In this document: positions 1 through 64,000 of the stretch, piece by piece
Position numbering within the stretch: position 1 is the first letter of the stretch
Layout: each line of letters begins with the position of its first letter
Assembly: GCA_027486655.1 (NCBI GenBank)
Contig: JAIXOR010000051.1
Span: forward strand, 62,001-126,000
Length of the DNA: 64,000 bases
Direction: 5' to 3'
From: Verrucomicrobiaceae bacterium
Lineage (GTDB): Bacteria > Verrucomicrobiota > Verrucomicrobiia > Verrucomicrobiales > Akkermansiaceae
Position numbers and translations under genes: made by a program
Notes under the pieces: model-generated
The model's database searches: none
Told to the model about the DNA's origin: nothing
Seen by the model: the letters and a program-made list of their open reading frames with translations, nothing else

Positions 1-1714
1 TCCGTGGCGAGGTCGAAGTTGTTTGCGGCATAGGTCGGATTGGTGGGGCCAGGCTCCGCGACGAGGAAGTATCCGTTGGCGGGAATGGTTCCGGTGAGGG
101 CGGTCACGCGGGTTGTGGTGCTGGTGCCGGACTTCCAACCTTCGTTGTCCGAAGGGGCGGTATCGCTCCAGCAGGCGAGGCGGTATCCGGACAGATTGAT
201 CGGTGATCCGGTCAGGTTCTTGAGCTCGATGTAGCGGTCCGTGGAAGTGGTTCCTTCGTGGTACTGGCTGATGACCACGGATGGAGCGGCGCGAGTGCTG
301 AAGTTCCAGGTCGAGTTCCCGGTGACAGCGAGTGTTCCATTGTTGGCTGCATCCTTGAAGGTGCCTGCGGCGATTTCCACGTAATAGCCGGTGCCGTAGG
401 CAAGGATGGTGGAAGGATTGATGGTGGCCGAGGATCCCGAGACGGCGACCTGGGCACCGGGGACGGAGATGGTTTCCACCACGCTGTCATCGGAGACTTT
501 TTTGATCACGATTGAACCCGAAACCGCGGTGATCGGCTCGTTGTAGGAGACCACGAGGTTGGAAGCAGGGAAGGCCGTGCTGCTATCGTCCGCAGGAGAA
601 GTGGAGGAGATGGCCGGCGGCGTCGTATCGAGCGAGGCCGTGGTAAAGGTCCACGTCGAAGCGTCCGAGATGCCTGCGAAGTTGTTGTTCGCGAGGTCTT
701 TGAAAGCACCCGAAGCGATGTTCACATAATATCCGGTCAGTCCCGCAAGGCTGGAAGGAAGCGTGATGGTGGCCGTGGAACCGGCAACCGCCACGGCGGC
801 ATCCGTCACCGGGATGGTGAAGACCGTGGAATTGTCCGAGACCAGCTTGAGGGTGATGTCACCAGTGCCCTTGGCGATGGTTTCACTGAACTGGGCGGAG
901 AGGGTGGTGAGAGTGCTAACACCGGTCGCGTTGTTCAGGGGACTCAGCGTGCTGACAGTGGGTGCCGTCGTGTCTCCGCTGTAGGTGGCGGCTACCGAAA
1001 GATTGTCGAGGCCAAGTCCCTGGGAGTTTCCTCCCGTGGTGTTGAAGTTCCAACGGAGATAGAACGAGGTGGTGGTAGGAATCGAAAGGCCGGTGAGGGA
1101 GAAGGATTTGTTCACCACCGTGCCGCCATTGAAGGTGTAAGTAATCGCTCCCGTCGCAAAGGCACCCGAGTCTCCGGCCGTCTGCGCGGTCCAAGTCGTG
1201 CCATCGGTCGAGATGAAAAAGTTCACCTGGGCGGCCGCGGTATTCACCCGGTAGCGCTCGATATCGAACGAGATCGCAAGGTCGGTGATCGTCCCTCCGG
1301 TGTTGTTCGTGTATTGTGCCATCAAGGAACTCGGCGACGCGTAACTGCCCGAGGTCATGAAACCTACTGCGCGATCCGAAGTGGTGGCTGAATTTCCCCA
1401 GTTGTAACGACTTCCTGAGGTGGGAGTCCCACCATTTGCCGCTTGAAGCGTGGCAGTGAAATTCCCTGCAGCCGTCCATGTCGGCGCAGTGGCTCCCGCA
1501 GGAGAGATTTTCCAACCCGAGGGCAGAGCGGCCGTGGCGGAGGTTCCGATGCCGTCGAAGTTCTGGGTCACGGCAGTTCCATCGACGATGGAGATCTGGG
1601 CTTGAGCGCTTGCAGCCGCGAGGAGCGATGCGGCGGCCACGAGGAGCGACTTGTCCCTGAGGGACGCGCATAGACCCCGCGGCGGGGAATCGGATGACGT
1701 AGGGATGTGTTTCA
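1..1714 (-). CDS. Secreted Ig-like / lamin-tail-domain protein, C-terminus cut by window edge
   Basis: The frame is open on the minus strand from an ATG at 1714 to the window edge, giving about 571 residues with no stop. The N-terminus has a basic region, then a hydrophobic run (KSLLVAAASLLAAASAQAQ) typical of a Sec signal peptide. Two similar segments of about 105 residues follow, each with 'DTT(A)P.(V/I)S..SP.(N/D)(N/D)' and 'G(T)GYYV.IA(S/A)G.FKD.ANN', the signature of the bacterial Ig-like SbsA/Big_5 fold. The last visible part ('VVISQYHEGTTSTDRYIELKN...LSGYRLACW') reads as a lamin-tail domain. It is therefore probably a large exported surface or adhesion protein. Specific function is unknown, and the C-terminal sorting signal is outside the window. 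Confidence 0.8.
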
Positions 1715-1859
1715 TGGGACGTAGGGGATGGGCTGGGGTTTCAGTGCGGGAAGCTAGACGACAAATGAAAGAGGGCATTCAATAGTTGGTGTCGCATTCG
1801 TCACGGGGCGGCGTGAAGCAAAATGTGAGCCAGAGTGATTTTGGTTGCATAAATCGTAT

Positions 1860-1877
1860 TTTCAGTATTTACTGAAA
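1860..1877. promoter_or_regulatory. 18-bp palindrome, probable operator of the GbsR/MarR regulator (site 1)
   Basis: TTTCAGTATTTACTGAAA is a perfect inverted repeat (8-base arms, 2-base centre) ending 3 bases before the ATG at 1881. A near-identical palindrome lies at 2422-2439, just after the regulator gene. MarR/GbsR proteins bind palindromes of this size, so autoregulation is the natural inference. No Shine-Dalgarno fits between the palindrome and the ATG, so the message may be leaderless with the operator covering the -10 region. Confidence 0.6.
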
Positions 1878-1880
1878 CCA

Positions 1881-2402
1881 ATGAATGCAGCGAGCGACCG
1901 GTTGAAAGAAGCGCGGGACGAGTTTGTGGCGCAGTGGGGGGCCCTTGGGACCCAGTGGGGGATCAACCGGACGATGGCACAGATTCACGCGTTGTTGATG
2001 ACGGCGCCGCAAGCCTTGAGCACGGATGAGGTGATGGAGGAGCTGGAGGTGAGCCGTGGGAATGCGCACACGAACCTGAAGGAACTGGTGGCTTGGGGCT
2101 TGGTGAGGATCGTGGTGAAGAAGGGCGACCGGCGCGAGTATTTCGAGGCGGAGAAGGACGTTTGGAAGATTTTCATCACGGTGGCGCGGGAGCGGAAGCG
2201 CCGGGAGATTGATCCGGCGCTGGGGGTCTTGAGGAAGTGCGCGGAGGACAGTGAGGGGATCGACACGCCGGAGGGCCGGGCCTTTTGCGAGCAGATGCGG
2301 CAGTTGGAGGAGTTCGTCGAATTTGCCTCGAAGATGGCGGACAAGGTGGCGGCGATGAAGCACGGATTCGCGTTGCAGATGGCGGCCAAGTTGTTCGGCT
2401 GA
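1881..2402 (+). CDS. GbsR/MarR-family transcriptional regulator
   Basis: The 173-residue protein matches the GbsR branch of MarR regulators (COG1510 type). An N-terminal helix 'LKEARDEFVAQWGALGTQWGI' leads into a winged helix-turn-helix: 'LSTDEVMEELEVSRGNAHTNLKELVAWGLVR' (about residues 47-80), then a wing with 'KKGDRREYFEAEKDVWKIF'. The C-terminal half is helical and probably dimerises. A TTG at 1845 would add 12 residues, but it would place the 1860-1877 palindrome inside the coding region, so the ATG at 1881 is preferred. A matching palindrome precedes the gene starting at 2481, so the protein probably represses itself and the downstream operon. The ligand is unknown; GbsR of Bacillus senses choline, but nothing here shows that. 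Confidence 0.85.
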   Translation: MNAASDRLKEARDEFVAQWGALGTQWGINRTMAQIHALLMTAPQALSTDEVMEELEVSRGNAHTNLKELVAWGLVRIVVKKGDRREYFEAEKDVWKIFITVARERKRREIDPALGVLRKCAEDSEGIDTPEGRAFCEQMRQLEEFVEFASKMADKVAAMKHGFALQMAAKLFG

Positions 2403-2421
2403 TTTTTATTTTGATCTCAAG

Positions 2422-2439
2422 TTTCAGAATTTCCTGAAA
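2422..2439. promoter_or_regulatory. 18-bp palindrome, probable operator of the downstream operon (site 2)
   Basis: TTTCAGAATTTCCTGAAA has outer arms TTTCAG/CTGAAA and differs at only two positions from the site at 1860-1877. It lies 41 bases upstream of the ATG at 2481, where a promoter for the membrane-protein/DCC/epimerase operon would be. The repeated site on both sides of the regulator gene supports control of this operon by the same regulator. Confidence 0.6.
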
Positions 2440-2480
2440 GATCGGGAGAACCAAAAAACAGAAAAAGAAAGGAAACCAAA

Positions 2481-2870
2481 ATGAACGCGACTGTCCTCAC
2501 TTACGGGTTGTATTTGTGCATTGCCTTGCCGCTCACGATTTGGGTGGCGCGGACCTTGTTTCGGAACGGGAGGGTGTTTCTGGTGGATTGTTTTCACGGG
2601 GACGAGGGCTTGGCGGACAGCGTGAACCGGCTGTTGTTGATGGGCTTCTATCTGGTGAACTTCGGGTTTGTGGTGTTGTTTCTGAAGCTGGGGCAGGATG
2701 TGGAGGAGGCGCGCGGGGTGGTGGAGGCCTTGAGTGCGAAGGTCGGGGTGGTGTTGCTGGTTTTGGGAGGGATGCATTTCCTGAACCTGTGGGTTTTCAC
2801 GCGGATGAGGAAGAGGGCGCAATGGCGTCAGTTGCCGCCGCCGCTGCCACCGACGGGCGTGCTGCATTGA
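2481..2870 (+). CDS. Small integral membrane protein
   Basis: This 129-residue protein has about three hydrophobic segments: residues 6-26 (YGLYLCIALPLTIWVARTLF), 51-70 (LLLMGFYLVNFGFVVLFLKL) and 86-106 (KVGVVLLVLGGMHFLNLWVF). They are followed by a basic, proline-rich cytoplasmic tail ending 'RQLPPPLPPTGVLH'. I recognise no named family. The upstream AGGAAA at about 2472 gives a reasonable ribosome site. It is the first gene after the palindrome at 2422-2439 and runs in the same direction as the DCC protein (33-base gap) and the epimerase, so it is probably the head of a regulated operon. Confidence 0.75.
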   Translation: MNATVLTYGLYLCIALPLTIWVARTLFRNGRVFLVDCFHGDEGLADSVNRLLLMGFYLVNFGFVVLFLKLGQDVEEARGVVEALSAKVGVVLLVLGGMHFLNLWVFTRMRKRAQWRQLPPPLPPTGVLH

Positions 2871-2903
2871 GCATGGCGACAAACAATCACGGAGATCCGA
2901 CTC

Positions 2904-3362
2904 ATGAAGACGCTGACCATCTTTTACGATCCCCACTGTGGCCTGTGTTCCAGGTTCCGCGCGTGGCTGGAGCGGGAGCCGACGCGGGTGCGGATTGATT
3001 TCCTGGCCTACGATGGCGAGGAGGCGGCTCGCAGATTCCCCGGGCTTCTGGGGCTGCGGGCGGATCGGGAAGTGGTGGTCCTGGCTGACGACGGTCGTTG
3101 GTGGCAGGGTGGTCCGGCGTGGATCACGTGCCTGTGGGCGACCGAGGCGCACCGGGACTGGGCCTTCCGCCTGGCGACGCCCACGCTGTTGCCGCTGGTG
3201 AGGAAGGCAGTTCATTTGCTTTCCGAGAACCGGTTGAGCTTGTCCCGGCTTTTGAATCTCCGGGCGGATTCCACTCTGGCGCAGGCCATTCATTCCCTTC
3301 CTGAAGCAGCCTGCCCGGATGGCAGCTGCGCGATTTCCACACCCAACCCCAATCATCCATGA
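2904..3362 (+). CDS. DCC-family (DUF393) thiol-disulfide oxidoreductase-like protein
   Basis: This 152-residue protein starts 'MKTLTIFYDPHCGLCSRFRAWL', the N-terminal beta-strand plus D-x-x-C-x-x-C signature of the DCC/YuxK (DUF393) thioredoxin-like family. A later 'ADREVVVLADDGRWWQGGPAWI' strand region and 'LRLATP.LLPLVRKAVHLL'-like helices fit the family, whose usual length is 110-160 residues. Members are assumed to handle thiol/disulfide chemistry, but no substrate is established. The stop overlaps the next start (ATGA at 3359-3362), indicating translational coupling to the epimerase. Confidence 0.8.
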   Translation: MKTLTIFYDPHCGLCSRFRAWLEREPTRVRIDFLAYDGEEAARRFPGLLGLRADREVVVLADDGRWWQGGPAWITCLWATEAHRDWAFRLATPTLLPLVRKAVHLLSENRLSLSRLLNLRADSTLAQAIHSLPEAACPDGSCAISTPNPNHP

Positions 3363-4360
3363 ACTCCGTCATCGTCATCTTTGGAGCCAACGGCTTTCTC
3401 GGTCGCTATCTGAGCCGCCATTTCACCCGCCAGGGCCGGGAGGTCGTGTGCATCGCGCGCAGCCGGAAAGGCTGGAGCGGGGATGGCATGTTTCTGGAGT
3501 GGGACGGGAAAAATCCGGGACCCTGGCAGCTTGCGTTGGAAGGAGCCGAGGCCGTCATCAACCTGGCCGGACGGAGCGTGAACTGCCGCTACGACGAAAC
3601 GAACCGCAAGAGCATCCTGCAATCGAGGGTGGAAAGCACGCGTGCCGTGGGCCGGGCGGTGGCCTTGTGCAAAGTGCCGCCGCGGGTCTGGCTGAATGCC
3701 TCCACGGCCACCTGGTATCGCCATGCCGAAGACCGGCCGCAGAACGACTGGACGGGCGAGCCCGGTGAGGGTTTTTCCTGCGAGGTGGCGCGCGCTTGGG
3801 AGGAGGCCTTCTTCGCCGCGGCGGTGCCTGCGGAAACGCGCAAGGTCGCCCTGCGAATCGGCATGGTGCTGGCCAACGAGGAGGGAACCGTCTTCGACGT
3901 GCTCCGCCAACTGACCGCCCTGGGTCTGGGCGGACCGATGGGAAGTGGCGCCCAGCGGGTGAGCTGGATCCACATGGAGGACTTCCTGCGTGCGGTGGAG
4001 TTCATCCTTGCGGATGCCTTCCTGTCTGGCGCGGTGAACGTGACGGCTCCCGAGTTTCCAACCAACCGTGAATGGATGAAGGTGTTCCGGGATTCCGTGG
4101 GCATGCCGCTCGGGCTGCCTGCCGCGCGTTGGATGTTGGACATCGGGGCGCGGATCCTGCGGACCGAGCCGGAACTCGTCTTGAAAAGCCGGTGGGCGCA
4201 GCCGACGCGGCTTCATGATGAAGGCTTCCGCTGGCGTCACGGCCGGGCCGTGGATGCGGTGGCGGACCTCCAGGGGCGGCGCGGCTTGCAGGGATTTTTC
4301 CGGCCTGCCGTGGGACGCAGTGCGGGGGCCAAAGTCTGGCTGCCGGCGGCCACCCGATAG
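3359..4360 (+). CDS. TIGR01777-family NAD(P)-dependent epimerase/oxidoreductase (YfcH-like)
   Basis: The 333-residue protein is an extended short-chain dehydrogenase-like protein. The N-terminal Rossmann motif is GANGFLGRYL (residues 9-18). 'AVINLAGRSVNCRYDETNRKSILQSRVESTRAV' is diagnostic of the TIGR01777/YfcH/SulA group, as are 'STATWYRHAEDRPQNDW' and 'VSWIHMEDFLRAVEFIL'. The C-terminal block 'ELVLKSRWAQPTRLHDEGFRWRH' is the usual end of the family, followed by about 45 extra residues. Substrate is unknown for the family. It overlaps the preceding DCC gene by 4 bases. Confidence 0.88.
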   Translation: MNSVIVIFGANGFLGRYLSRHFTRQGREVVCIARSRKGWSGDGMFLEWDGKNPGPWQLALEGAEAVINLAGRSVNCRYDETNRKSILQSRVESTRAVGRAVALCKVPPRVWLNASTATWYRHAEDRPQNDWTGEPGEGFSCEVARAWEEAFFAAAVPAETRKVALRIGMVLANEEGTVFDVLRQLTALGLGGPMGSGAQRVSWIHMEDFLRAVEFILADAFLSGAVNVTAPEFPTNREWMKVFRDSVGMPLGLPAARWMLDIGARILRTEPELVLKSRWAQPTRLHDEGFRWRHGRAVDAVADLQGRRGLQGFFRPAVGRSAGAKVWLPAATR

Positions 4361-4600
4361 CCGGCCCGAGGTCGGGGCCCACCCATTCCCGCGTCCATAC
4401 ATGGTAAATTCAGCCCGGAAAAATCCGGGTTTGGGTCCTGACCCTAAGTCGCTGAAAACCAGCAAAAGCATGCACAAGTGCTTCTAACACAAGGATTTTC
4501 CGTTTGCGGGACTGCGGATGTTTGCCTAAGAGATAGCCGCCCTCGGGATTCTGCGGAGCCCCTTGGACCAAGCCCATCACGACTTTCCGATCCCTTGATC

Positions 4601-5245
4601 ATGCTTTCCCGATCCCTTCTCCTCGCCCTCACCGCCGTGGCCGGCGCGCTGCTCAGCAGCTGCGGAAGCTCCGGCCCCAACGTCATCCCGAAATCCCGGA
4701 TTGCCGGGTTTTCCAAGCCTGCGGAAAACTTCGCGGTGGCTGCGCCATCGACCTCTCTGGTCTCCTCGGCGTCGAGCAAGCCGCGCGACAAGCATGGCAT
4801 GCCGGTTTACACTTTCAGCGAGCGCAATCGCATCGTGCGGACCACGGCTTACACCTGCTCGGAGGATGACCACCTGATTTATGGCAGCAAAAACGCCACT
4901 GGCACGCAGCTCCGCTACACCAACAAGGTGCGCAGTGCGGCGGCCGACTGGTCGTTCTACCCGGTGGGGACCACCTTCCGCATCAAGGGTCTGCCGTATC
5001 TTTACGTGGTGGACGATTACGGTTCCGCGCTGACCGGCACCGGCACGATCGACATTTACAAGCCGAACAAGGAAATCATGAACCTCTGGGGTCGCCGCAA
5101 TGTGGAGATCACCGTGGTTCAATGGGGATCCTTCACCCGCAGTGCCACGGTGCTGGCGGAGCGTGACAAGTTCGGCCACTGCAAGCAGATGCTGGCCAAC
5201 ATCATCCGCCAGGCTCCGAATCTGGCCAATGTGGCTGCCCGCTGA
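4601..5245 (+). CDS. 3D-domain lipoprotein
   Basis: The 214-residue protein starts with a lipoprotein signal peptide ending in the lipobox LLSSC (Cys at residue 21), which selects the ATG at 4601 over an upstream in-frame GTG/ATG. The mature part has a low-complexity Ser/Ala linker and then a 3D domain at about residues 75-165. Its signatures are 'RTTAYTCSEDD', 'AADWSFYPVGTTFRI', and 'YVVDDYGSALTGTGTIDIY', whose Asp residues name the domain (as in MltA and Bacillus YocH/YabE). It is likely a cell-wall-active or wall-associated lipoprotein. The gene converges with the minus-strand gene ending at 5263, with 17 bases between them. Confidence 0.85.
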   Translation: MLSRSLLLALTAVAGALLSSCGSSGPNVIPKSRIAGFSKPAENFAVAAPSTSLVSSASSKPRDKHGMPVYTFSERNRIVRTTAYTCSEDDHLIYGSKNATGTQLRYTNKVRSAAADWSFYPVGTTFRIKGLPYLYVVDDYGSALTGTGTIDIYKPNKEIMNLWGRRNVEITVVQWGSFTRSATVLAERDKFGHCKQMLANIIRQAPNLANVAAR

Positions 5246-5262
5246 TCCCTCTGGGAGCGCGC

Positions 5263-6222
5263 TCAGGAGCCGGTCCACTTTTTCCAGGCAGCCTCCGCCG
5301 ACTGGGCATCGATTTCGCGGTCTGCGGCGATGATGCGGTATTTCCTGTGGGAAACCGCCGGGTGCGCTTCATCGAGCGGCAGCGCCTGATTCATGACCGG
5401 GTTGAAGTTGACGAAGGGAGTGCCGTTGTGCGCTTTGGAGTCCCAGACGCGGACCTTTTCCTCGCCACCGGCGAGTCGGGAGGCGGCGCTCATCATGAGC
5501 AACGAGGCCTTGCCTTTGGGGGTGGGGCCGCAGACCACCACCCAGCGGGCCTGGGTGCCGTTGGCGTCCTCACGGCCTTTGCCGCCGCTGGTTGTCATGG
5601 TGCTGTTGTCCTTGTTCCAGGATGCGGGGCCGCGCCACGAGAATCCGCTGTAGCGATAGTCCACGATCTTCACCGGGGCACCGGCGGCTTTCTGGCGGAT
5701 GTCCAGATCGAGGAAAAACGCGTCCGCGCCCTCGGCTCCGAAGCTGGCGGTGGTGGTCTCGAGGATGGCGGTGGCCTGCTTTCCATCCGGTCCGGTGGTA
5801 TGGGTTTCATTTTCGAGACGCCAGCGCAGGGCTCCGTTTTCCGCGGGCAGGGCGGTGGCGGACTTCGCGGCATGCCCCCCCTGTTTCTCCTGGATCTCCC
5901 AGGTGTTGTGCTTGGTGCCGTTCACCTCGATGAACTTCCACGGCCACCAAACGCCGAAGTGATGAAGATGGTCGGACGGCTGGATCGTCGTGAGCTCGAA
6001 TCCCGAAGGCGTGCGCAGCGGGTGGAAAAACGCGCTGCCCGCAAACTTCGCGCCGCCGGCGGGCGACGAGAGCGGGGCCTTGCGCCAGGAAAGCAGCGTC
6101 TCCCCTCCCCGGCTGGCGGCGAGGACACCATCGCCATCGATGCTTGCAAGCGGCTCCGCAGCGAAGGTGGCCGATGCCAGAAGAAGGGGCGCGCAAGCCC
6201 GGCAGGTGAAGCCTTGTTTCAT
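5263..6222 (-). CDS. DUF6807 (PmoA-like) secreted protein
   Basis: The 319-residue exported protein's signal peptide starts MKQGFTCRACAPLLLASA, which is why I chose the ATG at 6222 although the frame is open further upstream. The block 'TIQPSDHLHHFGVWWPWKFIEVNGTKHNTWE' (about residues 76-107) is the hallmark of the DUF6807/'methane oxygenase PmoA-like' family, which despite the name is unrelated to methane oxidation. Members are common in Planctomycetes and Verrucomicrobia sugar-degradation loci. A later conserved segment is 'VDYRYSGFSWRGPASWNKDNSTMTTSGGKGR'. No reaction is proven. It lies downstream of a GH127 gene on the same strand, which suggests polysaccharide use. Confidence 0.8.
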   Translation of the reverse strand: MKQGFTCRACAPLLLASATFAAEPLASIDGDGVLAASRGGETLLSWRKAPLSSPAGGAKFAGSAFFHPLRTPSGFELTTIQPSDHLHHFGVWWPWKFIEVNGTKHNTWEIQEKQGGHAAKSATALPAENGALRWRLENETHTTGPDGKQATAILETTTASFGAEGADAFFLDLDIRQKAAGAPVKIVDYRYSGFSWRGPASWNKDNSTMTTSGGKGREDANGTQARWVVVCGPTPKGKASLLMMSAASRLAGGEEKVRVWDSKAHNGTPFVNFNPVMNQALPLDEAHPAVSHRKYRIIAADREIDAQSAEAAWKKWTGS

Positions 6223-6438
6223 GACGCGGCGATACGGCACTGGCGGCGCTTTCCTTTCCCGGCGGGTCATATCCCTGCAAAACCCGGACCACGATCGCGC
6301 AGACGAACAGATGAAACCAAGGGACGCAGTGGACACTTGCGAAGGGTCGGCCGGTGCGGGCGCGGGGTGGCGATCCGCGTTTCATCGACTGGTCAGGGTC
6401 GATGAAGATTCAGAGACAGCCGCTTTCCGGGGGGCGGA

Positions 6439-8907
6439 TCAATCGGCTTTGGAAACCTCCCACTCGTAGAGTCCGGCGGAGTAGTCGTCCTGTAGATCGA
6501 TCTCGATTTTCATGGCGCGGGTGGTCACGGGTTTGAAGGTGACCTTGACCGGCTCGCCCTTGCGGATGGTGAAGGCGGAGGGTGCCTCCACGGGCTTCCA
6601 GGCTCCGGATGCGTTCTGATAGAAAAGCCGCCAGGCCTTGGGCAGGCGGCACTCGCCCACGCCGGTATCGTCGAACCAGGAGACGGTGGACGAGGCGACC
6701 TTGGCGGGTTTTTCGAACTGATAGGAGATCCATTCCCGGCCGCCCTTGTGGGGCCAGAAATCGAAGTTCGGTGCGAAGCCATCGGTCGCGTTGCGTGGCA
6801 TCTGTTGGTCGTTGATGCGTCCGGTGTCCATGCCATCGCGGGCGAAGGAAACTGCGACCTTGGCCTTGGACGAGAGGCTGGGAGCCGGGACCGGGCGGGC
6901 CTGCGAGGGCTCGCGGCCGAGCCAGACGGTCATCGGCGAGAGGCCGCGGTTGTTCCAGGAAGCGTAGGGGATGGCGGTGAGTTCCGCGGAACTGGTCTCC
7001 AGCGTGCCAGCGGCGGTGCGTTTGACCCGTGCGGCGCCGTGGATGTTAAGGGTGGTCACCCCGCCTAACAGGTCTGGGCGATGGGCGGCCTCGACACGCG
7101 CCCCGGCGGGCAGGATGAAATCGAAGACCGTGCCGCCCTGGTCGATGCCTTCAAGGCAATACACCACGGGTCCGCGTTCCAGCGCCCATTGGCCGCGGGT
7201 GGCGGCGATTTTCTCATGGCCGAGCACGCGGCGGGGTTCCATCGGCAGATCGAGATCGACACGATCGCCGGGTTTCCAGGTGCGGGTGATTTTCGCGTAG
7301 CCGGAGTCCACTGAAGCCTCGACGGGTTGGCCGTTGACCTTGACCGACCAGGGTGCGGGTTGGTCGTTGTCGTAGCGGTAAAGGTCGCCGGGCAACGGCT
7401 TGCCGAGCGCCCAGCCGGGGATGCGCAGGCAGAGGGAGAAAGCCTGCTCGGCCGCGGGCTCCACGGTGATCGCGATGCGGCCCTGCCATGGGTACTCGGT
7501 CTTCTGGGTGAGCTTCACGGCGTGGCCTTGGACGGAGGCTTTGGCGTTGCCGGAGGCGTAGAGGTTCACGAATAGCTGGTCATCGCGGACGGCGCAGGCG
7601 TATCCGCCGAGGGAGGCGAGGGTGCGGAGGATGTTGGGCGGGCAGCAGGCGCAGCCGAACCACGGGGCGCGGCCGGCGTGGCCGTGGTTGTTGGCCTCGC
7701 GGCCGTCGTATTCGAGCGGATTGGGATAGAAAAAACGGTCGCCGGAAAGCGAGACGCCGCTGAGCACGCCGTTGTAGAGCGTGCGTTCGAAGACGTCCAT
7801 GTACTGGCCTTCCCCGGTCAGCAGGAACATCCGGTGGTTCCAGAAGAGGAAGGCAATGGCGGCGCAGGTTTCATTGTAGCAACGGTGGGGGAGTTCGTAG
7901 GACTCGCCGTAGGCCTCGCCGGCCGCGCGGGCGCCGCAGCCGCCGGTGAGGTGGAGCTTGGTGTGGACGACATCGCGCCAGATGCGATGGAGGGCATCGA
8001 GGTAGCGGGGATCGCCTTTGAGAGCGGCGACATCCGCCATGCCGGCGTAGAGATAGTTGGCGCGGACGGCGTGTCCCACCGCCTTGTCCTGGCGGATCAC
8101 GGGCAGGTGGTCCTGGCTGTAGTCGGAACCGGCGGAGCGGCCGCGGGCCTCGATGAAAAACCGGGCGAGATCGAGCCAGCGGGAGTCGCCGGTTTTCCGA
8201 TAGAGTTTGGCGAGGCCCATCTCGATGACCTGATGGCCGGGAGCGATGACCGGCTCGCCATCGCCGAAGTCGCGTTGGACGAGCTCCGCGCTTTTCAGGC
8301 AGACATCGAGCAGGGAGCGGGATTGAGTCGCCTGTTCGTGGGCGACGCCGGCTTCGTAGAGGTGGCCGATGTTGTAGAGTTCGTGGCTGAGTTCCGGGTC
8401 TTTGAGCCAGCGCTTGCGGTCGATCCACGGGTGGGCCGGGGAGTCCGGGTGCATCGTGCGCCAGGTGTAGAGATAACCGTCCGCTTCCTGGGCTGCGGCG
8501 ATGCGGGCGATGATGGCCTCGATGCGGCTGGCCAGAGCGGGATCCGGCTGGACGCTGAGGCAGAAGGCGGCCCCTTCGAGGACTTTGAAGACGTCCGAGT
8601 CATCGAAGGGATACTCGGTGGGTGGCTCGTGCTGGAAGCGCGGCTCACCGGCGGCGCGGCGTTTGATGACTTCTGCAGCGAGATCGAAGTTGCTGAGGCG
8701 TTTCGAGGACTCGAGTTGATCGAGCGCGAAGGGCAGCGTGACCCGGTTGTTGGTGATCTGCCGGTCGTGCAGGAGGCCGGAGGTGAAGGAGACGTCGGTA
8801 AAAGGCACCGGGCTTACCGGATAATCCGCAGCCACGGCGGCGAGAGAGAGCCCGGCAAGGGTGAGAAGCGGCAGCGCGCGGGCAGCCCGGGTGGGTCGTG
8901 GCTTCAT
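6439..8907 (-). CDS. GH127-family beta-L-arabinofuranosidase with C-terminal F5/8-type module
   Basis: This 822-residue protein has an N-terminal signal peptide (about residues 8-27) and the glycoside hydrolase 127 (DUF1680) alpha/alpha-barrel. The zinc/cysteine active site is visible: E346 and C348 in 'CYNETCAA', and C419, C421 and C422 in 'WFGCACCPPNI'. These correspond to the Glu/Cys/Cys-Cys set of the Bifidobacterium enzyme HypBA1. A middle beta-sandwich (about 450-650) is followed by a C-terminal discoidin-like module (about 690-815, 'ISYQFEKPAKVASSTVSWFDD'), probably for carbohydrate binding. GH127 removes beta-L-arabinofuranose from plant or glycoprotein glycans. The export signal points to a periplasmic or outer location. 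Confidence 0.92.
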   Translation of the reverse strand: MKPRPTRAARALPLLTLAGLSLAAVAADYPVSPVPFTDVSFTSGLLHDRQITNNRVTLPFALDQLESSKRLSNFDLAAEVIKRRAAGEPRFQHEPPTEYPFDDSDVFKVLEGAAFCLSVQPDPALASRIEAIIARIAAAQEADGYLYTWRTMHPDSPAHPWIDRKRWLKDPELSHELYNIGHLYEAGVAHEQATQSRSLLDVCLKSAELVQRDFGDGEPVIAPGHQVIEMGLAKLYRKTGDSRWLDLARFFIEARGRSAGSDYSQDHLPVIRQDKAVGHAVRANYLYAGMADVAALKGDPRYLDALHRIWRDVVHTKLHLTGGCGARAAGEAYGESYELPHRCYNETCAAIAFLFWNHRMFLLTGEGQYMDVFERTLYNGVLSGVSLSGDRFFYPNPLEYDGREANNHGHAGRAPWFGCACCPPNILRTLASLGGYACAVRDDQLFVNLYASGNAKASVQGHAVKLTQKTEYPWQGRIAITVEPAAEQAFSLCLRIPGWALGKPLPGDLYRYDNDQPAPWSVKVNGQPVEASVDSGYAKITRTWKPGDRVDLDLPMEPRRVLGHEKIAATRGQWALERGPVVYCLEGIDQGGTVFDFILPAGARVEAAHRPDLLGGVTTLNIHGAARVKRTAAGTLETSSAELTAIPYASWNNRGLSPMTVWLGREPSQARPVPAPSLSSKAKVAVSFARDGMDTGRINDQQMPRNATDGFAPNFDFWPHKGGREWISYQFEKPAKVASSTVSWFDDTGVGECRLPKAWRLFYQNASGAWKPVEAPSAFTIRKGEPVKVTFKPVTTRAMKIEIDLQDDYSAGLYEWEVSKAD

Positions 8908-8994
8908 GGGGAAACCTTACGCAGTGCATCGGGCGGCTCTTTCCCCGTTGATCTGTTAGATCGACAGCGGGCGGGATGGGGCGCGCCGGAGGGT

Positions 8995-9549
8995 TCAGCG
9001 CGAGCGTTTCGCTTTTTTCGGCTCGAAGGAGACCGCCTTGGCATCGAAGGCCTCGGGATCGTAGCCCGGGTTCATCCACTCGATTTCGCCGTGGAGGGCC
9101 TGCATGTATTGGAAGGTGCCGCCAAAGTCCTCGGGCGGGCAGGCGCGTGCGCCATCGAGCAGTTCCGGGCCTCCTTCGCCGGCCACGCGTTTTTCGAAGA
9201 CGATCTCGTGGATCCATTCATCGGCGAAGTCGTATCGGTAGAGCATGCGGATAGGCAGGCGGCGCTTGCCAAGGAACTCTCCGACGCTGAGCACCGCCTC
9301 GTCCTGGAACTCACCGATGACCTGATCCTGAAGGCCGACGGGGCCGATCACATCGACGAGCCGCTTGCCCTTGCCGTGGCGAAACTCGTGCGGGTGCTTG
9401 TTTTCCCAGCCCATGGCGGCCTGGATGGCATCGCTGAGGGCGATGAAGGTGACGTCGCGGGAGATCGAGAAGCGCCGCCAGATCTGGGGTTGGATGCCGT
9501 AGAGGAAGACCTTCACCACCACCCGGTTCTCATCGCTCGTTTTCGCCAT
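8995..9549 (-). CDS. Plasmid pRiA4b ORF-3-like (PRiA4_ORF3 / IS1096 passenger) family protein
   Basis: The 184-residue protein carries 'VVVKVFLYGIQPQIWRRFSIS' and 'LSDAIQAAMGWENKHPHEF', then 'LYRYDFADEWIHEIVFEK', then 'ACPPEDFGG...YMQALHG'. That is the full motif order of the PRiA4_ORF3 family, first noted on plasmid pRiA4b and as a passenger in IS1096. Function is unknown; the family is widespread and often accessory. The ATG at 9549 fits the family N-terminus, while longer upstream starts add 34 unrelated residues. No transposase or terminal repeats are visible nearby. Confidence 0.85.
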   Translation of the reverse strand: MAKTSDENRVVVKVFLYGIQPQIWRRFSISRDVTFIALSDAIQAAMGWENKHPHEFRHGKGKRLVDVIGPVGLQDQVIGEFQDEAVLSVGEFLGKRRLPIRMLYRYDFADEWIHEIVFEKRVAGEGGPELLDGARACPPEDFGGTFQYMQALHGEIEWMNPGYDPEAFDAKAVSFEPKKAKRSR

Positions 9550-9604
9550 GCACGGAGGATGGCGGGAAACCGGCGTGGGAATCAAACGGGAATTGCAGGA
9601 TGCC

Positions 9605-10687
9605 TCAAAGCAGCCCGGGAGGCAGCAGCGGGGCGAGGTTCTTGATGGCATCCGCCTGGTGGCGGTTGGCGATGAGCAGCGAGTCTCCAGTGCGCACGAT
9701 GATCAGGTCCTCGACGCCGAGCAGGGCCACACGGGTGGCGGGTTCGGCGTTAAAGATGATGTTGTTGCGGGAGCCGATCTCAGTGACCTCGTGATTGGCT
9801 CGGTTGTCATCGCCGTAGGCAGGCAGGTACTTGGCCACGGAGATCCAGGAGCCGACGTCGTCCCAATCGAAGGTCGCGGCGATGTTGAGCACTCGGTCCG
9901 CTTTTTCCATGAGGGCGTAATCGATCGAGCGAGCCGGCAGGCCGGGGAAGCGTTCCGCCACGGTGGCCGGGAGATCCGGCGAGGCGGCGAGTTCCGCGAT
10001 GAACCCGGCGAGTTCCGGGGCGTGCTTCGCGAGTTGCGCGGTGACGGTGGGGATGCTCCAGACAAACATACCGGCGTTCCAGGTGAAGCCACCCTGGCGG
10101 AGGAACTCGGAGGCGAGCTCCGGGCTGGGTTTTTCACGGAAGCAGCGCACCTCGTGGGGCACGTGGGCGGGGGCAAGGCCGGCGATGGAGGCAGGCTCGC
10201 CGCGCTCGATGTAGCCATAGGACGGACAAGGCCAGGTGGGCTGGATGCCGATGGTCACAAGGCCGTCCGAAACGCGGGCTACATCGAGGGCGTCCCGCAT
10301 GACTTCCTGAAACGAGCCGGCATCCTGGATGAGTTGATCGGCCGGCAACACCATCATGACTGCTTCCGGATCGCGTGCGGCGACGAGGCCGATGCCCAGC
10401 GCAACGGCGGGGGCGGTATCGCGTTTCGCGGGCTCTGCGAAGACGTTTTCCGGCGGGATCATGGTGGCGTTTTCGCGCACGGCGGCGGCCTGTTTCTCAT
10501 TGGTGAGAATGAGGATGTTTTCCGGCGGAACCAGTCCTTCGAGGCGGCGGATCGCCTGCACGAGAAGGGTGCCGGAGCCAAATAGGTCGAGGAGTTGCTT
10601 GGGGCGCGCATCGCGGCTGAGGGGCCAGAAGCGGGTGCCGGAGCCACCGGCGAGGATGAGGGCGTAGGTGTGTGCAGCAGATGCCAT
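9605..10687 (-). CDS. manC: Mannose-1-phosphate guanylyltransferase
   Basis: The 360-residue nucleotidyltransferase makes GDP-mannose from mannose-1-phosphate and GTP. The signature LAGGSGTRFWPLSR (residues 12-25) binds the nucleotide and is typical of GDP-mannose pyrophosphorylases. 'CFREKP' and 'FTWNAGMFVW' are the sugar-site motifs, and 'LPADQLI' is the metal-binding region. Length fits the single-domain form without the phosphomannose isomerase fusion. The ATG at 10687 is preferred to a start 20 codons upstream. GDP-mannose feeds cell-surface polysaccharides; an RmlD-like reductase is nearby on the other strand. Confidence 0.9.
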   Translation of the reverse strand: MASAAHTYALILAGGSGTRFWPLSRDARPKQLLDLFGSGTLLVQAIRRLEGLVPPENILILTNEKQAAAVRENATMIPPENVFAEPAKRDTAPAVALGIGLVAARDPEAVMMVLPADQLIQDAGSFQEVMRDALDVARVSDGLVTIGIQPTWPCPSYGYIERGEPASIAGLAPAHVPHEVRCFREKPSPELASEFLRQGGFTWNAGMFVWSIPTVTAQLAKHAPELAGFIAELAASPDLPATVAERFPGLPARSIDYALMEKADRVLNIAATFDWDDVGSWISVAKYLPAYGDDNRANHEVTEIGSRNNIIFNAEPATRVALLGVEDLIIVRTGDSLLIANRHQADAIKNLAPLLPPGLL

Positions 10688-10797
10688 GGGTTCGGCGGAC
10701 TGTTGCCGATTTCCACAGCCGGGGAAAGCCGGAAGCAGGGCGAACATTTTCTTTTCCGCTATTGTCGTCCGCCGGGCCTCCCGCTAGATTCCGGATC

Positions 10798-11121
10798 ATG
10801 TCCGACGAGCACACCGAATCGACCCCCGCTTGGATTGAAACCAGCGCACTCACCGCACCCGCGCTGCTCGGCGCTGCGGCGGGATTGCTGCTGGGAGATC
10901 TGATGCACCGCAGCGCGCGCCGCGGGGTCGGCATCGGCCTGGGCGCTCTGGGCGTGGCCGCGCTGCTTCCCTTCGTGGTGGGTGGCGTGAAAGGTCTCGT
11001 CACCGGCCCGCGCAGCAAGGTCGGCGTGCGCCGCCGCATCCAACGCATCCGCGACGCGGGCATCGGTGCTCCGGATTACGACGAAGTGGATCAGGAGCTC
11101 CGCGAGCAAGGTCTGCTGTGA
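10798..11121 (+). CDS. Small two-helix membrane protein
   Basis: This 107-residue protein has a hydrophobic hairpin: about residues 18-34 (LTAPALLGAAAGLLLGD) and 44-63 (VGIGLGALGVAALLPFVVGG). A basic cytoplasmic tail follows, with 'RRRIQRIRDAGIGAPDYDEVDQELREQGLL'. No named family recognised. The ATG at 10798 is preferred because the upstream extension reads through the divergent promoter region of manC. Its TGA overlaps a GTG start of the following RmlD-like gene (GTGA at 11118-11121), so the two are probably co-translated. Confidence 0.7.
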   Translation: MSDEHTESTPAWIETSALTAPALLGAAAGLLLGDLMHRSARRGVGIGLGALGVAALLPFVVGGVKGLVTGPRSKVGVRRRIQRIRDAGIGAPDYDEVDQELREQGLL

Positions 11122-11996
11122 GCCGCATGCGGATCGCCATCACTGGAACCGGCGGCCGGGTGGGCATGGCCCTCGCCCGTCGTCTCTCCGCGAAACACGA
11201 AGTCATTCCCTTGCCTCGCGGCGTGATGGATCTGGCGGACTCCGCCTCGATCTCAAGCGCGCTCGCGGGACTCGAATGCGACGCCTTTCTCCACCCGGCC
11301 GCTCTCACCAGCTTGGAAGCCTGTGAGGACGACCCGCGCCTCGCCATGCGGGTGAACTCGGCGGCACCTGGAAAAATCGCGCTCTGGGCGGCGGAACGCG
11401 GTGTGCGCATGATCCACTTCAGCACCGACTACGTGTTTGATGGTTCCACAAGCTCGCTGTTGGATGAATCGATGCCGGCCCGGCCGCTGAGCGCCTACGG
11501 ACGCAGCAAGCTCGCCGGAGAACGCACGGTGCTGGCCCATCCGGGGCATCTCGTGCTGCGGGTTTCCTGGGTTTTCGGCATCGAGCGGCCCGCGTTTGTG
11601 GACCGGATCTTCGACGATGCTCTGGCGGGCAAGCCGCTTTCCGCCATCGCGGACAAACTCTCGCTGCCCACCTCCACCGTAGACATCGCGGACTGGGTGG
11701 AGGCTTTGTTAGATGCCGATGCGGAAGGCATTCTCCACGCGTGCAATCCGGGCCCGCCGGTCACCTGGCACGGGATGGCCACCTTCGTCGTGAACGAAAT
11801 GCGCCGCCGGGGCATCCTCTCCAGCACCCCGGAGATCGCCGCCACGCGGTTGGAAGCCGCCGCGGAGTTCCGGGCGCCGAGACCGCGATTCACCGCCATG
11901 GACACCAGCCGCCTGTCCGCGGCGATCGACCGCCCGCTGAGATCCTGGCAAGAATCTCTCGCTGAGCATGTGGCCCTGCGCTGTGCCGCCCGCTGA
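11118..11996 (+). CDS. RmlD-like sugar-nucleotide reductase (dTDP-4-dehydrorhamnose reductase family)
   Basis: The 292-residue Rossmann protein has N-terminal GTGGRVGMALARRLS, then 'CDAFLHPAALTSLEACEDDP' and 'MIHFSTDYVFDGS'. The catalytic-type 'PLSAYGRSKLAGE' (Y-x-x-x-K) and 'RVSWVFG' follow. This is the RmlD substrate-binding arrangement (NADPH-dependent reduction of a 4-keto-sugar nucleotide). Start is GTG at 11118, overlapping the stop of the upstream gene; an ATG at 11127 is the alternative. No rmlA/B/C genes are visible, so the exact substrate cannot be stated. Confidence 0.82.
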   Translation: MSRMRIAITGTGGRVGMALARRLSAKHEVIPLPRGVMDLADSASISSALAGLECDAFLHPAALTSLEACEDDPRLAMRVNSAAPGKIALWAAERGVRMIHFSTDYVFDGSTSSLLDESMPARPLSAYGRSKLAGERTVLAHPGHLVLRVSWVFGIERPAFVDRIFDDALAGKPLSAIADKLSLPTSTVDIADWVEALLDADAEGILHACNPGPPVTWHGMATFVVNEMRRRGILSSTPEIAATRLEAAAEFRAPRPRFTAMDTSRLSAAIDRPLRSWQESLAEHVALRCAAR

Positions 11997-12091
11997 TCCC
12001 TTGTTTGAGGGATGCCGGGAAAGAAACCCGGGGCAATTGAAAGAATTGGCGTGAAATCGGCCCGGCACGCGCCGTAGTGCAGCTTTCCACC

Positions 12092-13429
12092 ATGAGTCAA
12101 CCCACCACGACCGACCGCCGGAGCGTCCTCAGGATGCTCGCCGCCACCAGCGCCGCTCCCCTCATTCTTCCGAGCCGCTTGTTCGGAGCGGATGCGCCAT
12201 CGAACAAAATCACCATCGGCTGCATCGGCGTCGGCTGGCAGGGCGGTGGAAACCTCGATGCCATTCTCGCCCTCGACGATTGCCGGGTGCTCGCCATTTG
12301 CGATGTGGATGAGCAGCATCTCAAGGCGGCCGTGGACAAGGTCAACGCGCGCTACGGAAACCAGGACTGCAAGGGCTACAAGGATTTCCGCGAGCTTATC
12401 GCGCGCAAGGACATCGATGCGGTCGCCATTTCCACGCCCGATCACTGGCACTCCATCCCCGCCATCGCCGCAGCCAATGCCGGCAAGGACATCTTCTGCG
12501 AAAAACCGCTCTCCCACCGCCTCGGTGAGGGCATCGCGATGGTCGAAGCCGTGCAGAAAAACCAGCGCATCTGGCAGACCGGATCGTGGCAGCGCAGCGT
12601 GGCCTCCTTCCGCTGGGCTGCGGAACTTGTTCAAAACGGCTATCTCGGCAAGGTCACCCGGGTCGAGGTGGGCCTGCCCTCCGGCCACTCGGACTTCGGG
12701 GGCACCGGCAACGACAAACCCGACGGTCCCGTGCCCGCTGGCGTCGATTATGAAATGTGGACCGGGCCCGCGCAGATGCTGCCCTTCAACCCCTGCCGCT
12801 TCCACAAGAACTGGCGCTGGAACTACAACACCGGCGGCGGACAGCTCCTCGACTGGATCGGCCACCACTGCGACATCGCCCACTGGGGCCTCGCCAACCC
12901 GAAGTTCGGCTGCGGACCGGACGATGCAGTAGGCCCGCTCGAAGTCTCCGCCACTGCCGAGTTCCCCGACCCGAAAGCCGTCTGGAACACCGCCACCAAG
13001 TTCCGCGTGGAATGCAAGTATCCGAACGACGTCGAGTTGCTCATCTCCGGAGGACACCCGGACGTGGCCGGCGGTGCCAAGTGGATCGGCCCCAACGGCT
13101 GGGTCAGCGTGGATCGCGGCAAATTCACCGCCTCCAACGTCGAATGGATCCGCGAGATCCAGAAACGTGACAAAGCCGGCGATTTGGAAATCCAACTCTA
13201 CAAGAGCCCCGGGCACTTCCGCGAGTGGATCGATTCGATCAAGTCCCGCAAACGCACGCTCACCCCGGTCGAGATCGCCCACCGTTCGCAGACGCCGGGC
13301 CACCTCGGCTACATCGCCTCGGTCACCGGCAGAAAGATCAAGTGGGACGCCGCCAAACAGGAAATCATCGGCGACGCGGAAGCCACCAAACTGATGCAGC
13401 CGGAAATGCGCGCGCCCTGGAAACTTTGA
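12092..13429 (+). CDS. Tat-exported Gfo/Idh/MocA family oxidoreductase
   Basis: The 445-residue protein has a twin-arginine signal, 'TDRRSVLRMLAATSAAPLI'. The mature enzyme begins 'KITIGCIGVGWQGGGNLDAIL', a Rossmann NAD(P) motif. 'DAVAISTPDHWHSIPAIAAANAGKDIFCEKPLS' is the family signature with the catalytic E-K-P. The middle 'NWRWNYNTGGGQLLDWIGHHCDIAHWGL' holds the usual His-rich substrate-site segment of Verrucomicrobia/Planctomycetes members. It probably oxidises or reduces a sugar or sugar acid in the periplasm with a carried cofactor. The ATG at 12092 is favoured over a GTG five codons upstream. An imperfect hairpin follows at 13481-13504. Confidence 0.9.
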   Translation: MSQPTTTDRRSVLRMLAATSAAPLILPSRLFGADAPSNKITIGCIGVGWQGGGNLDAILALDDCRVLAICDVDEQHLKAAVDKVNARYGNQDCKGYKDFRELIARKDIDAVAISTPDHWHSIPAIAAANAGKDIFCEKPLSHRLGEGIAMVEAVQKNQRIWQTGSWQRSVASFRWAAELVQNGYLGKVTRVEVGLPSGHSDFGGTGNDKPDGPVPAGVDYEMWTGPAQMLPFNPCRFHKNWRWNYNTGGGQLLDWIGHHCDIAHWGLANPKFGCGPDDAVGPLEVSATAEFPDPKAVWNTATKFRVECKYPNDVELLISGGHPDVAGGAKWIGPNGWVSVDRGKFTASNVEWIREIQKRDKAGDLEIQLYKSPGHFREWIDSIKSRKRTLTPVEIAHRSQTPGHLGYIASVTGRKIKWDAAKQEIIGDAEATKLMQPEMRAPWKL

Positions 13430-13480
13430 GCGGGCACCGAGGGAAACCTTGGCACCGCCCCTCGAAAGCGTATCGTAAGG

Positions 13481-13504
13481 ACCCTCGGAATAGTTTCCGG
13501 GGGT
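13481..13504 (+). terminator. Probable intrinsic terminator after the Gfo/Idh/MocA gene
   Basis: ACCCTCGGAA and TTCCGGGGGT pair across a TAGT loop with one G-U pair, and a pyrimidine-rich stretch (TCTTCGTGTTT) follows. It lies 52 bases after the stop at 13429 and only 14 bases before the next start, so it could also act as an attenuator for the sugar dehydrogenase gene. The U-tract is weak. Confidence 0.4.
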
Positions 13505-13517
13505 TCTTCGTGTTTCC

Positions 13518-15284
13518 ATGAAAGCCTGCTTCCAGTCCCTACCCTTCCTGCTTGCCGGGCTGGTTCCCGCATCCGCGGCCTTTCCCGCCCTCAGCCTTGA
13601 GATGGTGGTGGACAAACAGATCCAGTCCCCCACCACCATCACCCACGCTGGCGATGGCTCCGGGCGGATCTTCGTCGGCGAACAACGCGGCCGCATCCAT
13701 GTCCTGCGCGACGACCACCTCCTGCCCACTCCGTTTCTCGACCTCTCCGCCAAGCTGGTCACCGAGCGCACCAACTTCGACGAGCGCGGACTGTTAGGGC
13801 TGGCATTTCACCCGGGCTTCGGCCAGGCGGGGCATCCCGGCCACCGCAGATTCTACGTCTTCTACAGCGCGCCTTCACCCAATGCGCCGGGCATCTCCTC
13901 CCAACCGGTGGACTGCCGCAGCGTGATCGAGGAATACAGGGTGTCCGCCACCCATCCCGATCAGGCGGACCCCGCCAGCGGACGCATCCTTCTTTCCTTC
14001 GACAAACCACAGTTCAACCACAATGGCGGCCAGCTCGCCTTCGGGCCGGACGGATTCCTTTACTTCGGCACAGGCGATGGAGGCGGCTCCAACGACAACC
14101 AGGCCGGCCACACCGGAGGATCCACCACACGCCCGACCAACGCCCTGGGCAACGCGCAGGACCTCAACAGCTGGATGGGGAAAATCCATCGCATCGATCC
14201 TCTCGGAAACAATGCACCCGGCGGGCAATACGGCATCCCTTCCGACAACCCGCATCCATCCGGCACGCGTCCGGAAATCTGGTGCCATGGCCTGCGCAAT
14301 CCATGGCGTTTCTGCTTCGACTCCATCACCGGCAGACTCTTCTGCGCGGATGTGGGCCAGGGAAACATCGAGGAAGTGAACCTGATCTCCAAAGGCGGAA
14401 ATCATGGCTGGAGAAACCGCGAGGGCTCGTCCGTCCTCCAGTTGGCCATCGACGCACCACCGCTCACCGGCACGGTGATCGAGCCGATCGCCCAATACGC
14501 CCATCCCAATGTCACCATCGGCAATCCTCCCCTTCCCCAATACGGCATCTCGATCACCGGCGGCGTGCTTTACCGCGGATCCGCGATCCCCGCGATGCAG
14601 GGCATGTATCTTTTCGGAGACTACAGCCTCGACGGCAACAACCCTTCGGCCAATCTGTTAGGTCTTGAGGAGACTCCTTCCGGATGGACGCTCTCCAAGC
14701 CCTCCATCGCCGGTGGAAATCCGATCCCGTGGTTCATCCAGACCTTCGGCGAGGACGAATCCGGCGAGATCCTCGTCGGCACCAAGCTCAACCGCCCACC
14801 CTCCGCCATGGTCAATGGCTACCCGGCCGGAGCCTTGCTCCGCATCGTCACCCATCCCCCTCCTCCACCCAGCCGCCGCAAGTCCTGGGAGTCCGCCCAT
14901 TTCCTGACCGGCAGCTACGTCGATCCGGATGCGGATCCCGACGCGGACGGAGTCCCAAACCTGTTAGAGTATGCATGGGACCGCCATCCCCTTTCCGCAG
15001 ACCGCTCCCCGGACGCACTTGCCTGCCGCTCGGAAAACGGTTCGTGGACAGTCAGCTTCGATCGCGATCCGCGCGCAAGCGACCTCACCTACATCCTTGA
15101 GCGCAGCACGGACCTTTCCTCCTGGACGCCCGCACTGACCATCGGCGCCGGACTTCCTCCGGCAGGCCCTCCATTCACCGGGGAATCCGCCGTTCCTGGC
15201 CACGCTTTCCTGTTGCGCGTTTCCTGCAGTTTCCCGGAAAACCCGCCGGGCACCTTCATGCGCCTCCGCGTCGCCCGTCCCTGA
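13518..15284 (+). CDS. Secreted PQQ-dependent-type glucose/sorbosone sugar dehydrogenase
   Basis: The 588-residue protein starts with a signal peptide (MKACFQSLPFLLAGLVPASA). The six-bladed propeller of the GSDH/aldose sugar dehydrogenase family is indicated by 'ITHAGDGSGRIFVGEQRGRIHVL', 'DERGLLGLAFHPGF', 'FNHNGGQLAFGPDGFLYFGTGDGGG', 'IWCHGLRNPWRFCFD' and 'GNHGWRNREG'. These enzymes use PQQ or relatives to oxidise sugars in the periplasm. The C-terminal 100 residues are an extra segment with 'DPDADPDADGVPNLLEYAWDRHP', a calcium-type repeat typical of secreted Verrucomicrobia proteins. PQQ biosynthesis genes are not in this window. Confidence 0.88.
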   Translation: MKACFQSLPFLLAGLVPASAAFPALSLEMVVDKQIQSPTTITHAGDGSGRIFVGEQRGRIHVLRDDHLLPTPFLDLSAKLVTERTNFDERGLLGLAFHPGFGQAGHPGHRRFYVFYSAPSPNAPGISSQPVDCRSVIEEYRVSATHPDQADPASGRILLSFDKPQFNHNGGQLAFGPDGFLYFGTGDGGGSNDNQAGHTGGSTTRPTNALGNAQDLNSWMGKIHRIDPLGNNAPGGQYGIPSDNPHPSGTRPEIWCHGLRNPWRFCFDSITGRLFCADVGQGNIEEVNLISKGGNHGWRNREGSSVLQLAIDAPPLTGTVIEPIAQYAHPNVTIGNPPLPQYGISITGGVLYRGSAIPAMQGMYLFGDYSLDGNNPSANLLGLEETPSGWTLSKPSIAGGNPIPWFIQTFGEDESGEILVGTKLNRPPSAMVNGYPAGALLRIVTHPPPPPSRRKSWESAHFLTGSYVDPDADPDADGVPNLLEYAWDRHPLSADRSPDALACRSENGSWTVSFDRDPRASDLTYILERSTDLSSWTPALTIGAGLPPAGPPFTGESAVPGHAFLLRVSCSFPENPPGTFMRLRVARP

Positions 15285-15334
15285 GCGAAGTGAAAGCCAG
15301 GGCTCGTCCGCTGGGTATCCATGTCAGGCACGCC

Positions 15335-16669
15335 ATGAAGATACAGTACCTGCTTCCCGCACTGATCGCCTTCCAGGCCAGTGCCTCATCCATCAAACCG
15401 CCACCCGCAGACAGCCGGGAGACGCAAGTCATCGACGTCGCTCCCGTCTGGTCCGCCCACCCGGTCGGCTTCTGCCTGCTCACCCACGCGCCCTATCAGT
15501 TCGTCGCCTTTTACGACAAGGAACGCCGCCTCACCGTTGCGCGGCGCGACCTGAAAGAAACCAGGTGGGACTTCACACGCCTTCCCGTCACCACCGGTTG
15601 GGACAGCCACAACTACGTCACCATGGCCGTGGATGCCGCAGGCCATCTTCACCTGAGCGGAGACATGCACTGCTCGCCGCTGGTTTACTTCCGCACCACC
15701 AAACCTCTCGACCCCTCGTCCTTCGAACGGCTCGACCGCATGACCGGCGCCCTTGAAAACCGCACCACCTATCCGCGCTTCTTCCCAGGTCCGGACGGCC
15801 GCCTCATCTTCACCTACCGCGATGGCTCCAGTGGCAATGGCAATCAGATTTTCAACGTGCAGGATCCCACCACGCGCACTTGGAAACGCCTGCTGGACAC
15901 CCCGCTCACCGATGGCGAGGGCGAGCGCAACGCCTACTTCGACGGACCCGTAAAAGGCCCAGACGGATGGTTCCACCTCGCCTGGGTCTGGCGGGAAACA
16001 CCGGACGCCTCCACGAATCACGACCTCAGCCACGCCCGCAGCCGCGATCTGGTGAACTGGGAAACCGCCGCTGGCAAACCCCTCAAGACGCCCATCCGAC
16101 TGGACGATGGCGCCACCGTGGACCCCGTGCCTTCCGGCGGCGGCATGATCAACGGAAACTCCCGCATCGGCTTCGACCACCTCGGCCGAGTGACCCTCAG
16201 TTATCACAAACATGACGCCAACGGAAACACGCAGCCCTGGATCGCCCGCTTCGAGGACGGCGCATGGAAACTCCACCAAACCACCGACTGGCCCGCCCGC
16301 TGGGAATTCGGCGGCGGAGGCACAATCGGCTTCGGCATCCACCTCGGCCCGGTCGTCGCGGCAAAGGACGGCTCGCTCACCCAGGAATGGAGCCACTTCA
16401 AGTTTGGTGGCGGCGTGTGGTCGCTCGATCCTGTCACCCTGCACGCCAGGGAAACCATGGATCGCGGGAAAAAACGCCACGCTGCCGGAAAGGTGGAGGG
16501 AAGTTTCCCCGGCCTCGGCGTCAAGATTGCCAGGGAAAGCGGCACGCCGGATGGCTCCGGCCACGAATCCTTCCTGCGCTGGGAAACCCTGGGAGCCAAC
16601 CGCGACCTGCCAAGAGAAGGCCCGCTGCCGCCACCTTCGATGCTCCGCCTGCACACGGTGAAGCGCTGA
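15335..16669 (+). CDS. BNR-4 beta-propeller protein, candidate polysaccharide lyase (PL24/PL25-like)
   Basis: The 444-residue exported protein (signal peptide to about residue 18) belongs to the BNR-4 repeat group, which includes ulvan lyases of families PL24 and PL25. Visible candidate catalytic residues are H92 in 'WDSHNYVTMAVD', H112 in 'LSGDMHCS', Y146 in 'RTTYPRFF' and R162 in 'FTYRDGSSGNGNQ'. The spacings (20 between the two His, 16 from Tyr to Arg) match what I recall of the PL25 active site. Short BNR-like motifs such as 'VDAAGHLHLS' and 'PDGRLIFTYR' mark propeller blades. The start is the ATG at 15335, where the signal peptide begins. An enzymatic role on uronate-containing polysaccharide is inference. 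Confidence 0.8.
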   Translation: MKIQYLLPALIAFQASASSIKPPPADSRETQVIDVAPVWSAHPVGFCLLTHAPYQFVAFYDKERRLTVARRDLKETRWDFTRLPVTTGWDSHNYVTMAVDAAGHLHLSGDMHCSPLVYFRTTKPLDPSSFERLDRMTGALENRTTYPRFFPGPDGRLIFTYRDGSSGNGNQIFNVQDPTTRTWKRLLDTPLTDGEGERNAYFDGPVKGPDGWFHLAWVWRETPDASTNHDLSHARSRDLVNWETAAGKPLKTPIRLDDGATVDPVPSGGGMINGNSRIGFDHLGRVTLSYHKHDANGNTQPWIARFEDGAWKLHQTTDWPARWEFGGGGTIGFGIHLGPVVAAKDGSLTQEWSHFKFGGGVWSLDPVTLHARETMDRGKKRHAAGKVEGSFPGLGVKIARESGTPDGSGHESFLRWETLGANRDLPREGPLPPPSMLRLHTVKR

Positions 16670-16680
16670 GGCCCGACCAC

Positions 16681-17622
16681 TCAGGGAAACACGATCTCCG
16701 CCGTCACCGGAAAGTGATCCGAGACCATCGGCTGGTCGTGATCCCGGATCCCCGCCGCACGGATCAGCGCGCCTCGGCTCACAAGGATGTGGTCCACCTT
16801 CAACTGTCCGGCCCTTGTGCCGCGCCACAAATGAAGCGTCGTTCGCGCCGGGGCCGATGGGTGAAGCGCGCGGAACGTATCCACCATCCCCGCGGCCGGT
16901 CCCGTCAGGTGCGCCAGGCCCGGGTTGCCCTCCACCGCGTTGAAGTCGCCTAACAAAACCACCGGATCGGCGCTGCGCCGGCGCTTTCCAATGCGCTCCG
17001 CGATCAACCGCGCGGCCTGCTCCCGCGAACCCTGGTGGCGGTGGTCCCAGTGCGTGTTGAACACGTAGAAACCGCGCTGCGTGGCACGGTCTGTTAGATG
17101 AATCCACACAGCCACCCGCGGAATCGTGTTGCCCCAGGTTCTGGAGCCAGGTTGTTCCGGCGTATCCGAAAGCCAGAAGGTCCCGCAATCCGCCGGATCC
17201 GGCTCGAAGCGGTCCCGGCGAAAATAGATCCCGGAATACTCACCCGCGCGCCGACCGTCGTCACGCCCCACACCGAAGAACTCGTAGTCCGGCAGGGATG
17301 CCCACAAATCCGCCGCCTGCCCGTGCAGGGCTTCCTGCACTCCAAACACATCGGGAGCCTCCTCGCGGATCATTTTCACCACACCGATCACCCGCCGATT
17401 CCATGCCCGCGAGCCGGGATCCGCCGGGCCCTCGTAGCGCACGTTGAAGGTCATCAGCTTCAAGGCCAGCCCCCCATCCGCCGCCACCGCGACCGCCCTG
17501 GGAGGCCCCAGCGCGCGGCTCCTCTGGCATGAGACGCCACACAGCATGCAAACCCACAGCACCAGGCATCCCGCGCCCATACGCTTCGCCCCTCGTGACC
17601 CGATGCCCGTCGCAACACCCAT
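16681..17622 (-). CDS. Endonuclease/exonuclease/phosphatase (EEP) family lipoprotein
   Basis: The 313-residue protein has a lipoprotein signal ending 'CMLCGVSC' (lipobox, Cys about residue 32). The catalytic domain shows the EEP order: 'LKLMTFNVRYEGP' (N), 'APDVFGVQEAL' (E, metal), 'GRRAGEYSGIYFRRDRF', 'FNTHWDHRHQGSREQ' (H), 'VVLLGDFNAVEGNPG' (D-x-N) and 'VDHILVSR...VSDHFPV' (terminal D-H). The family includes DNases, sphingomyelinases and phosphodiesterases. This 'NTHWDH' form is common in Bacteroidetes and PVC surface proteins, and the substrate is unclear. ATG at 17622 or at 17580 (residue 15) would both keep the lipobox. Confidence 0.87.
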   Translation of the reverse strand: MGVATGIGSRGAKRMGAGCLVLWVCMLCGVSCQRSRALGPPRAVAVAADGGLALKLMTFNVRYEGPADPGSRAWNRRVIGVVKMIREEAPDVFGVQEALHGQAADLWASLPDYEFFGVGRDDGRRAGEYSGIYFRRDRFEPDPADCGTFWLSDTPEQPGSRTWGNTIPRVAVWIHLTDRATQRGFYVFNTHWDHRHQGSREQAARLIAERIGKRRRSADPVVLLGDFNAVEGNPGLAHLTGPAAGMVDTFRALHPSAPARTTLHLWRGTRAGQLKVDHILVSRGALIRAAGIRDHDQPMVSDHFPVTAEIVFP

Positions 17623-17870
17623 GGCTTCACGCTAACCCTAGCCCCTCACCGGGCAAGCTCCTTCCCCGGTGGCCCGCCACGAAGCTCCAGCGCTTCCGCA
17701 CCACAGTGCTGGAGTTGCAAAACAAGAACCGGTCCCATCGAATGGCATCGGGTGCCCGCAATGCTTCGGAGGCTCTGCAGCCCGCTCTTCTTGTCAAATC
17801 GGCCATAAACAGCCAAGAAATCAGCTACCTTCGATGCCGACAGCAAGGAAATCGGCATCGTCTTCCAAAC

Positions 17871-18212
17871 CACCGCGCCCTCCGCCGCACCCAAACCACC
17901 CTCGGCACGGACCAACCCGACTGGGAAGCCTGGCTCATGTTCTTCCTCCGCTCCCTCGTGAAGCAAAAAGACGCCCTCGCGAAGAAGATCGCCATCGATG
18001 ACGCCAATGCCGACGACCTCCACCCGCTCGCCAAAAAGATCGTCGCCCTCCTCCCCGATCACGAAATCCTCACACTCAGCCAACTCGTCCAACTCACCGG
18101 CGGCAAACCCAGCACGCTGAAACTGCGCCTCAAGGAACTCGTCGAAAAAGGCCACCTCCTGCCCAAGGGAAAAGGGCGCGGGGCGCATTATGTGAGAGGG
18201 CCGAGATCTTGA
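17871..18212 (+). pseudogene. Fic-family protein remnant (C-terminal winged-helix part only)
   Basis: The readable portion 'HRALRRTQTTLGTDQPDWEAWLMFFLRSLVKQ' continues to 'ILTLSQLVQLTGGKPSTLKLRLKELVEKGHLLPKGKGRGAHYV'. It closely resembles the C-terminal end of Fic/DUF4172-type AMP-transferase proteins, with the helix after the catalytic core and a winged helix. The catalytic motif HPFxxGN and all N-terminal parts are absent. The in-frame sequence upstream (17640-17870) looks non-coding. I infer a decayed gene left at the edge of the accessory island. A small standalone winged-helix protein cannot be excluded. Confidence 0.6.
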
Positions 18213-18365
18213 AGTTTAACCCCAGGTTTTGGCAACACACGCACAGCCCAAAGCCCCGCAAGTAAAAGCCGCACCCTGTTGACTGCGGCCGCCTAAGAAA
18301 TTGGTCAAATTTCAAAAAAGTGCCCCAAAGACGAAAATGCCAGAACTCTGTGGCGAAGTGTGGTT

Positions 18366-19244
18366 ATGCTCGCACTCAGCCAAGGGCTGATTCAATTTGG
18401 TCCGGTGAATTGCGGAACTATTGATCTACCCGACGAAATCGTTTCGGCCCTTGAACGGGACCAGTTGGTGATATTTGCCGGAGCAGGTGTGTCGATGGGC
18501 CAACCTGCTTCGCAACCTGACTTTGATGGACTAGCCAAAGAAATATCAGGAGATTCAAACCAAAACATTGACATACCGATTGATGAGTTTCTGGGGGACC
18601 TCGCCGAATCCGGCGTTAAGGTACATCAACTCTGTCGCGAGATTATCTGTGGGCGTGGAAGCCAACCCAATGAGATTCACAGAGAAATCTTGCGTTTGTT
18701 TCGAGCGGGCACAGGTGTCCGAATCGTCACAACAAATTTTGATACCCATTTCAGTCGTGCGGCGGAGGCACTGGGTTGGTCCGTCCCGGTTTACGAAGCG
18801 CCGGCACTACCCCTTGGCCGTGATTTCTCAGGTATAGTGCACCTTCACGGCTCGATACTCGGACAACCAAACAACCTCGTGCTGACCGATGCGGATTTTG
18901 GCTGTGCATATCTGACTGACGCCTGGGCGAGCACCTTTCTCCGATCGCTTTTCGTTGAATTCACAATACTATTTATTGGCTATAGCCATCGAGACCCCCC
19001 GATCCGTTATCTAGCTCGTGGCTTAACCGGGCGTAAAGGTCCGAAGCGTTTTGCGGTGACGGATGAAGAAGACTTGAGTCGCTGGCGTTCGCTGGGAATA
19101 ACGCCTGTTCCATATCCAAAACGTGAAGAGCCAGATGTACATGGTGCATTAAATGAAGGGATACCGGTTCCAACCCGGTCCTCTATCGCGTCGGTCTTCA
19201 CGCACTCAATGAAACCAAGGTCCTTCAACCTAAGCAAAAGCTGA
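18366..19244 (+). pseudogene. SIR2-domain (NADase-like) defence-type protein, N-terminal fragment
   Basis: About 292 residues hold a complete SIR2-like fold: 'LERDQLVIFAGAGVSMGQP' (NAD-binding GAGxS), 'RIVTTNFDTHFSRAAE' (TxNxD), 'GIVHLHGSI' (HG) and 'TILFIGYSHRDPPIRYLARGL'. Long bacterial SIR2 proteins of this type are NAD-degrading anti-phage effectors. This frame ends in an unrelated tail after about position 19150, while the C-terminal part of the same family resumes in another frame (19157-20401). GTG at 18360 or ATG at 18366 are possible starts. Base composition is visibly more A/T-rich than the neighbours, suggesting transfer. Confidence 0.75.
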
Positions 19245-20401
19245 GTTTGTTGACCGGACTGATTTACAGACCCGTTAGTGGCGCCCGCCACGAAGTATAC
19301 GCCTTGGCGAAGACGCTTTATACTCAGCTCACGACACCGGAAAAAGCCACCCTATGGCACGCCATCGAAGCCGGACCGCCACTGAAGTGGATTGAACACA
19401 TCGAACCGGAGCGACGCACGGAGGTTTGGCAATACCAAATCGACCGCTTCGTGCTCTATCTCTATACGGAATTTCCACACGATCCGGCGGCCCAAAAGCC
19501 TTATGCCCAGCTGGAAATGCGTGCGCCCGGATTCGTGAACGCTAAACACCGAGCCTTGGATCAGGATTTCTGGTTTGGCGGTGTCAGGGACCTCGCTCGA
19601 TGTTCTAGGTCGGTCGAAGACATTTTGATGAGTAGCCCGGAAGAACAGCTCGACTATTTTCTCAATTTCAAGACCGAAGACCCATTGGAAGAGACACGCG
19701 AGGGCTTGGTGAGCAATGTCGCTCGTGCCGCCGGAAAGAATTCCGCTTGGGGGGTCCAACTGATGCGCGCGCTCAGCAACCGTGATGCTTGGAATAGCGA
19801 TCTTTGGAATTCGATCTTTTGGCAGTTGTCCTTCGTAAAATTGCCAGCTGAGGACCAACGTTGGCTGCTCAGCTACGTTGAGGGCAAATTCAGTCATAAC
19901 GAGATCATCCTGGATGGAATAACATATTTTCTATTTAACAGTGCCCTTTTTGCCAAGGAGACCTCCGTGAATCCTGACATGCTGCATAATTATTGGAGCG
20001 AACGCTTAAAGGGCCGTCCGTTCTCTCTCACAGGCCAAGAGGCCCACGCCATGCTGAATTGGGTTTGGATGCTCCCGCCGTGCGAATTCGCTGAAGCGGT
20101 TCCACTTGTCCTCGGCGGCCCCGAGTTTGAATCCGATGGTTGGACAGCGATGACGCAGATTCTCGAATCGCCACTCCCCGCTGCACAGCCGTCTCTTCTA
20201 TTGGAGCTGTGGGCTTACATCTTGGAGCACTCGAACGGGCTCTACGTGGACGAGAAGGATTACCAAAAGCTGCTCGGCCGCCTGCCGAAGAATCCGACCC
20301 TCCTTGATAAATGGGAACGAGTTTGCCAAGCCCTCAGCCGCCAAGGTGCATCTTGCGCCGATTCGCTTTTTGGAGAAGGCAAACGCCATTTCACTACCTA
20401 G
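19157..20401 (+). pseudogene. SIR2-family defence-type protein, C-terminal fragment in a shifted frame
   Basis: The frame is open from 19157, with a TTG at 19247 as its first plausible start. It encodes about 414 residues beginning 'VLYRVGLHALNETKVLQPKQ' and continuing with alpha-helical sequence ('LVSNVARAAGKNSAWGVQLMRALSNRD', 'DLWNSIFWQLSFVKLPAEDQRWLLSYVE'). This resembles the helical C-terminal region of the about 1200-residue SIR2 proteins. Fragments 1 and 2 together are about 700 residues, so an internal deletion plus a frame change around 19150-19200 is inferred. The pair would be non-functional unless fragment 2 is translated on its own. Confidence 0.6.
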
Positions 20402-20484
20402 CAACGGCGCTTGCCTCGTTTCATTTTTGATGAGGTGACGGTTTCTCCATAGCTGTAAATTTGTGCTCCTGGGTACTATTACTT

Positions 20485-20557
20485 CAACAAAGCCCTTACC
20501 ATCTCCGGGCTGAGTTTGTGGGTGATGTCCGCATCGGCGATGCAGGCCGGGGGCGAG
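20485..20557. repeat. Displaced duplicate of the SNF2 helicase gene 3' end (copy 1)
   Basis: This stretch repeats, with scattered substitutions and a 1-base indel, the sequence at 21469-21540. On the minus strand it reads 'ADADITHKLSPEMVRALLK' plus a stop, against 'ADADITNKLSPEMVRALLE' plus a stop at the real helicase terminus. The rest of the 20402-20773 gap is A/T-rich and holds no gene that I can support, apart from hairpins at 20644-20692. Confidence 0.85.
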
Positions 20558-20643
20558 GAGGGCAGCAGCGGGTTGCCATTTGAACAGCAAGCTGCTAGCT
20601 CAATTGGCTACACAAAATGAACCCACCAATTTCAACCAAAAGA

Positions 20644-20692
20644 AAACCCCTAGGGCCGCGAGACCGAAGGGGTTTCTGCGGGCAAACCCTTT
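20644..20692 (+). other. Alternative hairpins upstream of the NYN gene
   Basis: AAACCCCT (20644-20651) pairs with AGGGGTTT (20668-20675). That same segment can instead pair with AAACCCTTT (20684-20692). The arrangement is three mutually exclusive arms. It sits about 80 bases before the NYN start and could be a terminator of upstream transcription or an attenuator; there is no strong U-tract. Confidence 0.35.
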
Positions 20693-20773
20693 CGGATCGA
20701 CCCATCGCCACAGGGGCGAGAAGTTGGAGAAACATTACCACAGGGATGGGGATGTCAATACGGATTTTCAAAC

Positions 20774-21448
20774 ATGACTGAAGCGTCAACCGATCCCGAG
20801 GCAGCCCCCGCACGCAAGAAGGCCATGGTTTATGTGGACGGTTTCAATCTCTATTTTGGGATTTTACAAGGCTCGCCGAACTTGAAATGGTTGAACCTTC
20901 AATCGTTTATGGACTTCCTCAGGCCGGACGAGGAGGTGGTCGGCGTGCGGTATTTCACGGCCATGGTGGATCCACAAAAGCATCAGTCGGTCTCCCGGGA
21001 TCGGCAGAAGCGATACCTTCAAGCCCTTGGGTCCTGCTCGCGGATCAAGGTGGTCAACGGCAAGTATCAGATGAGGGAGGTGAGCTGTCGCGCGCGCTGC
21101 GGGGATCGTTACGAAGTGCCAGAGGAGAAAAAGACTGATGTGGGCATCGCCGTTCAAATGATCTCGGATGCCATCGACGGACTGATGGACCGGATCGTCC
21201 TCGTCTCCGGCGACTCCGACCTTGAACCAGCGGTCGAGTGGATTCGCAAGCGCCACCCCGAAATCAAGATCACGGTTTACATCCCGCAAGATCCCGGCGA
21301 TGCCAAACAAAGACGGAATGATACCTACCGAAACATGGGAGTCGATGCCAAGCCCCTGCCCACAGCGGACATCCACCGGTTTCAGTTTCCCAACAAAGTC
21401 GATCTCGGGAGCGGTCGCACGGTGGAACGTCCGACTAAGTGGAGATAG
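20774..21448 (+). CDS. NYN-domain (LabA/DUF88-like, PIN-fold) putative RNase
   Basis: The 224-residue protein is a NYN domain of the PIN-like nuclease superfamily. Acidic residues expected to bind metal are visible: D22 in 'MVYVDGFNLYF', D122 in 'EEKKTDVGIAVQMI', and D147 and D149 in 'VLVSGDSDLEPAVEW'. A variable 'VNGKYQMREVSCRARCGDRYEVPEEK' segment carries cysteines (105, 109). Such proteins are predicted RNA-processing or RNA-degrading enzymes, sometimes in defence or toxin contexts. The gene lies between two copies of the helicase 3' end and next to the broken SIR2 gene, so it is probably acquired. It ends 14 bases from the helicase stop (convergent). Confidence 0.85.
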   Translation: MTEASTDPEAAPARKKAMVYVDGFNLYFGILQGSPNLKWLNLQSFMDFLRPDEEVVGVRYFTAMVDPQKHQSVSRDRQKRYLQALGSCSRIKVVNGKYQMREVSCRARCGDRYEVPEEKKTDVGIAVQMISDAIDGLMDRIVLVSGDSDLEPAVEWIRKRHPEIKITVYIPQDPGDAKQRRNDTYRNMGVDAKPLPTADIHRFQFPNKVDLGSGRTVERPTKWR

Positions 21449-21462
21449 CTCGAAATCCTCCC

Positions 21463-24162
21463 TCACTCCAACAAGGCCCTTACCATCTCCGGGCTGAGCT
21501 TGTTGGTGATGTCGGCGTCCGCCAGCAGGCCGGCGGCGAGCTGGGCTTTTTGTTGCTGCATCTGGTGGATGCGTTGCTCGACGGTGTCCTGGCAGAGGAG
21601 TTTGTGGACGAAGACCGGTTTGTCCTGGCCGATGCGGTAGGCGCGGTCGGTGGCCTGGGCTTCGGCGGCGGGGTTCCACCAGGGGTCGTAGTGGATGACG
21701 GTGTCGGCGGCGGTGAGGTTGAGGCCGGTGCCGCCGGCCTTGAGGGAGATGAGGAAGAGCGGGATTTTGCCGGTTTGGAAGTCCTCGACGAGTTTGCCGC
21801 GGTCCTTGGAGGCTCCGGTGAGTTTCAGGTAAGGGATCTTTTCCTTCACCAGATGCGCCTCGATGAGCGAGAGCATGGTGGTGAACTGGGAGAAGATGAG
21901 GATGCGGCGGCCTTCCTCGATGAGCACGGCGAGCAGTTCCGTTAGAAAATCGAGTTTCGCGGAGTTGTGGATCGTGTTGGCGAACTCGTCGGGCAGCAGG
22001 CGCGGATCGCAGCAGATCTGGCGGAGCTTGAGCAGGGCGTCGAGGAAGACCATCTGGAAGTCGCTGCCGCCGCGCGCGGCGATGGCTTCGCGGACGCGCT
22101 TGTTCATGGTGGCTCTCACCGTTTCGTAGAGGTCCTTCTGCGCGGTGTGGAGTTCGATGAGGTGGACGAGCTCGGTTTTCGGCGGCAGTTCCTTGGCCAC
22201 CTGGTCCTTGGTGCGGCGGAGGATCAGCGGGGCGACGCGTTTTTTGAGCTGCTCGTTGCGCTCGGGATCGCCGTTGTTCTCGATGGGTTTGCGGTAGGTA
22301 TTGTTGAAGCTTTCCTCGCTGCCGAGGAAACCGGGCACCAGGAACTTCATCAGGCTCCAGAGCTCGCCGAGGTGGTTTTCCACCGGTGTGCCTGAGAGAC
22401 AGAGGCGGTGTTTCGCATCGAGCTTGCAGGCGGCCTGCGCGACCTTGGCGTGCGGGTTCTTGATGTTCTGCGCCTCATCGAGCACGACGAGGTGGAAGGT
22501 GTGCGGGCGGAGTTTCTCGATATCGCGGTGGAGCAGCGCGAAGGACGTGATGACGAGGTCCGCGTAGGGGATGGAGCGATGGTATTTCTTCCGGTCGGGT
22601 CCGGAGAGCACGAGCACGCGGAGGTCGGGCGTGAACTTGCGGGCTTCCGCCTGCCAGTTCGGCACGACGGAGGTGGGGGCGACGACGAGCGCGGGTTTGC
22701 CCAGCGAGTGGCCGGATTGCTTTTCCGTTAGAATGTGGGTGAGCGTTTGCAGCGTTTTGCCGAGGCCCATGTCGTCGGCAAGGATGCCGTGCAGACCGTG
22801 ACGCGCGAGGAACTGCATCCAGCGGAAACCGGCGAGCTGATAGTCGCGCAGCGTGGCATTGAGGCCGGATGCGGGATCGACCGGCGCGATGCCGGAGAAA
22901 TCGCGCAGTTTTGAAGAGAGCTCGGAAAGATCCGGCGGCGCTTCGATGCCCAGCCCTTCGAGTCCCGCGAGCGTGGCGGCATCGAGCGCGTGGAGCTTGG
23001 TGCGCTCGGGAAACTTCGGATCGATGAGCGAGGCGAGGTGGTTGAGGATGCGGCGCACGCGGCCGATGGGCAGGCGCAGCGCGTCGCCATTCGGCAGCGG
23101 CGCATAGACATGGCCGGTGTTCGGGTTGTGGAGCGTTTCTTCCAGGAAATCGCTTTCTAGCAGATTTGCGAGGATCGGCAGCAGGTCGTGGCGTTCGCCG
23201 CCGACATCGAAGCCGACGGACAGGCTGAACCATCCGCCGCCGGATGCCGTGAGCGAGCTGTCCCAGTCCGAGGGATCCGCATCGAAGACACGGTGGCCCA
23301 CGTTGTCGTCGATGGTGAGGGTCCAACCCTGGGCTTCCAGTTTCTCCACCATCTCGCCGCGGAACTGGTGCCAGAAGAGATCGACATCGATGCGGCTGGG
23401 ATCGGGGAACCAGCGGTCGCGCGCCGGGCCTTCGCGGGCGTCGCGGGATTTCAGGTTGAGGAGGAAGCGCCAGGCGGAGTTCGATTGCAGGGAGGAGAGC
23501 CCGGTTTCCGAAAGCTCACGCGCGGCGCGGTTCTCGGCATGCTCGGAGTGCTCGAGGATGGCGCGCCTGCCATCCGTTAGAGTCATCTCGCTCGTCCAGT
23601 GCGGCATCGAAGCACGCAGCGGGCTACGATGTCCATCGTAGTTTGCCACAGCCTCGGCGAAGATCCAGAACTCCGGATCCGGCTGGCCGAGCGACTGGAG
23701 CAGGAGCTTGGAAGCCCGGTCGACGGTCGAACGGGTGACGTGCAGTTCGAAGGTGGGTTTGGGAGCAAGGCGCGGCAACGAGGCGGCCGGAGCCGGGGCG
23801 GGGACGGGTTTCTCCAACTCCGCGGCGACGGCCCGGGCCACGCTGTGGCCGCTCCAGCGCGTGAGGTCACGTTCCTTCTCCGCCTTGATGAGGAGGGCGG
23901 CACTGTGATGGCAGAAGGATCCGAGATCGCAGGAACACGAGGTTTCCATTTCCCAGGAGTCTCCGGATTTCCAGAACGAGACCTCCACCTCCTCCCCGGC
24001 GACTTGAGCAAGCAGGCTGAAGGACCCGGGCGACGGTTCGTCAAGCCGGGCATCCCGGACTTTTGAAACGAGGGACTTCGCCGCGGCGAGGATCTCCTCA
24101 TCGTAGCGATTCCGCCAACGGGAATCGTGGATGAACTGGGAAGGATCGGCGGCAGCTGACAC
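21463..24162 (-). CDS. SNF2/RapA-like DEAD-box helicase with SWIM zinc finger
   Basis: The 899-residue protein carries an N-terminal SWIM zinc finger, C76-x-C78...C84-x-H86 ('CSCDLGSFCHH'). After a long middle region comes the SNF2 motor: motif I 'LADDMGLGKTLQTL', motif II 'VVLDEAQNIKN', motif III 'LSGTPVENHLGELWSL', and in the second lobe 'RILIFSQFTTMLSLIEAHL', 'GGTGLNLTAADTVIHYDPWWNPAAEAQATDRAYRIGQ'. This is the standard bacterial SWIM-SNF2 protein (ATP-driven remodelling or translocation on DNA or on DNA-bound proteins). Its extreme 3' end is duplicated at 20485-20557. No operon partner is evident. Confidence 0.93.
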   Translation of the reverse strand: MSAAADPSQFIHDSRWRNRYDEEILAAAKSLVSKVRDARLDEPSPGSFSLLAQVAGEEVEVSFWKSGDSWEMETSCSCDLGSFCHHSAALLIKAEKERDLTRWSGHSVARAVAAELEKPVPAPAPAASLPRLAPKPTFELHVTRSTVDRASKLLLQSLGQPDPEFWIFAEAVANYDGHRSPLRASMPHWTSEMTLTDGRRAILEHSEHAENRAARELSETGLSSLQSNSAWRFLLNLKSRDAREGPARDRWFPDPSRIDVDLFWHQFRGEMVEKLEAQGWTLTIDDNVGHRVFDADPSDWDSSLTASGGGWFSLSVGFDVGGERHDLLPILANLLESDFLEETLHNPNTGHVYAPLPNGDALRLPIGRVRRILNHLASLIDPKFPERTKLHALDAATLAGLEGLGIEAPPDLSELSSKLRDFSGIAPVDPASGLNATLRDYQLAGFRWMQFLARHGLHGILADDMGLGKTLQTLTHILTEKQSGHSLGKPALVVAPTSVVPNWQAEARKFTPDLRVLVLSGPDRKKYHRSIPYADLVITSFALLHRDIEKLRPHTFHLVVLDEAQNIKNPHAKVAQAACKLDAKHRLCLSGTPVENHLGELWSLMKFLVPGFLGSEESFNNTYRKPIENNGDPERNEQLKKRVAPLILRRTKDQVAKELPPKTELVHLIELHTAQKDLYETVRATMNKRVREAIAARGGSDFQMVFLDALLKLRQICCDPRLLPDEFANTIHNSAKLDFLTELLAVLIEEGRRILIFSQFTTMLSLIEAHLVKEKIPYLKLTGASKDRGKLVEDFQTGKIPLFLISLKAGGTGLNLTAADTVIHYDPWWNPAAEAQATDRAYRIGQDKPVFVHKLLCQDTVEQRIHQMQQQKAQLAAGLLADADITNKLSPEMVRALLE
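21469..21540. repeat. SNF2 helicase gene 3' end (copy 2, functional), partner of 20485-20557
   Basis: This copy encodes the actual last residues of the helicase. The matching diverged copy at 20485-20557 lies about 0.98 kb away in the same orientation with the NYN gene between them. Direct duplication of a host-gene 3' end is the footprint expected when an element inserts at that end and supplies a replacement terminus. Confidence 0.85.
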
Positions 24163-24196
24163 GGGAGGGCAGCATCAGGCGCGTGGCCGAGCGACG

Positions 24197-24592
24197 TCAA
24201 GACTGGCTGACCGGCGAACAGATCTCGACCACGATGCCATCCTTGTCGCGGACAAAGGCGACGGTCTGGCCCCAGGGCTTGAGGGCCGGGGGTGAAACGG
24301 CGACAGCCCCGGCGGTGAGTGCCCGTTGATAGGCGGCGGGCACGTCGTCCGAGACGAAGGCGATCTCAAAACCGGCGGGACGTTTCGAAAGGCAGTTTTC
24401 CTCGAATCCGCCGGGTAGATTGGACTTCGCCAAGCCGTTGGCTGCGAACGAAAGGGTGGTGCTGCCGGTATCCATTTCCGCATACATCCCGGCCTCGTGG
24501 ACGAAGCGGCGGGTGAGGCCGAACGCGTCCTCATAGAATGCGACCGAGCGCGGCACGTCCTTCACGTAGAGGATGGTGTAACCGAGTTTCAT
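24197..24592 (-). CDS. VOC (glyoxalase/bleomycin-resistance) family protein
   Basis: The 131-residue protein has the paired beta-alpha-beta-beta-beta units of the vicinal oxygen chelate fold. The first is 'KLGYTILYVKDVPRSVAFYEDAFGLTRRFV', with 'AEMDTGSTTLSFA'. The second is 'FEIAFVSDDVPAAYQRALTAGAVAV', ending 'TVAFVRDKDGIVVEICSPV', whose terminal Glu is the usual metal ligand. Members include glyoxalases, dioxygenases and antibiotic-binding proteins, and the substrate cannot be told here. The ATG at 24592 matches the family start; upstream in-frame starts add 80 residues that overlap the divergent rseP leader. Confidence 0.88.
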   Translation of the reverse strand: MKLGYTILYVKDVPRSVAFYEDAFGLTRRFVHEAGMYAEMDTGSTTLSFAANGLAKSNLPGGFEENCLSKRPAGFEIAFVSDDVPAAYQRALTAGAVAVSPPALKPWGQTVAFVRDKDGIVVEICSPVSQS

Positions 24593-24758
24593 GCGCGGGA
24601 ATGGAACCAAGCCGGGGGGCATCCGGCAAGCCCCGAGAGCAGGAAATGCGGAGCTGTTTTCCAAGCCAAAAGACAGGTTTTCCCGCGATGCCGTAAATTG
24701 AATGAACTTGCCGGATGGTCCGGCGACGCTAAGTTCCCGCAGTTCCCTCACCCCACCC

Positions 24759-26189
24759 ATGTCCGGACTCCCCACCTTTATCCAAGTGATCGTGTTGCTC
24801 GCAGTGGTCATCACGCTGTTCAACATCATCATCTTCGTCCACGAGCTCGGCCACTTCTGGGCTGCACGCTGGAGAGGGCTTCAGATCGACCGTTTCCAGA
24901 TCTGGTTTGGAAAGCCGATCTGGAAGAAGGAGGTCAACGGTGTGCAGTATGGTCTCGGATGGATTCCCGCCGGGGGCTTCGTGGCGCTGCCGCAGATGGC
25001 ACCGATGGAGGCCTTGGAGGGCGGAGAAAAGCCTGGCAGGAAGCTGCCGCCGATCACACCGCTGGACAAGATCATCGTCGCCTTCGCCGGTCCGTTGTTC
25101 TCGATGCTGCTGGCGCTGGCCTCCGCACTGGTGGTGTGGAAGGTGGGAAAACCGAAGGATTTCATCGCATCACAGGAAATCGGCTACGTGGAGCCCGGAA
25201 GCCACGCCGCCAAGGCAGGTCTCCTGCCCGGCGATAAAATCACCGCCATCAATGGCAAGACCGTGAACGGTTTCGCGGGATCGCTCGATTCCATTTCCGA
25301 GAGAATCATCCTCAGCCGCGGTCAGAGCATCACTTTCACCATCGAGCGGCCCGGCCAGAGCACACCGCTTCAACTGGTGTCCGGCTTCGAAACCGATCAG
25401 AGCGGCTGGTTCCAGCGCCTGCTCCGCTTCAAGCGCGAGGAGCTGCGGGATGTCGGGATCGACACCGCGAGCACCCTGATCGTGGACAGCGTCAGCAAGA
25501 ACAGCCCTGCCGCGGATGCGGGTCTGGCGAAGGGTGACCGGATTGTTTCGATCGATGGCAAGCCGCTTTACAGCCGCATGCAGTTCTCGCAGCACCTCAA
25601 GGAAAAGGAATGGAAGACCGTGAGGATCGCCGTGCAATCCCCGGCTGGCGGCAGCCGTGAGGTGGAGCTCACCCCGGAGAAGCCATTGAAACCCGCGGGT
25701 CGTGATCCGATGGTGGGCATCGGGTGGGACGCGAGTTCGGAAGTGGACATCCGCATCGTCCATCCCGGGCCGATCCAGCAGGTGTCGGACAGCCTGCGCA
25801 TGATGTGGATCACCATCACCAGTGTGGTGGCCACGGATTCAAGCATCGGGGTGGACCACCTGAGCGGGCCGGTGGGCATCGCGAAGATGCAGTATCACCT
25901 GTTGCAGATGGATGACGGCTGGCGGCGCATTCTCGCGTTCATGGTTCTCTTCAACGTGAACCTCGCGGTGCTCAACATGATGCCCTTCCCGGTTCTGGAT
26001 GGCGGTCACATCACGCTGGCGCTTCTGGAGAAACTCTTCGGACGTCCGGTCGAGGCAAAGCCGCTGGAAATCCTGCAAACCGCCTGCGCGCTGCTGCTGA
26101 TTTCACTGATGCTGTTTGTGACGACCAAGGACCTCGGCGACACCTTCCGCGGCGGATCGTCGAAGGAACAGGAAGTGGTGTTTCCCTGA
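24759..26189 (+). CDS. rseP: RseP-type site-2 intramembrane zinc metalloprotease
   Basis: The 476-residue membrane protease has HExxH at residues 28-32 (VHELGHFWAARW) in the first membrane segment and the second metal motif 'NMMPFPVLDGGHITLAL' near the C-terminus. Two PDZ domains lie between: 'YVEPGSHAAKAGLLPGDKITAINGKTV' and 'SVSKNSPAADAGLAKGDRIVSIDGKPL'. Family members cut anti-sigma factors after a first protease has acted, releasing ECF sigma factors. An ECF/anti-sigma pair occurs elsewhere in this window (59.6-61.1 kb), but no link is shown. The ATG at 24759 puts the first helix right at the N-terminus as in known RseP. Confidence 0.93.
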   Translation: MSGLPTFIQVIVLLAVVITLFNIIIFVHELGHFWAARWRGLQIDRFQIWFGKPIWKKEVNGVQYGLGWIPAGGFVALPQMAPMEALEGGEKPGRKLPPITPLDKIIVAFAGPLFSMLLALASALVVWKVGKPKDFIASQEIGYVEPGSHAAKAGLLPGDKITAINGKTVNGFAGSLDSISERIILSRGQSITFTIERPGQSTPLQLVSGFETDQSGWFQRLLRFKREELRDVGIDTASTLIVDSVSKNSPAADAGLAKGDRIVSIDGKPLYSRMQFSQHLKEKEWKTVRIAVQSPAGGSREVELTPEKPLKPAGRDPMVGIGWDASSEVDIRIVHPGPIQQVSDSLRMMWITITSVVATDSSIGVDHLSGPVGIAKMQYHLLQMDDGWRRILAFMVLFNVNLAVLNMMPFPVLDGGHITLALLEKLFGRPVEAKPLEILQTACALLLISLMLFVTTKDLGDTFRGGSSKEQEVVFP

Positions 26190-26229
26190 GGCCTCCGACT
26201 CCGCCGGGAAGGCGGGTGCGATCCCCTCA

Positions 26230-27639
26230 TCATCCGCGCTTCATGTGGTCGATGCCGTAGGGCGCGCGCTGGGCGCGTTGGCGCATGGAGTTGGCGGTGT
26301 CGTCTCCCTCGAAGGCTTCCTTGACGGGGTCCCACTTGAGTTTGCGGCCGAGTTTCATGGCGATCCATCCGGTGATGCAGGCGCTGGTGGAGCGATGGGC
26401 GATCTCGGCGGAGGTCACCGCAGGCTTGCGGGTCTGGATGCTCTGGATCCAGTCGAGGTGGTGGTCGCCATTCGGGCTGGCATGGAGGCGGATTTCCTTT
26501 TCACCGAGCGGGGTGGAAAGGATCTCGGGCTTGCTGGCCTGGAGGGCCTTGGCGGCGGCACCTTTCGGAACGGGATCGGAAGCGGTGACGCGCTCCGCGC
26601 CGCGGGTGACGAAGATCCATCCATCGCTGCCCTCGAAGCGGACGCCATTGGGCAGTTTGTGATCGATGATGACGGTGACGCCGTTGGCATATCCCATCTC
26701 GATGTGGTAGGGGCCGTGGACGTTCCAGAGTCCGGATTTCGGAAACTCGGCGCGGCCTTCGATGGTGAGCGGGCCGGTGAGCTCGGTGTCCATGCCCCAG
26801 TGGGCGATGTCCACGTGGTGGGATCCCCAACCGGTGATCATGCCCAGGCAGTAGTCCTCGATGCGCAGCCAGCCGGGACGCTCGCCGTAGCGGGTCTTGA
26901 GGTCGGCACCCTGGGCGTGGACCCGGTCCTTGGTGTAGGGGGCGTCCGGCGTGCATCCGAGCCACATTTTGTAATCGAGGTTGGAGGGCACGGGAATCAC
27001 CTCGGTGCTGCCGCCGGAAGGATCGCTGGGCAGGCCGATCTTCACGGTATGCAGCTTGCCGATGCGGCCGTTGCGGACCATTTCGCAGGCCATGCGGAAC
27101 TGGGATCCCGAGCGCTGCTGGCTGCCGATCTGGAACATGCGCTTGCGGGCCTGGACCACATCGCTAACGGCACGTCCCTCGGCGATGGTCATGGAAAGCG
27201 GCTTCTGCACGTAAATGTCCTTTCCTAACAAGGCGGCGGCGATGACCGGCTCGGCATGCCAGTGGTCGGGCGTGCTGACCGCGACGGCATCGATGTCCGG
27301 ATGCTGGAGAGCCTCGCGGTAATCCGCATAAGTGGCCACCTTGAGATCGATGTTCTTTTTGCGGTAGTGACCCTCGACGAGTTCCTTGGCATCGGCGAGG
27401 CGCAGCGAGTCGATCTCGCAGACGGCGGTCATGCGGGCTGCGTTCTGCTTGAGAATGCCGGGCATGTCCATGTCCCTGCCGATGCGGCCGCAGCCGATCT
27501 GGAGGATGTTGATTTTGTTAGAAGGAGCATCCGCGCCAAGGACGCGGGACGGGATGATGGTGGGGAATCCGAACGCGGCTCCGGCCAGACCGGAAACACG
27601 GAGGAACTTGCGGCGCGAGGTGGCTTTCATGGATGGCAT
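26230..27639 (-). CDS. Tat-exported Gfo/Idh/MocA family oxidoreductase
   Basis: The 469-residue protein has a clear twin-arginine signal, 'TSRRKFLRVSGLAGAAFG'. The mature part has 'INILQIGCGRIGRDMDMPGI' (NAD(P) site) and 'DAVAVSTPDHWHAEPVIAAALLGKDIYVQKPLS', where the usual E-K-P is Q-K-P. It also has 'GSQQRSGSQFRMACEMVRNG' and 'GMITGWGSHHVDIAHWGMDTE'. It is a second paralogue of the protein at 12092-13429 with a different substrate region, and probably acts on a sugar in the periplasm. The ThuA gene lies 24 bases upstream on the same strand; ThuA and Gfo/Idh proteins commonly pair in disaccharide (3-keto-sugar) metabolism, so an operon is likely. Confidence 0.9.
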   Translation of the reverse strand: MPSMKATSRRKFLRVSGLAGAAFGFPTIIPSRVLGADAPSNKINILQIGCGRIGRDMDMPGILKQNAARMTAVCEIDSLRLADAKELVEGHYRKKNIDLKVATYADYREALQHPDIDAVAVSTPDHWHAEPVIAAALLGKDIYVQKPLSMTIAEGRAVSDVVQARKRMFQIGSQQRSGSQFRMACEMVRNGRIGKLHTVKIGLPSDPSGGSTEVIPVPSNLDYKMWLGCTPDAPYTKDRVHAQGADLKTRYGERPGWLRIEDYCLGMITGWGSHHVDIAHWGMDTELTGPLTIEGRAEFPKSGLWNVHGPYHIEMGYANGVTVIIDHKLPNGVRFEGSDGWIFVTRGAERVTASDPVPKGAAAKALQASKPEILSTPLGEKEIRLHASPNGDHHLDWIQSIQTRKPAVTSAEIAHRSTSACITGWIAMKLGRKLKWDPVKEAFEGDDTANSMRQRAQRAPYGIDHMKRG

Positions 27640-27663
27640 GGGTGTTGGGTTGGATGGAGGAGT

Positions 27664-28422
27664 TCAGTGATCGAGGCCGAGCACCCAGAAGATGCCGCCG
27701 GCGATGTGCTTGCGGAACACGGGGTCCGAGTAACAGGCGATGTCGTGGCCGAGGGCGGTGTAGAAGGAGCGGCCCTTGCCGACCTGGTGACACCATGCGA
27801 GCGGATAGCGGTCGCCCTCGAACTTGAAGGCCCACTTTTCGCGAGGCGGGTTGGGGACGCTTGTCGCGTCCATTTCCAGCAGGACATGGAGGCCCGGCAC
27901 GAGATCGCAGAAGTAGCCTTCGTCCTTCCATGTCCAGACAGCCGGCAACTGGGACGTGGACGGGTGCTTCGGATCGGTGACGATGACGTTGAACTTCTGG
28001 TTGGGCGTGTGCCACTTGAAGGTTCCGCCGAGGATGCGTTTGAAGTCCGGGTTTTTCCGCTCGGACCCGGAGGCCGAGTGGATGCCGACGAAGCCGCCGC
28101 CGCCCTCGATGTAGGCGGTGAAGGCCTTGCTCTGCGCGGGGTCCGAGAAGGCCTCGTTGTTGGAATTCGAGAAGACGACTGCCTTGTATTTGGAAAGCGA
28201 GGCGGCGGTGAATACGGCGGGGTCTTCCGAGGAATCACACTCAACGCCTTTGGCGGCGCAGATCTCCTTCACCGCGGCGATGCTTGCGGGGATGTTGTCA
28301 TGGACGAAGCCCTTGCCGTTGGTGACGTGGTTGCGGGTGTAGATGAGCACGCGATCAGCCGCTCCGGCGGATGACAGGAGCACGGCGGAAGCGAGAAGCA
28401 GGAGGGTGGGTTTGCGGTTCAT
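27664..28422 (-). CDS. Secreted ThuA-domain protein
   Basis: The 252-residue protein has a signal peptide (MNRKPTLLLLASAVLLSSAG) and a ThuA (trehalose-utilisation, class-I amidotransferase-like) fold. Motifs are 'RVLIYTRNHVTNGKGFVHDN', 'YKAVVFSNSNNEAFSD', 'YIEGGGGFVGIHSASG', 'GTFKWH' and 'PLAWCHQVGKGRSFYTALGHD'. ThuA proteins act in oxidation pathways of disaccharides such as trehalose and are frequent in PVC genomes. It is co-directional with, and upstream of, the Gfo/Idh/MocA gene. Confidence 0.9.
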   Translation of the reverse strand: MNRKPTLLLLASAVLLSSAGAADRVLIYTRNHVTNGKGFVHDNIPASIAAVKEICAAKGVECDSSEDPAVFTAASLSKYKAVVFSNSNNEAFSDPAQSKAFTAYIEGGGGFVGIHSASGSERKNPDFKRILGGTFKWHTPNQKFNVIVTDPKHPSTSQLPAVWTWKDEGYFCDLVPGLHVLLEMDATSVPNPPREKWAFKFEGDRYPLAWCHQVGKGRSFYTALGHDIACYSDPVFRKHIAGGIFWVLGLDH

Positions 28423-28586
28423 GATGGGATTACGCCGGCGGATGTGGCATCTATCTCGTGTGGAGGTTCAGATGCGCGGGATGGGTTGCAAATTTCCCCT
28501 GCGGGATTGCACCGGGCGCTCATCGACCCGTTCCGAACGTCGCGACCACCCGTCGTTTTATCACCGTAAACACGGCCGGTGAATGC

Positions 28587-30032
28587 TCAGCGTTTCTTTT
28601 CGATGGCGACCAAAGTGATGTCATCCATCTGGGGTCCTTCTCCAGTGAACTGGCGGAGCTCTTCCTGCATGCGGGAGAGAACCACTTCCGCGCCGAGCGG
28701 AGCGGCAAGCCGGAAGACCTCGGACATGCGCTCCATGCCGAACTCCTCTTCATTGGCATCCACAGCCTCGCGGACGCCGTCGGTGTACAGCAGCACGCAG
28801 TCGCCGGGAAGCAGTTCGATCGTTTGGTCCTTGGTGACGCGCTCGAAGACCGCACCGCCATCCACACCGAGGGCGAGTCCGGGCGAGCGGAGGAGCTCGA
28901 CCTTGCCCGTTTCCTTGCGAAACCAGAGCGCGGGGTCGTGCCCGGCGCGGGCGATGGTGAGGCTGCCATTGGCTTCATCGAGCACCGCATAGGCCATGCT
29001 GATGAACATGTCCTCGCGGATGTCCGGGAAAAGCTGGCGGTTCACGGCGGCGAGCACCTCGGAAGGCGAGAGTTTGCCCGGCGCGACCGAGCGCAGCGAC
29101 GAGCGGCACATGGCCATGAGCAGACCGGCGGGCACGCCCTTGCCGGAAACATCGGCGATGGCGATGCCGAAGCGCCGCTCACCGAGCTGGATGTAGTCGT
29201 AGTAGTCTCCGCTGATGATGCGGGCCGGAAGATTGGTGCCGCTGATGCGGAATCCGGAAACCACGGGATCTTCCTGGGGCAGGAGGATGCGCTGGACCTC
29301 GCGGGCGTTCTGAAGCTCCCCCTCCATCGCGCGTTTTTCGTGGGCCTCGCGGTGGATGCGGGCATTGCCGATGGCGAATGACGATTGCTCCGCGGCCGAG
29401 CGGAAAACCGCGAAGTCGTTTGAGGAAAATCCTCCGTCCTGGTGCTTGCGGGCGACCACCAGCACACCGAGGTCCTTGCCCGCGTGGCGCAGGGGGGAAA
29501 GCAGGGCGGCGACGTCATCCGTGTATCGCGTGAAGGCATCGCGGAAGGAAGGATGGCTCTTCACATCCTCAACGTGGATCGGTTCGCCCACGGCGAGGCA
29601 ATATCCGAGGATGCCCTCGTCCACCGCCACGCGGGAGAGGCGGATGTGGCTTTCCAGCGCACGCGGATCGCGTTCCGCTTTTTTCCGCACCTCGACCGGG
29701 ATGCCGATGAGCGGTGGACAATCCTCCGAGATGTATGAGGGCAGCAGGAAGGTGTTTCCCTGGCCGAGGAAGTAAACCGCACCGCCGCGGGCGTTCACCA
29801 CCTTGTCGATGCCATCGACGATGATGCGGGAGAGCACGGCGGGCGATGGCTCGTTCTCGATGGCCAGCCCGAGATCGTGCAGGAAGGAAAACATGCGCTG
29901 TTCCTCGCCTTCCATGTCGCGGAAGCGCCTGCGGATCCTGCGGTTTCGCTTTCGCTGGTTGCGCAGGGCGAGGACCAGGACGAGCAGCACCAAGGCGGAG
30001 ACGCCGAGAGCGATGGTCGTGGGATCCGGCAT
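28587..30032 (-). CDS. GAF-SpoIIE (PP2C-type) serine phosphatase, membrane anchored
   Basis: The 481-residue protein starts with one hydrophobic segment (about residues 5-23, TIALGVSALVLLVLVLALR), then a basic coiled linker. A GAF domain (about 55-225, 'GLAIENEPSPAVLSRIIVDGIDKVVNARGGAVYFL') follows. The phosphatase is at about 235-480: 'VQRILLPQEDPVVSGFRISG', 'ISGDYYDYIQLGERRFGIAIADVSGKGVPAGLLMAMCRSSLR', 'ARAGHDPALWF', 'LPGDCVLLYTDGVREAVD' and 'MDDITLVAI'; the Asp residues bind metal. It probably dephosphorylates the STAS protein encoded just upstream (42-base gap). A TTG at 30071 would give 13 extra residues. Confidence 0.9.
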   Translation of the reverse strand: MPDPTTIALGVSALVLLVLVLALRNQRKRNRRIRRRFRDMEGEEQRMFSFLHDLGLAIENEPSPAVLSRIIVDGIDKVVNARGGAVYFLGQGNTFLLPSYISEDCPPLIGIPVEVRKKAERDPRALESHIRLSRVAVDEGILGYCLAVGEPIHVEDVKSHPSFRDAFTRYTDDVAALLSPLRHAGKDLGVLVVARKHQDGGFSSNDFAVFRSAAEQSSFAIGNARIHREAHEKRAMEGELQNAREVQRILLPQEDPVVSGFRISGTNLPARIISGDYYDYIQLGERRFGIAIADVSGKGVPAGLLMAMCRSSLRSVAPGKLSPSEVLAAVNRQLFPDIREDMFISMAYAVLDEANGSLTIARAGHDPALWFRKETGKVELLRSPGLALGVDGGAVFERVTKDQTIELLPGDCVLLYTDGVREAVDANEEEFGMERMSEVFRLAAPLGAEVVLSRMQEELRQFTGEGPQMDDITLVAIEKKR

Positions 30033-30074
30033 GTCGCGGAGGAGTGAATACGTCGGAGCCGCCCTTGCCAATTC

Positions 30075-30608
30075 CTAAGACTGCGCGGATTCTCCCGCCG
30101 CCTTCTCTTTCGAGGCGAGATCGTTGCCGAGCATGTTGACCACACCCTCGAACTCGCGGGCGTTTTTGTCATTCATTCCGGAGAGCGTCTGATGGGCTTC
30201 GAGCACGTGACGAGCCCGCTGCACCTGGCCGAGCGCCCCCGCCGCGGGCGGCGCTTGAAGAGCGGCGCGGATCGAGTCCACCTTGCCACGCCAGAGAGAC
30301 GCCGGGGGATCGATCTCCATCAGGAAATCCAGCCCCAGGTCTTCGAGCGAACGTCGGTTGCGGTCGCCGGGTTCCGCGATCTGAAGGGCGCCGCCGCCAT
30401 CGAGTGCGGTGAGGCGGGTGGCGAGCCCGGCGAGCGTGCCCATGAAGGTGGAATCCATGCCGGTGCAGCCGGCCAGATCGACGACGAGAAGTTTCTCGCC
30501 TTGGGCGATGCGCTGGTCTCCGAAGGCCTTCAGCGCCGGGCTGTTCATGAACGATCCCTTGCCGTCACAGCGGATCCAACTGAATCCATCGAAGATTCCG
30601 ACTGTCAT
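30075..30608 (-). CDS. STAS-domain anti-sigma-factor antagonist-like protein
   Basis: The 177-residue protein has an N-terminal STAS domain (about 1-105). Strand 'VGIFDGFSWIRCDGKGSF' precedes 'LLVVDLAGCTGMDSTFMGTLAGLATRL', in which the D-S-T serine is the usual regulatory phosphorylation site of SpoIIAA-type proteins. The C-terminal 70 residues are helical and unusual for a plain STAS protein. It lies directly upstream of the SpoIIE phosphatase gene, which supports a partner-switching module. No anti-sigma kinase of the SpoIIAB type is adjacent. ATG at 30608 is chosen over a TTG at 30632. Confidence 0.83.
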   Translation of the reverse strand: MTVGIFDGFSWIRCDGKGSFMNSPALKAFGDQRIAQGEKLLVVDLAGCTGMDSTFMGTLAGLATRLTALDGGGALQIAEPGDRNRRSLEDLGLDFLMEIDPPASLWRGKVDSIRAALQAPPAAGALGQVQRARHVLEAHQTLSGMNDKNAREFEGVVNMLGNDLASKEKAAGESAQS

Positions 30609-30715
30609 GGGGTTGTCCGAGGTCACAGGCAAGGGTGCGGCGTTCGCTGGGCGAGACTTCGCGAAGCATAAAATCGCAGGACTCTCAGGTCAACCATCCA
30701 TGAGGAAAATTCCGG

Positions 30716-31186
30716 TCATCGCCACAGATAGGACCGGTTTGAGGCGAGTTCGCGTCCGCCGCGCAGCAGGCGGACCTGCCAGGCAAGCACGCGGCCGTTC
30801 TTGAAGAAGTCTTCGCCGACGATGGCAAACGAGGCACTGCCCTGGGTGTCGGTGGCGGGAAACGTGCGTGTCATCCGTTTCACCCGGCTCGCGGATGCCC
30901 CTTGTTGGTATTCAAAGACCACCTCGACCGGGCCCGAGCCTGCGCCGTTGGGATCGTTCCAAAGGACGGTGTAATACTGGCCCAATCGTTGCCGGCGCTC
31001 GGCCATGCTGACCGCCCCGCGCAGCCGGCGTTCCTTTTCCATGCGGACCATCGGCTCCTCCCCTTGATCACGGGTTTGATCCCGGAGTTGGAAAGTCTTC
31101 ACCACAAGCGGGCCGGTGGGACCCGCGCAGGCACCGAGGAGCAGTAGGGCCGCTAGGCTCAGGAGGCGATTCACCCCGGGATTCAA
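30716..31186 (-). CDS. Hypothetical lipoprotein
   Basis: The 156-residue protein has a lipoprotein signal with lipobox LLGAC (Cys about residue 20). The mature part is mixed alpha/beta with 'TDTQGSASFAIVGEDFFKNGRVLAWQVRLLRGGRELASNRSYLWR', which looks like a beta-sandwich end. No known family recognised. It stands alone between the STAS gene and the divergent PhoH gene. Confidence 0.7.
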   Translation of the reverse strand: MNPGVNRLLSLAALLLLGACAGPTGPLVVKTFQLRDQTRDQGEEPMVRMEKERRLRGAVSMAERRQRLGQYYTVLWNDPNGAGSGPVEVVFEYQQGASASRVKRMTRTFPATDTQGSASFAIVGEDFFKNGRVLAWQVRLLRGGRELASNRSYLWR

Positions 31187-31277
31187 TCAGCGCAGGGCAT
31201 GGATTCAAGAAACATCCCTCCCGCCCGCGTTTTTGCCCTTCCCCGTGCGCGGCGATCCTGCAACGAATCGCCCTTGA

Positions 31278-32243
31278 ATGAGCGCCCCAGAGACGGTCGA
31301 AATCAAACTGGACTTTGATACCCCCCAATTCCTGCACGAGTTGTTCGCGAACGATCCGAAACACCTTTCCTATCTGGAAGCGGGCATCGGCGTGAAAGCG
31401 GTCACGCGGGATGGCTGGGTCCTGCTCAGCGGGGAGGCCGAGGCGGTCCGTCGTGCCAGGGCGGTCTTCACGGATCTGGAAAATGCCCGTCGCAAGGGCG
31501 GACGGATCGATGCCAGGGACTTCCGGCTTGCCGTGGATGTCGCCGCACGTGCCGGCGCGGTCGGCTTGAACGATCTGGCGGATGTGAAACTCGTGGGCTC
31601 GCGCGGTCGCAAGCCGGTGTTTCCCAAAACCCCGTCGCAGTTGGACTATGTCCGTGCGATCGAGACCCACGACGTGGTGTTCGGCCTTGGCCCCGCAGGC
31701 ACGGGAAAAACCTATCTGGCGATGGCCATGGGACTCACCCTGCTCAAGCGGCGTGTCATGCAGCGCATCGTGCTGACCCGGCCGGCGGTGGAAGCCGGGG
31801 AGGCCCTCGGATTTCTCCCGGGAGACTTGAGAGAGAAGGTGGCACCCTACCTGAGGCCGCTGTATGACGCCATCCACGACATGCTCGATCCCGAGGAAGG
31901 GCAGCGCTATTTGGAAGAGGGCACCATCGAGATCGCGCCACTGGCCTTCATGCGCGGCCGCACGCTCGCCCGTTCGTTTGTCATTCTCGACGAGGCCCAG
32001 AACACCACGCGCGAACAAATGTTCATGGCTCTCACACGCCTGGGTGATGAGTCGAAAATGGTCGTCACCGGCGATGGATCCCAAGTCGACCTCAAGCCTG
32101 GCGTTCGCTCAGGGCTGGCCGAGGCCGAGCATGCGCTGCAAGGCGTGGAGGGCATCGCATTCCAGCGATTTTCCCAAGCCGACATCATCCGCCACCCGGT
32201 GGTGGGGAGAATCGTGGAAGCCTACGAACGCTACCGCGCTTGA
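31278..32243 (+). CDS. PhoH-family ATPase (YbeZ-like)
   Basis: The 321-residue protein is a PhoH/YbeZ protein. A KH-like N-terminal region (about 10-75) includes 'LFANDPKHLSYLEAGIGVKAVTRDGWVLLSG'. Walker A GPAGTGKT is at residues 138-145 ('FGLGPAGTGKTYLAMAMG'). 'IVLTRPAVEAGEALGFLPGDLREKVAPYLRPLYDAI' is diagnostic for PhoH, and Walker B is 'FVILDEAQNTTREQM'. It probably acts in RNA metabolism or ribosome maturation together with the YbeY RNase, as in other bacteria; ybeY is not in this window. It converges with the next gene, only 6 bases between stops. Confidence 0.92.
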   Translation: MSAPETVEIKLDFDTPQFLHELFANDPKHLSYLEAGIGVKAVTRDGWVLLSGEAEAVRRARAVFTDLENARRKGGRIDARDFRLAVDVAARAGAVGLNDLADVKLVGSRGRKPVFPKTPSQLDYVRAIETHDVVFGLGPAGTGKTYLAMAMGLTLLKRRVMQRIVLTRPAVEAGEALGFLPGDLREKVAPYLRPLYDAIHDMLDPEEGQRYLEEGTIEIAPLAFMRGRTLARSFVILDEAQNTTREQMFMALTRLGDESKMVVTGDGSQVDLKPGVRSGLAEAEHALQGVEGIAFQRFSQADIIRHPVVGRIVEAYERYRA

Positions 32244-32249
32244 AGCGCC

Positions 32250-32930
32250 TCACGGTTCCAGTTTCGGAGCCGCGGGCTGCCCCGGGGCGGCTTGCCCGGC
32301 TCCTTGTTCCGCGGCTTTCTTGAGGTCCTCGTCATTCGGCGGCAGCGGTGCCGGTTCGGTCTTCGGCTCCACCGGCGGGACCGGGAAGGTCTCGGTAGGC
32401 GTGCTCGCCGGGGGCACCGGTGTGGTCGCTGCAGGTGCCTCGGGATCGATCACCGTCGGGATCGCCCCCTCCGGAGGCCTCTCGCCAAGCGGGATGGTCG
32501 GGATGGGTTCACCATATCCCCCCACCGGCGGGTAAACCTGATACTCGCCAGGGTTGGTGGGAGGAGCCATCGCCGCGGCATTCGGATCCTCGATCATCAC
32601 GGCGGGAACAAATCCAACTTCGCCGCTGTCCAGCTCGACCTTCACATAACTGTCGTTCTGAGAGATGACCTTCATCGAGGTGCCCCGCAGCAAAAGCTTG
32701 TCCGCATCGCCCTCACCTTTCGGACGGTTTTTGAAAAACGCGGTGTTGTCGATCGCCGCCCGGACAAACTGCCCGGCCTTGAAATACGTCGGCGTCGCCG
32801 CACTCAGGTTGGAATTCGACCCCGGCGGACGAAGCGGATCGAAGTCACCGCTGGTGAGGGGGCGGTTCAGGCTGTCGCAGGCGGTGAGACTGGCAGCGAT
32901 GGCTGCGCTGAGGACCGAGGCTCGCTTCAT
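32250..32930 (-). CDS. Proline-rich SH3-like lipoprotein
   Basis: The 226-residue protein has a lipoprotein signal (lipobox SLTAC, Cys 18). A central segment 'KGEGDADKLLLRGTSMKVISQNDSYVKVELDSGEVGFVPAVMI' (about residues 70-113) has the pattern of a bacterial SH3 domain. The C-terminal half is a long proline/alanine/threonine-rich tail ('PVPPASTPTETFPVPPVEPKTEPAPLPP'). The layout suggests an envelope lipoprotein with a wall-spanning tail. No enzymatic motif. Confidence 0.75.
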   Translation of the reverse strand: MKRASVLSAAIAASLTACDSLNRPLTSGDFDPLRPPGSNSNLSAATPTYFKAGQFVRAAIDNTAFFKNRPKGEGDADKLLLRGTSMKVISQNDSYVKVELDSGEVGFVPAVMIEDPNAAAMAPPTNPGEYQVYPPVGGYGEPIPTIPLGERPPEGAIPTVIDPEAPAATTPVPPASTPTETFPVPPVEPKTEPAPLPPNDEDLKKAAEQGAGQAAPGQPAAPKLEP

Positions 32931-32985
32931 GGGGTGCGCAAGCTAACACCCGGCCCATTTCGGGTCAATGGCTTTCCCGGCGGGC

Positions 32986-33333
32986 TCAGCTGGCCCCGCG
33001 CAGCACTTCATTGCGATCGTTGAGCAGAAGCGACTTCGGCGCGATGGGCTCGGCCGAGTAGCCGAATGCCATGATGGTCACCCGCTCGCCTGCCTTGATC
33101 AGGTGGGCGGCACCTCCGTTGATCAGGATCTTGCCGGTGCCCGGCTTGCCTTCGAGCACATAGGTTTCCAGGCGCTCGCCCGTGGTAATCGAGGCCACCA
33201 GCACCTTTTCGCCCGGCCAGAAGTCCGCAGCCTGCATGAGATCCAGCGGGATCTCGATGCTTCCTTCGTATTCGACGTCCGCGTCGGTGATCATCGCTCG
33301 ATGCAGCTTGGACTTGAGTTGCTCCCTGAACAT
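32986..33333 (-). CDS. panD: Aspartate 1-decarboxylase (pyruvoyl enzyme)
   Basis: The 115-residue protein is the PanD proenzyme, which converts L-aspartate to beta-alanine for pantothenate and CoA synthesis. The start is 'MFREQLKSKLHRAMITDADVEYEGSIEIP'. The G-S pair in 'EYEGSIEIP' is the self-cleavage site that forms the pyruvoyl group. The later 'YVLEGKPGTGKILINGGAAHLIKAGERVTIMAFG' is the conserved beta-barrel core. The ATG at 33333 gives the exact family N-terminus; the frame is open upstream but unrelated. No other pan genes are visible. Confidence 0.95.
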   Translation of the reverse strand: MFREQLKSKLHRAMITDADVEYEGSIEIPLDLMQAADFWPGEKVLVASITTGERLETYVLEGKPGTGKILINGGAAHLIKAGERVTIMAFGYSAEPIAPKSLLLNDRNEVLRGAS

Positions 33334-33494
33334 GCGCGGCAGGGAAAACCCGGGCATCCCCCTCGTCAAGCGGCAAGCGGTGCGGGTGAGCCAAGGCTCG
33401 CATTTCCTCCGCATCCCCTCTGATCGGGGCAAGCGGCCTTGCACTCGTGCGATCCACTCATTACCACCGCCCTGCCGGTCACAAGCCGGCTCCC

Positions 33495-33620
33495 CCCAGG
33501 AAGCCCTTCGCAGGGGCAGTCAATAGATGGGGAAGCTGGTGAAATTCCAGCGCGGTATCGCCACTGTGACTCCGGAGCGCGCAAGCCCTGCGGACAGCCA
33601 GATCGCCAGCCCGAGGGGAT
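33495..33620 (+). promoter_or_regulatory. Cobalamin (B12) riboswitch
   Basis: The leader contains the conserved core of adenosylcobalamin riboswitches: GGGGAAGCTGGTGAAATTCC (33529-33548), the invariant GCCACTGT (33560-33567), and a B12-box-like AGCCAGATCGCCAGCC (33596-33611). It ends about 45 bases before the start of a BtuB-like receptor, the classic target. Exact 5' and 3' limits are approximate. It presumably turns the transporter off when B12 is plentiful. Confidence 0.85.
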
Positions 33621-33661
33621 GTTCCAAACGCCTGCGAATCACAGGCTTTGAAATCCGATAC

Positions 33662-35452
33662 ATGATACCCAAAACACCGCCTCCAAGAGGCCCACGCCGG
33701 AGTGCCATCGCACTGCTCGCCCTGCTTGTCCACAGCCCCTCGCAAGCCGAGGAATCCCCACCGCCCTTGGAACCCATGGTGGTTTCCGCCCTGCGGCTTC
33801 CCCAGGAGGCCTCCACCGTCACCTCCGCCGTGACGCTGTTGGATCCGGAGGCCCTTCAAAACCAGGGGATCCTCCAACTGCGCGACGCCCTCAACGCCTC
33901 CCCCGGCGTGATCTCCACCTCCACCGGTGGCGAAACCGGGGCCATCGGCTCGCTCTTCATCCGGGGCACCACCACCGCCTACTCGCAGGTGGTTCTCGAC
34001 GGCATGCGCATGAGCGACTCCACCAGCCCGCTCGGCAACCTGCTTTCCGCCGGACGCACGTATGACATCGGCTCCATCGAGGTCCTCCGCGGCCCGCAGG
34101 GTGCCATCTACGGCGGCGAATCCATCGGCGGCGTGCTCTGGATGGAGACCCGCCGCGGATCCGGAAAACCCAGCTCCTCGGCCACCCTCGAGGGCGGCTC
34201 CTTCCAGTCGCTTTCCTCCCACGCCTCCTCCCAGGGCGAGATCGGCAAGCTGTCCTACTTCATCGCCGGCGGATACGAGGAAACCGACAACGACGCCCCC
34301 AAACAGGACTTCCATCAGGGCAACACCGCCCTGCGCCTCGAAGGGGCCATCGACTCGGTGTGGACCATCGGCGGGACCTTCCGCTCCATCGATTCCTATT
34401 ATAACAACTCCGGAAACTCCGACGACCACCTCGATGCCGCCCTCGGCACCTTGTATGCGAACGGAAGAATCTCCGATCGCTGGACGGCGCGCTTCCTCGC
34501 CGGATACCAGCAGGAGTTTTATGACAGTGACTCCGCTTTCGGAAACTACGGCACGGACATGCGCGCCGGCAGCCTGTCCACCGATCACGAAATCACCTTC
34601 AGCGATCAACTCCGGCTGCTCGCCGGTGCCTACCTTCATCAAAGCTCGTATGAAAACACCATCGGCACCGATGAATCCCGCGACCGCTACGGAGCACATG
34701 CCGCCCTCGAGTGGGATGTCACCGGTGACCTCACCGCCACCGCCGCCCTGCGTTGGGAGGATTACGATGCCTATGGCGATGAACTGACGTGGCGTCTCGG
34801 TGCGATCCACAGCTTCGAAGCCACGGGCACGTCCATCCGCGGCGGTGTCGGCACCTCGTTCCGCTCGCCCACCTACCTGGACCTCTTCGGCTCCTCCTTC
34901 GGCGCGGGCAACCCGGACCTCAAGGCGGAATCCGCCGCCGGATGGGACATCGGCATCGAGCAGAAACTCGCGGACCAACACGTTCTCGAACTCATCTGGT
35001 TCCAGAACCGCATCACCGACCGCATCCAGTCCTTTCCCACTCCACCCGTCAACATCGGCGGGCAGTCGGACACCCAGGGGCTTGAGCTCGGTCTGCGCGG
35101 ATCCTGGCTCGGCGAGGCCCTCGCCTACCGCCTCGCCTGGACCTACCTGCACGAGAGCCTCAGCGACCAACCGCGCAACGCCGCCACGGCCGCACTCGAT
35201 TGGAAACCCACGGAGAAAGCGCTCGTCGGCATCGGCGCCACCCATCTATCCGATCACTCGTGGGGCGGCGATCCCATCGGCGGATACACGGTGGCCCGTC
35301 TGCACGGGTCCTATCAGCTCACCGATCACGTGAAGCTCCACGCCCGCGTGGAAAACGCCTTCAATGAGGAATACGAGCTTTCCAGCTTCTTCGGCACCAC
35401 CCTTCCCGGGGCGGGCACCGGGCTCTACGCCGGCATCACCGTGGATTGGTGA
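33662..35452 (+). CDS. btuB: TonB-dependent outer-membrane receptor, BtuB-like (cobalamin uptake)
   Basis: The 596-residue protein has a signal peptide (about residues 11-29). A TonB-box-like 'EPMVVSALRLP' and a plug domain follow: 'LLDPEALQNQGILQLRDALNASPGV', 'GSLFIRGTTTAYSQVVLDGMRM' and 'IEVLRGPQGAIYGGESIGGVLWMET'. A beta-barrel ending in '...AGITVDW' with a terminal aromatic is next. Size and motifs match BtuB. The upstream cobalamin riboswitch is strong independent support for a vitamin B12 or corrinoid substrate. An in-frame start at 33527 lies inside the riboswitch, so the ATG at 33662 is used. No btuF/C/D genes are in this window. Confidence 0.9.
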   Translation: MIPKTPPPRGPRRSAIALLALLVHSPSQAEESPPPLEPMVVSALRLPQEASTVTSAVTLLDPEALQNQGILQLRDALNASPGVISTSTGGETGAIGSLFIRGTTTAYSQVVLDGMRMSDSTSPLGNLLSAGRTYDIGSIEVLRGPQGAIYGGESIGGVLWMETRRGSGKPSSSATLEGGSFQSLSSHASSQGEIGKLSYFIAGGYEETDNDAPKQDFHQGNTALRLEGAIDSVWTIGGTFRSIDSYYNNSGNSDDHLDAALGTLYANGRISDRWTARFLAGYQQEFYDSDSAFGNYGTDMRAGSLSTDHEITFSDQLRLLAGAYLHQSSYENTIGTDESRDRYGAHAALEWDVTGDLTATAALRWEDYDAYGDELTWRLGAIHSFEATGTSIRGGVGTSFRSPTYLDLFGSSFGAGNPDLKAESAAGWDIGIEQKLADQHVLELIWFQNRITDRIQSFPTPPVNIGGQSDTQGLELGLRGSWLGEALAYRLAWTYLHESLSDQPRNAATAALDWKPTEKALVGIGATHLSDHSWGGDPIGGYTVARLHGSYQLTDHVKLHARVENAFNEEYELSSFFGTTLPGAGTGLYAGITVDW

Positions 35453-35530
35453 GATTTCCGGATCGTGTCGTTTGTTGCCAAGGGTGCGTCGGACCACCGG
35501 CGCGCCCTTCATTCCTACAAACGGCCGCCC

Positions 35531-37534
35531 TCAGCGGCGGTCCTTGCGCTTCTTCGAGCGGGAACCTCCCCCGGCCTCCGCCTGTTTCGTCCCGCATGGC
35601 GTGATGTGGGGTGGCGGCGTCACATCCCGTGTTTTCCGCGCTCCGTCCAACAAACGCGAGGCCACCTCCTTCATGCCGAGGCGGTCCAGCGTGCGGCGGA
35701 TGCCTTGTTTCATCTCCGGCTTGTACCAGAAGAAGAAGCTGCGCTGCGTCTGCTTCTCCTCCGGACTGCGCGCCACCTCCACTTCCCTGCCATCATAAGG
35801 GTGGGTCCCCGTCACATAAATCTCGGTGGCCACCGTCATCGGCGTGGGCGTGAAATCCTGCACCTGCTCCAGTCGGAAACCAAGGTCCTTGGTCTTCAAC
35901 GCCAGCTCCGCCATGTCCTCCGGCCGCGAACCGGGGTGGGAGCTGATGAAATAAGGAATCACCGGCATGTCCGGCTTGCCCGCCTTCTCCGCAGCCGCGT
36001 CGAACTTTTCCTTGAACTGATAGAACAGGTCGAAGCTCGGCTTCCGCATCACCCTCAGCACGTGATCGCTGGTGTGCTCCGGAGCCACCTTCAAACGGCC
36101 CGGCACATGGTGGGCCGCAAGCTCCTCCACATATCTCTCATGGCTCGCCTTGACCTCCGGCGTGGCGCCCTTTTCGTGGAGGAACAAATCATAACGGATG
36201 CCGCTGGCCACGTGCGCGTGCTTGATGCCCTCGGTATTGCGCACGGCTTCGTAAATTTCTAACAACGGCGTGTGATCGGTATCCAGATTGCGGCACACAT
36301 CCGGCCAGATGCAGGAAGGCCTCACGCACTCGTCGCAGATCCACTGCTTCTTGCCCTTCATCTGGTACATGTTTGCCGAAGGCCCGCCCAGATCGCTGAT
36401 GGTGCCGCGGAAATCCGGCATCTGCTTGATGGACTCCACCTCGCGAAGGATCGACTCCTTGGACCTCGATGCGACGAATTTCCCCTGGTGCGCCGAGATC
36501 GTGCAGAAGCTGCACCCGCCAAAGCAGCCGCGGTGCATGTTGATCGAATGCTTGATCATCTCATAGGCCGGGATCGGACCGCGCTTGCGGTACTTCGGAT
36601 GCGGCAGACGCGTGTAAGGCAGGTCGAAGGAAGCGTCGATCTGCGTCTCGCTCATCGTCGGGAACGGCGGATTGACCACCAACAGCCGGTCTCCCGTCTG
36701 TTGGAAAAGACGGCGTGCCTTCACCCGGTTGGACTCGGTCTCGATGTGCTTGAAGTTCCGTGAATAATCGAGGCGGTTGGCTTGGCATTCCTCGTGCGAA
36801 TGAAGCGCGAAGTCCTCCCAATTCTTGTTCTTCGGCGGCACCTGCCCGGGAGGCAGCAGATAGGCGGTCTGCGCCACCGCCGTGAGCGAGGAAAACGGCA
36901 CGCCGCGCTTCAACAGACGCACGCATTCCTTCAGCGGCATTTCCCCCATGCCATAAATCAAAAGGTCCGCACGGCTGTCCGCCAGGATCGAGGGCTTGAG
37001 CTGGTCCGACCAGTAATCAAAATGCGTCACCCGCCGCAGACTTGCCTCGATGCCGCCGATCATCACCGGCACCTCGGGAAACAGGTCCTTCAGGATGTTC
37101 GAATAAACCGTGGTCGCATAATCCGGCCGGAACCCGTGCTGCCCACCCGGTGTGTAGGCATCCTCACTGCGCCGCTTCCTCGCCGCGGTGTAGTGGTTCA
37201 CCATCGAGTCCATGCATCCGGAGGTGACCCCGAAAAACAATCTCGGAGCCCCCAGTTTCTTGAAATCGCGCAGGTCGTCCCGCCAGTTCGGCTGTGCGAT
37301 GATCGCCACCTTCAACCCCTCCGCCTCCAGCATCCGCCCGATCACCGCCGTTCCAAAGGCCGGGTGGTCCACGTAAGCATCGCCGGATACAAGGATCACA
37401 TCGAGCTCGTCCCACCCGCGCGCCAGGACCTCGTCACGGGTGGTCGGCAACCAGCGCGCGGGATTCCAAACGGGATCACGAAAAGGAACAGCGGCGTTGT
37501 TTTCACTGGATGCACTCACTCGGGCGCGGAGCAT
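35531..37534 (-). CDS. YgiQ-family radical SAM protein
   Basis: This is a radical SAM enzyme of about 667 residues in the YgiQ family. The N-terminal block 'DELDVILVSGDAYVDHPAFG' and 'GIEASLRRVTHFDYWSDQ' resemble a B12-binding-like region. The [4Fe-4S] motif is 'NMHRGCFGGCSFCTISAHQG' (C-x3-C-x2-C). Family signatures 'GGPSANMY', 'ILVAPEHTSD'-like 'LKVAPEHTSDHVLRVM' and 'PYFISSHPGSRPEDM' follow. The C-terminal 60 residues are basic (RSKKRKDRR). The substrate of YgiQ is unknown. The ATG at 37534 is preferred to a GTG 13 codons upstream. It converges with the btuB-like gene. Confidence 0.9.
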   Translation of the reverse strand: MLRARVSASSENNAAVPFRDPVWNPARWLPTTRDEVLARGWDELDVILVSGDAYVDHPAFGTAVIGRMLEAEGLKVAIIAQPNWRDDLRDFKKLGAPRLFFGVTSGCMDSMVNHYTAARKRRSEDAYTPGGQHGFRPDYATTVYSNILKDLFPEVPVMIGGIEASLRRVTHFDYWSDQLKPSILADSRADLLIYGMGEMPLKECVRLLKRGVPFSSLTAVAQTAYLLPPGQVPPKNKNWEDFALHSHEECQANRLDYSRNFKHIETESNRVKARRLFQQTGDRLLVVNPPFPTMSETQIDASFDLPYTRLPHPKYRKRGPIPAYEMIKHSINMHRGCFGGCSFCTISAHQGKFVASRSKESILREVESIKQMPDFRGTISDLGGPSANMYQMKGKKQWICDECVRPSCIWPDVCRNLDTDHTPLLEIYEAVRNTEGIKHAHVASGIRYDLFLHEKGATPEVKASHERYVEELAAHHVPGRLKVAPEHTSDHVLRVMRKPSFDLFYQFKEKFDAAAEKAGKPDMPVIPYFISSHPGSRPEDMAELALKTKDLGFRLEQVQDFTPTPMTVATEIYVTGTHPYDGREVEVARSPEEKQTQRSFFFWYKPEMKQGIRRTLDRLGMKEVASRLLDGARKTRDVTPPPHITPCGTKQAEAGGGSRSKKRKDRR

Positions 37535-37667
37535 GCACCCAAACCCGCACCCAGAGCCAGCCGAAACCACCACACCTCATGGAAGGCCCCCGCCACCCGG
37601 CAGAACCACACGCAGGATTTGAATCCACACCCAGGAAACAAGCACCCGCCTGCTCCGGCAGGACGCT

Positions 37668-39680
37668 TCAATCCGCGCGACCGATCACCCGGATTTCGAA
37701 TGGATTCTCGTCCGGATCGTTGCTCGGGATCGATATCATCGCCGTCCGCTTGCCTTCCATCGACGGCCGGAAAGTCACCTTGAATGCCATGGTTCCGCCC
37801 GCAGCCAATGAGGTCCCCTCCAGCGGACTTACCTTGAAATCGGACATGCCGGATCCGGATTTCCTCACCGCCAGTTCACCCAGCCTTCCGTTGCCCACGT
37901 TCCGGATCCGGAATGTCAGGGTCTTTCCCGACGAATCCACATCACACTTTCCGAAATCCACGACGGACTTCCCGCTCGCAAGCTCAGTTCCCCGAAGCAC
38001 CGAGATCTCCGGACTGACGCCGAGCCCCATAACCTTGACGCTGAACGGATTCTCATCCTCGTCGTTGCTGTCAATTCGAACCGAGGCCTTCTTGACTCCA
38101 AACGAAGAAGGCTTGAATGCAATCCTAACCGTGGCGCTTTCACCAGGATTGAGCACATCCTCACCCACAAGTTTGACATCGAAGCTGGATGCCCCCGAGC
38201 CGGTCAGGCGCACCTTGATGCCGGATAAGACACCGCCACCGACATTCCGGATCGTCAGTTTCCGGGTGACTGTGGAACCGGCCTTCACCGATCCCAAAGA
38301 CGGCAGGAGATCTCCGTCGGACAGTTCCGATCCCCGGAAGTCCTCAACCATGATGTCCGGCAAATCCGTGCCACCCCCATCGATGCGAAGAACACTCACG
38401 TCCGTCGCGCCTTCTCCGTCATCAGACTCACCACAGAAGAGAATCCGTCCATCCGCCTGCAACGCGGAGTGATAGCAGTAATCATCGAAGCTCGATAGAT
38501 CGTAAATCGAAAAACCAACCCCGTCCGGCCCGAACTCCACATCCGGAACCCCGTCTTCTTCGAAGCGACAAGCGAAGAAATCCGTATCGTCATCGGCTTG
38601 AAATGTCGTTCCACTCAGGATCACAAAACCATCCTCCTGAACCACCATACTGCTGCACTCCTCATACCCTCCGAACAAATCGGCCGTCACATACCCATAT
38701 CCATCACCAAAGTCTTCATCGGCCGTTCCATCGGCAAGGAGACGGGCGAGGAACACATCCGCCGTGCTCTCGTTCTCGACCAACTGACCCGCTACAAGAA
38801 CTCGCCCGGAGGCATCCATCGCGATCGAACTCAGGAAATCATCGCTTCCTTCGGCATCCAGAATCGCAATGCCCGAACCGTCACCGAAGGCGGTGTCGGT
38901 GTCGCCGTCCGCCGTATAGGCGGCAACGAAACCATCCATGCCTCCGTCCTTGTCCTCGAAACAACCGGCAATCCGGATGCCACCATCCGGGCTTATGCAA
39001 ACGGAGGTTCCCCTGTCTGCAAAACCGCCAACGTCCTCCCCGAACACACCCGCACCATCCGAGAAACGCTCATCAAGCTCGCCCTCCTCCGTAATCTTGG
39101 CGACAAGCAAATCCGATGCCCCTGCAGCGTCCGTGATGTAACCCACTGCAATGATCGTTCCATCCGGATTGGGTGCGATGGAAACGTAATCTCCACTCGA
39201 ATCCTCGAATCCAGTCATTCGAATTCCTTCTCCACCCGCAAACGTCGGGTCCGGATCACCTTCCTCGGTAAACCTCGCCACAAAGGCATCAAAACTGCCG
39301 TTGCCACCATCTGCGGACCCACCGACCAGAATCCTCCCGTCTTCCAGAACCACGGCGCAATGGACGTAATCATCCCCACCGCTGATGTCATAGGTCACAC
39401 AGCCCGTGCCATCGCCAAACGACGGATCGGGCGCTCCGGACTCGTCGAGGCGCATGAGAAACCCGTCATACATCCCACTCTCATCCTGAGTGATCCCGGA
39501 AAGAAGAACCCTCCCATCCGCCAAGGCAACCACAGCCCATGCGGCATCTTCAACTCCGCCGAGATCGACGAAGGAAGCGCCATCCAACGAACCAAATCCC
39601 GGATCAGGATCCCCGACCGCCGCATGAGAACACACCACTGAGGCAAGCCCAAGCGACAGGGATAACCCGGCAACTTTCAT
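37668..39680 (-). CDS. Secreted delta-60 repeat / choice-of-anchor D surface protein
   Basis: This protein is about 670 residues long. The ATG at 39680 begins a textbook signal peptide (MKVAGLSLSLGLASVVCSHA). In-frame ATGs at 39809 and 39857 would add an Arg-rich leader, the latter inside a palindrome. About seven delta-60 repeats follow ('DGRVLLSGITQDESGMYDGFLMRLDESGAPDPSFGDG' type), forming a propeller. Two ASPM-SPD-2-Hydin-like Ig segments then carry 'LTIRNVGGGVLSGIKVRLTGSGASSFDV' and 'LTFRIRNVGNGRLGELAVRKSGSGMSDF'. The first ends in 'IDSNDEDENPF' and the second in 'IPSNDPDENPF'. It is probably a cell-surface or extracellular protein; a specific role is unknown. Confidence 0.82.
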   Translation of the reverse strand: MKVAGLSLSLGLASVVCSHAAVGDPDPGFGSLDGASFVDLGGVEDAAWAVVALADGRVLLSGITQDESGMYDGFLMRLDESGAPDPSFGDGTGCVTYDISGGDDYVHCAVVLEDGRILVGGSADGGNGSFDAFVARFTEEGDPDPTFAGGEGIRMTGFEDSSGDYVSIAPNPDGTIIAVGYITDAAGASDLLVAKITEEGELDERFSDGAGVFGEDVGGFADRGTSVCISPDGGIRIAGCFEDKDGGMDGFVAAYTADGDTDTAFGDGSGIAILDAEGSDDFLSSIAMDASGRVLVAGQLVENESTADVFLARLLADGTADEDFGDGYGYVTADLFGGYEECSSMVVQEDGFVILSGTTFQADDDTDFFACRFEEDGVPDVEFGPDGVGFSIYDLSSFDDYCYHSALQADGRILFCGESDDGEGATDVSVLRIDGGGTDLPDIMVEDFRGSELSDGDLLPSLGSVKAGSTVTRKLTIRNVGGGVLSGIKVRLTGSGASSFDVKLVGEDVLNPGESATVRIAFKPSSFGVKKASVRIDSNDEDENPFSVKVMGLGVSPEISVLRGTELASGKSVVDFGKCDVDSSGKTLTFRIRNVGNGRLGELAVRKSGSGMSDFKVSPLEGTSLAAGGTMAFKVTFRPSMEGKRTAMISIPSNDPDENPFEIRVIGRAD

Positions 39681-39828
39681 CAGATGAACGCAGAACACTC
39701 CGGCTCGTCCAAGACCGACCCGACAAACAAGCCCGGCAAGCGGCTCAAGGCGATTGCATGAGATTGCCGCGGTTGATTTGTGGATATGGGACCGTGAAAA
39801 CATGGCCATGAACTTCAACAGAAGCCTC

Positions 39829-39868
39829 AATGCCTGTAAATGGGTGGAATCACCCATTTACAGGCATT
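39829..39868. promoter_or_regulatory. 40-base perfect palindrome upstream of the delta-60 surface-protein gene
   Basis: Left arm AATGCCTGTAAATGGGTG (39829-39846) and its exact complement (39851-39868) flank a 4-base centre. The core AATGGGT-N6-ACCCATT followed by TTAC recurs almost unchanged at 47068-47087 upstream of the giant NHL gene. It could be a protein-binding operator or an mRNA hairpin. The rest of the 39681-40069 gap is A/T-rich with no gene that I can support. Confidence 0.7.
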
Positions 39869-40069
39869 GGAAACTCTTTGACACCTTCAGCCATTGCCAA
39901 TAGCCGTCTTCCGACTTGCGGGAGAGGCCAGAAAATTATCCAACAACCTCAAAGCCATCCTTCCGGTTTTGCAATCTGATAAGTCAAATCCTAATCGGAT
40001 CTATATCCAGAACCTGATCTTGGTTATCACTTAAGTCGACCGAAATCCCATCCATACCACACAAAAACC

Positions 40070-40774
40070 ATGAATCATACCTTGTTTAAAATCGTCCTTT
40101 TTGTTCTTTCGATCCTCTCTCTCCATGCGGGAGTGAACGGCACCTACGTCGTCAAAGGTGGAGAAACAGAGGGGGGTGTTCGAACCGCCTTTACTGGAAC
40201 AATTCGAATGACCGACTACCGTTATGGCTCCGCCAAGCTCGACCTGCAGGACGACGGACCGCCGGTATCATTCAAGTTCACATTGAAAGAAAACCTCATC
40301 GAGTCCGGCGAAAGTCAGACCATTTCAGCTTCATCGAGCACCATGTCCTGCAAGTTGACTTTCTGGGAAGTGGACGGCAGGCGCCTGATGAAGTTCACCT
40401 ACAAGGTCAAAGGCGAGGACATCACCGGTTCCGGATCGGGAAGCTCCGAGGTGAATGGCCTGTACCGAATCGTCGGATCCGAGTCGGAAGAAGGCACCAC
40501 GACACCGTTCAACGGCAAGTTGCTGATCACAAACTACAAGACCGCTATGGTCAGTATTCAGCTGCTGGATGGAGGTCCTCCTTTCTCGTTGAAGTTTGAT
40601 TTCACGAAGTCTCTGAAAGAAACCACGGGTTCTCAGACCGTCAGCGCCTCGAATCCGGATGGATCCTGCAAGGTCACCCTCAAGGAGGTCGCCGGAGAAC
40701 GGCGGCTCACCTTCACTTATCGGTCGTCTGATGGAATTGAGGGGTCAGGCAAGGGAGTCCGGGCGGCTCGATAA
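40070..40774 (+). CDS. Secreted protein of two tandem ~100-residue repeats, unknown family
   Basis: This 234-residue protein has a signal peptide (about residues 1-20). The remainder is two homologous units, residues 22-125 and 128-230. Each runs V-N-G-x-Y, then F-x-G, 'DDGPP' or 'DGGPP', F-K-F, 'SQT(I/V)SAS', a single Cys (C94 and C200), then 'R(R)L.(K/T)FTY' and 'GSG'. The pattern suggests two small beta-rich domains. I recognise no family. It sits between two large surface-protein genes and converges with the giant one, so an extracellular role is likely. Confidence 0.75.
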   Translation: MNHTLFKIVLFVLSILSLHAGVNGTYVVKGGETEGGVRTAFTGTIRMTDYRYGSAKLDLQDDGPPVSFKFTLKENLIESGESQTISASSSTMSCKLTFWEVDGRRLMKFTYKVKGEDITGSGSGSSEVNGLYRIVGSESEEGTTTPFNGKLLITNYKTAMVSIQLLDGGPPFSLKFDFTKSLKETTGSQTVSASNPDGSCKVTLKEVAGERRLTFTYRSSDGIEGSGKGVRAAR

Positions 40775-40818
40775 ACCTGATCCGTCCATCAACTGGAAGT
40801 CCCGAGTCCCCCCCCTCC

Positions 40819-43800
40819 TCATCTCAACACACGAACCCGCATGAATCGGCGGGAGGCGTTTGTCACGACATCCCCGACGCTGACTCTCCTGGCTCCGTTG
40901 TCACCGGCGGTTTCCGAGACCGAAGCCGCACCCGTGAAATCCGCGCCGTTGGTGCTCCGCGCGATCTCGGTCCAGGCACCGCCGAGGGCACTCTGCGCTT
41001 CGACAACGATGGTAACGTCATTGCGCGATGGATCCCGCTGGAAGGAAAGGGCAAGGCGGCGATTTCCGGTGGCTCCCGTCATCTCCGCCTGCGGAAGGCG
41101 GCTGGATCCATTCTGACCGGGTGTCATCAGCAGCGCGTATTTGACAAGGTTGGGAATCCCGTCGCCATCCGGAGTGGCGAGATCCGCTGAGTTGCCGCTG
41201 TTCTGATCACTGCCAAAGTATTGCTGCCGCCAGGAGCCGATCGCTCCACCACCTCCATTCGCAGGGCTTACAGTGATTTGCAACAAGGCGCTGGTGACAC
41301 CACCACCGTTGATACCTTGGAGAGTAATCGTGTAAGTTCCTGCTGAGGCAGGAGTCCAGGAAATGATTCCGGTGGACCGGTCGCATGTCAAACCGCTCGC
41401 CGAGGAGCCCGCCGAAGTTGCTCCATACCTCAGGGCCCCGGTCGCCTGAATCTGATAGGAAAGCGGCTGGCCCACAGTTGCCGTGATGGATCCCGCCTGC
41501 ACCGTCGGTGGGACGATCGCAGGGTTTCCGGCCACGGTGAGCGTGACAAAAAGAGAACCATCTCCATTTGCATTCGACGCACGAACCACGAAGAAGGTTT
41601 GACCCGCCAGAATCGGCGTTCCCTGAATCAAACCTGAGGTCGCGTTGAACGACAGGCCATCAGGTAGCCCCCCCGCCACGCCAGGACCATAAGCACTGAA
41701 CGAAGTCGGTGAATTCGTCGCTGCAATCTGATAGCTGAAGGGTTGACCGACCGTCGCCGTGGCGGTGGCCGGACTGGTGATTTCCGGGTCCGGATCAGGC
41801 GTCACCGTGACGGTGAGCGTCGCCGATCCATAGCCCGCCGCGTTCATCGCCCAGATGGTCGAGGTGTAAGTTCCCGGTTCCGAGGGCCGAGCGGTGATGA
41901 GCCCTGTGGACTCGTCAAACTGAATGCCCATCGGCAGATCCGAAGCCCAATAGGAAGTCGGTGAATTGGTGCCGGTGATCTGGTAGGTGTATTCACGATT
42001 GGAGTTCCGGCTCGCCACCCAGGTTTGATTGAGTGAACTGCTGATTGCCGGAAGGGAGCCAGCACTTGCAGCAGGCGGATTCCCGAGCAGGAATAATCCG
42101 GTTCCCGCGCCTGACGCGCTATGATCACCCGTCGAAAGAGGTGATGTTCCATCACTCAAAGCGGACAGTGAGAGGTTGCCGCCTGAGTCGAATGCGAGCA
42201 AAGGATAATTGTTGTTGCTCGCATTCATCGAGTCCCGCACCCAGATGGCCTCTCCGTCTTGATTGAATTTCGCGAGGTAGCGACCAGAGTTGCCGTTATA
42301 GGCTATTTTGTCAAAAGAGCCGCCATAATCATTGTTTTCGAGGTAGAGCGAGTGGCTACCGTCAAAGGCGATCGCCGGAAGCCCGCTTCCTGGCAAGTCC
42401 TTGATCCACTTCAATCCAAAGGTGGTCGATGCCGAAAGCTTCGCGAGGAAAGCGCCCCCATTGCGTATTCCCGGCAGAGCGATGCTGTTTTCAGGCAAGG
42501 GATCGGAAGGCGGCGGATTAGCATACCTCCCCGCAAGATAGAGTCCACCGGATGCGTCGGCGGTCAGGCAGTTTCTCTCGGACCAGATATCGCCATCAGG
42601 TAGCTGCTTTGCCCAATGGGCCCCGGCCGTCGCTCCTCCGATGCATGCGACAAATGTCGGTTGGGCTGCATTGCCAGAGGGATGAGTAAGCGTGATGGAT
42701 GGATTAGCGCCGCTTCCCGGCACGATCACATTGCCGGAGAAATTTCCTGCGACAAAGATTCCCGGTCCTTGGGGGTCGGCTGCGATTGAATAGATCTGGC
42801 AGACACTTGTGCTGCCAAACATCCTTGGGCTGACAAGTGTGCCCGTTGCGCTGTAACCGGCGACATATCCATTGTTGGCTCCTTCCAGCGAAGACGAGGT
42901 CAGGGTGGTGCCATTGGAAAAACCAAGTGATCCGATAAACCATCCGCCGAACCAGATGTTGTCTGAGCCATCAATTGCCAGGGCTCCGCAGGAAACGTTA
43001 CCACCGCCCACACCCTGCACCCGGGCCCAAGTTCGAGTTCCACCTGTAGAAAGCTTCAGCACAAATAGTTGCTCTCCGGAGACAGCTGTCCCCTCGAACA
43101 TGGAGATCCCGCCATAAAGTTGGCCGCAAGCGATAACATTGCCTGCCGAATCGACTGCGATTTTGCTCAAGTCGCAGAACCCGTCCACAGAGAGCTGATA
43201 GCTCCAAAGAACCTGTCCGGTTGGGCTAACTTTGACAATCAGGGTGCCTTGACCAGCGCTGGGCAACGTGTAGGTGGTCCCTCCCACTGTCACCGCTGAA
43301 TTGTAGAAGTGAGCACCCAGGTAGGTGTTGCCGAACCGATCCTTGACCAGCGCCCTACCATCCAATCCTTCCAGCATCTGTGAGGACGTCGCTACAGCTG
43401 GCTTGGTCACATGAATGATGGCCGAACGCTCGGTTCGCCCCAAGGAGTTTTCTGCCCAAAAAGCAACTCGGAAGGTTCCAGCCGCAATGGGACTGCCTCC
43501 GATCGCATCGTTCACCCCATCATCGTTCCTGTCATACTGAAAAAGGCCCGGCGGCAGGCCCAGCACGCCTGCAGCGGCGGGCGAGTTCGCGGCACCGAAG
43601 TCGTGATTCAGACCTTGGCCGATGCAGGCCCGGATCACACCGGGTTCATTCAAGAAGGGCAGGGCTGATGTTGAGACGACCAGAGTGAGCGTGGCGGAAC
43701 TTTGCTCGCTGCCGTTGGATACCGTCGTGGTCACGGAATAGGTGCCCGCAACGGCCACTGTTCCGCTGATGATACCGGTGGATGCATTCAAGGTCAGTCC

Positions 43801-46800
43801 GGCCGGTAGTCCTGTCGCGCTGAAAGTGACTGGATCCTCCGACGTCGATACAATCTGGTAACTGAAGCTTTGCCCGGCCGGAGCTTGGTGCGTTGCGGCC
43901 AGAAGCTGTGGCAGGGCGGATGCCAATCGCGTCACCGTAACCGTGTAGATCTTCTGGGTTACGCCGTCCTGAGCGGTCACACGCACATTGATCGTATTAC
44001 TGCCCACATTGAGTGGCAGAGAAGCGCTGGGGCTGCTCGAGCTAACGGTGGCATACGTTCCAGCGTTGATCCGCACGGCAAGGATCGCGTTGGCGTCGGA
44101 GCTTGTCGGGGTGACCGTGATGGATGCATTCGAATTGGCTACAATTGCGGCGTAACTGATGGTGGCACTGTCAAACGCCGGGCTTAGCGTGCCTTTGCTG
44201 GAAGTTAGACTGCTCAGATCCGCATTGTTACTCAAGGTGGCAGTGAAAGTTCCACCAGTGCTGGTGGCGGCCCCATCGACATTGGTTGCGGTTAGGCGAT
44301 AGTAGTAGGTCGTTCCGGGGTTAAGACCGGTGAGCACGGCGGAGACGTTCTGTGGCAACGTCCCATTGGACGAACTCAGGGTCACGCTCGCGCTGCTACC
44401 ATACGACAACGTGGTGCCGTATTCAAAAGCGGCCGTGGTCACGAAGCCGTTGGGGTTGACCGTGCCGTTGAGTGTCGCGCCACCACCGCCCAACCCGGTG
44501 ACACTTCCGAGCGTAAGAATGGGCTGAAAGCCTGCTTCGACTCCCTGAACGACTCGGGGATTATTGAGGTCGACTACATATACTTGTCCTGAATTGTTCA
44601 CCGAAACCCCCCTTGGATAATTGAATCGGGCGTTTTCGCCATAACCAACGCTGCACCCAGGAGAACCAGCTTTTCCACCTATGGTTGTAACCAATCCTTC
44701 CGGATTTAATTTGCGAATCAAGTGGTTGGCGGGACTGGCAACATAGACACAACCCGTGCTGTCCACCTCCAAACCTTCGAGAGAATAAAACCGAGCCGCG
44801 CTACCCGTGCCGTCTACATTTCCTGAACTTCCCGCCTTTCCCGCCAAGGTAGTCACCACACCCAAAGGGGTCACCTTGCGGATCGTGTAGTTGCCGCTGT
44901 CGGCAACATAAACGTTACCCGTGCTGTCCACCGAAATACCCGATGGCCCGTTGAATCGAGCGGCGGTGCCCGTGCCATCGGCACTTCCGCTGGTTAGTGC
45001 AGCGCCCGCCAGGGTAGTCACCACGCCGGCTGGAGTCACCTTCCGGATCGTGTGGTTAGAGCGATCGGCCACATAAACGTTGCCCGCGCTATCGACGGCC
45101 ACATCCGAAGGAGCTGAGAACCGCGCTGCATCGCCAGTGCCGTCCGCACTGCCACTGACATACTCAGTTCCAGCCAAGATTGTCACCACACCTCCTGAGG
45201 TTACCTTTTTGATGGATTGTCCACTGATCGCATAGAGATTGCCTGATGCATCTGACGATAGACCCCCGAACGTCAGGGAGCCGCCCCCCAGCAGGGTTGT
45301 CACGACTCCTGAATTGGTGATTTTGCGTAGCGATGGATCTCCGTAGGAAGAGACATAAATATTTCCTGTGCTGTCCACTTCCACGTCTTTCGTGCCGTTG
45401 AATCGTGCCGCCCTCCCCGTTCCGTCTACGGTCTCAAAAACAGCTGCGCTTCCAACCTGGGTGGTTACGACACCTGCCGATGTTACCTTGCGAATCGTGT
45501 GATTAAGACTATCCGCCACATAAACATTTCCAGCACCATCCACTGACATTCCTTGCGGAGAGAGGAATTTCGCAGCACTACCTGTTCCGTCAGTGCTTCC
45601 GCTGCTACTGCCCGCCAAAGTGGTGACCACACCGACTGGAGTAACCTTTCGGATTTTGTTGTAGTAGCTATCGGCCACATACAAATTGCCAGTGCTATCG
45701 ACGGTAATACCTGTAGGGTTATAGAATCGAGCGGAGCTTCCTGTACCATTGGAGCTTCCGCTACTGTAAGCCGTACCTGCCAAGGTTGTTACGACGCCGG
45801 CGGAAGTCACTTTCCGAACCGTGTGGGCATTTCTATCGGTGACATACACATTGCCTGATGAATCGACTGTCACTCCGTACAATTCACTAAACATGGCGGC
45901 GCTTCCTATACCATCAGTGCTGCCGCTGCTACCGCTGCCAGCCAATGTAGTGACCACGCCATTTTGTGACACTTTTCTTAACCTGGTTTGATCAGCTACA
46001 TAGACATTTCCTGAACTATCCACGGCGACAGCAGAGGGGTAGATAAAACGAGCGGCGGCACCAGTGCCGTCGGTGCTTCCCATAACGTTGTAACTTCCCG
46101 CCAGCGTTGTCACCTCACCAGCCGGCGTAACCTTGCGGATTGTGCGGCTCCATCCGCCAGCTACATAGACATTTCCCGAGTTGTCCACTGCAATACCAAG
46201 GGGCTTGTTAAACCGTGCAGCGCTGCCGACGCTGTCAGCGCCCCCGATCATCCTCGCTGTGCCCGCCAAAGTCGTTACAACACCAGACGAGTTAACCTTG
46301 CGTATTGTATGGTTCTCGGTATCAGCAACATAGATGTTACCCGAGCTGTCGATTGCCACGCCACTTGGGGTATTGAATGTGGCGTCAAGACTCATTCCAT
46401 CTGCCGAACCAAGGCCGCCGGTGCTACCTGCCAAGTGGCTCCAGAGGTAGGTGTTGCTGCTGGTGACCTGGCCTGACCCTGCAACCCGCGTAAGGGTGAT
46501 GTCATTGCCGGTCCCCCCGACGTAGCTGATGCGGAAAGTGAAGGTGTTTCCGCCGTAAGTGGCGGTTCGTGTGGCCCCTTCGGCAAGCCCGGTGAAGGTT
46601 CCGCTGATGGCACCGGTTCCTGTGTTGTTCACCAAGAGCAGCTGCTGCCCCGGAGTTGGAGAAAAGTTCAATGCGACCGTGAGTGTGCCGCTGGCGGTGT
46701 AGCTGCTTGCGGTGGCTCCCACTTCGTAGGGGGAATTGAAGGTCGCCGACAATGCACCGAAGGCTGTGGCTGCGCCGAGCAGGAGAGATCCAAGGGCCAC

Positions 46801-47034
46801 TGCGGGCTTGATGACCGGTTGGGCCCTGAAGAAACCCCTTTTCCCGAGCAAGCCTGCGTGGACGGGGTGCTCTTTGGAAACGAGACAGCGGGTTGCCAGC
46901 AAGCGGAGCGCGAAAGTCCGGAATCGCAATCCGGCGAGACGTCCCAGACCGGAGAAGGTTGGGGATCCAGGATTCCCGACCGGTGAACCTTCCGAATCGC
47001 GATTGGCGGAAGGCAGTACCTTGTGTGCACTCAT
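40819..47034 (-). CDS. Giant secreted NHL-repeat / Ig-like surface protein (2071 residues)
   Basis: A long Arg-rich leader precedes a hydrophobic export segment at about residues 75-95 (VALGSLLLGAATAFGA). At least eleven NHL repeats follow (about 215-840), each 'G(V/I).VDS.GN(V/L)YVAD..N.TIRKVT..GVVTTLAG'. After them come a fibronectin-like piece ('TYYYRLTATNVDGAA'), a cadherin-like beta-sandwich ('NADLSSLTSSKGTLSPAFDSATISYAA'), a second propeller-like part and several putative Ig domains ('GQPFSYQI.AT(N)SP(T)SF'). The end is 'ASRRFMRVRVLR', usual in Verrucomicrobia surface proteins. The true start may lie downstream of 47034 (for example a TTG just before 'LGKRGFF'). It is probably a surface or adhesive protein. 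Confidence 0.85.
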   Translation of the reverse strand: MSAHKVLPSANRDSEGSPVGNPGSPTFSGLGRLAGLRFRTFALRLLATRCLVSKEHPVHAGLLGKRGFFRAQPVIKPAVALGSLLLGAATAFGALSATFNSPYEVGATASSYTASGTLTVALNFSPTPGQQLLLVNNTGTGAISGTFTGLAEGATRTATYGGNTFTFRISYVGGTGNDITLTRVAGSGQVTSSNTYLWSHLAGSTGGLGSADGMSLDATFNTPSGVAIDSSGNIYVADTENHTIRKVNSSGVVTTLAGTARMIGGADSVGSAARFNKPLGIAVDNSGNVYVAGGWSRTIRKVTPAGEVTTLAGSYNVMGSTDGTGAAARFIYPSAVAVDSSGNVYVADQTRLRKVSQNGVVTTLAGSGSSGSTDGIGSAAMFSELYGVTVDSSGNVYVTDRNAHTVRKVTSAGVVTTLAGTAYSSGSSNGTGSSARFYNPTGITVDSTGNLYVADSYYNKIRKVTPVGVVTTLAGSSSGSTDGTGSAAKFLSPQGMSVDGAGNVYVADSLNHTIRKVTSAGVVTTQVGSAAVFETVDGTGRAARFNGTKDVEVDSTGNIYVSSYGDPSLRKITNSGVVTTLLGGGSLTFGGLSSDASGNLYAISGQSIKKVTSGGVVTILAGTEYVSGSADGTGDAARFSAPSDVAVDSAGNVYVADRSNHTIRKVTPAGVVTTLAGAALTSGSADGTGTAARFNGPSGISVDSTGNVYVADSGNYTIRKVTPLGVVTTLAGKAGSSGNVDGTGSAARFYSLEGLEVDSTGCVYVASPANHLIRKLNPEGLVTTIGGKAGSPGCSVGYGENARFNYPRGVSVNNSGQVYVVDLNNPRVVQGVEAGFQPILTLGSVTGLGGGGATLNGTVNPNGFVTTAAFEYGTTLSYGSSASVTLSSSNGTLPQNVSAVLTGLNPGTTYYYRLTATNVDGAATSTGGTFTATLSNNADLSSLTSSKGTLSPAFDSATISYAAIVANSNASITVTPTSSDANAILAVRINAGTYATVSSSSPSASLPLNVGSNTINVRVTAQDGVTQKIYTVTVTRLASALPQLLAATHQAPAGQSFSYQIVSTSEDPVTFSATGLPAGLTLNASTGIISGTVAVAGTYSVTTTVSNGSEQSSATLTLVVSTSALPFLNEPGVIRACIGQGLNHDFGAANSPAAAGVLGLPPGLFQYDRNDDGVNDAIGGSPIAAGTFRVAFWAENSLGRTERSAIIHVTKPAVATSSQMLEGLDGRALVKDRFGNTYLGAHFYNSAVTVGGTTYTLPSAGQGTLIVKVSPTGQVLWSYQLSVDGFCDLSKIAVDSAGNVIACGQLYGGISMFEGTAVSGEQLFVLKLSTGGTRTWARVQGVGGGNVSCGALAIDGSDNIWFGGWFIGSLGFSNGTTLTSSSLEGANNGYVAGYSATGTLVSPRMFGSTSVCQIYSIAADPQGPGIFVAGNFSGNVIVPGSGANPSITLTHPSGNAAQPTFVACIGGATAGAHWAKQLPDGDIWSERNCLTADASGGLYLAGRYANPPPSDPLPENSIALPGIRNGGAFLAKLSASTTFGLKWIKDLPGSGLPAIAFDGSHSLYLENNDYGGSFDKIAYNGNSGRYLAKFNQDGEAIWVRDSMNASNNNYPLLAFDSGGNLSLSALSDGTSPLSTGDHSASGAGTGLFLLGNPPAASAGSLPAISSSLNQTWVASRNSNREYTYQITGTNSPTSYWASDLPMGIQFDESTGLITARPSEPGTYTSTIWAMNAAGYGSATLTVTVTPDPDPEITSPATATATVGQPFSYQIAATNSPTSFSAYGPGVAGGLPDGLSFNATSGLIQGTPILAGQTFFVVRASNANGDGSLFVTLTVAGNPAIVPPTVQAGSITATVGQPLSYQIQATGALRYGATSAGSSASGLTCDRSTGIISWTPASAGTYTITLQGINGGGVTSALLQITVSPANGGGGAIGSWRQQYFGSDQNSGNSADLATPDGDGIPNLVKYALLMTPGQNGSSRLPQAEMTGATGNRRLALSFQRDPSRNDVTIVVEAQSALGGAWTEIARSTNGADFTGAASVSETAGDNGARRVSVGDVVTNASRRFMRVRVLR

Positions 47035-47067
47035 TCTCGTGGTTTATCGAAATCGGCATCCAGCGTA

Positions 47068-47087
47068 AATGGGTCGGATCACCCATT
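47068..47087. promoter_or_regulatory. Palindrome shared with 39829-39868, upstream of the giant NHL gene
   Basis: AATGGGT-CGGATC-ACCCATT. On the minus strand, the 23 bases including the trailing TTAC match the core of the 39829-39868 palindrome except at two centre positions. It lies about 30 bases upstream of the 47034 start and between that gene and the divergent FHA-LuxR regulator gene, a natural place for an operator. No other clear copy was noticed in the window. Confidence 0.6.
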
Positions 47088-47275
47088 GAGTCAGCCTCTT
47101 GTTTCTGCTAGGGCTTCGTTTTGAGCGCTTTCAAGATCCATCGGCCGCTGTCCCGGCACCGGAATCACGGCACCCTTCACAACGTGGCGTGCCGTCCGGA
47201 ATGCGGAATGGATTCACGATCGCCAACAAGACAACTGATCTTCCCCACCAGCGCGGAAGAACCTGAAACCCCACC

Positions 47276-48121
47276 ATGTCGCAAGTGATCCTGAACTTTG
47301 AGTCTTCGGACGGAACCATGTTGTCCGCCACCGGGGTGCCCTGTTTGATCGGGCGTTCTCCGTCTTGTGCGGTGCGGGTTTCCTCGCCGGAGGTTTCCCG
47401 GCGGCATGCGGTGATCCTTCGGGACGGTCGGGATTGGTGGCTGGTCGACTGTGGTTCGAGGGGGGGCACCTGGTTGAACAACACACGGATCGGGAACGCG
47501 GTGAAGTTGGTGCACGGCGATTTCATCGGGGTCGGACTGGTGAGCCTGCGTTTTCTCCCGGGCAGCGATGCGGGAGGAGCGGCGGGCGGCAGGGATCCGG
47601 CGATTGAGACCACGCGACCGGGTGAGGCCGAATGGTTGGTCACCAGCGAGACGGCGGTGCTGTGGGTGGACGATCGGGGTGCGATTCTGGGCCTGACGCC
47701 AACGGCCAGACTTTGGTTGAGCGCTTTTTTCGATGGATTTGGCGATCGTCTACCTGCCTGTCTGATGGATTGGGTCCAGGCAGACTCACCGTCAAGAGTG
47801 CCTTATGAGAGGAAGGTGGGAGAGGAGCGGCTGCGGGTGAATGCCTGCGAGGATCCACAGGGCGGGAGGATGCTGGTGTTGAGCCGGTTGAAACCGGCTT
47901 TCGGAGTGGAAGCGCTGAGACGGATGGGATTGAGCAAGGCCGAGGCGCTGTTGGTGCCGTGGCTGATTCGAGGCAAGCGCAACGAGGAAATGGCGATGAT
48001 TGTGGGCATTTCCCCGAAAACGGTGGAGAAGCAGGTGGCCAGCATTCTGTCCAAGCTCAAAGTGGAGACCCGGACCGCGGCTGCCTGGAGCATCATCGAA
48101 CTGACCGGCGCCCATTGGTGA
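47276..48121 (+). CDS. FHA-domain LuxR-type transcriptional regulator
   Basis: The 281-residue protein has an N-terminal FHA domain with its phosphothreonine-binding residues: G26-R27 ('CLIGRSPSC'), 'EVSRRHAVIL' (S41, R42, H44) and 'GGTWLNNTRI' (N68). The middle region (about 115-205) may be a degenerate sensor domain. The C-terminal LuxR/GerE helix-turn-helix is 'GLSKAEALLVPWLIRGKRNEEMAMIVGISPKTVEKQVASILSKLKV' (about 220-268). FHA fused directly to a LuxR domain, next to a Ser/Thr kinase gene that converges 15 bases away, suggests phosphorylation-controlled transcription. It is divergent from the giant surface-protein gene and could regulate it. Confidence 0.85.
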   Translation: MSQVILNFESSDGTMLSATGVPCLIGRSPSCAVRVSSPEVSRRHAVILRDGRDWWLVDCGSRGGTWLNNTRIGNAVKLVHGDFIGVGLVSLRFLPGSDAGGAAGGRDPAIETTRPGEAEWLVTSETAVLWVDDRGAILGLTPTARLWLSAFFDGFGDRLPACLMDWVQADSPSRVPYERKVGEERLRVNACEDPQGGRMLVLSRLKPAFGVEALRRMGLSKAEALLVPWLIRGKRNEEMAMIVGISPKTVEKQVASILSKLKVETRTAAAWSIIELTGAHW

Positions 48122-48136
48122 ACGGCGGAATCTCTG

Positions 48137-49786
48137 TTAGATAGCGCGGATGCGGACATGCCGGAAGCGGGCCTCGATCCATGGTCCGTAATAGAGCATC
48201 ATCTTGAGTCCGATCCCACCGCTCAGGCGTCTTGAGTCCGGATCATCATCGATGCAGTCCACAATGGTGATGCCATTGAGTTGGTGAACAAGACGGTTCT
48301 TCACGGCGCGGATCGTGAGGTCGTTCCAGCCGAGATTCCGGTAGGCCTGTTTCAGGCTTTCCTCGTCGGTGACATGACCCAGCAGTTCCGGCTTGCGGCT
48401 TCCAGCCTCACAGGTATAGCGGACCTTTTGAGTGGGTCGTGCCAGCATGTCCCGGCCACCGATTTCCCGAAGGCCGCAGTTGTATTTCCATATCGGTTCG
48501 AAATCGAGATCATATGAGACCGTGGAAGGGTTCTGGCCGATGCGGTATCGGACACCGAGGTTTCCGGCATCGGTTTCCGGCAGTTTGAGGCGCACTTGGA
48601 GACGAAGTTCGAAGTCATCGGGAACCGGGCCCGTCCATTCGAGGAACTCCTTGCGCCAATTGCTGGCATCGGCCATTCGGAGGGCTTCGAGGCGGCCGCA
48701 GATGGCGCCGTCCTCAACCTTCCACGCCTGGGGGTGGCCCCGCCAACCGTTCAGGGTCTTCCCATCGAAGATCGGTTTGAATCCGGCTTCGGTTTGCAGA
48801 GGCCGGTTCCGGTTTGCGATCACCGGCACTGCCCCGCAAAGGGCGAAGCCGAGTCCACAGCCCGTGAGGGTGATGAGTGCTTTGCGGCGGCCGGCGTCAG
48901 AGTCCGATTCCTTCTCCAGCATCGCAGCGAGGGCGGCGGCCGATGACGGGCGGCGCGAAGCATCTTTGGCAAGGCAGGCCGATAGGATGCGGACCACCGC
49001 CCGGGGGATGGGGTTGACGACGCCGCGCTGCTTTTGATGCGCGATGACGGAAGGGGCCGTCGTGTTGAGAATCTGGTGAACCAGATGCCCGGTGGAGAAT
49101 GGCGGGCTGCCGACCAGAAGCGTGTGAAGCGTTGCGCCTGTGGCATAGAGATCGTCCGCTGGTTCCGGAGGAGCTCCGTTGATCTGCTGCGGGCTCATGA
49201 ATGCCAGCGTTCCGCTTGAAACCATTTCCACCGTACGGGTCAACTCGACCTGGGATTGCGAGGTGAGTGCCGCACAGCCGAAGTCGACGAGCTTGAGCCG
49301 GCCAGTCTCGCTGACGAGGAGATTGGAAGGCTTCAGATCGCGGTGGACGACTCCTTTTGAGTGAGCATGGTCCAAGGCGCTGCAAAGCTGGAGGGCGAGC
49401 GGTTTGAGGAGTTGCCAAGAAAGAATCCCGCCATGCCTGTCCGCCAGTGCTGCCAGACTCGGGCCGTCGATTTTTTCCATTTCGATCAAGGCACGGCCAT
49501 CGTCACCGGAATGGATGCCGTGCACCTTCACGATGTGGGGGTGAGAGAGTTCCATCAGCAGTTTGCCCTCCGTTTCCAGGGAGCAACGGGTCGGGTGGAT
49601 GCCGTGCAGGATCTTCAAAGCGACGGTACGCGCGTCGCATCGGGCCTCCCAGACTTCGCCCATGGATCCGGCTCCCAGCCTGCGAAGCAGCTGATAGCGG
49701 TCCGGCATCCGAAGGGCCTGGTTTGCAGCTGGCGTCATTACGACATCCATTCGGTTAGGAACGAGGTGCTCCTTTTGGAATGGCAT
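48137..49786 (-). CDS. Membrane Ser/Thr protein kinase fused to an extracellular DUF1080 domain
   Basis: The 549-residue protein has an N-terminal Hanks-type kinase (about 31-292): Gly loop 'LGAGSMGEVW', K58 in 'VALKIL', catalytic 'HRDLKPSN' (D150), 'VDFG' (D168) and 'SPQQ' in place of APE. One transmembrane helix follows (about 303-323, ITLTGCGLGFALCGAVPVIA). A DUF1080 / 3-keto-disaccharide hydrolase-type beta-sandwich (about 336-549) then starts 'FKPIFDGKTLNGWRGHPQAWKVEDGAICG'. By topology the DUF1080 part is outside the membrane and may sense or bind sugar. It converges with the FHA-LuxR gene, whose FHA could read kinase phosphorylation. ATG at 49786; downstream Mets at residues 13, 17 and 27 are possible. 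Confidence 0.88.
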   Translation of the reverse strand: MPFQKEHLVPNRMDVVMTPAANQALRMPDRYQLLRRLGAGSMGEVWEARCDARTVALKILHGIHPTRCSLETEGKLLMELSHPHIVKVHGIHSGDDGRALIEMEKIDGPSLAALADRHGGILSWQLLKPLALQLCSALDHAHSKGVVHRDLKPSNLLVSETGRLKLVDFGCAALTSQSQVELTRTVEMVSSGTLAFMSPQQINGAPPEPADDLYATGATLHTLLVGSPPFSTGHLVHQILNTTAPSVIAHQKQRGVVNPIPRAVVRILSACLAKDASRRPSSAAALAAMLEKESDSDAGRRKALITLTGCGLGFALCGAVPVIANRNRPLQTEAGFKPIFDGKTLNGWRGHPQAWKVEDGAICGRLEALRMADASNWRKEFLEWTGPVPDDFELRLQVRLKLPETDAGNLGVRYRIGQNPSTVSYDLDFEPIWKYNCGLREIGGRDMLARPTQKVRYTCEAGSRKPELLGHVTDEESLKQAYRNLGWNDLTIRAVKNRLVHQLNGITIVDCIDDDPDSRRLSGGIGLKMMLYYGPWIEARFRHVRIRAI

Positions 49787-50007
49787 CCCTTCCGAAAGGT
49801 CCGGGGCCGCATGAGGTGAAGAAAATCCGTCAATAGGCCTTTGTTATGGAAAGCCCGTTCGCCGTGTAAAGGCGACACAACCTAAGGAAAATGCAATTCC
49901 TGCATCATGGATGATTGGCAAAGACGCTCCCTCGGCCGATGCAAGATCATCCATTAGAAGTCATGGCATCCGGGATCGGGGAAAGAGCCCGAACCCGGGC
50001 TTGCGGC

Positions 50008-51999
50008 TCAGGGTGGCGGTTGGAGGGCATCGGAGTAGCGGAGGCCGCGGGTGTCGCCGATGGGGATGAAGGTGAACATCCATTTCCAATCGCTCTTGCG
50101 GTGGGGCACCTTGATGAGGATCTCGTTCCAGCCGCGTTTCAGGTGGATGCGCGTGGGCTCGCGGAAGAAGTAGTCCTCGTTGGTGAAGGGGGTCTCGTCA
50201 TCCTTCACGAGAGGAGAGGCGTTTTCCCAGAGAGGCGGCGGCACGAGGGAGCCGTTGATGCGGATCCAGGGTTTTTTGGCATGCCACTCGCCCTGGTGGA
50301 AGATGGTGGCACCGCGGCGGTCGGAGCGGGAGCTGCCGTGAAAACCGATCCACGCGGGCATCTCCTGCTCCTTCGGCGACCAGATGTGGGTAAGGGCGTA
50401 GCAGGTGCCCTCCGCTTCTCTAACAGGAGCGCCGAATCCGAAGAAGTGTTTCAGATAGACCGTGGCCGCGCCGAAACGGCGGTCCATCCAGCGGTGCTCC
50501 ACGCCGTCGATCTGATAGGACTCGCGCAGTTCCTTTTCGACTTCGAAGGAGCGGTTCACATCCCCGCCGTGGGGAAGCGGGCCGAGGATGCGCCAGCGGA
50601 GGTCGGTCTGGCGGTGGTAGGGAAACTCGCGGCCCTCGAAGAAGCGATTCTTGTGATCGAGGAGGCGGCCTTCGAACTCGCGGAATCTTTCGAACTCAGG
50701 GCTGCCGGGCGGCGGGAGGTTGGCCCAGTAGGCCTCGCGATCATCGGTTTCCACTCCCCGCCAGAGGGATTCGGCGAAGGTCAGCATCGAGGGATAGACA
50801 GGGTTCTGGCGCAGTTGGTCGCGTTGGTTTCCGATGCGGATGTCCGGCCACGAGCAGAGCACGCCGCCCAGCGCGCGGTCATCGCCATGAGGGCGGCGGC
50901 AGGATTGCTGGAACAGGAAGGTGGAAACGCACTCGAAGGGATCCATGTGGTTGATGTAGGTGGATCGTGAATCGATGAACGGGTTTTGCGGCAGCGGGTT
51001 GGCGCGCGCCCAGAGTTGGGTGATGCGTTTCCGGTCCGACGGATCATCGATGCCGGGCCGCCACCCGATGACTTCGCGTCCGAGGCTGCGGACATGGGCG
51101 GCCATCTCCGGAAGGAAGGTGGCGTCCACTTTTTCAGCGGCGTCGCGCACTTCATCGGTGCCCAGATGGATGTAGGGCATCTCGGCGGGGCTGGCCAGGG
51201 AGGCCATCTCGGTGATGAGGTCCTTGAGGATGGCACGGCTTTCAGGAGCATTCATCGAGCGGATGCCGAGCGCCTTGCGAAAGGCCGAGCTATGCCCCGG
51301 CATGTCCATTTCCGGAATGAGCGTGATGCCACGCTCGCGGCAGTATCCGATGAGGTCTTTGAATTGCTCCCGGGTATAGCAAGCGCCGGGCTGCCGCGTC
51401 ATCGACGCGGGGTCGGTGACCTTGGGATGTATCCGGCTTTCCAACCGCCAGCCGGGATGATCGGTGAAGTGGAAGTGGAAGATGTTGAGCTTGTAGCGGG
51501 CCATCACCTCGATCTGTTCCTTGACCAGGTCCGGCGTCTGGAAATTGCGGCCCGTATCGAGCATGAAGCCGCGGATGGGAAACGCCGGCCAATCCTGCAC
51601 CGTGGCGCGGGTGAGCGAACCGGCATCGATCCACTGCCTCAGGGTTTCCGCGGCATGGATGAAACCGTTGCGTCCGGTGGAGGTGACGAGCACGTGATCC
51701 GCGGCGACTTCGATCCGATAGGCGCCATCGAATCCATGGGGGTTCTTCACGGCCCCGCGCACGAGTCGGATGGGTGCGGAAGCCCGGGCATCGGCCATGC
51801 TCGCTTGCAGTCCCGCTTCGCGCAGCACCTGGATCCACCGCGCCGCATCGGCGGGATCCTCGCAAGCCACCGGGCAGGATTGTGGCAGTTTCAGGCGGCC
51901 CTCACCCGTCTGGATTTCCCGCGGCATCGGTATGAGGGCGGGCAGCCCCGCGGAGACGGGGGAGAAGGCAAGCAGGAGGAGGGCGAAAACTCGGTTCAT
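50008..51999 (-). CDS. GH20 beta-N-acetylhexosaminidase
   Basis: The 663-residue protein has a signal peptide (about residues 1-17) and a GH20b N-terminal domain ('LIPMPREIQTGEGRLKL'). The TIM barrel holds 'PIRGFMLDTGRNF', 'LNIFHFHFTDHPGWRLES', 'ITLIPEMDMPGHSSAF' and the catalytic Asp-Glu pair D282-E283 in 'IHLGTDEVRD'. It removes terminal GlcNAc or GalNAc from glycans or chitin fragments by substrate-assisted catalysis. The C-terminal ~200 residues (from about 460) are an extra beta-rich part ending '...GLRYSDALQPPP'. Export suggests a periplasmic or surface role in glycan use. It stands alone; the 49787-50007 gap shows no gene. Confidence 0.92.
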   Translation of the reverse strand: MNRVFALLLLAFSPVSAGLPALIPMPREIQTGEGRLKLPQSCPVACEDPADAARWIQVLREAGLQASMADARASAPIRLVRGAVKNPHGFDGAYRIEVAADHVLVTSTGRNGFIHAAETLRQWIDAGSLTRATVQDWPAFPIRGFMLDTGRNFQTPDLVKEQIEVMARYKLNIFHFHFTDHPGWRLESRIHPKVTDPASMTRQPGACYTREQFKDLIGYCRERGITLIPEMDMPGHSSAFRKALGIRSMNAPESRAILKDLITEMASLASPAEMPYIHLGTDEVRDAAEKVDATFLPEMAAHVRSLGREVIGWRPGIDDPSDRKRITQLWARANPLPQNPFIDSRSTYINHMDPFECVSTFLFQQSCRRPHGDDRALGGVLCSWPDIRIGNQRDQLRQNPVYPSMLTFAESLWRGVETDDREAYWANLPPPGSPEFERFREFEGRLLDHKNRFFEGREFPYHRQTDLRWRILGPLPHGGDVNRSFEVEKELRESYQIDGVEHRWMDRRFGAATVYLKHFFGFGAPVREAEGTCYALTHIWSPKEQEMPAWIGFHGSSRSDRRGATIFHQGEWHAKKPWIRINGSLVPPPLWENASPLVKDDETPFTNEDYFFREPTRIHLKRGWNEILIKVPHRKSDWKWMFTFIPIGDTRGLRYSDALQPPP

Positions 52000-52084
52000 G
52001 GGGCGGGGCTATGCAGGCTGGTGGAACGCTCCCGATGGATCGGGTTTTTCCGGTTGGTTTCACCGACCAGGTCATGAACACGAA

Positions 52085-52119
52085 AAACCCCGTCGCGCGG
52101 TGGGGGCGCGACGGGGTTT
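52085..52119 (-). terminator. Strong intrinsic terminator after the 52183-53001 gene
   Basis: AAACCCCGTCGCGC (52085-52098) and its perfect complement (52106-52119) form a 14-bp stem. On the minus strand it is followed by a run of five T. The position, about 65 bases past the stop at 52183, fits termination of that gene; the stem may also slow readthrough in the other direction. Confidence 0.85.
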
Positions 52120-52182
52120 GGGGTATCGGGGAGAATTGGGGGAATTACGGGGAAAGCATCCGAAAGTCCTGATTGGCTGTGT

Positions 52183-53001
52183 TCATTTGTCCCATTGGAA
52201 CTGGGCTTCGTCCTTGGTTGCCTTGAGGGCGGAGACGGTGGCGCTGGTATCGACGCCGGATTTCTCTTCCATGTGGCCGAAGTTCTTTTTCATGAGGCGG
52301 GCGCGATCGCCGATGGTTTTGCCGCCTTCCTTGCCCATCATTTGTTTCATTTCCGCATCCATGAACGCGTCCTTTTCATCGGCGGGCGAGGCTTTGACAT
52401 GGAGGGCGGTGGTGGCCTGGTCGATCTGGCGGCCGCGGGCGGCGACGCGATTGAGAGCGTCGTTGTATTTGGCGACGAGGGATTTCACATCACCCACGGA
52501 GCGAATGTCGCGCAGGGCGGACTTGAAGGCCTCGATGCGGTGCGGGTTGTTGACGACCCAGGCCCCGGCTCCGCCACACATGCCGAGCATGAGGGCGGCG
52601 AGGACGAGGGTTTCGCGGCGGCGTTTGCGTTTCTTGCGGGCGAATTGCTCGTCGAGCAAAGCGGCGAGTTCGTCCGAGGCGGCGTCATCGAGAACCGGCG
52701 CGTCGGAGCTGACCGGCAAGGGCGCGGCGGCGAGGGCGGCCGGAGCGGCGGCGGGTGCGGCCGGCAGCGGCTCGGCGGCAGCCAGCGGCGCGGGTGCGGC
52801 GGCTTGAACCGGAAGGGTGGTGGGCATTCCGGGAGTGGCGAAGGCCGAGGGAACCGCGTAGACCGGAGCCTGTGGCGCCTGCGTCGGTTGCGCTTCCCAA
52901 GTCGGCGTCGGAAACGCCCTTTGCGGGACACTGGAGGCCGGCTCCACGGGAGCCTTCAACGCGGCGTCGAACAGTTTCTGGAGCTTTTCTTTGTCGGTCA
53001 T
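52183..53001 (-). CDS. Pro/Ala-rich single-pass membrane protein
   Basis: The 272-residue protein starts 'MTDKEKLQKLFDAALKAP', then a long Pro/Ala linker (residues 20-100). A helical segment and a basic stretch 'ARKKRKRRRE' come just before one transmembrane helix (about 131-150, TLVLAALMLGMCGGAGAWVV). The C-terminal part (150-272) is helical, with 'SLVAKYNDALNRVAARGRQIDQAT' and probable coiled coil. By the positive-inside rule the linker is cytoplasmic and the helical domain periplasmic. No named family. A strong terminator lies downstream. Confidence 0.75.
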   Translation of the reverse strand: MTDKEKLQKLFDAALKAPVEPASSVPQRAFPTPTWEAQPTQAPQAPVYAVPSAFATPGMPTTLPVQAAAPAPLAAAEPLPAAPAAAPAALAAAPLPVSSDAPVLDDAASDELAALLDEQFARKKRKRRRETLVLAALMLGMCGGAGAWVVNNPHRIEAFKSALRDIRSVGDVKSLVAKYNDALNRVAARGRQIDQATTALHVKASPADEKDAFMDAEMKQMMGKEGGKTIGDRARLMKKNFGHMEEKSGVDTSATVSALKATKDEAQFQWDK

Positions 53002-53090
53002 CGAAAATCAACTTATCTTGAATATTTGGAGATGACGATAACGCAATCGCGTATCCCCAATCGATGCCCGGAAGAACGGGATGGGACTCG

Positions 53091-54188
53091 TCAGCGCCTG
53101 GCGAAACGGAAACCCGGGAGGGCGCGGATGAGGCGGCGCATTTCGAGTTTCATCAGGGTGGAGGTGACCGTCTGGGCGGGGAGGCCGCAGCGTTCGATGA
53201 TCCGGTCGACGGGGTCTTCGTCGGAGCTGACGGCGGCGAAGACGAGGGCTTCCTCCTCGGGGAGCTCCGGGACATCCGAGTGGAGTCCGGGCCCGGAGGT
53301 ATTGCGGGCGAAGGGAAGCTCTCCGAGGTCGTCGAGGATGTGGGAGGCATCGGCGACGAGGGTGGCGCCATCGCGGATGAGTTGGTTGCAGCCGGCGGAG
53401 GTGGGTTTGTCGATGGGCCCCGGCACGGCGAAGACCGGCTTGCCGTATTCGGATGCGAGATTGGCGGTGATGAGCGAGCCGGACCAGGCGGGGCATTCGA
53501 CGACGAGCAGGGCACGGGACCATGCGGCAACGATGCGGTTGCGCATTGGGAAAGTCTGCTTGTCCGGTGCGGTGTGGAGCGGGAACTCGGAGACGACGGC
53601 TCCGTATCCCTCCGCGATTTTTTCGGCGAGGCCGAGGTTTTCGGGTGGGTAGAGTTTTCCGAGACCGGATCCGATCACGGCGATGGTGCGGCCATTGGCG
53701 GCGATGGCGGCCTCATGGGCGGAGGTATCGATGCCGCGGGCAAGGCCGGAGACGATGGTGAAACCGGACTGCGCGAGTTGATAGGAAAGCTTCTTGGTGG
53801 CCTGCCTGCCGTAGGTGGTGGCCCGACGGGATCCGACGACCCCGATGGAGTGACGGTCGCGGGATTCGAGCGTTCCCCAGACGTAGAGCAGGAGCGGTGG
53901 GTCGTAGGCATCGCGAAGCGGTTCCGGGTAGTCTTCGTCCGTAATGGTGACGATGCGGATGCCCCGCTGGGCGGCTTCCCGGATCTCGGCGGCGGGGTCC
54001 GAGTGATCCTGCCAGGATGAAAGGATCTTCGCGGTTTCCTCACCGATGCCATCGACGCGCATGAGGCGATCCTTTGTGGCCTTGAGCACGGCGGCGGGCT
54101 CGCCAAAAGTCTCCAAAAGACGCCGCACCCTCACCGGGCCGATCTTCGGCAGCATGTTGAGCGCGACGAGGGATTCGAGAGGGGTCAT
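53091..54188 (-). CDS. dprA: DNA-processing protein DprA
   Basis: The 365-residue protein is DprA/Smf, which loads RecA on incoming single-stranded DNA during transformation. An N-terminal helix-hairpin-helix region (about 10-60, 'LPKIGPVRVRRLLETFGEPAAVL', 'VDGIGEETAKIL') precedes the Rossmann core: 'SIGVVGSRRATTYGRQ' (GSRxx at 119-123), 'IVSGLARGIDTSAHEAA' (147-161), 'AVIGSGLGKLYPPEN', 'VSEFPLHTAPDKQTFPMRNRIVA' and 'FAVPGPIDKPTSAGCNQLIRDGA'. A C-terminal winged helix (about 300-360) ends the protein. Other competence genes are not in this window. Confidence 0.95.
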   Translation of the reverse strand: MTPLESLVALNMLPKIGPVRVRRLLETFGEPAAVLKATKDRLMRVDGIGEETAKILSSWQDHSDPAAEIREAAQRGIRIVTITDEDYPEPLRDAYDPPLLLYVWGTLESRDRHSIGVVGSRRATTYGRQATKKLSYQLAQSGFTIVSGLARGIDTSAHEAAIAANGRTIAVIGSGLGKLYPPENLGLAEKIAEGYGAVVSEFPLHTAPDKQTFPMRNRIVAAWSRALLVVECPAWSGSLITANLASEYGKPVFAVPGPIDKPTSAGCNQLIRDGATLVADASHILDDLGELPFARNTSGPGLHSDVPELPEEEALVFAAVSSDEDPVDRIIERCGLPAQTVTSTLMKLEMRRLIRALPGFRFARR

Positions 54189-54248
54189 GCACGTGCAGGT
54201 TGGGGAAGGAGCGGCCCGGCGTCAAAGACCGATGCGGGGAAAAGCCGC

Positions 54249-54662
54249 TCAAGAGGCCCATTTTTCCGTCCATTCCGCCGGGAGGCGCATCGGTTTCCCA
54301 GCGGGCATGGCCACCAGGGCCAGCGCCTGGCGGGCGGTGACCAACACCTCGCCATCCGCCTCGCGGATCATTTCAAAGGCACACCAGAAGCGAGCCTTGG
54401 AGAGCTCGTCCAGGCGGCCGCGGATGACCAGCCAGTCGCCAAGTTTCGCCGGACGGCGGTAGTCCACCTCGGTGCGCGTCACCACCGGAAACACCTGGCT
54501 TTCCGCCATGGTGCGGAGGTCCATGCCCATGACTCCGGCAAGGCGGGTGCGGCAGGTCTCGATCATCCGCAGGTAGGCCAGATTGTGGACGACTCCGCCG
54601 CAGTCGGTGTCGAAAAACATGACTTCTTCCCGGGTTTCGAAGGTCGGCAGGTGGCTGGACAT
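54249..54662 (-). CDS. YbgC/4-hydroxybenzoyl-CoA-type thioesterase
   Basis: The 137-residue hotdog-fold acyl-CoA thioesterase carries the active-site segment 'EVMFFDTDCGGVVHNLAYLRMIE' (Y/F-x-DTD-x-x-G-x-V-x-N-x-x-Y), with the catalytic Asp at about residue 18. 'VVTRTEVDYRRPAKLGDWLVIRGRL' is the beta-sheet core. The ATG at 54662 is the family-like start. The acyl-CoA substrate is not evident. It is in the same direction as dprA (60-base gap). Confidence 0.88.
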   Translation of the reverse strand: MSSHLPTFETREEVMFFDTDCGGVVHNLAYLRMIETCRTRLAGVMGMDLRTMAESQVFPVVTRTEVDYRRPAKLGDWLVIRGRLDELSKARFWCAFEMIREADGEVLVTARQALALVAMPAGKPMRLPAEWTEKWAS

Positions 54663-54842
54663 GGCGGGATCCTGCCGCAAAGCCGCAGGCACGGCAATCC
54701 CCGCGAAACCTCCCCATGCAAGCGGCCTTGGGCATGCACAGCCTGGGGAGCCAATGACCGATCTCGATGCCAAGGGGACCGCTGCGACGATGGAGCGCAG
54801 GCAAGGGGTCAGCCCGAGTGGACTGAGGACTGTGCCCGGCTT

Positions 54843-55030
54843 TCAACGCGAACTGGCTCCCGCAGCCACGCCTTTCACATCCAGGTCCGGCCGGGTGTTC
54901 CAGCGGGGAGTCCAACCGGGCTTTCCAATCCGGGTGCGGAAGACAACTGTGTTGTCGAGCGCAAGATCCTTGGTCCAGATGAAGCGGGCCCCTTCGAAAT
55001 CGTTTCCATCGTAGGGAGCCTTCGGGTTCA
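54843..55030 (-). pseudogene. Out-of-frame 3' tail of the YHYH-PEBP gene
   Basis: Immediately after the stop at 55028 the other frame continues coherent coding: 'AVEFSEEDVNPKAPYDGNDFEGARFIWTKDL' to 'GKPGWTPRWNTRPDLDVKGVAAGASSR' and a stop at 54843. It reads as the natural continuation of 'MKLRVYADNWF' in the preceding frame. One base missing in the short stretch around 55040-55050 would restore a single protein of about 643 residues. This may be a real mutation or a sequencing error. Confidence 0.7.
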
Positions 55031-56773
55031 CGTCCTCTTCCGAGAACTCAACGGCATGAACCAGTTGTCCGCGTACACTCGGAGCTTCATGGTATCGTCA
55101 AAGGTCGGCTTGATCCACGAGGACGATCCGTCGTCCTGACGCATGCGCGGATCGGACAGCTCCGGACTGCGTCTGGATGGGATTTTCGGAAGGCCTTGAT
55201 CCGGAGATCCTCCGGGGCCGCGCGGTCTTTCCGCCCCGCCGGCACTTGTATGGATGACCCGCAAGGAAGAGCTCGCCAGCACCCTGCCCTTGATGGCTGC
55301 CAGAAGCGCGTCGCGATCCACACTTTCCGGCAGACCGGGTGCGAGTGGCGCGGATAACGCAAAAAGGGTGATCACGTAGGTCCTCGCGCCAGGTCCCTTC
55401 GACATGGGTGGTTCGTATCCGATCCTTCCGCGGAATCCGGTGCCCGGCTTGCCCACATCGCCGGAACCTTCCTTGAGGCTGGTGCAGCTGCCGGGAATGC
55501 CATGGAGAATCCAATACCACTTGGGTTGCCCTTTGGGATCGATGTGATCCATGATCAATGCGAATGCGGTGGTGTTCTTCGGCGCACCTGTCCAGACCAG
55601 AGGAGGAGAAACTCCAAGACCCTGGCCGGTGAACCTCGCAGGCAGTTCCCCCATGTCCTCGACCACCGGACTGGAGAGACGAAAGGTGCCATCGCTGCTG
55701 CGGGGTGGCTCCGCCCCGGCGGCGTGCACCTTGCCTTCGCGTCGAGCAGGTGCGTCCCGGCCTGGCTTGGGCCGAGGCGCGCGCACCTGCGTAACGGACT
55801 CTGTTCGGCCATCGTTGACGACAAACCGACTGTTGCCGTCAGCCCCTTGCGTCACAGCGACCGTGCGCTCCTCACCATCCACGGCGTATGTCACCTTGCA
55901 GCCTTGCTCCCCCACTTTTTGGAAGCCGGTGATTGCGGCCCCCTTGAGAGCGGGCAGGGACTCCCTCACAGGCGTTGCGCGCGGTTGCGGGTCCACCTGC
56001 CCATCACGTTCCACCACTTCTCCATGGAAACCGCCCATGACGAAGGGGTAGCTGCTTGAGGCGTGATAGTGATAGCCCAGTTCCGAATGACTGTGGCCAC
56101 GGAATCCATCGAGGTTGGCGGGAAGAGTCCCATCCGGCTCGGTGAGACCCAGGATGGGGTAGCCGTCCATGGCATAGGCGATTGGCAAGCGGGGGCCCGT
56201 GGTTTTCTGTAGGTGGAGCGGCGCGACATGATAGTGATAGTCGTCCGCGCGTCCACAGTGCCCACCCCATTTGTCGAGTTCACCGATATCGAGCGAGATC
56301 TCCCCGCGATTGTTTTGTGGATTGAAGATCGGGACTCCGTTAGCAGCAATGGCGATGGCACCGCGGAGGAACCGGTTGCGAATCGAGACTCCCTGTTTTG
56401 CCGGCACCGGGAAAAGAGGCAGACGCCAGGCGTTTTCGGCACGGTAGTTCTGGGGAAGCGGCAGCTGCTGCTGCCACGCGGTGATTCCCACCATCATGTC
56501 ATGTGCGGGCAGTCCGTTGCTTTCGATGTAGAGATAGGCGTCATCCCAGCGCGTGCGCACGGCCGGAGCAAACATTGCGAACGATGCGGCCTGCGGTGGT
56601 TTGCGGCTGGAATCATCCGGCCTTGCCTGCGCTTCACTCCCCGACCGGGAAGATGATATCTGGCGGGACGAAGGCTCCATGTGGACGGAGGCTGGACCAT
56701 TGCCAACGATCTCATGGGCTCGCAGCGAGACAAGGGCGGCAAAGAAAAGGAATATGATGGATATGGATTTCAT
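55028..56773 (-). CDS. Secreted YHYH-domain plus PEBP (YbhB-like) protein
   Basis: The 581-residue protein as read has a signal peptide (about 1-19). The YHYH domain (about 80-285) has the naming motif twice, residues 179-182 ('ADDYHYHVAP') and 234-237 ('LGYHYHASSSYPFVMGG'), and the His-rich 'GFRGHSHSELG'. After a linker comes a phosphatidylethanolamine-binding (YbhB) domain (about 365-505, 'GLGVSPPLVWTGAPKNTTAFALIMDHIDPKG', 'WYWILHGIP'). The final 'KLRVYADNWF' then goes out of frame. It is the last gene of the sigma/anti-sigma/sulfatase operon; its ATG overlaps the stop of the upstream sulfatase by 4 bases. Ligand unknown. Confidence 0.85.
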   Translation of the reverse strand: MKSISIIFLFFAALVSLRAHEIVGNGPASVHMEPSSRQISSSRSGSEAQARPDDSSRKPPQAASFAMFAPAVRTRWDDAYLYIESNGLPAHDMMVGITAWQQQLPLPQNYRAENAWRLPLFPVPAKQGVSIRNRFLRGAIAIAANGVPIFNPQNNRGEISLDIGELDKWGGHCGRADDYHYHVAPLHLQKTTGPRLPIAYAMDGYPILGLTEPDGTLPANLDGFRGHSHSELGYHYHASSSYPFVMGGFHGEVVERDGQVDPQPRATPVRESLPALKGAAITGFQKVGEQGCKVTYAVDGEERTVAVTQGADGNSRFVVNDGRTESVTQVRAPRPKPGRDAPARREGKVHAAGAEPPRSSDGTFRLSSPVVEDMGELPARFTGQGLGVSPPLVWTGAPKNTTAFALIMDHIDPKGQPKWYWILHGIPGSCTSLKEGSGDVGKPGTGFRGRIGYEPPMSKGPGARTYVITLFALSAPLAPGLPESVDRDALLAAIKGRVLASSSLRVIHTSAGGAERPRGPGGSPDQGLPKIPSRRSPELSDPRMRQDDGSSSWIKPTFDDTMKLRVYADNWFMPLSSRKRT

Positions 56774-58170
56774 GAGCCGGATGGGATCGCGGGGTGGGGT
56801 TTTCTGCCACGCTTTCCACCCGCGCCCTTTGGTTCCCGGCCTTGTCTGGGAGAGGAGGACGGATCATAGGCGGGATTCGGCAGGGTGGGTCTGGGGGCCT
56901 TCATGTTTGCCTGCCATGCATGCAGCCTGGAGAGCAATTCGCGCGACTTTCCGGATTCCGAATCACTGAGGTCCCTGGATTCTCCGGGGTCACTCGGAAG
57001 ATGGTATAACTCGCTGGTTCCGGATTCAAAGAACTCGATGAGCTTCCACTCGCCGCTGCGAATGGCACTGCAAGGCCCCGCACCACCGATGTAACAGGGG
57101 AAATGCCAGAAAACATCCCGCTCCGGGAGGCGCGAGCCGTCCCGCAGAAGCGGGACCAGACTTTGGCCATCCGCCGCGGGAGAACCCTCACCTTTCCATC
57201 CGGCGAGTTCCATGACGGTGGGAAACCAATCCATACTCAGGATGGTGGCGTCCGATGACACGCCGGACCGGATTCCGGGTCCGCGCACCACGGCAGGAAC
57301 GCGCAAACCACCCTGATAGAGGGATCCCTTGCCACCCCGCAGCGGAGCAACGTTGCCACGGGCACCACCATTGTCCGACGTAAAGATCACGTGGGTCCGC
57401 CCCGCCACACCGGAGTCCTCAAGAGCCTTCAACAGACGTCCGACGTTGGCATCCATGCCTTCGACGGTGGCGGCAAGGGCCGGATCCCGCACACCGACGC
57501 GGGCTTGATACTTGGCAAGCAGCTCCGGCTTGGGGTCGTGCGGCGCATGAACATCATGAAATGCCAGGTAGAGGAAGAATGGTTTGTTCCTGACCGACTC
57601 CATCCACTTCAAGGCGGAATCCGTAAGGACGTCCGGAGAGTAGCGACCGGATGCATCACGATACTCATCCTTTTCGAAACCCAACATGCGCGGCTCGACG
57701 AACACGTCAAAGCCCTGACCGGTCGGAGTGGTCGGACCACTGCGGCCTCTGCCGAGGTTCCACATGCCGAACATGCCGGTCGCATAGCCTGCGGGTTTCA
57801 AGGCTTCGGCGAGTGTGGATGTCTCCGCAGGCAAGGCCTCCCGGCTTTCCGCGGCGAGCACGCGATGATGAGGGGAGCCCGGGGCATGCCGTTCGTCCAC
57901 CACCGTGTAGACCCCGTGCCGGGGCGGATACAGTCCGCTCAACAGACAGGCCCGGGTGGGCGCGCAATTCGGCGCACTGGCGCAGGCCTGTGGGAAAACC
58001 ACGCCTTCTTTCGCCAAACGGTCAAGGTGGGGCGTGTCGATGGAGGCTGCTCCGCAAAAGCCCGCCTCGTTCCATCCCATGTCATCGGCAAGAATCAATA
58101 TGAAGTTCGGCCTAACAGCAGCACTTGCGGCGATGAGTGAAACCAACCATGTTCCGATCAAGGTTTTCAT
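56770..58170 (-). CDS. Secreted formylglycine-type sulfatase
   Basis: The 466-residue S1-family sulfatase has a signal peptide (about 1-18), metal-binding 'FILILADDMGWNEAG' (D29, D30) and the formylglycine motif C69-A-P-T-R ('PNCAPTRACLLSGLYPPRHG'). It also has 'FHDVHAPHDPKPELL' and 'VIFTSDNGGARGNVAPLRGGKGSLYQGGLRVPAVV' (D-N and K). The C-terminal 40 residues are basic and Pro-rich. It hydrolyses a sulfate ester, probably on a polysaccharide. C69 must be converted to formylglycine by a maturase not seen here. It overlaps genes on both sides by 4 bases in the operon. Confidence 0.92.
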   Translation of the reverse strand: MKTLIGTWLVSLIAASAAVRPNFILILADDMGWNEAGFCGAASIDTPHLDRLAKEGVVFPQACASAPNCAPTRACLLSGLYPPRHGVYTVVDERHAPGSPHHRVLAAESREALPAETSTLAEALKPAGYATGMFGMWNLGRGRSGPTTPTGQGFDVFVEPRMLGFEKDEYRDASGRYSPDVLTDSALKWMESVRNKPFFLYLAFHDVHAPHDPKPELLAKYQARVGVRDPALAATVEGMDANVGRLLKALEDSGVAGRTHVIFTSDNGGARGNVAPLRGGKGSLYQGGLRVPAVVRGPGIRSGVSSDATILSMDWFPTVMELAGWKGEGSPAADGQSLVPLLRDGSRLPERDVFWHFPCYIGGAGPCSAIRSGEWKLIEFFESGTSELYHLPSDPGESRDLSDSESGKSRELLSRLHAWQANMKAPRPTLPNPAYDPSSSPRQGREPKGAGGKRGRKPHPAIPSGS

Positions 58171-59597
58171 GGCCCTCCTTTCCGCTGGCCTTTTCCGCGC
58201 CTGCCTTCCTTCCCACCCCTTGCGGGTGTTGGGTCGCTTCCGGGGACGAAGTCCGGATCCGGTCCGGGCATGCGGGCCCCGGCTTCATCTAGCCTGGCAC
58301 GGAGTTCCCGCTCCAGCCTTGCCGCTTCCTGCACACGGGATTCCGACAGGTCGTTGCGCTCCCCGGGATCCTTGGAGAGATCGAAGAGCATCCGGCTGCC
58401 ATCCTCGTGGCGAAGCAGGAGTTTCCAGTTTCCATCGCGTAGGGCGGACTGTGGCGTGTCTCCCTGGTAATGCGGAAAATGGAAGAGAAGAGAAGAGGAC
58501 CGGCGTTGAACGGGCCGGTCCTCTCCCATGAGCAGCGGCGTCAGGTCGCCACCGTCGAGGGTCGCTGGCAGCGGCTCCTTCACGCCTGCCCAACGGCAGA
58601 AAGTCGGAAACCAGTCATAGGCGACCACCGGTTGATGGCACCAGGCACCTGGCTTCACTCCCGGTCCGCGGACGATGAAGGGCACGCGGATCCCTCCTTC
58701 CCACAAGCCCCCTTTTCCTCCACGCAAGCCGGTGGCCCTTCGGTTTCCACCTTTGGCCCCGCCTCCACCGCCTCCGTTGTCCGCCATGTAGATGATGTAG
58801 GTGTTCTTCTCGAGACCCAGCTCGCGCACCGCATCGAGAAGGAGACCCACACCGGTGTCCAGATCCAGACTGATGGCAGCTCGCTCCGGATCGCGGTGCA
58901 TGCGCCCGGGGGCTTTGGAGGTGAAGTGGGCGATGCTGGATTTCATGGCGTTGCCCGGCACATGGAGAGCGTGATAGGACATCTGGAGATAGAACGGCTT
59001 GGAGGTCCGCGCCTGATTGCCGATGAAGTCCCTGGCGCGGGAAGTCATTCCAAAGATATCGACAGGATTGGGGTCCTTGTGGGGATCGGCATCGCGATTA
59101 CCGGTGTCTCCATCACTGACGTCAAAACCGTGCTTTTCAGGGCCACCTCCTGACAGATGCCACTTCCCAAAGTGAGCGGTGGCATAACCGGCGCGCCGCA
59201 GCATCTCGCCGAGAGTGACCTCGGGTTCCAGGATGGCCTTTCTGGAAGCCGCTTCCACCAGCATGTGGCCTTCTTCCGGAGGCGCGGCCTTTGTCCAACC
59301 GAGTCGAGCCGGCGTCATGCCCGTTTGCAGGCTGATCCGTGTGGGAGAGCAAACCGGGGCCGGCGAGTATCCGTTGGAAAACCGCATGCCGTCGGATGCG
59401 AGTTTCTCGATGCGCGGCGTCTCGTGATAATCGCTGCAGGAATCCGGCATGTCCGGATGCATCCGTGTCGACAAGCCGTTCCAATCCTGATCATCGGCAA
59501 GCAGGAGAATGATGTTGGGCCGTGAGGGGACGGAAGCTTCGGTGGCCGACGCGGAAAGCGCCGCCACCAGCAAGGCGTGGAACAGTCGAGGGATCAT
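58167..59597 (-). CDS. Secreted formylglycine-type sulfatase
   Basis: The 476-residue protein is a second S1-family sulfatase of the operon. It has a signal peptide (about 1-22), 'IILLLADDQDWNGLS' (D35, D36) and C83-S-P-T-R in 'PVCSPTRISLQTGMTPARLG'. It also has 'FGKWHLSGGGPEKHGFD', 'QMSYHALHVPGN' and 'IIYMADNGGGGGGAKGGNRRATGLRGGKGGLWEGGIRVPFIV'. The C-terminus is basic ('GGKEGRRGKGQRKGG'), as in its neighbour. It differs clearly from the downstream sulfatase, so the two probably act on different sulfated linkages. ATGA overlaps at both ends indicate translational coupling with the anti-sigma gene and the second sulfatase. Confidence 0.92.
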   Translation of the reverse strand: MIPRLFHALLVAALSASATEASVPSRPNIILLLADDQDWNGLSTRMHPDMPDSCSDYHETPRIEKLASDGMRFSNGYSPAPVCSPTRISLQTGMTPARLGWTKAAPPEEGHMLVEAASRKAILEPEVTLGEMLRRAGYATAHFGKWHLSGGGPEKHGFDVSDGDTGNRDADPHKDPNPVDIFGMTSRARDFIGNQARTSKPFYLQMSYHALHVPGNAMKSSIAHFTSKAPGRMHRDPERAAISLDLDTGVGLLLDAVRELGLEKNTYIIYMADNGGGGGGAKGGNRRATGLRGGKGGLWEGGIRVPFIVRGPGVKPGAWCHQPVVAYDWFPTFCRWAGVKEPLPATLDGGDLTPLLMGEDRPVQRRSSSLLFHFPHYQGDTPQSALRDGNWKLLLRHEDGSRMLFDLSKDPGERNDLSESRVQEAARLERELRARLDEAGARMPGPDPDFVPGSDPTPARGGKEGRRGKGQRKGGP

Positions 59598-60559
59598 GGG
59601 GACTGGAGACGGGGATACGAGGGTTCAAAGAAATCGGGGGCTAGAGGGGTGGTGGATTGGAGCACGAAAGCAATGCCCCTTGGTCCGCCGCCTGCCTGAG
59701 GCAACTGGCGCAGGATCATTCTGAGCAGCAGACCCTTCTCGGGATCAAACCAGAGTTCGATGTCCTTTGCGCCTCCTTGGGAAGCCGACTTGCGGGTGCC
59801 GCGGAGTTTCCATACGCCCTTGCCGGGGCGGTCCAGCCAATCGATCTGATAGAACGCCTTCAACTCGCGGAGTTGGTGGTTGAGATCCGCAAGTGCGAGT
59901 TCCCTGCCTTTGGAGACCACTCCCCCGCCGAAACGCTCCGGATCCCCGCTGAGGCGGACAGGACCTGCCCCTCTCCGGCTCCAGCTTGCCGCGCCATTGC
60001 TGCCGAGATAGCGGGTTTCTCCATTTGGCAGCGCCTGTTTGAGAACGAAACAACGCTCTCCGCGAATCCAGATCGTGGCTCCGTGAAGGTGGCGGCCGAC
60101 GGGGAAGCGGCCGCGATCCTCGCCCGGCAACTCATTCGCGGATGACCCTTCCTCCAACACCTCGATCCGGTAGGAGAGGTCCTGCGTCTGACCAAAGCGG
60201 GAAATCACCTGATCCAGCGCCCCGGATGCGGGTGCAGGCAACAAAGGCATGATGACCAGAAAGGCAAGCGCCGCGCTGGCGGCAGCGGAAAGCCAGAGGT
60301 GAACCCGGGCTCGTTTTCGCGGAAGGGTTCTGTTTTCGATCTCCCTGAAGAAACCCAGCCGGTCCTCGGCAAAGGAACCACAACGGGCTTCCACCGCCAA
60401 AAGGGCGTGCAGGGCGGCTTGGTCGAGAAAACGTCTGCGAGATCGGGGGGAATCCGCGAGGTGTCGACCGAGTTCCTGCTGTTCCAGATCACCGGCCAGT
60501 CCATGGAGATGGAGCTGGATGAGATCGTCCAATGCCGGCTGGGGGGCCCGTGATTTCAT
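59594..60559 (-). CDS. Membrane anti-sigma-factor-like protein with LolA/RseB-like outer part
   Basis: The 321-residue protein has an N-terminal ~85-residue cytoplasmic region ('LDDLIQLHLHGLAGDLEQQELGRHLADSP', like the helical anti-sigma domains of FecR-type regulators). One transmembrane helix follows (about 87-108, VHLWLSAAASAALAFLVIMPLL). The outer domain has 'NGAASWSRRGAGPVRLSG', 'KGVWKLRGT' and 'IELWFDPEKGLLLRM', resembling LolA/RseB folds. It starts at 60559, overlapping the sigma-factor stop by 4 bases, and ends overlapping the sulfatase start. Gene order and topology suggest it holds the sigma factor inactive until an envelope signal arrives. Confidence 0.78.
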   Translation of the reverse strand: MKSRAPQPALDDLIQLHLHGLAGDLEQQELGRHLADSPRSRRRFLDQAALHALLAVEARCGSFAEDRLGFFREIENRTLPRKRARVHLWLSAAASAALAFLVIMPLLPAPASGALDQVISRFGQTQDLSYRIEVLEEGSSANELPGEDRGRFPVGRHLHGATIWIRGERCFVLKQALPNGETRYLGSNGAASWSRRGAGPVRLSGDPERFGGGVVSKGRELALADLNHQLRELKAFYQIDWLDRPGKGVWKLRGTRKSASQGGAKDIELWFDPEKGLLLRMILRQLPQAGGGPRGIAFVLQSTTPLAPDFFEPSYPRLQSP

Positions 60560-61086
60560 GGCCTCGGGAGATGCAGGGATTTCTGGATGCAGCCCAGGAG
60601 CGAGAGGTGTGCGTGTTTCAGGATCTTGTAGACCGCCATTTCTGTGACTTCGCGGGATCTCGCGATCTCTCCCACCGAACGATCCTCTTGGTATCGCTGG
60701 TGAAGCGTGAGTCGCTGATGGTCGGTCAGCGACTTCATGCACTCGTGCAGTGCCTCGCGTCTGGAATCCTGTTGTTCGGCGTGCGGCAGCGCCTCTTTGG
60801 AGAGGGCTTCGAGGGTTTCCTCATCAAGCGGCAGCGGTTTGCGCTGCTGCGCACGCCACCATTCGAGGGCCACCAATCGCGCAAACCCCAAACCCCACGC
60901 CACAAAAGGCCGTCCATCGTCATAGGTGCCGAACTTTTTCCACAAGCGGCCGGCCAGGTCCTGGAGCAGGTCGTCCGCGGCATGCAGGTCATGCGTGATC
61001 GCAACAAAGTAACCCTGAAACGCAGCTTGGTTTGCGACAAACAGGCGAGTGAATGCGAGTTGGGGTTCAGCGGGAGGTTCGGACAC
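60556..61086 (-). CDS. ECF RNA polymerase sigma factor (Rhodopirellula/Verrucomicrobium type)
   Basis: The 176-residue ECF sigma factor has region 2 'AFTRLFVANQAAFQGYFVAITHDLHAADDLLQDLAGRLWKKF' and 'PFVAWGLGFARLVALEWWRAQQRK'. Region 4 is 'CMKSLTDHQRLTLHQRYQEDRSVGEIARSREVTEMAVYKILKHAHLSLLGCI'. The wording matches the PVC-specific group (TIGR02989-like). It heads a five-gene operon with 4-base overlaps: anti-sigma-like protein, two sulfatases, YHYH-PEBP protein. It probably transcribes its own operon. The 61087-61267 spacer is divergent with a lipoprotein gene and would hold the promoter; I cannot identify the boxes. Confidence 0.9.
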   Translation of the reverse strand: MSEPPAEPQLAFTRLFVANQAAFQGYFVAITHDLHAADDLLQDLAGRLWKKFGTYDDGRPFVAWGLGFARLVALEWWRAQQRKPLPLDEETLEALSKEALPHAEQQDSRREALHECMKSLTDHQRLTLHQRYQEDRSVGEIARSREVTEMAVYKILKHAHLSLLGCIQKSLHLPRP

Positions 61087-61267
61087 GGGTTACACCGGGT
61101 ATTGTCGCCAGGAATGGGAAACTAAACCTCCGGGAGGCAAAAATGTTCCTGCAAACCCCGGCAACACGGCGGTGATGATTTTTTGTCTGTCCCCATGTGT
61201 GCATTGGCCATCAGGATTCAAGATTCGGATGGCCGCGGCGCGGCGGGTCTGCGATACTCGGGCCACA

Positions 61268-62101
61268 ATGTGGCGCTGGCTTTTTTCTCTGGTGGCGACG
61301 GTGGTTCTTGCCGGCTGTGGCGGGCGGGAGCGGCCCCGTGTGCCCGATGGGGAAGCCGCGGGCTCGGCGGAGAGCACGTCGCCACCGCATCATGAGGCGG
61401 CGGGCTCCGGGCGAAGGTTGTCGAGCGCTGCGGAATCGTCGCTGGAAAAGGCGAAGACGCTTCCGGAGGGAGTCGAGCGGAACCAGCGGCTGGCGGAAAT
61501 CGCGTGGAATGCTGTGGAAGGGAATCCGGAGATGGCGAGGCGCGCGCTTGAAATGCTGCCCGCGGAACATCCGGAGCGAATCCTGGTGATCCAGCACCTG
61601 GCGATGAGACAAGCCGAGAGCGATCCGGACAAGGCCTTGGCCAGCGCACTGGACCTGTCATCGGAATCTGAGCGATCGGCGGCGGTTGGGAGAATCGCGG
61701 TGGTGATTTCTGAAAACGATCCCGTGAGGGCGGCTGGCCTGCTCTCTGATCACGGAACAGCGGGCCGGGATCTGGATGTATCGCTTGTGCAGGTGATCCG
61801 CCGCTGGGCGGGAAAGGATCCGGCGGCAGCAGCGGCATGGACCTCGTCCTTTCCGGCGGGGGAGTTCCGCAAGGCGAGCTGGGACGCGGTTTTCACCCCA
61901 TGGCTTGCGGGGGATCCGTCAGCGGCTTTGGGGTGGTTTTCCAAAATCGACGACCCGGACCTGCGAGGAGAAGCGTTGCGCAGCCTTGCGGCGGCCCTGC
62001 GTGCGGCTACGGATGAAGTCCGGGCCGGGCAACTGGCCAAGGCCAGCCCGTCGATTCGAAGTGAAATCGAAGCCGCCCTGAGGATCACGGAGGAGCCGTA
62101 A
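61268..62101 (+). CDS. Hypothetical helical-repeat lipoprotein
   Basis: The 277-residue protein starts 'MWRWLFSLVATVVLAGCGG' (lipobox LAGC, Cys 17), which decides for the ATG at 61268 over upstream starts. The mature protein is alpha-helical with degenerate repeats of about 30 residues ('DPDKALASALDLSSESERSAAVGRIAVVISENDPVRAAGLL', 'WAGKDPAAAAAWTSSFPAGEFRKASWDAVFTPWLAGDPSAALGWF'). This resembles the HEAT/TPR-like lipoproteins common in Verrucomicrobia. It converges with the SPF-repeat gene. Confidence 0.75.
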   Translation: MWRWLFSLVATVVLAGCGGRERPRVPDGEAAGSAESTSPPHHEAAGSGRRLSSAAESSLEKAKTLPEGVERNQRLAEIAWNAVEGNPEMARRALEMLPAEHPERILVIQHLAMRQAESDPDKALASALDLSSESERSAAVGRIAVVISENDPVRAAGLLSDHGTAGRDLDVSLVQVIRRWAGKDPAAAAAWTSSFPAGEFRKASWDAVFTPWLAGDPSAALGWFSKIDDPDLRGEALRSLAAALRAATDEVRAGQLAKASPSIRSEIEAALRITEEP

Positions 62102-62106
62102 ATCGC

Positions 62107-63159
62107 TCAACCCAAGCGATTGAGTTCGCGGGCCACGATCATGAGAGTCTCGCGGACCCCCGGTGCGAATCCGCCATCGGTCTGAACGGCGAGCAGTACG
62201 CCCCCTTCGCGGATGAATTCGAGGGGTACGGATCCGGCGTAGAGTTTGAGGTTTCCGCTGCCAAATCCGAGATTGGGGAGCAGAGTCTTGATGGCCTCGA
62301 TGGTGGCCATTTCGTTGGGGCCCACGCGGGCGATGTTTTTCATTCCGGGCAGGGCCCGGGAGCGCTGGAGGATTTCCTCGCCGCTCATTTCGCGATCCAC
62401 GCCGAAGATGGCGCGAAGCTCGAGCTGACGGATCGATGAGGAATCCGAATGCCCCTCGTCATAACTGGAAACCGGCGTGGAAGGTGTCACCGGGGCGGCG
62501 ACCGCTTGCTGGACCGGAGCGGCTTGTGGCACGGGCACCGCTTGGGGAGCCGGAGCGAATGCGGAAGGCACTTGGGCAGGGGCGACGGGCTGCGCCTCCA
62601 CGACCGGGGCCGGAGCGGCAGGTGCCACCGCAACCTGCGGCGCGGGAGCAGGGGCCGGAGGAGCGGCCGGAGGTTCCTGCCACTGGGTGAATGCGGCGAT
62701 GGCCGCCTGCGTGGCTGGCGATGCAGCCTTCGCTGCCTCGGCCACGGCAAATGGCGAGGCGGGCACGGCCTGCGGCGCAGCGGCAAATGGAGAAACCGGA
62801 GCCGCCTGGGCCTCAACGGAAAAGGGCGAGGCAGGAACCGCAGCCTGCACTTCAAAGGGGCTGGCGGGAATCGCACGTGCCGGAGCTTCAAATCCGAATC
62901 CCTCGCTCGGTTCGGCAACCTGGAAGGGCGAATCCACCTTGCGTTTCTCCGGCAGCCTCACCGGCCTGCCAAACTCGCCGGCGCGCGCCTCGCCGTCATC
63001 CACCACCATGAATGGCGATTCCGCACGCCCCACCGCGGTGAACGGACTGGGGGCGCTTGCCGGCTCCACCGACGGCTCGTTCACCACGGCAAACGGCGAG
63101 TCGGCGCGGGTGCCCGGTTGGCTGGGGAAACTGTCGAAAATACCTCGGTTCGTGCTCAT
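62107..63159 (-). CDS. Protein with eight SPF motifs and a C-terminal roadblock-like domain
   Basis: In this 350-residue cytosolic-looking protein, the N-terminal 145 residues carry eight S-P-F tripeptides (at 21, 38, 48, 77, 100, 111, 123, 135), most followed by a V/A pair as in 'SPFAVV' or 'SPFEV'. A Pro/Ala/Gln linker spans about 150-235. The C-terminal ~100 residues ('LELRAIFGVDREMSGEEILQRSRALPG' to 'GVLLAVQTDGGFAPGVRETLMIVARELNRL') resemble a roadblock/LC7-type fold, though this is tentative. The SPF array looks like multiple docking peptides. No signal peptide. Confidence 0.72.
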   Translation of the reverse strand: MSTNRGIFDSFPSQPGTRADSPFAVVNEPSVEPASAPSPFTAVGRAESPFMVVDDGEARAGEFGRPVRLPEKRKVDSPFQVAEPSEGFGFEAPARAIPASPFEVQAAVPASPFSVEAQAAPVSPFAAAPQAVPASPFAVAEAAKAASPATQAAIAAFTQWQEPPAAPPAPAPAPQVAVAPAAPAPVVEAQPVAPAQVPSAFAPAPQAVPVPQAAPVQQAVAAPVTPSTPVSSYDEGHSDSSSIRQLELRAIFGVDREMSGEEILQRSRALPGMKNIARVGPNEMATIEAIKTLLPNLGFGSGNLKLYAGSVPLEFIREGGVLLAVQTDGGFAPGVRETLMIVARELNRLG

Positions 63160-63258
63160 TTGGGGGCGGTCGTTTTGAAGATGCAGGCGAGATTCCTCGC
63201 GTCCACATGCGCAAAGAATATCAATTGGTTCGGAAAGTCGAGCTTGTCAGGAAAATTT

Positions 63259-63816
63259 TCACCCCTGCCCGTTCTGGCCGAGCAGACGCTTGAGACGGTT
63301 TTTCATCGACACCTTGGCCACAGGCGCGAGGCGGTCCACGAAGAGCACGCCATTGAGGTGATCGATCTCGTGCTGCAAGGCGCGTGCCAGAAGCCCGTCG
63401 GTCTCGATCTCCAGCACCGAGCCATCCAGTTGAGGCAGGGTGGCCCGCACGGCAGCCGGGCGCCGCACCTCCGCTCGGATGCCGCGGATGCTCAGGCAGC
63501 CCTCCGTGCCGGACTCTTTCTCCTCGCTGTAGGCCAGCTCCGGATTGATGAACACCAGCGGCATGATGGATTCCAGATCCGCGTCCTCACCGTTTACCTT
63601 GAGAAAGGAAATGCATTCCGGATCATGCGAGACATCGATCACGGCAAGCCGGAGATCCACCCCCACCTGGGGAGCGGCGAGGCCCACGCCGTTGGCATCC
63701 ACCATGGTCTCGAGCATGTCCGCCACCAATTGGACGATTTGGTCGTCCACCTCGGTGACGTTGCGGCATTTCTGGCGGAGGACCGGGTGGCCGTATTGAA
63801 CGATGTCGAGGATCAT
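63259..63816 (-). CDS. def: Peptide deformylase
   Basis: The 185-residue protein removes the formyl group from nascent N-termini. All three motifs are present: 'GVGLAAPQVG' (residues 43-52), 'EGCLSIRG' (C107 metal ligand) and 'QHEIDHLNG' (H149, E150, H153). The start 'MILDIVQYGHPVLRQKC' is the canonical PDF N-terminus. The iron- or zinc-dependent enzyme is cytosolic and usually essential. fmt is not adjacent within this window. Confidence 0.97.
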   Translation of the reverse strand: MILDIVQYGHPVLRQKCRNVTEVDDQIVQLVADMLETMVDANGVGLAAPQVGVDLRLAVIDVSHDPECISFLKVNGEDADLESIMPLVFINPELAYSEEKESGTEGCLSIRGIRAEVRRPAAVRATLPQLDGSVLEIETDGLLARALQHEIDHLNGVLFVDRLAPVAKVSMKNRLKRLLGQNGQG

Positions 63817-63923
63817 GGTGGAAATTCGGAGGTTCTCTTAGACACGCCCGGATGAAAGGTCAAACCCAGTGAATGAGAGGATTCGCGGGGTGCAATCCCG
63901 GGGAAAGCGGCTTACATTCCATC

Positions 63924-64000
63924 GTGAAACCATCGCTGCTGCAAAATCCGGTCTTCGCCATGGCGGCGGAGCAGTTTGATCAGGTCGCGGATTTCCTCGA
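63924..64000 (+). CDS. Probable Glu/Leu/Phe/Val dehydrogenase, N-terminal start only
   Basis: A GTG at 63924 opens 'KPSLLQNPVFAMAAEQFDQVADFL' up to the window edge. The 'NPVFAMA.EQFD.VADFL' pattern resembles the N-terminus of bacterial glutamate/leucine dehydrogenase-type proteins. Only about 25 residues are visible, so the call is tentative. Confidence 0.5.
   Translation, partial: MKPSLLQNPVFAMAAEQFDQVADFL

Follow-up and report, generated by a model that had tools for sequence, protein, structure and literature searches.

The closest described counterpart of the locus analysed here is the PknH/EmbR pair of Mycobacterium tuberculosis, in which the kinase PknH phosphorylates EmbR and the FHA domain is required (accessible part of PMC4601284). 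Both systems combine a Ser/Thr kinase with an FHA-bearing DNA-binding regulator, the kinase here being presumed to act on the regulator. They differ in construction: as the accessible part of PMC4601284 describes it, EmbR has an OmpR-type DNA-binding domain, a BTA domain and a C-terminal FHA domain, whereas the regulator here has an N-terminal FHA domain, a PAS-like middle and a C-terminal LuxR-type helix-turn-helix (HTH). Unlike PknH, the kinase here carries a 3keto-disac_hyd domain as its outer domain. Because PknH/EmbR works in this way, the idea of the circuit is not new in kind and, by analogy, we regard that pair as a clear precedent for a kinase–FHA-regulator circuit; a first, sequence-only reading of this DNA had called the phospho-relay possibly new. 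A literature search on FHA/LuxR and DUF1080 kinases, with limited coverage of subscription journals, gave, judging by the listed entries, no paper on an FHA-LuxR regulator with a kinase, and one of its matches (PMC7159879) was, in its accessible part, unrelated.

Regulators of the LuxR/NarL family (VraR, GerE and CviR) share the GerE HTH with the present protein, in which, unlike in that family, FHA and PAS-like domains replace the receiver or autoinducer domain. The predicted operator described below, a 20-bp 7-6-7 palindrome, also resembles the lux box. GarA/OdhI and Bdellovibrio DgcB have an FHA fold of the same phosphothreonine-reading type, but lack a DNA-binding domain and have enzymes or a cyclase as targets.

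The window, that is, the whole 64,000-nucleotide stretch of DNA analysed (G000:C45:62001-126000, G000 being its genome of origin, which the kinds of genes suggest to be that of a member of the Verrucomicrobiota), holds the kinase, the FHA regulator, the predicted operator and the probable targets within about 12 kb (Table 1). The layout given by the sequence-only reading is correct in coordinates and strands: the regulator is convergent with the kinase across a 15-base gap, and a palindrome separates it from the divergent gene for a giant protein. The kinase gene is also the sole one of the window (one Pkinase match in range, the next on the contig starting 1.7 kb beyond the window end). A scan for promoters and terminators gave nothing above shuffles. 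We propose, with a probability of about 0.62, a local phosphorylation-to-transcription circuit that would run from the kinase through the FHA-LuxR regulator and the palindromes to genes of secreted proteins. What was computed is the pairing of the two genes and how far it is conserved, the operator with its rarity and its match to the recognition helix, and the conserved giant; these are taken up below.

Table 1. Features of the locus, in window coordinates.
Feature	Position	Strand	Basis or location
DUF5122 beta-propeller/ASH-like protein; probable second target	37668..39857	−	Pfam, operator upstream
Second predicted operator copy	39839..39858	.	upstream of the 37668-39857 gene, divergent from 40070
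Possible target: 234-aa protein whose gene diverges from that of the DUF5122 protein and has the second operator region in common with it	40070..40774	+	position only
Giant protein, 2071 aa, NHL propeller repeats, He_PIG and cadherin-like domains; probable target	40819..47034	−	Pfam
20-bp palindromic predicted operator, AATGGGT-N6-ACCCATT	47068..47087	.	between regulator and giant gene
FHA–PAS-like–LuxR (GerE) HTH regulator, 281 aa	47276..48121	+	Pfam and predicted model
Hanks-type Ser/Thr kinase, one hydrophobic segment, C-terminal 3keto-disac_hyd (DUF1080-type) domain, 549 aa	48137..49786	−	

In the regulator, Pfam matches only FHA (PF00498; 68.2 bits, cut-off 20.7), Yop-YscD_cpl and GerE (the LuxR HTH, residues 219-270; 37.6 bits, cut-off 23.5), with FHA and GerE thus assigned as true family members; no receiver domain is matched, the FHA domain standing in its place, so that the protein does not class as a NarL-type two-component response regulator. 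FHA domains contact phosphothreonine through Gly-Arg, Ser-x-x-His and Asn. All three elements are present here (G26 R27, S41 RR H44 and N68) and residues I25 G26 R27, S41-A45 and N68 are unchanged in 24/24 aligned sequences, from which phosphothreonine binding is predicted. The structure model (pLDDT 81) comprises the FHA domain, a ββααβββ middle domain and the HTH; the middle domain may be called PAS-like, a label taken from the order of its secondary structure elements alone. The FHA domain of EmbR is the top match both in the profile search (E 1.6e-18) and in the structural alignment with the model (Z 15.7), and a second structural comparison covered mainly the FHA part.

The catalytic Lys, HRD and DFG motifs are the hallmarks of Hanks-type kinases. 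The kinase (Pkinase PF00069, 147.3 bits) belongs to this type, with K58, H148-R149-D150 and D168-F169-G170 unchanged in all three kinases compared. Its C-terminal domain is a member of the 3keto-disac_hyd family (PF06439; 77.4 bits, cut-off 26.8) that weakly resembles putative glycosyl hydrolases in the PDB, and may only bind, without catalysis. Hydrophobicity peaks near residue 305, and the sole hydrophobic segment (residues ~300-322) is preceded by a twin-arginine-like motif, RRRFL in the two relatives (2/3 kinases) and RRKAL here, which resembles an internal Tat-type signal. The kinase model was poor (mean pLDDT 56, from three sequences) and was left out of the conclusions. Elsewhere in the genome, a single 426-aa open frame (G000:C68:4367-5518) carries both FHA and Pkinase, forming an FHA-kinase fusion.

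A profile built from the three full-length regulators (A1) found a full-length match in 3/73 genomes of the genus, namely G000, G024 (61% identical to G000) and G020 (46%), two of the three being incomplete drafts (59% and 81%). In each, the same kinase, with both its kinase and 3keto-disac_hyd domains, is convergent with and adjacent to the regulator, at gaps of 15, 12 and 0 bases, respectively, and the kinases of the two relatives are 57-59% and 44-45% identical. Among 386 genomes drawn from the order, with four candidates scored per genome, the kinase profile aligned over its whole length in just two, G000 and G024, both of which have the regulator; hits in 37 further genomes covered the catalytic part, and G020 was absent among the matches of this draw. 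Full-length FHA-PAS-LuxR proteins occurred in 23 of the 386: G000, G024 and 21 genomes of a second family, f4 (20 in genus g8 and one in g43). In a draw of 387 genomes from the phylum, with six candidates per genome scored, G000 alone matched at a threshold of E 1e-22. Hits on contigs of loci L072-L074 were discarded as FHA-LuxR candidates, matching only to a short peptide; the open frames read in L073 and L074 look otherwise, presumably encoding ribonuclease Z.

None of the 21 f4 regulators has an adjoining kinase, although some of these loci end at contig ends (e.g. L107), and in L105 a kinase frame lies 2.8 kb from the regulator. The co-occurrence expected by the sequence-only reading therefore holds within the genus and fails in f4, making the pairing a property of the genus cassette and not of the regulator family, and implying that an FHA-LuxR protein can work without a linked kinase. 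In many of the f4 loci L103-L123, the product of the gene convergent with the regulator is a 3keto-disac_hyd protein that looks secreted (family F6, 12 loci). The kinase has an outer domain of this type too, but the two are barely similar in sequence; a link between these DUF1080 neighbours and the kinase domain was dropped, the sequences being too unlike.

The f4 regulators, with their conserved predicted operators and no linked kinase, are also an argument for a different reading, in which the FHA-LuxR protein controls secreted-protein genes through the palindromes, but takes its phosphothreonine from unlinked kinases or intramolecularly, while the neighbouring kinase has other substrates. 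The genome (a 5.33 Mb draft with 18 Pkinase, 3 FHA and 20 GerE matches) offers other kinases that could be the partner, and a convergent gene order is no proof of co-expression. We nonetheless consider this reading unlikely, since the pair stays together in 3/3 genomes of the genus at regulator identities of just 61% and 46%, and none of the 386 genomes yielded a full-length kinase unaccompanied by the regulator.

The transcriptional half of the proposed circuit depends on the palindrome. Taken singly, a 7-6-7 palindrome could be due to chance, as 701 bases contain 8 inverted-repeat pairs and, with up to three mismatches allowed, 56/100 shuffles have at least two matches. Its 25-bp stretch, palindrome with neighbours, CGTAAATGGGTCGGATCACCCATTG, is however identical in the G024 intergenic region: the two intergenic regions align with a local score of 50, against a shuffled maximum of 26 and a score of 22 with the palindrome masked, and the remainder outside the 25 bp is at chance. 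Without mismatch, AATGGGTN6ACCCATT occurs at four sites in the 73 genus genomes, two each in G000 and G024 only, and a reversed control pattern at none. Read in the direction of a gene whose product looks secreted (as judged by eye from the N-terminal sequence), all four sites give AATGGGTGATYCSACCCATTTAC, in the same orientation and with the same asymmetric centre and extension; those of G000 face the giant and the DUF5122 protein, and those of G024 face a protein without Pfam match, encoded divergently from the regulator, and an Ig-repeat-like protein. G020 has no such copy. Instead, AATAGGTAN4TACCCNATT stands twice in the interval separating its regulator from a divergent gene, the product of which starts with a signal-like sequence; the pattern was derived from this pair of copies, which therefore fit it without mismatch by definition, and the 4.0 Mb of G020 hold no further match with up to two mismatches. 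Near-matches to this motif in G000:C70 and G009 were taken as chance.

A related 20-bp 7-6-7 palindrome, WATNGGYN6RCCNATW (e.g. TATTGGCAGACCTGCCAATA), stands upstream of the regulator in 21/21 f4 loci, in 18 without mismatch and in three with one. It lies 157-182 bases before the FHA IGR codon in 19 of them and 1017 bases before it in L105; for L112, the anchor fell on a decoy IGR in an overlong N-terminus. Shuffled f4 loci predict 0.18 palindromes in 258 kb, and 443 kb of control DNA contained two hits, both imperfect, of which one fell in a locus brought in by a motif search; a control set that still included repeat copies of the same loci had given 36 hits in 614 kb. Exact conservation, genus-wide rarity beyond chance and the f4 palindromes against these controls led us to reject a chance palindrome.

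Five half-site types pair with five recognition-helix types in 24/24 loci: TATTGGC with HT[VA]NRH (17 loci), TATTGGT with HTVKRH (two), TATGGGC with R[TA]VNHH (two), AATGGGT with KTVEKQ (two) and AATAGGT with RTVEKH (one). Both arms vary together between classes, and every class has its own helix, although the loci are related and the 24 matches are hence not 24 independent events. Given the conserved operator and this matching, the FHA-LuxR protein is very probably what recognises the palindrome and regulates the genes of surface proteins.

The site could instead belong to another regulator, or form an RNA hairpin in a 5' leader. The second copy does lie inside a perfect hairpin (window 39820-39885; arms of ~18 bp, a 4-base loop) that folds stably between two divergent genes of secreted-looking proteins, and the shared orientation and asymmetry of the four sites would fit such an element. 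The tracking of half-site by helix in 24/24 loci, with co-varying arms, speaks against it, as does the lack of the motif in G002 and G012, two close relatives of G024 (84% and 89% complete) that also lack a full-length regulator, and we rate this explanation as improbable.

Phylogeny alone does not explain the distribution of operator types. The RseP of the window (named from sequence by eye) served as a control protein for relatedness and was matched in 67/73 genomes: G020 is closest to G000 (82%), identity drops to 58% for G002 and 57% for G012, and G024 gave no match. Three clear G024 genes are 95-97% identical to those of G002/G012 and 58-69% identical to those of G000. In the recognition region, G024 is identical to G000 at 25/26 positions and G020 at 17/26; G024, far from G000 by its core genes, yet shares its operator, so that the operator sorts with the regulator rather than by species phylogeny.

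The giant, a probable target, is itself conserved in part. Across 1026 aligned columns, its residues 1051-2071 share 62% identity with a 1440-aa giant of G024 (L124:9516-13838) encoded 3 kb from the regulator there. Residues 1701-2000 reach about 88%, in two genomes that show 58-69% identity in the core proteins compared, whereas the N-termini are unrelated, with NHL repeats in G000 and RCC1 repeats in G024. The Ig-repeat-like protein, which lies at the second site of G024, also has the giant's C-terminal domain (44% across 91 aa). For the DUF5122 gene, the true start is probably near 39680. The 234-aa protein has no Pfam family and is built as a tandem pair of related repeats, each about 110 aa long. 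With the operator, the giant and the helix–operator matching combined, the link to the surface-protein promoter drawn by the sequence-only reading is strongly supported, and that reading as a whole is partly supported.

That an orphan regulator and a kinase converged by chance as functionally unlinked neighbours, as the lack of an operon in a convergent order and the kinase-free f4 relatives might suggest, is highly improbable given an adjacency kept in three genomes, with a giant also conserved nearby, and in a clade (that of G024) whose RseP is just 57-58% identical to that of G000.

In the proposed local circuit, the membrane kinase would sense an outside cue via its C-terminal carbohydrate-hydrolase-like domain and then autophosphorylate. 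The FHA domain of the regulator would dock on a phosphothreonine, either in the kinase or within the regulator, altering dimerisation or DNA binding of the LuxR HTH on the 20-bp palindromes, and the HTH would thereby switch genes that encode large secreted proteins of the beta-propeller/Ig kind, with the regulator's own gene as a probable further target. Signal, phosphotransfer, FHA docking and the sign of regulation are steps that we infer, and we regard the step from kinase to FHA as likely; the predicted regulator–operator–target part is well supported by comparative genomics. More tentatively, and at somewhat less than even odds, the locus may represent a patchily distributed cassette in which a kinase with an outer domain resembling a sugar hydrolase and a dedicated FHA-PAS-LuxR protein switch giant secreted proteins with species-swapped N-terminal propellers via a private operator that the rest of the genome lacks, the wider FHA-PAS-LuxR family being autoregulated, phosphothreonine-read transcription factors whose recognition helix predicts the operator.

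Many bacterial Ser/Thr kinases are known, and few have dedicated transcriptional outputs with a known operator, PknH/EmbR being the main example found. Here, the predicted operator is defined to the base, and its natural variants are matched to changes in the recognition helix. This opens FHA-gated transcription beyond the actinobacteria to tests on small purified components, and makes a phosphorylation-to-transcription circuit directly testable in this bacterial group.

Follow-up and report, generated by a model that had tools for sequence, protein, structure and literature searches.

A conserved cluster of five genes from a Verrucomicrobiaceae bacterium is, taken as a whole, best explained as a dedicated, autoregulated ECF sigma switch with a LolA-like sensor, which would drive a pair of sulfatase-family proteins and a YHYH-PEBP protein; we put the probability of this reading at roughly 0.6. 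The cluster lies on the minus strand of a 64,000-nucleotide stretch of DNA (GCA_027486655.1, JAIXOR010000051.1:62001-126000), here called the window. The reading draws on the gene order and its conservation, the conservation and uniqueness of an upstream motif, the domain content, the loss of a Lys/His pair from the second sulfatase-family protein and the truncation of the last gene, all taken from the sequence, and on a LolA/RseB fold taken from a predicted model. The five open reading frames and the elements that flank them are as follows.

61099-61128, minus strand: core of a putative autoregulatory promoter, GGTTTAGTTT-N12-GACAATAC, separated from the sigma gene's GTG start codon by 12 nt
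60556-61086, minus strand: ECF-type sigma factor, 176 aa, GTG start (TIGR02937, PF04542, PF04545; close to TIGR02989)
59594-60559, minus strand: putative membrane anti-sigma factor, 321 aa (N-terminal cytosolic domain, one transmembrane helix at about 86-107, periplasmic domain 108-321)
58167-59597, minus strand: exported S1 sulfatase 1, 476 aa (PF00884, 152 bits; motifs CSPTR, GKWHL, DNGG and GGKG)
56770-58170, minus strand: exported sulfatase-family protein 2, 466 aa (PF00884, 204 bits; formylglycine motif CAPTR)
55028-56773, minus strand: exported YHYH-PEBP protein, 581 aa, truncated (PF14240, 40.2 bits against a cut-off of 25; PF01161, 68.1 bits against a cut-off of 24)
54843-55052, minus strand: out-of-frame remnant of the third (C-terminal) domain, located by tblastn to the C-terminal domain of the G014 homologue

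The original prediction had placed the five genes between 54843 and 61086 with 4-bp overlaps at 60556-60559, 59594-59597, 58167-58170 and 56770-56773. All four overlaps are found at exactly these positions and the extents of the first four genes agree, but the last gene ends at 55028 and not at 54843. The families named there, i.e., an ECF-type sigma factor, two PF00884 sulfatases and a protein with PF14240 (YHYH) and PF01161 (PBP) domains, were all recovered by profile matches. The view that such overlaps are rare and imply fixed stoichiometry did not hold up. Among close same-strand gene pairs of the window and its relatives, 40 of 174 overlap by 4 bp, and in certain relatives the genes at some junctions are instead 4, 8, 20 or 22 nt apart; this base rate and the varied spacing rule out reading a fixed stoichiometry from the overlaps. 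From the sequence, we infer that the five genes form one transcription unit and would be co-transcribed. Three features were absent from the earlier account: the damage to the last gene, the LolA/RseB-like nature of the sensor and the Lys/His loss in the second sulfatase.

The gene order was scanned in the bacterium's own group and on the contigs of named genomes. The complete order of sigma factor, anti-sigma factor, sulfatase 1, sulfatase-family protein 2 and YHYH-PEBP protein occurs in six other Verrucomicrobia MAGs (L082, L086, L087, L088, L102, and L121; L086 is the same locus as G014, and L102 the same as G364 and L185), and in two further relatives (G002 and G024) it is cut solely by contig ends. 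The order is thus not unique to this strain, as it would have to be to refute the original prediction. The ATGA overlap is kept at many junctions in the relatives, with other spacings at some junctions in L082, L087, L088, and L121. The carriers of the operon are uncultured Verrucomicrobia. The three effector genes of L082 stand behind a divergent (27-28%) sigma/LolA-type anti-sigma pair, and in G018 an LTXXQ protein takes the place of the fifth gene. A YHYH gene comes immediately after a divergent pair of this type in G056, from a different family of the order, and in G197, from a different family of the class. In G006, G019, and G029 a close sigma/anti-sigma pair precedes a PEBP-bearing protein, which in G006 carries FGE-sulfatase, PEBP and arylsulfotransferase domains. 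The anti-sigma protein family is rare, with members in 4 of 387 genomes of the phylum at E<=1e-15, which weighs against the switch reading.

Upstream of the sigma gene, 12 operons with a sigma factor at least 46% identical share the consensus GGTTTRRTTT-N12-GACAATAC, which ends 12-19 nt before the sigma start codon and has a mean information content of 1.72 bits per column compared to 0.42 in the flank. In the window, an A/T-rich block (GGAACATTTTT) stands just upstream of the motif, and in most of the aligned operons such a block, containing AACWTTT, precedes it. At up to three mismatches the motif matched once in the window (0.02 expected). The bacterium's own genome holds a single exact copy, at the sigma gene, and no other match at 0-2 mismatches; five further matches all have three mismatches, against two for the reversed control. 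Likewise, G014, G018, G002, G024, and G006 each contain one exact copy, at the sigma gene. G006 and G019 have a second copy (one mismatch) directly before an arylsulfotransferase gene, and a possible second copy in G018 (one mismatch) was discarded, as it stands before only a 67-aa open frame. At four loci with a sigma factor of 26-29% identity the motif is absent, and these four share a different upstream block. A scan for housekeeping-type promoters found one site, as chance predicts (1.1), which is not at the start of the operon. A motif shared upstream of 61086 and elsewhere had been proposed as a check; it does recur at the sigma genes of relatives, whereas in the own genome it occurs once at 0-2 mismatches, and a broad regulon there is rejected. 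The motif is probably the promoter of this sigma factor, and its two blocks would correspond to the -35 and -10 elements. With GACAATAC as the -10 element, the leader would be just a few nt long; alternatively, the A/T-rich block could be the -35 element and GGTTT the -10 element, with GACAATAC as a leader element. The conserved gene order and the promoter-like motif together give good support to the earlier suggestion that the sigma/anti-sigma pair is set to control exported sulfatases and a YHYH-PEBP protein.

The sigma factor contains only sigma-70 regions 2 and 4 (PF04542 and PF04545, both over cut-off) and exceeds the cut-off of the ECF superfamily (TIGR02937, 63 bits vs. 42.9), which together define ECF membership. 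Its score for TIGR02989, the Rhodopirellula/Verrucomicrobium ECF sigma family, is marginally under the curated cut-off (119.3 vs. 124.55 bits), making it TIGR02989-like only. The second protein has no Pfam match and matched no curated family for an RseB/LolA domain, and NCBIfam (E<=0.1) gave one sub-threshold, unrelated and uninformative match. Its AlphaFold model, built from 10 sequences, has a mean pLDDT of 70, and the transmembrane helix was read from both the sequence and this model. In the model, residues 108-321 match LolA (4mxt; Foldseek E 6.7e-8; VIA Z 12.5, rmsd 3.7 over 175 residues) and RseB (2v43; Foldseek E 2.5e-5; VIA Z 10.8, rmsd 4.0 over 170 residues), so that, on a model of this confidence, the predicted periplasmic half has the LolA/RseB fold. 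The N-terminal domain is common to four other proteins, each encoded directly downstream of a related ECF gene, and three of these four carry FecR and/or LamG-type domains. Its designation as an anti-sigma factor in the original prediction therefore agrees with its position directly downstream of the sigma gene, its single helix and the cytosolic N-terminal domain that it shares with other anti-sigma proteins, but not with any family match. Overall, the second protein looks like a modular anti-sigma factor with a LolA/RseB-like sensor. It would bind and inhibit the sigma factor, and the LolA/RseB-like domain may bind a lipid or lipoprotein, with the proviso that the fold alone is no proof of ligand binding.

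Sulfatase 1 has all the hallmarks of an S1 enzyme, namely the PF00884 domain, the CXPXR motif, the catalytic Lys/His in GKWHL and the metal ligands, and aligns to the kappa-carrageenan sulfatase 9fo1 with E 1e-73. Formylglycine maturation is plausible because the own genome contains six FGE-domain matches alongside 37 sulfatase matches over cut-off. Protein 2 also aligns to 9fo1 (E 9e-95), but the catalytic Lys/His pair of S1 sulfatases (K123/H125 of arylsulfatase A and 9fo1) is missing: GMWNLGRG replaces GKWHLG, and Met136 and Asn138 stand in place of Lys and His. For both proteins the closest solved relatives are kappa-carrageenan/GalNAc sulfatases, with 9FO1 the nearest. Neither has the S1_16 signature residue Trp79 (AMOR_S1_16A numbering; PMC11760155); in the alignments with 9fo1, this column is Ala in protein 1 and Val in protein 2. 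The Met/Asn substitution was present in all 19 distinct members of the protein 2 clade that were found. The fetched loci, some of which overlap, gave 157 matches in a motif scan; 106 of these read GKWHL and 29 read GMWNL, the latter all in the protein 2 clade.

These substitutions raise the question whether protein 2 is a sulfatase at all. With somewhat less than even odds, it is instead a member of the same superfamily that hydrolyzes phosphonates or phosphate esters, or it has no catalytic role and binds sulfatase 1 as a partner. The invariance of Met/Asn throughout its clade favors this, as does the comparison of the same two positions in characterized enzymes, where the sulfatases compared keep Lys/His and the phosphonate monoester hydrolase BcPMH has Tyr/Thr (PMC4014121); the clade also usually adjoins a canonical sulfatase 1. 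However, protein 2 retains the formylglycine motif, the metal ligands and the remaining His and Lys that bind sulfate, and it may therefore have some sulfatase activity. A non-sulfatase role of protein 2 would be compatible with every reading of the operon as a whole.

The last gene had been taken to run to 54843, which is ruled out by the stop at 55028 and the out-of-frame remnant beyond it. The YHYH and PEBP domains are intact and the third domain is gone after 'ADNWFM'; the remnant (55052-54843) reads VEFSEEDVNPK...RWNTRPDLDV and is 64% identical to residues 133-212 of the C-terminal domain of the G014 homologue. In the alignment, about 113 residues of the third domain and the reading frame are lost in the window, while the domain is intact in most relatives. 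This deletion may be a mutation or an assembly error, and because of the truncation the copy in the window may be impaired in function. On the basis of three conserved histidines and an aspartate, YHYH domains have been predicted to be Zn-dependent hydrolases (PMC7824862). Membership of both the YHYH and the PEBP family rests on scores over cut-off, and the His-rich motifs of the YHYH domain are invariant in the alignment with relatives. A fold search with the predicted structure of the G014 homologue matched the PEBP domain only (3n08, E 1.4e-12), in a model that is poor for the YHYH domain (mean pLDDT 58.9). In several relatives the YHYH gene adjoins sulfatase genes, and G004 and G002 encode YHYH-sulfatase fusions, which supports a shared pathway and no particular reaction.

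Under the switch reading, the sigma factor would recognize GGTTTRRTTT-N12-GACAATAC immediately before its own gene, and as this promoter is present once in the genome, the circuit would be a closed positive-feedback switch and not a broad regulon. The cytosolic part of the second protein, which resembles the N-terminal region of ECF-linked anti-sigma proteins from other Verrucomicrobia loci, is most likely what sequesters the sigma factor, and the periplasmic part with the LolA/RseB fold is most likely the sensor, as RseB is for RseA, but within one polypeptide. Binding of a hydrophobic or envelope-derived ligand to the LolA-like domain would free the sigma factor and turn the operon on. The exported outputs would be a canonical S1 sulfatase, a sulfatase-family hydrolase without Lys/His, which probably has another ester specificity or acts as a binding partner, and the YHYH-PEBP protein, for which a metal site is predicted and which is found alongside sulfatases and sometimes fused to them. 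A more far-reaching version is offered only tentatively: a fusion of an anti-sigma factor with an RseB-like lipid sensor runs a single-target, self-amplifying operon, and protein 2 represents a new clade of formylglycine hydrolases without the catalytic Lys/His that works with the YHYH metal protein on a sulfate- or phosphate-ester substrate.

Two other readings of the operon as a whole have to be weighed against the autoregulated switch. The operon might respond to envelope stress. Like RseA/RseB, the sigma/anti-sigma pair would then monitor the state of lipoproteins or of outer-membrane lipids, while the sulfatase-family proteins and YHYH-PEBP would remodel the bacterium's own envelope or exopolymer. 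The best fold matches of the sensor, LolA, RseB, LppX, and LprG, are indeed lipid or lipoprotein binders, and sulfatases of Rhodopirellula baltica are stress-responsive, with a proposed role in cell-wall or exopolymer formation (PMC2754498). Yet classical envelope-stress sigma factors have broad regulons where here there is apparently one target, and there is no protease or chaperone among the operon's genes, which makes this reading rather unlikely. RsgI-type anti-sigma factors sense oligosaccharides, and the anti-sigma factor could similarly serve an operon for the utilization of sulfated polysaccharides, its LolA-like domain being a carbohydrate or protein-interaction module and not a lipid sensor. 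This is improbable: the carrageenan/GalNAc sulfatases nearest to both proteins, the many sulfatases that PVC bacteria have for sulfated glycans (PMC6388578), the 37 sulfatase matches of the own genome and the LamG lectin-like domains of other anti-sigma factors with the same N-terminal domain speak for it, but a Pfam search of the five genes found no glycoside hydrolase, polysaccharide lyase, TonB receptor or transporter, the sensor is predicted to be LolA/RseB-like and not lectin-like, and neither sulfatase carries Trp79.

The closest regulatory parallels are the sigmaE-RseA-RseB and AlgU-MucA-MucB systems, which likewise combine an ECF sigma factor, a single-pass membrane anti-sigma factor and a periplasmic sensor of RseB/LolA fold. 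In the operon described here, however, the sensor is fused to the anti-sigma factor and has no sequence-level match to known families, and there is one apparent promoter target in place of a broad regulon, with sulfatases and YHYH-PEBP as outputs. Verrucomicrobia ECF sigma factors of the TIGR02989 type with FecR/LamG-type anti-sigma factors are alike in the sigma type and the anti-sigma N-terminal domain, but differ in the periplasmic part, which is LolA/RseB-like here and not FecR plus LamG. Both sulfatase-family proteins resemble S1_16-like formylglycine sulfatases such as AMOR_S1_16A (PDB 9FO1) in fold family, formylglycine motif and metal ligands, yet both are without Trp79 and protein 2 is without the K123/H125 pair. 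Compared to other YHYH proteins (PF14240; PMC7824862), with which it shares the family match and the conserved His/Asp residues, the fifth protein is fused to a PEBP domain and an unclassified C-terminal domain and is operonic with sulfatases. Searches of the literature for YHYH proteins with sulfatases, for Verrucomicrobia ECF/anti-sigma pairs with sulfatases and for LolA-type anti-sigma factors returned no described system.

Verrucomicrobia are rich in sulfatases, and no description of such regulation was found in the literature searched. The promoter motif provides a direct sequence handle for finding such switches and their targets, and in the GMWNLG clade nature has set up a conserved experiment on residues regarded as essential for sulfatase catalysis. 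The five parts of the operon make its role in sulfate-ester chemistry testable and, if the proposed reading is true, an ECF switch that contains its own LolA/RseB-type sensor would be tied to this chemistry in one small unit.

YHYH and sulfatase domains are found together in one protein in the relatives G004 and G002 (loci L051:8666-12103 and L077:12792-16478), and both sulfatases are joined as one protein in G049 (L074:11908-15528). At L064:8680-12264, a single polypeptide combines three kinds of domain (FGE-sulfatase, PEBP and arylsulfotransferase) and is encoded downstream of a sigma/putative anti-sigma pair of the window-operon type, and PEBP-bearing proteins that resemble it are present in L065 and L066. 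The source genome itself contains, at a locus distinct from the window operon (L004, C76:90000-109999; 9261-12595), two neighbouring YHYH genes of 530 and 581 aa with a sulfatase gene nearby; no PEBP match was found in either.

In G025 (L071:7950-9700), the putative promoter motif and sigma codons 1-26 are retained, the remainder of sigma and the putative anti-sigma gene are absent, and sulfatase 2 is only a stub, reflecting either a deletion or an assembly collapse. The distant sigma genes in L082, L067, L068, and L186 have in common a different upstream block, approximately CGTCAYACT-N15-CATAMT, which is located near the start codon.
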